The position numbers and the translations under genes are program-made. Of a stretch of 15,693 nt of DNA, positions 1-15,693 are shown in pieces (positions within the stretch are counted from its first letter, which is position 1; every line of letters starts with the position of its first letter). Origin of the DNA: Methanobacteriota archaeon (GTDB lineage Archaea; Thermoplasmatota; Poseidoniia; Poseidoniales; Thalassarchaeaceae); the NCBI GenBank assembly GCA_002697105.1, contig NZTS01000034.1, positions 10,402 to 26,094 of the forward strand, given 5' to 3'. Below the pieces are notes generated by a model. It did no database searches and had not been told where the DNA came from. It was given only the letters and a program-made list of their open reading frames with translations.

Positions 1-65
1 AGGTCTTGATTCCGTCGATTAAACTAATCTTTGTATGCGAAATTGAGAGAAGGTTTGATGCCCCA

Positions 66-1466
66 ATGGTAGCCCCTAGAATCGTGGGAGAGGGACTTCG
101 TATAGATCCTTGGTCGTCTCAGCAGTCGACAGACTATTCTAGAATTCGTGATGAATTTGGATTAGGTTCGATTGAAGGAATGGCAATTCCTAATCCAAGT
201 ATGCTCCATCGTAGAGGTATAATTTTCGCTCAAAGAGATTTAGACGTAGTTTTAGATTCGTCAAGGCGAAGAGAGCCATTTGGAGTATTAACTGGCTTGA
301 TGCCATCTGGACGAATGCACTTGGGACATAGTATGGTAATCGAGCAAGTAAAATGGTTCCAAAGTCAAGGTGCAGACGTTACTATTGCAGTTGCAGACTT
401 GGAAGCTCATGCAACTAGGGGTATGTCATTAGATGATTGTAGAACTACCGCTTTGAAAGAATATGTTCTAAATTATGCTGCTCTTGGCCTTGAATCTGAT
501 TCTGCATCAGTGTATTTTCAGAGTCGTCGTCCTATAGTTCAACGAATTGGTTTCACTCTTGGCAAGAGAACTACTCTCTCTGAAATGGAATCTATTTATG
601 GATTTCAAGGTGAAACAAATTTGGCCCATATTCAAGCTCCATTGGTTCAAGTTGGTGACATCCTACATCCTCAATTTGAAGAATTTGGGGGAATACGCCC
701 GATTGTAGTACCTGTAGGCGTAGATCAAGATCCGCATATCAGATTGACACGTGATCTAGCGTCAAGGTCTAATTGGTTTAATGTTAAGCCTAGAAAAGCA
801 GGTGGTCTATCTATTGCATTATCTATACAAGAAGAAAATTCTTCTATATTCGGGGTTGGAGAAAGAGGAAGGGTAGATAGAGAAGTTCGGTCTCAAATTT
901 TCTCATCTATTCATGAATCTCTTTCTTCTTTCGGCTACTCAGACGTCATATCGAATCCGAAGCATGGATTAATTGAGATTCCTGGTGCGACAAATAAGGA
1001 TAGAGGGCAGATCCGCCTATCTTTGTTGCGTTTAGAAAGACATCTTGGCGGTTTAGGATTACTTCCTCCTGCTTCAACGTACCACAGATTTGCGATAGGG
1101 ATGACCGGAGATAAAATGTCTTCTAGTCGCCCTGAATCAACCATCTTTCTTGATGATTCCATAGAAGATATGGAGAAGAAAGTCAAGCGTGCATTAAGTG
1201 GAGGTCAAGCCACAGTTGAAGAACATCGTCGTTTGGGTGGTGATTGCGAGAAAGATGTCGCATTCCAATATCTTCACACATTCTTTGAATCTGATGACTC
1301 AGCATTAGAAGAGATTCGTAGAGAATATTCTTCTGGAAGAATGTTAGCGGCTGAAATTAAAAGAATTTGTATCGACAAGGCTACTGAATGGTTAGATAAT
1401 CTGGCTGAAAAAAGAAAATCAATAGAAGATCAGATTGATTTATTCCTTTCTGATGATGCTCGTTAA
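66..1466 (+). CDS. trpS: Tryptophanyl-tRNA synthetase (archaeal/eukaryal type)
   Basis: Class I aminoacyl-tRNA synthetase that charges tRNA-Trp in the cytoplasm. Counting from the ATG at 66, the HIGH-type signature is MHLGH at residues 84-88 and the KMSKS-type loop is KMSSS at about 350-354. VDQDPH at about 219-224 is typical of archaeal/eukaryal TrpRS. The N-terminal RIDPW...DYSRI..EFG block also fits that branch. I chose ATG 66 because a purine-rich GAGAGAAGG lies 12 nt upstream; an in-frame TTG at 6 would add 20 residues with no family resemblance. The protein is about 466 residues. Roughly 80 extra residues sit between the VDQDPH block and the LLPPASTYHRF block, which are much closer together in the compact archaeal enzymes I remember; some haloarchaeal enzymes also have an insert here. 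The stop shares its bases with the stop of the convergent ZPR1 gene. Identity is very secure; the start is less so. Confidence 0.93.
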   Translation: MVAPRIVGEGLRIDPWSSQQSTDYSRIRDEFGLGSIEGMAIPNPSMLHRRGIIFAQRDLDVVLDSSRRREPFGVLTGLMPSGRMHLGHSMVIEQVKWFQSQGADVTIAVADLEAHATRGMSLDDCRTTALKEYVLNYAALGLESDSASVYFQSRRPIVQRIGFTLGKRTTLSEMESIYGFQGETNLAHIQAPLVQVGDILHPQFEEFGGIRPIVVPVGVDQDPHIRLTRDLASRSNWFNVKPRKAGGLSIALSIQEENSSIFGVGERGRVDREVRSQIFSSIHESLSSFGYSDVISNPKHGLIEIPGATNKDRGQIRLSLLRLERHLGGLGLLPPASTYHRFAIGMTGDKMSSSRPESTIFLDDSIEDMEKKVKRALSGGQATVEEHRRLGGDCEKDVAFQYLHTFFESDDSALEEIRREYSSGRMLAAEIKRICIDKATEWLDNLAEKRKSIEDQIDLFLSDDAR

Positions 1467-2074
1467 TCAGAATCTACTTCCATTATGGGAATTTCTGGAC
1501 CAACTGCAAGTTGTCCAATTTCATCCTCTGATAGTGACCATTCTTCTGTTTCTGGATGTAAAATTCCACTATGGCCCATTGGATCTAGAATTACCAAGGT
1601 AAACTTAGTATCTTCTCCAGACAATGATGCTTCCAATGAATTAAGGAGGAAATCAATCCTTTCTTTTTCTTCTGGAGAATCCTTTGACTCGTCAAAAGAA
1701 CGATCTAGCATCTGAATTGTGTCTCGAAATCTAGTCAAAACACCTTCTATATTCGAGATATATCCAGAAGATGCAGTTCCCGGTTCAACTTCTAATCCAA
1801 GTTCGGGGATGCGAATAGTTCCATTAGATCCTCTAATTACTCGAGCATTCAACGTTTTAGCTCCAATAGAAATACGATTTCCAATAGATCCTTTCGATTC
1901 AGCAGGAATAAAATCAGTACGCCTCCATCCGCATGATTCACAGGCCAGAGTAATCTGAGTATGTTCTCCAAAATAAGGAATTTCATCAATATGGACAGTC
2001 ATTTTTAGACCATCATTAGAGGAACAAATTGGACAAGGTTGTTCGATAATACTGTCTATGGAATCACTCCCCAC
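1463..2074 (-). CDS. ZPR1-family zinc-finger protein
   Basis: Archaeal single-domain homologue of ZPR1, about 203 residues, the usual size for the archaeal form; eukaryotic ZPR1 has two such modules. The zinc finger is C14-x2-C17 and C45-x2-C48. Between them lies the family signature EIPYFGE at about 31-37, and CGWRRTDF follows. A beta-rich domain comes next and an acidic tail ends the protein. Eukaryotic ZPR1 acts as a chaperone for the translation factor eEF1A; the archaeal role is not settled. The start is a GTG that overlaps the end of the upstream sepF-like gene by 11 nt, so the two are probably translationally coupled. The alternative ATG at residue 25 would remove the first CxxC, so GTG is preferred. 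The 3' end overlaps trpS by 4 nt (TTAA). Confidence 0.85.
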   Translation of the reverse strand: MGSDSIDSIIEQPCPICSSNDGLKMTVHIDEIPYFGEHTQITLACESCGWRRTDFIPAESKGSIGNRISIGAKTLNARVIRGSNGTIRIPELGLEVEPGTASSGYISNIEGVLTRFRDTIQMLDRSFDESKDSPEEKERIDFLLNSLEASLSGEDTKFTLVILDPMGHSGILHPETEEWSLSEDEIGQLAVGPEIPIMEVDSD

Positions 2075-2456
2075 GATCAGTATGTTCTGTTGCTTTGACT
2101 TTAGGAGGTAAAATTAGGATCCGTGTTTCGCCCATTTGAACTAATTCTCCACCCAAATCTCGTTCAACAAAGGAAGCCAGTCGCTCTATTACTGCATTAA
2201 ATTCTGTTTGTCTAGCCATTAATCGTCTTGTATCAAGCATTACAATATCTCCTTCAGATGCCCAATCTAATAATTGAGGTAACCCAGTAATATCAAGAAT
2301 TTCTGCTCGATGTAAGATTACTCCGTCATGAGTTCGTGGGATTGGAGGGTCAGGATATCTTGCATCTAGAAAATGAAATGTTTCTCCTTCTCTGGCTTCA
2401 GGGGCACGAGGTTCGTTTGAGATTGGTAGCCATCTCGGCTCTCTCGTGTCCACCAT
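2064..2456 (-). CDS. sepF: SepF-like cell-division protein
   Basis: Small protein of 130 residues with a SepF (DUF552) domain at about residues 45-120. The run VILHRAEI...GDIVMLD...FVERDLGGELVQMGETRILILPP matches the archaeal SepF pattern of an opening strand with a GD-[IF]-V block, then a GG-[DE]-[IL]-V-x-x-G turn and a final strand ending in P. In Haloferax and Methanobrevibacter, SepF anchors FtsZ to the membrane at midcell, so that role is inferred here. The first 40 residues are Pro- and Arg-rich and do not look like the short amphipathic membrane-targeting helix normally at a SepF N-terminus. An in-frame TAG at 2475-2477, with no start codon between it and the ATG, fixes the N-terminus. 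The gene overlaps the ZPR1 gene by 11 nt and is divergent from psmB. Assigned by remembered similarity, so a remote DUF552 relative is possible. Confidence 0.72.
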   Translation of the reverse strand: MVDTREPRWLPISNEPRAPEAREGETFHFLDARYPDPPIPRTHDGVILHRAEILDITGLPQLLDWASEGDIVMLDTRRLMARQTEFNAVIERLASFVERDLGGELVQMGETRILILPPKVKATEHTDRGE

Positions 2457-2520
2457 ATCGCGTTGTGTAGTTGGCTAGTCATGAACCTGAGGGTATTTTG
2501 TACAAGAAGAGCATCTCTTA

Positions 2521-2575
2521 CGGCGAATTCATAAGGGGCCGTGTTTTATTACAATCTACCAGCAGGCATTCGCCG
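2521..2575. repeat. 8-bp inverted repeat around the psmB promoter region
   Basis: CGGCGAAT at 2521-2528 and its exact reverse complement ATTCGCCG at 2568-2575 lie 39 nt apart in the sepF/psmB divergent gap. The right arm runs into the psmB Shine-Dalgarno sequence (GGTGGAGG, 2575-2582), and a TATA-like AT-rich stretch lies between the arms. An operator pair or an mRNA stem are both possible; chance is not excluded. Confidence 0.35.
2544..2553 (+). promoter_or_regulatory. Candidate TATA element for psmB
   Basis: TTTTATTACA centred about 41 nt before the psmB ATG is the most TATA-like AT stretch in this 133-bp divergent gap. A purine-rich ATAAGGGG lies just upstream, where a BRE would be. A start site about 25 nt downstream would leave a short leader carrying the GGTGGAGG ribosome binding site. 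This is a pattern match only. Confidence 0.28.
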
Positions 2576-2589
2576 GTGGAGGAATCAAA

Positions 2590-3216
2590 ATGGACGGAAT
2601 TATGGAGCAGGCAAAGACTGGAACGAGTACCGTTGGAATCACTTTCAAAGGTGGAGTGGTTGTTGGAGCCGATCATCGGGCAACTATGGGACATTTCGTC
2701 GCTAACAAGAGTGTTCAGAAACTGTTCAAGATTGCGGATAACTTAGCATTAACTACTGCTGGTTTAGTAGGTCATGCACAGGCTCTGAGTCGATCATTGG
2801 CTGCAGAAATGGCTCTTTTCGAACTTAAACGGGGTCATCAGATGTCTGTGAAGGGAGCTGCGACTCTTACTGCTAATATCCTGGGTGGACGTCCTCATTG
2901 GGTACAATTGCTTATCGCAGGAGTGGATGAAGATGGCGCCCATGTATATTCGATAGATTCCGCAGGGGGATCGATTCCTGATTCATACTGTGCAACAGGT
3001 TCAGGATCACCTTACATGTATGGTGTTCTTGAAGATAAATTCAAAGAAGGTATGACCCGCGATCAAGCCGTAGAAGTTGCTGCTAGAGCGCTTCTTGCTT
3101 CTGCTCAACGTGATGCAGCATCTGGAAACGGAATGGACTTATGTGTGATTACTCCTGAAGACGGATTTCAATTAGTTAGTGACGATGAGTTAGAAGCATT
3201 ATTCAAGTCACTTTGA
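2590..3216 (+). CDS. psmB: 20S proteasome beta subunit
   Basis: Catalytic subunit of the archaeal 20S proteasome, a Thr protease that forms the inner rings of the cytoplasmic barrel and degrades unfolded proteins with PAN/Cdc48-type ATPases. The 11-residue propeptide ends in Gly11; self-cleavage exposes Thr12 (mature Thr1) in TSTVGI. Other catalytic residues sit at the expected spacing: Asp28 (mature D17), Lys44 (K33) and Ser140 (S129) in the ATGSGS motif. The RDAASGNG block at 174-181 supplies the remaining conserved Asp and Ser. Length (208 residues) is normal for the family. The start at ATG 2590 is supported by a strong GGTGGAGG 7 nt upstream. fttA follows 77 nt downstream on the same strand, a neighbourhood I recall from other euryarchaea. 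The alpha subunit is not in the window. Confidence 0.97.
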   Translation: MDGIMEQAKTGTSTVGITFKGGVVVGADHRATMGHFVANKSVQKLFKIADNLALTTAGLVGHAQALSRSLAAEMALFELKRGHQMSVKGAATLTANILGGRPHWVQLLIAGVDEDGAHVYSIDSAGGSIPDSYCATGSGSPYMYGVLEDKFKEGMTRDQAVEVAARALLASAQRDAASGNGMDLCVITPEDGFQLVSDDELEALFKSL

Positions 3217-3232
3217 ACTTAATCAATTTCCC

Positions 3233-3248
3233 CGACGCCCGCGCGTCG
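3233..3248 (+). other. GC-rich hairpin between psmB and fttA
   Basis: CGACGC-CCGC-GCGTCG forms a perfect 6-bp, all-strong stem with a 4-nt loop. It sits in an unusually GC-rich patch (about 3231-3252) inside an AT-rich genome, 17 nt after the psmB stop and 45 nt before the fttA start. No T tract follows, so it does not look like an intrinsic terminator. An mRNA processing or stability element between the two cistrons, or a leader structure of fttA, would fit. Confidence 0.4.
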
Positions 3249-3293
3249 CCTCGGTAATGTGCGGATGCTTTCAGGGATTTTGGAGAGAGAAAA

Positions 3294-5219
3294 ATGAGAA
3301 TGACGTTGGCAGAGATCAAGAATAAGGCAAAGGACATAATTCCTGATGGGATTCCTTACACTGTAGATCTCGAAGCAGGAACAATTTCTATCATTACACC
3401 TACCCCTGATGCTTTCGCACAAGAAAGTAATTCATTGACAGTTAAATTAGCAAAGGCAGTTAGGCGAAGAATTGTAATTCGACCGGATCCATCGATACTT
3501 TCCACTGAAGAAGAAGTTTTAGAAACCGTCAGGGAGATAGTTCCTGAAGAATCTGGGATAACAAATATATGGTTGGATCCTGCTCTTGCAGAAGTTACTA
3601 TTGAATGCAACGATCCTGCTCAAGCAATAGGTCAAAAAGGTGCGAATTTAGTTGAATTAAGAAATAGTTTAGGTTGGTTATTCAGAGCAGATAGATCTCC
3701 AGCAATCGAATCTAAAACTCTCAATAACATTCGGAGATATAGAAAGGAAACTGCTGATGAGAGAAGAGAATTATTGCGCAAATTTGGTACTAGGATTTAC
3801 AGGCCTAAACGCTCAAGTACCCCATGGGTAAGATTGACTGCCTTAGGGTCGTATCGCGAAGTTGGTAGAGCGATGCATATGGTCACCACTAACGAAAGTA
3901 AGATTCTTGTGGATTGTGGGGCTAAACCTACTACTAATAGATCTGAAATTCAACCGTTTTTTGACGCACCTGAGTTACTTCCTCTTGAAAATATAGACGC
4001 AGTAGTAATCACCCACGCTCACGTTGATCATATTGGGATGTTACCTGTTCTTTTCCGTTATGGGTATCGTGGACCAGTATACTGTACTCCTCCTACGAGA
4101 GACTTAATGACACTACTTCAGCAAGATTACATAAAAGTAAGTAAGATGGAATCTGGTGACGGACCTCCGTATAGTTTGGCAGATATTGAGACCTGTATAA
4201 AACACGTAATCGATGTAGGTTATGGGCAGAAAATCGATATTTCTCCCGATATAAAAATGACAATGGAGAATGCAGGACATATTCTTGGTTCCTCATCTGT
4301 ATATCTTGAAATTGGAGAAGATAAAAATCTACATCGTCTATTATTTTCTGGGGATATCAAATATGAAAAATCATGGCTCTTTGATGCAGCGACAGTTCGA
4401 TTTCCACGAGTTGATTCATTAGTTATTGAATCTACATATGGCGGTCGTTCTTCTTTCCAACCTACTAGGCAGGAAGCAACCGAAGAACTACAAGATTTGA
4501 TTCGAAGAACTCTTGGTAAAGGTGGAAAAATTTTCTGTCCTGTCTTTGCAGTTGGCAGATCACAAGAGGTAATGGTAGCTATAGATCAGTTATTCAAATC
4601 GGAAGATTTCACCAGCGATCCATGTACTGTTTGGCTTGATGGGATGATTTCTGAAGCAACTGCAATTCATGCATCTCATCCAAATTTCCTTAATCGAGAT
4701 TTAAGACAACAAGTACTTCGTGGAGGAGAAGAAAATCCATTTAATTCTCCATGGTTCAAGACCGTCGATTCAAGACAGAGACGTGAACAGATAGTTTTAG
4801 ATCCATCTCCTTGTATCGTTCTCGCAACTAGTGGGATGATGACTGGTGGACCGATTTTACATTATTTACAGCATTGGGCGCCAAATGATAGAGCCACATT
4901 AGCATTTGTAGGTTATCAAGCATCAAATACTCTTGGTAGACGTCTTCAAGAAGGATATTCTGAGATTCAACTATCTAATGATGGACAAACATACACTGTT
5001 GATGTCAATTGTGATGTTGTGACAATTGATGGTTTTTCAGGTCATTCTGATAGACGTCAATTGCTTGATTATGTCAATGCATTGAATCCTAAGCCACGGC
5101 GAATAATATGTCATCATGGAGACGATACTGTTTGTAATGAATTTAGGAAAACATTGGGTGAGACATTCAAAGTTAGAGCCGCTGCTCCTCAAAATTTAGA
5201 GACTCTTAGATTACTATAG
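3294..5219 (+). CDS. fttA: FttA / aCPSF1: KH-metallo-beta-lactamase-beta-CASP termination ribonuclease
   Basis: Archaeal homologue of the cleavage and polyadenylation nuclease CPSF73. It cuts nascent RNA and, with Spt4-Spt5, terminates transcription by RNA polymerase. Domain order fits the family: N-terminal KH pair (about 1-145, with a GxxG loop GQKG at 113-116), a metallo-beta-lactamase domain from about 180, and a beta-CASP insert in the middle. The metal and catalytic residues are all present: HxHxDH at 241-246 (THAHVDH), H329 in AGH, D354 in SGD, motif A E379 (ESTYG), motif B H584 (FSGHSD) and motif C H608 (HHGD). The 641-residue length is normal. GGAGAG lies just before ATG 3294. The last codons and the TAG stop abut the stop of the convergent small membrane protein gene in a CTATAG palindrome. 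It should be active. Confidence 0.96.
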   Translation: MRMTLAEIKNKAKDIIPDGIPYTVDLEAGTISIITPTPDAFAQESNSLTVKLAKAVRRRIVIRPDPSILSTEEEVLETVREIVPEESGITNIWLDPALAEVTIECNDPAQAIGQKGANLVELRNSLGWLFRADRSPAIESKTLNNIRRYRKETADERRELLRKFGTRIYRPKRSSTPWVRLTALGSYREVGRAMHMVTTNESKILVDCGAKPTTNRSEIQPFFDAPELLPLENIDAVVITHAHVDHIGMLPVLFRYGYRGPVYCTPPTRDLMTLLQQDYIKVSKMESGDGPPYSLADIETCIKHVIDVGYGQKIDISPDIKMTMENAGHILGSSSVYLEIGEDKNLHRLLFSGDIKYEKSWLFDAATVRFPRVDSLVIESTYGGRSSFQPTRQEATEELQDLIRRTLGKGGKIFCPVFAVGRSQEVMVAIDQLFKSEDFTSDPCTVWLDGMISEATAIHASHPNFLNRDLRQQVLRGGEENPFNSPWFKTVDSRQRREQIVLDPSPCIVLATSGMMTGGPILHYLQHWAPNDRATLAFVGYQASNTLGRRLQEGYSEIQLSNDGQTYTVDVNCDVVTIDGFSGHSDRRQLLDYVNALNPKPRRIICHHGDDTVCNEFRKTLGETFKVRAAAPQNLETLRLL

Positions 5220-5507
5220 AGGAATATCCAATTCAAATTCTGAGGGATTAGGAAGAGAAGTGTATTCAGTTTCAGAATCGTCTTCAAATTCGTTCCAATC
5301 AGATTGCATCGATAATCGGTTCATTTCATAATTTTTAACACGATTCCAAATCAAAATTATTACAGTAGTTGACCAAAATAAACCCGCAAAGAGTAGTGAA
5401 TATGTTTCATTAATGTAATTCAGTGCACCCATTATTGCGAAAATCCATCCTGATGCGAATAGAAACGCAATGAACAGCCCCCTATCTATGTTGGAAATGG
5501 CCGCCAT
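5214..5507 (-). CDS. Small two-helix membrane protein, unknown function
   Basis: A 97-residue protein I do not recognise. Two hydrophobic segments at about 10-29 (LFIAFLFASGWIFAIMGALN) and 36-54 are joined by a short polar turn, giving a helical hairpin. A basic stretch (WNRVKNYEMNR) follows the second helix, so the acidic, Ser/Pro-rich tail (about 68-97) is probably cytoplasmic by the positive-inside rule, though that is inference. The ATG at 5507 is 51 bp from the divergent decarboxylase-like gene, and the stop abuts the fttA stop. Clean reading through the hydrophobic hairpin and the fit between neighbours argue that it is real. Confidence 0.6.
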   Translation of the reverse strand: MAAISNIDRGLFIAFLFASGWIFAIMGALNYINETYSLLFAGLFWSTTVIILIWNRVKNYEMNRLSMQSDWNEFEDDSETEYTSLPNPSEFELDIPL

Positions 5508-5543
5508 GGCCAGTCTACCAACCCCCTCGTTGATGAACCCGAA

Positions 5544-5558
5544 GGTTATCCGATAACC
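5544..5558 (+). promoter_or_regulatory. 15-nt palindrome abutting a start codon
   Basis: GGTTATC-C-GATAACC has perfect 7-bp arms around a single central base and ends at the base before ATG 5559. As DNA it resembles an operator for a dimeric regulator. As RNA it could only form with a larger loop and would cover the ribosome-binding region. It also lies in the 51-bp gap shared with the divergent small membrane protein gene. Confidence 0.4.
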
Positions 5559-6200
5559 ATGGATTTCAGTATTGGAGGTTCAGAGCGTCGGACGAATACC
5601 CCTAATCAAACTCAAAATTCGGGACTTCCGTCTGGAGGATGGTTAATGACTGCAGTTGCCCCATGGGGCGAATCTGAAGAGGATGCCTTCGATCAATGTC
5701 TAGTGGAATTGGGTTTAGGAGATTGCCGCTTGGTTCAAGTTCAAGGTGCTATGTTGCCTATGGGTTTCTCCCCCGAAAGTCCACGTGCTCTTCCTATGGG
5801 TAGTTTAGTTGAATGTCATTATTCTGTTAGTTTAGCATGGAATGGATCTACAGCTTGTGCAGGAGCTGGATGGGCAAGGTGCACCACTCCAGAGGGTGAA
5901 GAGGTAGCAATCGTAACGACTGTTTCAACAAATGAGGATTATGAAGAAACTGAATTAATGTTGAAGAGACAGATGCAGCGCCGATTAGCGAGTAGAGATT
6001 TAGAGATAATCGAACATGAAATTGCAGTAGATGAGGTTACTTCTGGAGAAGGACATCATGGAGCAGTTATTGCTGCATTGATACTTCCTGAAAGTTTAGG
6101 AATAGGGGGCCCAGTAGGACGTGCTCGTGATTTTTCATCAATTTCAGGAGGAATACGTTCAGATTCTGGAAATCCTGGGGGCGGAAATTTCTCTTTTTAA
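5559..6200 (+). CDS. Degenerate pyruvoyl-dependent arginine decarboxylase homologue
   Basis: The fold matches pyruvoyl-dependent arginine decarboxylase (PvlArgDC), which makes agmatine for polyamine synthesis. GESEEDAFDQCLVELGLGD (37-55) and LPMGSLVECHY (78-88) line up with the M. jannaschii enzyme as I remember it, and IEHEIAVDEVTSGEGHHGAVIAALIL near the C-terminus fits its last helix and strand. The key residues are changed: the Ser52-Ser53 pair that self-cleaves to form the pyruvoyl group is Gln62-Gly63, Asn47 aligns with Arg57, and Glu109 aligns with Thr121. It should therefore neither process nor decarboxylate by the known chemistry. It also has about 25 extra polar N-terminal residues and a Gly/Ser-rich C-terminal tail (181-213). 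The frame is intact, so it looks like a maintained pseudoenzyme or a repurposed fold. The zinc-ribbon gene follows 37 nt downstream. ATG 5559 is chosen; Met30 is an alternative start. Confidence 0.75.
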   Translation: MDFSIGGSERRTNTPNQTQNSGLPSGGWLMTAVAPWGESEEDAFDQCLVELGLGDCRLVQVQGAMLPMGFSPESPRALPMGSLVECHYSVSLAWNGSTACAGAGWARCTTPEGEEVAIVTTVSTNEDYEETELMLKRQMQRRLASRDLEIIEHEIAVDEVTSGEGHHGAVIAALILPESLGIGGPVGRARDFSSISGGIRSDSGNPGGGNFSF

Positions 6201-6237
6201 TCGAATTCATCAAACACTATCTAGACATCATTAGTTC

Positions 6238-6681
6238 ATGTCGGGGCCCACTTGGGTTATGTTACAATGTAGTTCTTGTGATAGATTTAGTGGAGCTCGT
6301 AAGGGACAGAAATCAATGATTTGTAGCCATTGTGGCGACAGAGAGAGGTTATCTGTAATTCAAGAATTTTCTAACTCATCATCATTGTCTCAAGCGATTT
6401 CATTAGAGAATACTCCCCCCGAAATTCGAAAAGAATTGGAGAAAGCATTGAGTCGAAAATCAAATCAAATATCATCCCCTGAGGCTACAGATCCTGTTTC
6501 TATGATTCAATCATTTACAAGTGATGAAGGGATAATTGATGTGGATGGAATCATAACTGAATTGATAACCTCTGGATTATCAGAAAATGATAGTAATGCA
6601 CAGGTTACTGAATGGGTGCAACAATCAGAAATCGAGGGCATGGTCATCAGATTACCTACTGGTGAATTGAAACTTCTTTAG
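6238..6681 (+). CDS. Zinc-ribbon protein with a winged-helix-like C-terminus
   Basis: A 147-residue protein with a zinc ribbon at C11-x2-C14 and C29-x2-C32, resembling the N-terminus of haloarchaeal DUF5817-type proteins (short ribbon followed by a charged helix). A Ser-rich linker (about 74-86) leads to a compact C-terminal unit at 98-147 (IIDVDGIITELI...EGMVIRLPTGELKLL). That pattern recalls the winged helices at the ends of archaeal MCM and RPA-type proteins, where a helix pair is followed by a wing ending in a PxGxxKL strand. A nucleic-acid-binding or regulatory role is inferred, not shown. It lies between the decarboxylase-like gene and tRNA-Pro, same strand. No strong ribosome binding site precedes the ATG. 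Confidence 0.7.
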   Translation: MSGPTWVMLQCSSCDRFSGARKGQKSMICSHCGDRERLSVIQEFSNSSSLSQAISLENTPPEIRKELEKALSRKSNQISSPEATDPVSMIQSFTSDEGIIDVDGIITELITSGLSENDSNAQVTEWVQQSEIEGMVIRLPTGELKLL

Positions 6682-6718
6682 TAACATTCATGTCTAGACG
6701 ATAGGTCGTTTAGTGTAC

Positions 6719-6796
6719 GGGTCCGTGGGTTAGCTTGGCCTATACTTGATGGTTTGGGACCATTAGACCCCAGTTCAAATCTGGGCGGACCCACCA
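6719..6796 (+). tRNA. tRNA-Pro (anticodon UGG)
   Basis: Full cloverleaf with the CCA encoded. Acceptor arms GGGTCCG (6719-6725) and CGGACCC (6786-6792) pair perfectly, followed by discriminator A6793 and CCA. The D-arm contains the TTAGCTTGGCC loop typical of archaeal tRNA-Pro. The anticodon stem is GATGG/CCATT with loop TTTGGGA (6753-6759), putting TGG at 34-36 and G at 37. The variable loop is AGAC. The T arm is CCCAG-TTCAAAT-CTGGG. No intron. The 3' end is only 15 nt from the stop of the convergent ribA. Confidence 0.96.
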
Positions 6797-6797
6797 C

Positions 6798-6811
6798 AAA
6801 TTTAACAAAAA
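6798..6811 (-). terminator. U-rich terminator of the tusA-ribA transcript
   Basis: On the minus strand the ribA TAA is followed at once by TTTTTGTTAAATTT, a T-rich run of the kind at which archaeal RNA polymerase stops without a hairpin. It fills the 15-nt gap between ribA and the tRNA-Pro 3' end, so it would keep ribA transcripts from running antisense through the tRNA. Confidence 0.45.
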
Positions 6812-7429
6812 TTATTGTAGGTTGTCTTTATCAATTTCATGTCCCATTCTTTCAATTTTGGTTTTCAGATATTCTCTATTATTATCTCCAATACCTGCAA
6901 GTAATGGTATTCTTTCTTCTACATTTATTCCATGATCCTCTAGTTGCTGAACTTTATCTGGATTGTTACTTAGTAAACTAATTCGGTTCACTCCTATAGA
7001 TTGGAGAATCTCTGCCGCAATATCGTAATTTCGAGCGTCGCCAGGGTGACCAAGCTTTAGATTCGCGTCTAATGTATCTGCTCCTTGGTCTTGGAGATGA
7101 TATGCCTGAATTTTGGCATGTAAACCAATTCCTCTTCCTTCTTGACGAAGATAAATCAATGCCCCCCACCCTCGTTCAGAAATTTGTTTCAAGGCGGAAT
7201 CGAGTTGGGGGCCGCAATCACATCTCAAACTTCCAAATGCATCACCTGTCAGACATTCGGAATGTACTCGAACCAAAACAGGATCTGGACCTTCCATGTC
7301 TCCGAGTGTTAAAGCAACATGATCTAATCCACTCTCTTCATGAAATATTCGAATTCTGAAATCTCCATGAGATGTTGGAAGCCGTGCATCTGCAGGAATA
7401 TTTTTGTCAGCACTAATTTTTATTTTCAT
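6812..7429 (-). CDS. ribA: GTP cyclohydrolase II (bacterial type)
   Basis: Converts GTP to 2,5-diamino-6-ribosylamino-4(3H)-pyrimidinone 5'-phosphate, formate and pyrophosphate, the first step of riboflavin synthesis. Zinc ligands C59, C70 and C72 sit in RVHSECLTGDAFGSLRCDCG with the same spacing as the E. coli enzyme. The catalytic block LRQEGRGIGL, then NYDIAAEIL and LLSNNPDK, are all present. It is a stand-alone 205-residue enzyme, not fused to RibB. Many archaea instead begin flavin synthesis with the unrelated GTP cyclohydrolase III, so a bacterial-type RibA suggests old lateral transfer; I see no recent signature such as odd base composition. The ATG is 2 nt from the end of the tusA-like gene, so both are surely co-transcribed. 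Confidence 0.95.
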   Translation of the reverse strand: MKIKISADKNIPADARLPTSHGDFRIRIFHEESGLDHVALTLGDMEGPDPVLVRVHSECLTGDAFGSLRCDCGPQLDSALKQISERGWGALIYLRQEGRGIGLHAKIQAYHLQDQGADTLDANLKLGHPGDARNYDIAAEILQSIGVNRISLLSNNPDKVQQLEDHGINVEERIPLLAGIGDNNREYLKTKIERMGHEIDKDNLQ

Positions 7430-7431
7430 TC

Positions 7432-7665
7432 TTATCCCACCGAATTCTTTATTCTGAAAGTGAATTCACCTGCATTTTCAGTTACTGATTCTAGTGTAAT
7501 ATTCAATCTTGCTACCAAGGCAGGTATGTCGTGTAATGTTTCTGGGTCATCTGAAACTACTTCTAAGATTTCTGCATCTCTCATTTCCTTAAGTGCCTTA
7601 CGAGCTTCATGTACTGGAACGGGGCAATAGAACCCAAGAACATCCACACGACGCACGTTAGGCAT
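7432..7665 (-). CDS. TusA/SirA-family sulfur-carrier protein
   Basis: A 77-residue single-domain protein with the TusA signature LGFYCPVPVHEARKAL; Cys14 of the CPxP motif is the persulfide-carrying residue. The following EILEVVSDDPETLHDIPALVARL block matches the second helix region of the family. Members pass sulfur in tRNA thiolation, molybdenum cofactor synthesis or sulfur metabolism; which of these applies cannot be read here. Normal length and motif intact. It is the first gene of a two-gene unit with ribA (2-nt gap) and diverges from the archaeosortase gene. The pairing with ribA has no obvious biochemical reason. Confidence 0.88.
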   Translation of the reverse strand: MPNVRRVDVLGFYCPVPVHEARKALKEMRDAEILEVVSDDPETLHDIPALVARLNITLESVTENAGEFTFRIKNSVG

Positions 7666-7716
7666 GTGTTACCGTGTAGTCTCCTATTCTTCAATCGTTC
7701 ACTTTTCATGTTTGTA

Positions 7717-7734
7717 TTGACCTCATCGGGTCAA
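7717..7734. repeat. Short inverted repeat in the tusA/archaeosortase divergent region
   Basis: TTGACC-TCATCG-GGTCAA is a perfect 6-bp inverted repeat with a 6-nt spacer, near the middle of the 99-bp gap between the tusA-like start (7665) and ATG 7765. It is operator-like in spacing. A 6-bp repeat is not rare by chance, and if translation began at the alternative ATG 7708 it would lie inside the coding region. Confidence 0.3.
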
Positions 7735-7764
7735 ATTCAAACCGTCTACGTAGGATGTAGGGGC

Positions 7765-8709
7765 ATGGGGGAGTCATCTGGCAAGGTCTCCGATGATATC
7801 CCGTTTCCAGAATTTGTACGAATGTTGGGCTCAGTGTTTGTACTAATAGCAGTTCTATTATTTGGAGAAATTTTGTTTAGGTGGTTTATTGAGCCAGCTA
7901 ATACTCTACTTCCGCTACAACTTATTGAGGCGTGGTTATGGAGCAATATTTCTAATTTAATTTGGGCAGGGTCAGCAGAATTAGTTGCCCATCAGACTGG
8001 TCCTATGACCCAAGTAAACCTCTTGCATCCTACTTTTTATGGCGGCGTCGTTCCGCTTTATGTTTCAGATGAATGTACTGGCTTACATGAATTATTCTTT
8101 CTTGGAATGATGATGTTATTGACTCCATGTTTTGATTTAAAGACTAAATTCAAGCATCTTGGCATTGCATCTTTGATAGTGTTCATACTTAATCTAGTTC
8201 GTCTTGTTGTTCTTTATCCATTAGCCGTTAATGGATGTGAGGGGATGAACGGAGGAATTTTTGGTTGTGAATCTCCATTGTTTGAATTTCATGAATTTGT
8301 TCTTAGATATGGATCACTAATCGTTTTAGTTATTGGTTGGACAATCTGGTTTAATATTACAGATGCTAGAAAAGGAGTACGGGAATTCTGGAATCGTCTT
8401 CCCAATTTACAAGGTGTCTCTTTTAATCCTAGTTTAGATGATCTCAATTCGAATACTGTAAGAGCAGCAGGCGTGTATTTTTCAATAGGGTTGGCAATTC
8501 TGTCTGTCATTTCATATTTTTCAAAGGTTCTAGGTGATACTTCATCAGTGGATGCGTGTGCAAATACTATTTCGGCATCTTGTACTAGAATAGTTACAGA
8601 GTATGAAGATTCTTTAGGAGTAAGTATCCGACTGTTTTTGATTAGTTTAACAATCTTGATGTTTGCATGGATACAACCAGGATTAAATTGGTTAGATGAA
8701 GAAGAATAG
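7765..8709 (+). CDS. Archaeosortase/exosortase-family transpeptidase
   Basis: Multi-pass membrane cysteine transpeptidase of the EpsH-like family, which cleaves C-terminal sorting signals of surface proteins and in archaea attaches them to lipid. The three catalytic residues are visible in order: Cys104 in ECTGLHELFF, Arg146 in NLVRLVVL, and His176 in EFHEFVLRYG, each at the edge of a hydrophobic helix. About seven hydrophobic segments are present. The Arg-His loop carries two extra cysteines (CEGMNGGIFGC), and the segment before the last helix carries two more (VDACANTISASC), suggesting disulfides on the outer face. I chose ATG 7765; ATG 7708 or 7609 would extend it, the latter into the tusA-like gene. 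The stop at 8709 touches the helicase stop. No sorting-signal substrate is encoded here. Confidence 0.85.
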   Translation: MGESSGKVSDDIPFPEFVRMLGSVFVLIAVLLFGEILFRWFIEPANTLLPLQLIEAWLWSNISNLIWAGSAELVAHQTGPMTQVNLLHPTFYGGVVPLYVSDECTGLHELFFLGMMMLLTPCFDLKTKFKHLGIASLIVFILNLVRLVVLYPLAVNGCEGMNGGIFGCESPLFEFHEFVLRYGSLIVLVIGWTIWFNITDARKGVREFWNRLPNLQGVSFNPSLDDLNSNTVRAAGVYFSIGLAILSVISYFSKVLGDTSSVDACANTISASCTRIVTEYEDSLGVSIRLFLISLTILMFAWIQPGLNWLDEEE

Positions 8710-10131
8710 TCAACGAATAGCAAGCTCTGCTGCTAATTTTGTGCCATTATATTCTCTTCTTTCCAAAATTTCTAGTACTCTTTGTGCAGATTCTGCATGA
8801 ATATCTACAGTTGTATATTTTTCATTGATACTGATTTCTCCGATGGCAAGTTCTTTGATTTTAGCTTGAGAAATTATCCATTCTGATAGAGATAATTTAC
8901 TCGAAATTAGATTTAATCCTGCATTGATTGAAATTTGAACCATACCGAAAGGATCAGATGATTCTGCCCAATCTTTCCTAGGCCGAACAGGGTCTCTATC
9001 TACTCCTGCTGGGAGCTCAGGTGCATCTGATTTCACAATATTTAGATTCCAAGTACTTCTAATACGTTCAAGTTGACGTAAATCCTCTCTGCCTACAAAA
9101 CTCCAAGCATTTCCTTTCTTCCCCATTCTTCCTGTTCTTCCAATTCGATGAACGTAATCTTCAGGATTATCCGGTAGATCATAATTGATGACTATTGTTA
9201 CTCCATCTACGTCTAATCCTCTTGCTGCAACATCAGTTGCAATTAAAATCTTGATTTCACTGTCTCGGAAACCTAACATGACTTTCTCACGTTTATTTTG
9301 ACTCATATCTCCATGAAGTGTGGAAGTAGAAAATCGATGTTTTCCTAGTCTATCTTCTAATAATTCTACCATTCGTTTAGTGTTACAAAATATCAGACAT
9401 TGGTCAGAACTATCCATATTAACAAGAATTCTACCTAATCCCCAAAGTTTGTTTGCTCTTCCAATTCGAATCCACTTTTGATCAATTTCTGGGACCTCTA
9501 CTTCCAGGTCATCACTCATAATCGTTATAGGATTCTTCAAGAATTCGTCTGTTGAATCAATGATTTCCTGAGGAAATGTCGCACTAAAAAGAAGAGTTTG
9601 ATTTCGTTCAGGCATATTTGAGAAAATCCATGAAATATCTGGCCAGAATCCCATATCTAGCATTCTATCTGCTTCATCCAAACACAGTAAAGAAATAGAT
9701 TGCAAATTAAGATGTTTACGCTTTGTCATATCAATTACTCTTCCTGGAGTACCAACGATGATATCTACACCTGAATCTAACTTCTGAGCTTGTTTTTCTA
9801 AATCAGTCCCTCCATAGACAGAGAGGATGATTAGACCTTTATCGCCTTGAATCCATTGCAATTCGTTACATACCTGAGTGGCTAATTCTCTGGTAGGACA
9901 AAGAACAATCGATTGGGGGTGTCCAGTTGGTTCCGATCTTTCGATAATTGGGATTCCGAATGCAGCTGTTTTCCCTGAACCGGTTTTTGCTTGTCCAATG
10001 ATATCGCTACCATTTCTCGCAGCAGGAATCGCTTCTCTTTGTATTTGAGTAGGCTTTTCCCAGCCTTCTACAGCAAGTGCATCAAGAATGTATTCTGGTA
10101 AATCCCAATCGGAGAAACTGATACTTGACAT
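8710..10131 (-). CDS. DEAD-box RNA helicase with DbpA-like C-terminal RNA-binding domain
   Basis: ATP-dependent RNA helicase of 473 residues. Motifs run in order: Q motif GWEKPTQIQ (about 23-31), Walker A AKTGSGKT (48-55), PTRELA (79-84), TPGR (128-131), DEAD (152-155), SAT (183-185), ATDVAARG (298-305) and HRIGRTGR (328-335). After a basic linker, residues about 395-470 (GMVQISINAG...EISINEKYTTVDI...YNGTKLAAELA) match the RRM-like DbpA/CsdA RNA-binding domain, which in bacteria directs the helicase to rRNA. Ribosome assembly or unfolding of structured RNA is therefore the likely job. All catalytic motifs are intact. It is the last gene of the minus-strand run, 13 nt after the 81-residue basic protein. 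Its stop codon directly abuts that of the archaeosortase. Confidence 0.94.
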   Translation of the reverse strand: MSSISFSDWDLPEYILDALAVEGWEKPTQIQREAIPAARNGSDIIGQAKTGSGKTAAFGIPIIERSEPTGHPQSIVLCPTRELATQVCNELQWIQGDKGLIILSVYGGTDLEKQAQKLDSGVDIIVGTPGRVIDMTKRKHLNLQSISLLCLDEADRMLDMGFWPDISWIFSNMPERNQTLLFSATFPQEIIDSTDEFLKNPITIMSDDLEVEVPEIDQKWIRIGRANKLWGLGRILVNMDSSDQCLIFCNTKRMVELLEDRLGKHRFSTSTLHGDMSQNKREKVMLGFRDSEIKILIATDVAARGLDVDGVTIVINYDLPDNPEDYVHRIGRTGRMGKKGNAWSFVGREDLRQLERIRSTWNLNIVKSDAPELPAGVDRDPVRPRKDWAESSDPFGMVQISINAGLNLISSKLSLSEWIISQAKIKELAIGEISINEKYTTVDIHAESAQRVLEILERREYNGTKLAAELAIR

Positions 10132-10144
10132 TTAGATCCGACCT

Positions 10145-10390
10145 TCAGAATGAGTCGGCATCTCGGATTTCTGCTTGTAGTTCTCCCATCCAGTATTTTT
10201 GGCAGTTTTCCTTTGTAAGGAATCTCTGCTTATTGCCACGCTTTCTTTGAGGGGGAAGTGCTTGAAGTACATGTTGGCGCATATAGAGGCGAAATCTGTG
10301 GGCTTTAGCTATATTTTGACCCTTAGGAGTCCATCCATCCCAGAGTCGCTCGAACTGTTCGAGCTTGAAATCATCGGGTCCTTCACTCAT
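10145..10390 (-). CDS. Small basic protein, unknown function
   Basis: An 81-residue protein I do not recognise. The middle (about 28-60) is strongly basic and helical in look (AKAHRFRLYMRQHVLQALPPQRKRGNK), followed by FLTKENCQKYWMGEL. Such a patch would suit binding to RNA or a ribonucleoprotein. It precedes the DEAD-box helicase by 13 nt on the same strand and is probably co-transcribed and perhaps coupled with it, which suggests a helicase partner; this is inference from position. ATG 10390 is preceded by a 49-nt spacer containing a weak 5-bp hairpin (10395-10408). Confidence 0.6.
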   Translation of the reverse strand: MSEGPDDFKLEQFERLWDGWTPKGQNIAKAHRFRLYMRQHVLQALPPQRKRGNKQRFLTKENCQKYWMGELQAEIRDADSF

Positions 10391-10439
10391 GTTCGTCGGT
10401 CTCCCGACTTATACCCTGTATATGACGGTGACGGATTAT

Positions 10440-10907
10440 TCATGCCCATGAAAGACGTGAATCAATGTAACGATCGACTGCATACCTTCCCCAGAATAGA
10501 TAGTAAATTCCAACGGTAATAACCGTTAACAAGAGTACCTTTATCCAAATTCCAAAAAGCTCTATGGCAGTTCCATTGTATGTAACTGCTCTTCCATCGA
10601 TGCTGAGATTCGACGCCCATTTACGAATAATCATTGTATCTCCCCAAGGTTTAGCAATTCCTAGAGTAAGAATAGTAATCAGAAGTGCAGCCAGCTTCGT
10701 GAAAAATAATCCTTTATCCGCCATTTTTATTTTCCATGTAGGTTGAACAATATTCGATACAGGAGTAACTGCTGCAGATTGAATAGGATTTTGATATCCC
10801 ATTTGTTGGTTATATGCTGCTTGCATCTGTTGATTTTGGGAAACTGGTATTTGTTGAGCAACAGGAGCTTGATGCTGTACAGTAGTAGCAGAGGGTATTG
10901 GTTGCAT
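10440..10907 (-). CDS. DUF898-like membrane protein with Gln-rich N-terminus
   Basis: A 155-residue protein in two parts. The first 45 residues are low-complexity and carry 13 Gln, with Pro, Ala and Val. The rest holds two hydrophobic helices, about 66-87 and 116-139, each ending in a similar pattern: LLITILTLGIAKPWGD...RKWASNLS and LLLTVITVGIYYLFWGR...DRYIDSRLS. This internal duplication, with DGRAVTYNGTAIELF between the helices, resembles the repeated unit of DUF898 (YjgN-type) membrane proteins. Function is unknown. It lies 38 nt after the HEAT-repeat gene and 49 nt before the small basic gene on the same strand. The ATG is chosen because an in-frame stop lies a few codons upstream. Confidence 0.62.
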   Translation of the reverse strand: MQPIPSATTVQHQAPVAQQIPVSQNQQMQAAYNQQMGYQNPIQSAAVTPVSNIVQPTWKIKMADKGLFFTKLAALLITILTLGIAKPWGDTMIIRKWASNLSIDGRAVTYNGTAIELFGIWIKVLLLTVITVGIYYLFWGRYAVDRYIDSRLSWA

Positions 10908-10945
10908 AGTTACAGGAGGTGATGATGGTTAATGAAATTCTTCAT

Positions 10946-12127
10946 CTATTCTTCTTCTTTTTTCTGCTTGCCCGACTTCAGTTCTGGTAAGTCCGCTAAA
11001 TCTTCTGTTTCAATTTTGGGTAATGGAGCTAAGAATCGATTCTTTTCATCTTCGGTCCCTTCTATTGAAATATCTAATGCCATCTTATTCAGGTGTTTGA
11101 TTATTTCTTCATCAGTTTCGTCTGAAACAAGGTCCAATGCAGTTTGACGTAAATTATTGCCACTCATGATTATTGGTAGCATTTTAACACAGTTTAGTCG
11201 AATTCTTGGATCTTTATGTTTTGCTCCATCTATAATCAATGTTTGAGTTCTTGAGTCATCTTTCTCCATCTTTGCTAATGCTTTCAATGAATTGTTCCTC
11301 ACTTCATCATCCTGATCAAATAATGTTTCTTCAATCATTATCTGTGCTATTCTAGGTGCAGAATCTGCTAGTCCGGGCAGTGTTCTACTAGCAATACGTC
11401 TTACTTCTGAATCTTCATCATCTAGAGTCCAACCAATTAAATCCCATCCTGCTGCTCCTGCTCTTTGTGCAATTGTTCTGAGTACTCTTGCAGCCCTCCG
11501 TCGAAGGTCGACATTTTCTTCACGAATCAGGTCGTCAAGATGTAAAACACCTACTTCAGGCCATTGTTTTGATGCTTCAATCAGTGCATTAAATGCATCA
11601 TTTCGAATATGCTTTTCTTCTGAACGTAGCAGTCGGTAAAGTGTCTCTTCTAATGCTGAAGGAAATATTGGAGCACAGGTGATTAGAACTTGTCTTGCTT
11701 TTTTACGAACATTTTGGTCTGGATCGTCTATCATAACATCTAACATTTCCATCATTTCATCTGAATCACGTAGCGCACCTACTAGGAAAACATCTAGACT
11801 TGCAATTCGCTCTTCGACAGATCGAGAGCATAGTCCATTAATGATTGTTGAATGTATATATTCATCTTCTGCTCTAGGTAGTGCAGTAATTGCTCTAATT
11901 GCATCTAAACGATCGAGCAAAACGCGTTTATCCATCCATCGAACTTCAATTGTGGAGACTCTTTTTTCAAGTAAATCACGAATTTGATTCGGTAAGAGCG
12001 AATTCCATGGTCCTTGAGGTGCCCTGAATGCAGCCTTAATCATAGATTGTCTTTTTCTTCCTAGGTTGATCCTCTCACCTGTGCGGGGGTCACGAGCAAC
12101 ATAGTCCCTTGACATCGGAGGACCCAT
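10946..12127 (-). CDS. HEAT-repeat protein
   Basis: A 393-residue cytoplasmic-looking protein built largely of helical repeats. At least seven repeat units can be seen by their conserved D-x-x-V/I/L-R turns: about SVEERIASLD, DQNVRKKARQ, EKHIRNDAFN, NVDLRRRAAR, DSEVRRIASR, DDEVRNNSLK and DPRIRLNCVK. That is the HEAT or PBS-lyase-like repeat style, giving a curved protein-binding scaffold. A basic N-terminal stretch (RDPRTGERINLGRKRQSMIKAAFR) precedes the repeats, and a Lys/Glu tail ends it. No catalytic motif is visible, so a scaffold or adaptor role is likely, with an unknown partner. It begins 26 nt after the beta-propeller gene. ATG 12127 or the ATG four codons later could be the start. 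Confidence 0.8.
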   Translation of the reverse strand: MGPPMSRDYVARDPRTGERINLGRKRQSMIKAAFRAPQGPWNSLLPNQIRDLLEKRVSTIEVRWMDKRVLLDRLDAIRAITALPRAEDEYIHSTIINGLCSRSVEERIASLDVFLVGALRDSDEMMEMLDVMIDDPDQNVRKKARQVLITCAPIFPSALEETLYRLLRSEEKHIRNDAFNALIEASKQWPEVGVLHLDDLIREENVDLRRRAARVLRTIAQRAGAAGWDLIGWTLDDEDSEVRRIASRTLPGLADSAPRIAQIMIEETLFDQDDEVRNNSLKALAKMEKDDSRTQTLIIDGAKHKDPRIRLNCVKMLPIIMSGNNLRQTALDLVSDETDEEIIKHLNKMALDISIEGTEDEKNRFLAPLPKIETEDLADLPELKSGKQKKEEE

Positions 12128-12153
12128 GACTCGACGGGATATGAATAAGGCCC

Positions 12154-13272
12154 TTACGCGTATCTGATTACATGCAATTTGCCAGAAATGTGGTTAGAAA
12201 AGAATAGTTCACCATCAGGGTTGAATGAAATTGAAAGAGCTCCAAATACATCCTTTACAATTACAGAATTTTCGCCCCTCCAACCTTGGGTAGAATTTTG
12301 ATCCTCAACAATATCAACTCGAATTATTTCTCCACCAGTTGGAGTAACGGAATTCCATGAACCAAAAACAGAGACAAAAATAGAATGATTATCTCCCGGA
12401 AGGGTAGAATTTGAATGCCTCAATGCAATAGAATTTGCAGAACTATGTGGGTCAAATGTCCCTATAGGGCCAACAGTTCCATTTGGAACAGGTGTTTCAG
12501 GTTCATCATTTGGCCAACCATAATCACTTCCTATCTCCAAGAGATTTAATTCCTCAAATGGATAATCATCTCCTTCCCAATCACGTCCGTTATCGGTGAA
12601 AACATAACCTATGTCCGGGACCCATGCTCCATCGAATGAATTCCTTACCCCTGAAGCAATTACACTGTGATTTCCATTCGATGGATCGACCATGATAATT
12701 GCCGCATTTCTATCATCATCTTCATTACAAACGTTACAAGTACTCCCTGAATGCCAAATTAACATCCCATCTGGTCCTTCGTTAATGGAGTTTGTTTGAT
12801 GATTTCCCGATGGTATTCCATCTACGAGAATTGTAGAATTTCCAATAGACCAATTCGAGGGACTCGTCCCTAAGAATTCATTTTTTGTTAATTTGCCCCT
12901 CTCTGAGATGTATAAGAATTCACCATCATAATGGAGTCCGTGAGGATTGTTCAGCCCATCCTTCAATATCCGCTCATCAGTCAAAACATATGATTCAATT
13001 TTATGGAGGATAACTGCATTTTTCTCAATCTCGCAAACTAGAAAATGACTAGAATCGAGCCATAACATACATGTTACTTGGCCTATTTCACCTTCTATTT
13101 CATCGACAAAGTATCCCTCGGAAGGTATAGGGTCAATTCTCATAAAATAAGGGCTGAGTATCGTGTAAGCAAGCATTATCAATATCACAAAAAATGCTGA
13201 TGTAGTGATAAATAATCCACGCTTAGAAAAATATTTTTTCAATGGATTACTCCTCTCAACATCATCTTCCAT
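12154..13272 (-). CDS. Membrane-anchored sorbosone/glucose dehydrogenase-like beta-propeller
   Basis: Related to the PQQ-dependent soluble glucose dehydrogenase / L-sorbosone dehydrogenase family. A basic N-terminus and one hydrophobic helix at about 20-42 anchor it, with the 330-residue propeller outside the cell. Family marks in order are HGL at 112-114, GNHQTNSINEGPDGML (157-171), GSTCNVCNEDDDRNAAI (176-192), ASGVRNSFD (207-214), FTDNGRDWEGDD (225-236), NLLEIGSDYGWP (243-254) and a final FNPDGELFFSN. The many NxS/T sites (for example NHS and NST) would suit surface N-glycosylation. The CxxC at 179-182 belongs to the sorbosone-type subfamily. Substrate and cofactor cannot be read from the sequence. 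First gene of the five-gene minus-strand run, divergent from the DUF2240 gene by 51 bp. Confidence 0.83.
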   Translation of the reverse strand: MEDDVERSNPLKKYFSKRGLFITTSAFFVILIMLAYTILSPYFMRIDPIPSEGYFVDEIEGEIGQVTCMLWLDSSHFLVCEIEKNAVILHKIESYVLTDERILKDGLNNPHGLHYDGEFLYISERGKLTKNEFLGTSPSNWSIGNSTILVDGIPSGNHQTNSINEGPDGMLIWHSGSTCNVCNEDDDRNAAIIMVDPSNGNHSVIASGVRNSFDGAWVPDIGYVFTDNGRDWEGDDYPFEELNLLEIGSDYGWPNDEPETPVPNGTVGPIGTFDPHSSANSIALRHSNSTLPGDNHSIFVSVFGSWNSVTPTGGEIIRVDIVEDQNSTQGWRGENSVIVKDVFGALSISFNPDGELFFSNHISGKLHVIRYA

Positions 13273-13323
13273 GACTTTGGGAGGAGGGGCGTAATTGAAA
13301 TTCTGTCGATTACTCGTTCGTGT

Positions 13324-13908
13324 ATGGGTGATGTCGAGGTTGAGGTTCGTCGACTTATTTACATCTCATTCAACGATTATCCAAATGAATGGTTATCATC
13401 AGAAAAACTAATTCGCATCTGGAGTTTAGATTTACAATGGGTCGATTCTCAAGATGCCCAGAAATTACTTGAATCGTTGATTAAAACAGGTTGGCTCCAA
13501 ATTGAAGACAATCACGTGAAGCCAACAGAGTCGCCTGATTCTCTTGAAATTCCAATCGGATGGAATCCTATGGTTAGAAGAATGATTGAGGGCGTGGATT
13601 TCATCCCCTCTGAGATAAATACCTTTGATGAAAAACCAATGATTCCTCAAGATACAATATTGAAACTAGATGATGAATCGTCTTTTGAAGAGGATAATCT
13701 GCATACTCTAAACGATAGATTTGCAGATCCTATGATAAAAAAAATATCAGAAATTCGCAGCCATATCGCTATAGTATCTGGATTAGAGGTGCGTGAAATT
13801 CAACGTCGAGCTCAGAGGAAGAGGAACGCGTGTAACCCGATGACTCTTTGGATGGCACTTTTATTAGTTGGAAGAGAACAGCGGATTGATATTTCATCAT
13901 TCTTGTAG
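13324..13908 (+). CDS. DUF2240-family protein
   Basis: A 194-residue protein matching the archaeal DUF2240 family, whose function is unknown. The N-terminal half (about 25-85) is winged-helix-like: SSEKLIRIWSLDLQWVDSQDAQKLLESLIKTGWL followed by VKPT and IPIGWNP. The C-terminal part (about 135-194) has the family's IRSHIAIVSGLEVREIQRRAQ helix and the closing LVGREQRIDISSFL, which corresponds to the A-R-E-x-G-x-D-V ending of the family. An acidic insert (about 90-130) separates the two. It stands alone, divergent from the beta-propeller gene, and its last 12 nt overlap the end of the convergent exporter gene. A T5 run at 13923-13927, inside that gene, could end its transcript. Confidence 0.78.
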   Translation: MGDVEVEVRRLIYISFNDYPNEWLSSEKLIRIWSLDLQWVDSQDAQKLLESLIKTGWLQIEDNHVKPTESPDSLEIPIGWNPMVRRMIEGVDFIPSEINTFDEKPMIPQDTILKLDDESSFEEDNLHTLNDRFADPMIKKISEIRSHIAIVSGLEVREIQRRAQRKRNACNPMTLWMALLLVGREQRIDISSFL

Positions 13909-15693
13909 ATTATCTCCTTCTGTTTTTGATTGTGCTTGATACACAAGTAGCAATGGTAAGAGAATCAATGCCATCGTCAAGGAAAAAATAACAGTCAATG
14001 CTGTAACTATCCCGAAATCTCTAACAACAGGCATAGGTGAAAACCATAATACCAAAAATCCGATTGCAGTTGTCATCGCACTGAGGCACAATGCTGCTCC
14101 TGTTGTAGAGTTCGTTTTTCTCAATGCTTCCCAAGGTTGAACATCCTTTTCAATCAATGATTCATACTTTCTCCACATGTGTATTGTATAGTCTATTCCT
14201 AATCCTATCGTAAGAGCTGTCACCATAACAGTAAGAACATTCCAATGAATGCCTAGAACTGCCATTGAACCGACTACCCACACTGCAGCAAGTGCTACAG
14301 GAACAATTACGATGAATGAAGGAGCAATTCTTCTAGTCAATAGTAGTAGAACTAAAAAAGACACAATAAGGCTAAGAATTGTAGAACTAATCTGAGATGT
14401 ACTTAATGAATCAAGAACATATTCTAACTTAACGAGATAGCCAGTTAAAATTATTTGAGCATCAATATTATTCTTAATATCGTCCTTGTCGATTACGTTT
14501 GTGATGTCACGAATAATCTCTCTACTTTCGGTACTAGATTCTGCTTCTACATCAATTCTAATTTTTGATGCCGCGATATCTCCATCTTGAGTAAATACAA
14601 TTGATCTACCTACTCTCTCTTCATAACTCAACCCTCTAAAGGAAGATGAAGAGGAAGTATTTGTTGCTAATTCAGATAATGCATTTGCGAAGTTTCCAGT
14701 CACATAATTTTCAGTACCGGTTAATCTACCACTATAGATAGTGAGATTATATTTCTCTCCGAATAAAGAATCAGCTTGCACTGCATCTCTCACTATTGGG
14801 TAGGGTCCATCATAAGATGGATTTGCATCCACGAAAAATGAAGAAGGAACAACTACGCCTCTGGTTGACTGAATCTGCATATCAAGGATCCATAATCCAT
14901 CTAAGAATTCTGAATCGTCAACTATTATGTCTGTACCTGTTTGATTAACAATCAATATACTGACCTCTTTCCAAGTAGATGATTCATATGAATCATACAT
15001 TGCTGTTCTTGATTGCATGGTATCCATTTCTTCAGATAGGAAATCAGTGAGATCAAATTGAGTTTCAAGTTTTATTGACGAATATCCTACTGATGCAATT
15101 GTAATTAATAATACTGCAACTAATACTTGGGCAGCAGTTTTTTTCTGGAATTCAGTGATGTTTTTTGCATCACCTTCAAACAATCGACGTCGTGATGAAT
15201 TATTTGCAGGTGCCTCACTCCATCGAGATACAACAACATGAAGGGCGCCTACAACCACTGTTGAGGCGATGAATGCAGAAGTCACTCCAACTGCCAGTGC
15301 CAATCCAAATTCTTGAACAGGTGGGAGAGGTGAAGCAATATTCGCAATAAATGCACATACTGTAGTAAATACTGCAAGAGTCAGGGCAATTCTCAGTTCT
15401 CTGAATGAAGCTACCCATGCTTCTGCTGGTTCAAGTCCATTTGTACGATTTCGTTCATATGTTCTTTGTAGATGGATAGAATAGTCAATTCCCAGGCCTA
15501 GTACAACCGGGGCTACTGCGATGGTCAAAATTGTATACTCCATTTCTAAAACATCTAGTAAACCATAAGTCCAAATTAACGAAGCTGTCAGTGCAGCCAA
15601 TGGGAATCCAACGAATCTAATTGATCTAAATGCAGCAGCCAAGATAATCACAACAAGAAGTATTGATATCCCCAATAGTACTACTAATTGACT
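13897..15693 (-). CDS. MMPL/RND-superfamily exporter, 5' end beyond the window
   Basis: Large inner-membrane transporter of the MMPL/HpnN-like RND group, which moves lipids or other hydrophobic molecules using the proton gradient. Two homologous halves are visible, each with the GLGIDY motif whose Asp carries protons: GLGIDYSIHL in the first half and GLGIDYTIHM in the second, about 430 residues apart. Between them lie a membrane block, a polar outer domain of about 200 residues, and a second membrane block. The reading frame stays open with hydrophobic codons to the last base, so helix 1 and the first outer domain lie outside the window; an in-frame TTG near 15675 is not the true start. The final 12 nt overlap the DUF2240 gene. 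Substrate unknown. Confidence 0.88.
   Translation of the reverse strand, partial: SQLVVLLGISILLVVIILAAAFRSIRFVGFPLAALTASLIWTYGLLDVLEMEYTILTIAVAPVVLGLGIDYSIHLQRTYERNRTNGLEPAEAWVASFRELRIALTLAVFTTVCAFIANIASPLPPVQEFGLALAVGVTSAFIASTVVVGALHVVVSRWSEAPANNSSRRRLFEGDAKNITEFQKKTAAQVLVAVLLITIASVGYSSIKLETQFDLTDFLSEEMDTMQSRTAMYDSYESSTWKEVSILIVNQTGTDIIVDDSEFLDGLWILDMQIQSTRGVVVPSSFFVDANPSYDGPYPIVRDAVQADSLFGEKYNLTIYSGRLTGTENYVTGNFANALSELATNTSSSSSFRGLSYEERVGRSIVFTQDGDIAASKIRIDVEAESSTESREIIRDITNVIDKDDIKNNIDAQIILTGYLVKLEYVLDSLSTSQISSTILSLIVSFLVLLLLTRRIAPSFIVIVPVALAAVWVVGSMAVLGIHWNVLTVMVTALTIGLGIDYTIHMWRKYESLIEKDVQPWEALRKTNSTTGAALCLSAMTTAIGFLVLWFSPMPVVRDFGIVTALTVIFSLTMALILLPLLLVYQAQSKTEGDNLQE

Follow-up and report, generated by a model that had tools for sequence, protein, structure and literature searches.

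A conserved protein of the pyruvoyl-dependent arginine decarboxylase fold in Poseidoniales that lacks the self-cleavage serines and is encoded beside a zinc-ribbon protein

The window analysed here is a 15,693-nucleotide stretch from an archaeon of the order Poseidoniales (Marine Group II). It contains an open frame, PVL, related to pyruvoyl-dependent arginine decarboxylase (PvlArgDC), and directly downstream of it the gene for a zinc-ribbon protein, ZnR. A preliminary description, made from the letters alone, had read PVL as a PvlArgDC scaffold that lost residues needed for processing and catalysis while its frame stayed intact. The frame is indeed open throughout. The features discussed below are as follows, with canonical residues numbered as in the M. 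jannaschii enzyme.

5559..6200, + strand: PVL, a 213-residue PvlArgDC-fold protein without a pyruvoyl-forming serine
5559..5630, + strand: N-terminal tail of PVL (residues 1-24), variable and predicted to be disordered
5631..6089, + strand: PvlArgDC-like core of PVL (residues 25-177), from alignment, hhalign and AlphaFold2
5691..5693, + strand: Asp45, matching Asp35 of M. jannaschii and present wherever a homologue is readable there
5727..5729, + strand: Arg57 replacing Asn47 (phmmer, homologue ORFs, MAFFT)
5742..5750, + strand: Gln62-Gly63-Ala64 replacing the self-cleaving Ser52-Ser53 (phmmer, MAFFT, hmmsearch, hhalign)
5919..5921, + strand: Thr121, most likely replacing Glu109 (MAFFT, hmmsearch, model; Asn125 is the hhalign alternative)
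6090..6197, + strand: C-terminal tail of PVL (residues 178-213), with a conserved end of the [DN]-F-[ST]-[LF] type
6238..6681, + strand: ZnR, a zinc-ribbon protein with an MCM-like winged-helix C-terminus, the likely partner of PVL

A tRNA-Pro gene (TGG; 6719-6796, + strand) lies directly 3' of the PVL-ZnR pair. The protein encoded at 1463-2074 (- strand) contains a jelly-roll domain of the ZPR1 type (PF22794, 70.9 bits) along with a ZPR1 zinc finger that stays below threshold, and that encoded at 7609-8709 (+ strand) has extended hydrophobic segments and matched nothing in Pfam at E 0.01. A small membrane protein adjoining PVL (5214-5507, - strand) ends in an acidic tail of the D-x-P-[LIVM] type. 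Such tails, with endings like DIPL, DIPIM, DIPIL, DTPIL and DLPVL, also occur at the loci L175-L177, L180, L183, L184, L186 and L188; the tail looks like a docking motif.

PVL matched PF01862, the PvlArgDC family, over residues 37-176 (E 1.5e-8), its 35.1 bits exceeding the gathering score of 22.7, while it missed the cut-off of the NCBIfam equivalog TIGR00286 (25.3 against 106.95 bits). A phmmer search of PDB sequences placed the M. jannaschii PvlArgDC entries 1n2m and 2qqd on top (E 0.003-0.005), followed by two unrelated chains (E 0.024 and 0.58); with a profile of the PVL family, hmmsearch returned 1n2m and 2qqd alone (E 6e-6 and 2e-5). Judging by the aligned letters, 1n2m carries the S53A mutation and 2qqd carries N47A. 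When the PVL family was aligned by hhalign with 15 canonical short-type PvlArgDC proteins of other Thermoplasmatota, the probability was 98.4% (E 4e-15), with 27% identity over 131 columns. A search of canonical long-type loci with the PVL family model gave nothing convincing; the homology is argued from PF01862, from 1n2m and 2qqd, and from the short type. As far as sequence comparison can place it, PVL is confirmed as a PvlArgDC-fold protein, in agreement with the preliminary description.

An AlphaFold2 model of PVL built from 58 family members had a mean pLDDT of 77.8. The core (about 25-177) was predicted confidently, with blocks of ten residues mostly at pLDDT 87-97 from residue 31 and a lower value of 79 for the loop 61-70. 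Residues 1-23 and 193-213 were predicted to be disordered (pLDDT <50). Added tails at both ends, as first proposed, are present; the extreme C-terminus is conserved as [DN]-F-[ST]-[LF] in most homologues. Likeness to PvlArgDC (PF01862; 1mt1, 1n2m, 2qqd) extends beyond core homology to the AFD helix, the LPMG strand, an R-x-x-E motif and the Asp35 equivalent, and the predicted strands and helices of PVL follow in a plausible order, judged by their succession in the model. PVL differs in its missing Ser-Ser pair, Asn47 and, most likely, Glu109, in its score below the TIGR00286 cut-off, in one extra residue in the cleavage loop, and in the added tails.

Every alignment of PVL with PvlArgDC placed Gln62 opposite Ser52 and Arg57 opposite Asn47. 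The pairing of Ser53 varied. It fell on Gly63 in the ungapped phmmer alignment, and the hmmsearch alignment with 2qqd was likewise ungapped at this site, but the MAFFT joint alignment, hmmsearch against 1n2m and hhalign all paired Ser53 with Ala64 and treated Gly63 as an inserted residue. The serine loss claimed at the outset therefore stands, while the reading of Ser-Ser as Gln62-Gly63 does not quite hold; going by the alignments, the change would be better stated as Ser-Ser to X-Gly-Ala (62-64), one residue longer than the canonical site. Across 84 distinct homologous ORFs, Gly63 and Ala64 were invariant (84/84 each) and position 62 was Q in 42, K in 22, E in 14, H in 5 and R in 1, so that X-G-A, rather than Q-G, is the conserved form. 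Positions 58-70 had a constant length in all 84 and contained no Ser, Thr or Cys in any of them. A pyruvoyl group therefore cannot form there, and it is nearly certain, on sequence grounds, that PVL forms none.

The replacement of Asn47 was borne out too. Arg57 was found in 83 of the 84 distinct ORFs, the remaining one having an unreadable X, and in 79/79 PVL rows of the joint alignment (rows containing X dropped), against Asn in 15/15 canonical proteins. Glu109, which according to PMC2720952 helps cleavage, was paired with Thr121 by MAFFT and hmmsearch, as the preliminary description had it, and this position is T, K or S across the PVL family. Thr121 lies on a predicted strand (115-124), and the distance from it to a common Arg is 25 ungapped residues, equal in the PVL and canonical families. 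The hhalign alignment instead paired Glu109 with Asn125, a position that is Glu in 60 of the 84 relatives. Thr121 is most likely the equivalent. The 15 canonical short-type relatives that were read all keep both Ser-Ser and the Glu. Asp45, the equivalent of Asp35, was present in 79/79 PVL rows of the joint alignment; in the M. jannaschii enzyme Asp35 presumably takes part in agmatine binding, contacting the guanidinium group.

The family profile matched 141 of 243 Poseidoniales genomes, spread over 15 of 22 genera; many of these genomes are incomplete and some matches are fragments. The 98 loci compared (L001 being the window's own) reduce to the 84 distinct ORFs because L001-L018 and L019-L098 share source genomes. 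Of 155 PVL relatives among genome contigs 80 were kept, and their record titles name Euryarchaeota, Poseidoniales, Thermoplasmata and kin, except for one contig labelled Rhodobiaceae (L045), which was taken for misbinned. The profile was searched within the order Poseidoniales and in viral contigs. A viral origin of PVL was rejected, with no sequence relative in viral contigs and no BFVD fold match at E <= 0.001. No paper on the family was recognised in open-licence PubMed Central.

Whether a second, canonical copy exists had been raised as a check. PF01862 gave none in the 243 Poseidoniales genomes, many of them incomplete (6 matches, best 39.4 bits), and none in 148 genomes of the family (18 matches, best 42.1 bits). 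Phylum-wide, 193 of 292 genomes matched, with scores from 222.6 down to 131.8 bits among the matches listed. For weak PF01862 copies these tallies are lower bounds; the phylum-wide and 243-genome searches missed the window's own PVL, which the 148-genome search picked up. In the sister group (family f3 of the same class) three of the six genomes were read, and these have a long-type PvlArgDC with Ser-Ser.

PVL is under strong constraint. Its dN/dS was 0.03 against its two closest relatives. Proteasome beta gave 0.008-0.009, aCPSF1 0.016 (one relative), ZnR 0.18-0.20 and the small membrane protein 0.21-0.27; values for distant pairs were saturated or undefined and were left out. Dozens of columns are invariant across 58 aligned PVL proteins, and the window's protein shares 55-60% identity with the more distant members of its alignment. 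In a tree of 46 proteins, the 20 PVL sequences were separated from all others by a 100/100 branch whose stem measures 5.4 changes per site, which we read as one large change followed by conservation. This midpoint-rooted tree did not nest PVL inside short-type PvlArgDC; a short-type origin is argued from the common neighbour and from the canonical proteins that PVL resembles.

These observations largely refute decay to a pseudogene for the window and most relatives, and we give that reading next to no weight: PVL is absent from several genera and an in-frame stop inside the match was noted in G087 and G262 among 141 PVL-bearing genomes, but the low dN/dS, the 84 distinct open frames and the invariant columns oppose it. 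The two single-stop matches (G087:C212:20845-21378, locus L195, and G262:C352:13790-14410, locus L194) reflect either decay or sequencing error. Interrupted matches in G162 and G471 are no proof of decay, because those stretches hold unread bases.

Users of agmatine are retained in Poseidoniales, TiaS in 43 and the deoxyhypusine synthase (DHS) family in all of 48 genomes. Deletion of PvlArgDC makes Haloferax an agmatine auxotroph (PMC5178350). The PLP-dependent arginine/ornithine decarboxylase family PF02784, the one PLP family covered, was found in 0/48 genomes. A SpeD homologue (PF02675) was found in 44/48. Li et al. 2023 (PMC10407285) describe two SpeD homologues, from a Poseidoniales archaeon and from marine group II/III, that decarboxylate arginine, whose genes adjoin speB and speY, and which are slow (SpeDA kcat/Km 180 and 64 per M per s).

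In the window's genome a SpeD homologue lies on a different contig from PVL, flanked by arginase-family (PF00491, 158.5 bits) and DHS-like (125.5 bits) genes. It thus keeps the gene company described for SpeDA, and we infer that it too is an arginine decarboxylase. SpeDA has the activity that PVL lost, although its family (PF02675) is unrelated to that of PVL and it sits at another locus. It seems that a SpeD-type enzyme replaced PvlArgDC in making agmatine. The presence of SpeD was rejected as a marker exclusive to displacement, since homologues occur in 166 of 292 genomes across Thermoplasmatota, including many with PvlArgDC (0/6 in f3), and most listed Poseidoniales genomes without PVL retain one too. 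The homologues in relatives that keep PvlArgDC are perhaps AdoMet decarboxylases. Because SpeD is common alongside canonical PvlArgDC, the displacement claim is based on the assays of Li et al. together with the gene cluster. Most of the 48 genomes have two DHS family members, a strong one (about 260-315 bits) and a divergent one (about 123-152 bits), and the divergent member adjoins SpeD where read. AdoMet_dc (SpeD-type) and DHS-like (SpeY-type) matches fall within single frames in G208:C115 (16915-18141), G243:C19 (39510-40742) and G246:C139 (3678-5003), open for 446, 441 and 501 aa respectively; SpeD and SpeY are probably fused in some genera of the order.

ZnR, which the preliminary description had named as a possible partner, was found directly 3' of PVL in 97 of 98 loci, with 26-112 bases between the end of the PVL frame and the first zinc-binding Cys; the exception, L040, has little sequence after the PVL frame. 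The neighbour comparison used the window's own genes as its only queries. ZnR was the sole co-oriented neighbour retained throughout, while the aCPSF1, proteasome beta, sepF-like and ZPR1-like genes vary, and the pair stayed intact both where it was inverted relative to the aCPSF1, proteasome and sepF-like genes and where these were not upstream.

The pairing extends to canonical enzymes. A ZnR homologue lay directly downstream of a Ser-Ser PvlArgDC in 10/15 short-type and 0/33 long-type loci, as scanned in the flanking sequence retrieved, with a model from Poseidoniales ZnRs alone. Among the matches listed, 19 of 25 genomes had one within 20 bases and on the same strand as a short-type PvlArgDC, in a search with model A3, which itself contains nine of those 19. 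This short-type pair with its zinc-ribbon (DUF5817-like) protein resembles the PVL locus in order, strand, close spacing and the homology of ZnR, and differs in that its decarboxylase retains Ser-Ser and Glu. The presence of ZnR homologues beside canonical PvlArgDC indicates that the two genes were probably paired before catalysis was lost.

The A3 profile, which includes those homologues, matched the C-terminal domain of archaeal MCM (2m45, E 1.7e-5). The N-terminus of the window's ZnR resembles DUF5817 but misses the PF19134 cut-off (17.9 against 31 bits), which two of six homologues next to canonical PvlArgDC pass (33.7 and 31.6 bits). A further Cys (CxxCxxC) at position 17 is found in at least 90% of 33 aligned ZnRs, and the window's ZnR is without it. 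The first knuckle is CxxC in 84 of 85 distinct ORFs downstream of PVL, the 85th being in the wrong frame, and in 9/10 ZnRs beside canonical PvlArgDC, compared with CxC in 14/14 at loci without PVL (L175-L188, e.g. L176:2031-2465). This contrast fits a physical PVL-ZnR partnership, though it may be a single inherited change.

All 14 of the PVL-less Poseidoniales loci have ZnR, with aCPSF1 near it in 13 (L185 meets its contig end) and a small membrane-protein frame listed in 10. A search for a hidden PVL remnant in these loci (HMM, filters off) gave a best E of 1.3; 12 of the 14 genomes are among the listed PVL-less genomes, G057 and G137 not being among those listed. ZnR was present in 48/48 Poseidoniales genomes sampled (as fragments in G041 and G270). 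It occurs in genera without PVL, and so PVL is not required for ZnR to exist. The corresponding identity in the ZnR alignment was 19-32%, against 55-60% for PVL. Since PVL is the better conserved of the two, its main constraint may lie elsewhere. On the synteny, PVL probably works with ZnR.

Our best explanation, held tentatively as a whole, is that PVL is a displaced enzyme turned non-catalytic, ligand-binding partner of ZnR. It would descend from a PvlArgDC, most likely a short-type one like that of M. jannaschii. A SpeD-derived arginine decarboxylase would have assumed agmatine synthesis in the common ancestor of the order, arginine decarboxylation being shown for the two published homologues and probable for the copy in this genome. 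Afterwards the self-cleavage serines and the catalytic glutamate of the old enzyme would have disappeared, its sequence changing along a single long branch until it apparently became fixed as a protein without the pyruvoyl cofactor. It may have been retained because it was already working with ZnR. PVL would remain an oligomer whose former substrate pocket, with the Asp35 equivalent, might accommodate a small ligand, for example arginine or agmatine; the ligand state together with the conserved C-terminal tail might control the action of ZnR on nucleic acid. Small-molecule sensing by the former substrate pocket is the best single mechanism we can offer, though less likely than not. The specific proposal that PVL after the SpeD takeover became a sensor of arginine, agmatine or another small molecule controlling a ZnR regulator is about as uncertain, and the conservation of Asp45 could be structural rather than ligand-related. 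The proposal of a repurposed fold in the preliminary description is supported; of the two forms that it gave, a regulatory pseudoenzyme or a new activity, either may apply.

That PVL is conserved above ZnR makes a new activity of its own a serious rival, though we regard it as rather improbable: PVL would be an enzyme with a pyruvoyl-free activity, its pocket rebuilt around new invariant polar residues. In the 58 aligned proteins D42, D55, R57, E85, H87, T110, E112 and D147 are invariant and new relative to the canonical enzymes, and C86, D45, R146 and E149 are invariant and common to both, which together with the very low dN/dS would suit such an enzyme. However, ZnR is the one co-oriented neighbour kept throughout, several Poseidoniales genera are without PVL, and no enzyme of the PvlArgDC fold is known to work without pyruvoyl.

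An unlikely alternative is a purely structural oligomeric scaffold that gathers ZnR and other proteins and involves neither ligand nor chemistry. The predicted disordered tails with their conserved end, the fixed pairing and the CxxC knuckle beside PVL would be consistent with it, but the knuckle change may be one inherited event, the knuckle beside canonical PvlArgDC being CxxC in 9/10, and the former active-site loop is invariant (G63, A64, L66, P67) beyond what a scaffold needs.

In trypanosomes an inactive subunit, the AdoMetDC prozyme, activates a catalytic decarboxylase, and this is likewise a dead pyruvoyl-decarboxylase homologue under selection. A prozyme role for PVL is very unlikely. 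Agmatine is presumably still needed, given TiaS and the DHS family, and the SpeDA enzymes described in PMC10407285 are slow; however, the trypanosome prozyme works with an active paralogue, whereas no canonical partner was found in the 243 genomes (many incomplete), and SpeD is of another family, on another contig, and retained in most listed genomes without PVL. Continued arginine decarboxylation through an unusual cofactor or hidden processing is scarcely credible: the fold and the Asp35 equivalent are kept, but positions 58-70 offer no Ser, Thr or Cys in 84 ORFs, Asn47 has been lost, as most likely has Glu109, and TIGR00286 is missed widely (25.3 against 107 bits). AaxB of Chlamydia trachomatis, as portrayed in PMC2720952, is also a PvlArgDC with lost activity, but there the losses are strain-level missense and nonsense pseudogenes, whereas PVL is an ancient conserved family.

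PVL looks like an enzyme whose place was taken by an unrelated one and which, having lost the residues that make its cofactor, was then kept fixed by selection across a widespread order of marine archaea. Annotation based on PF01862 would label it an arginine decarboxylase, and polyamine metabolism would be misassigned in these genomes. That many canonical relatives carry a homologous ZnR points to an unstudied PvlArgDC partner in archaea with an active enzyme, where the pair is open to direct test. If the sensor reading is true, PVL and ZnR would represent a new type of archaeal ligand-responsive regulator, derived from an enzyme and its pre-existing partner.
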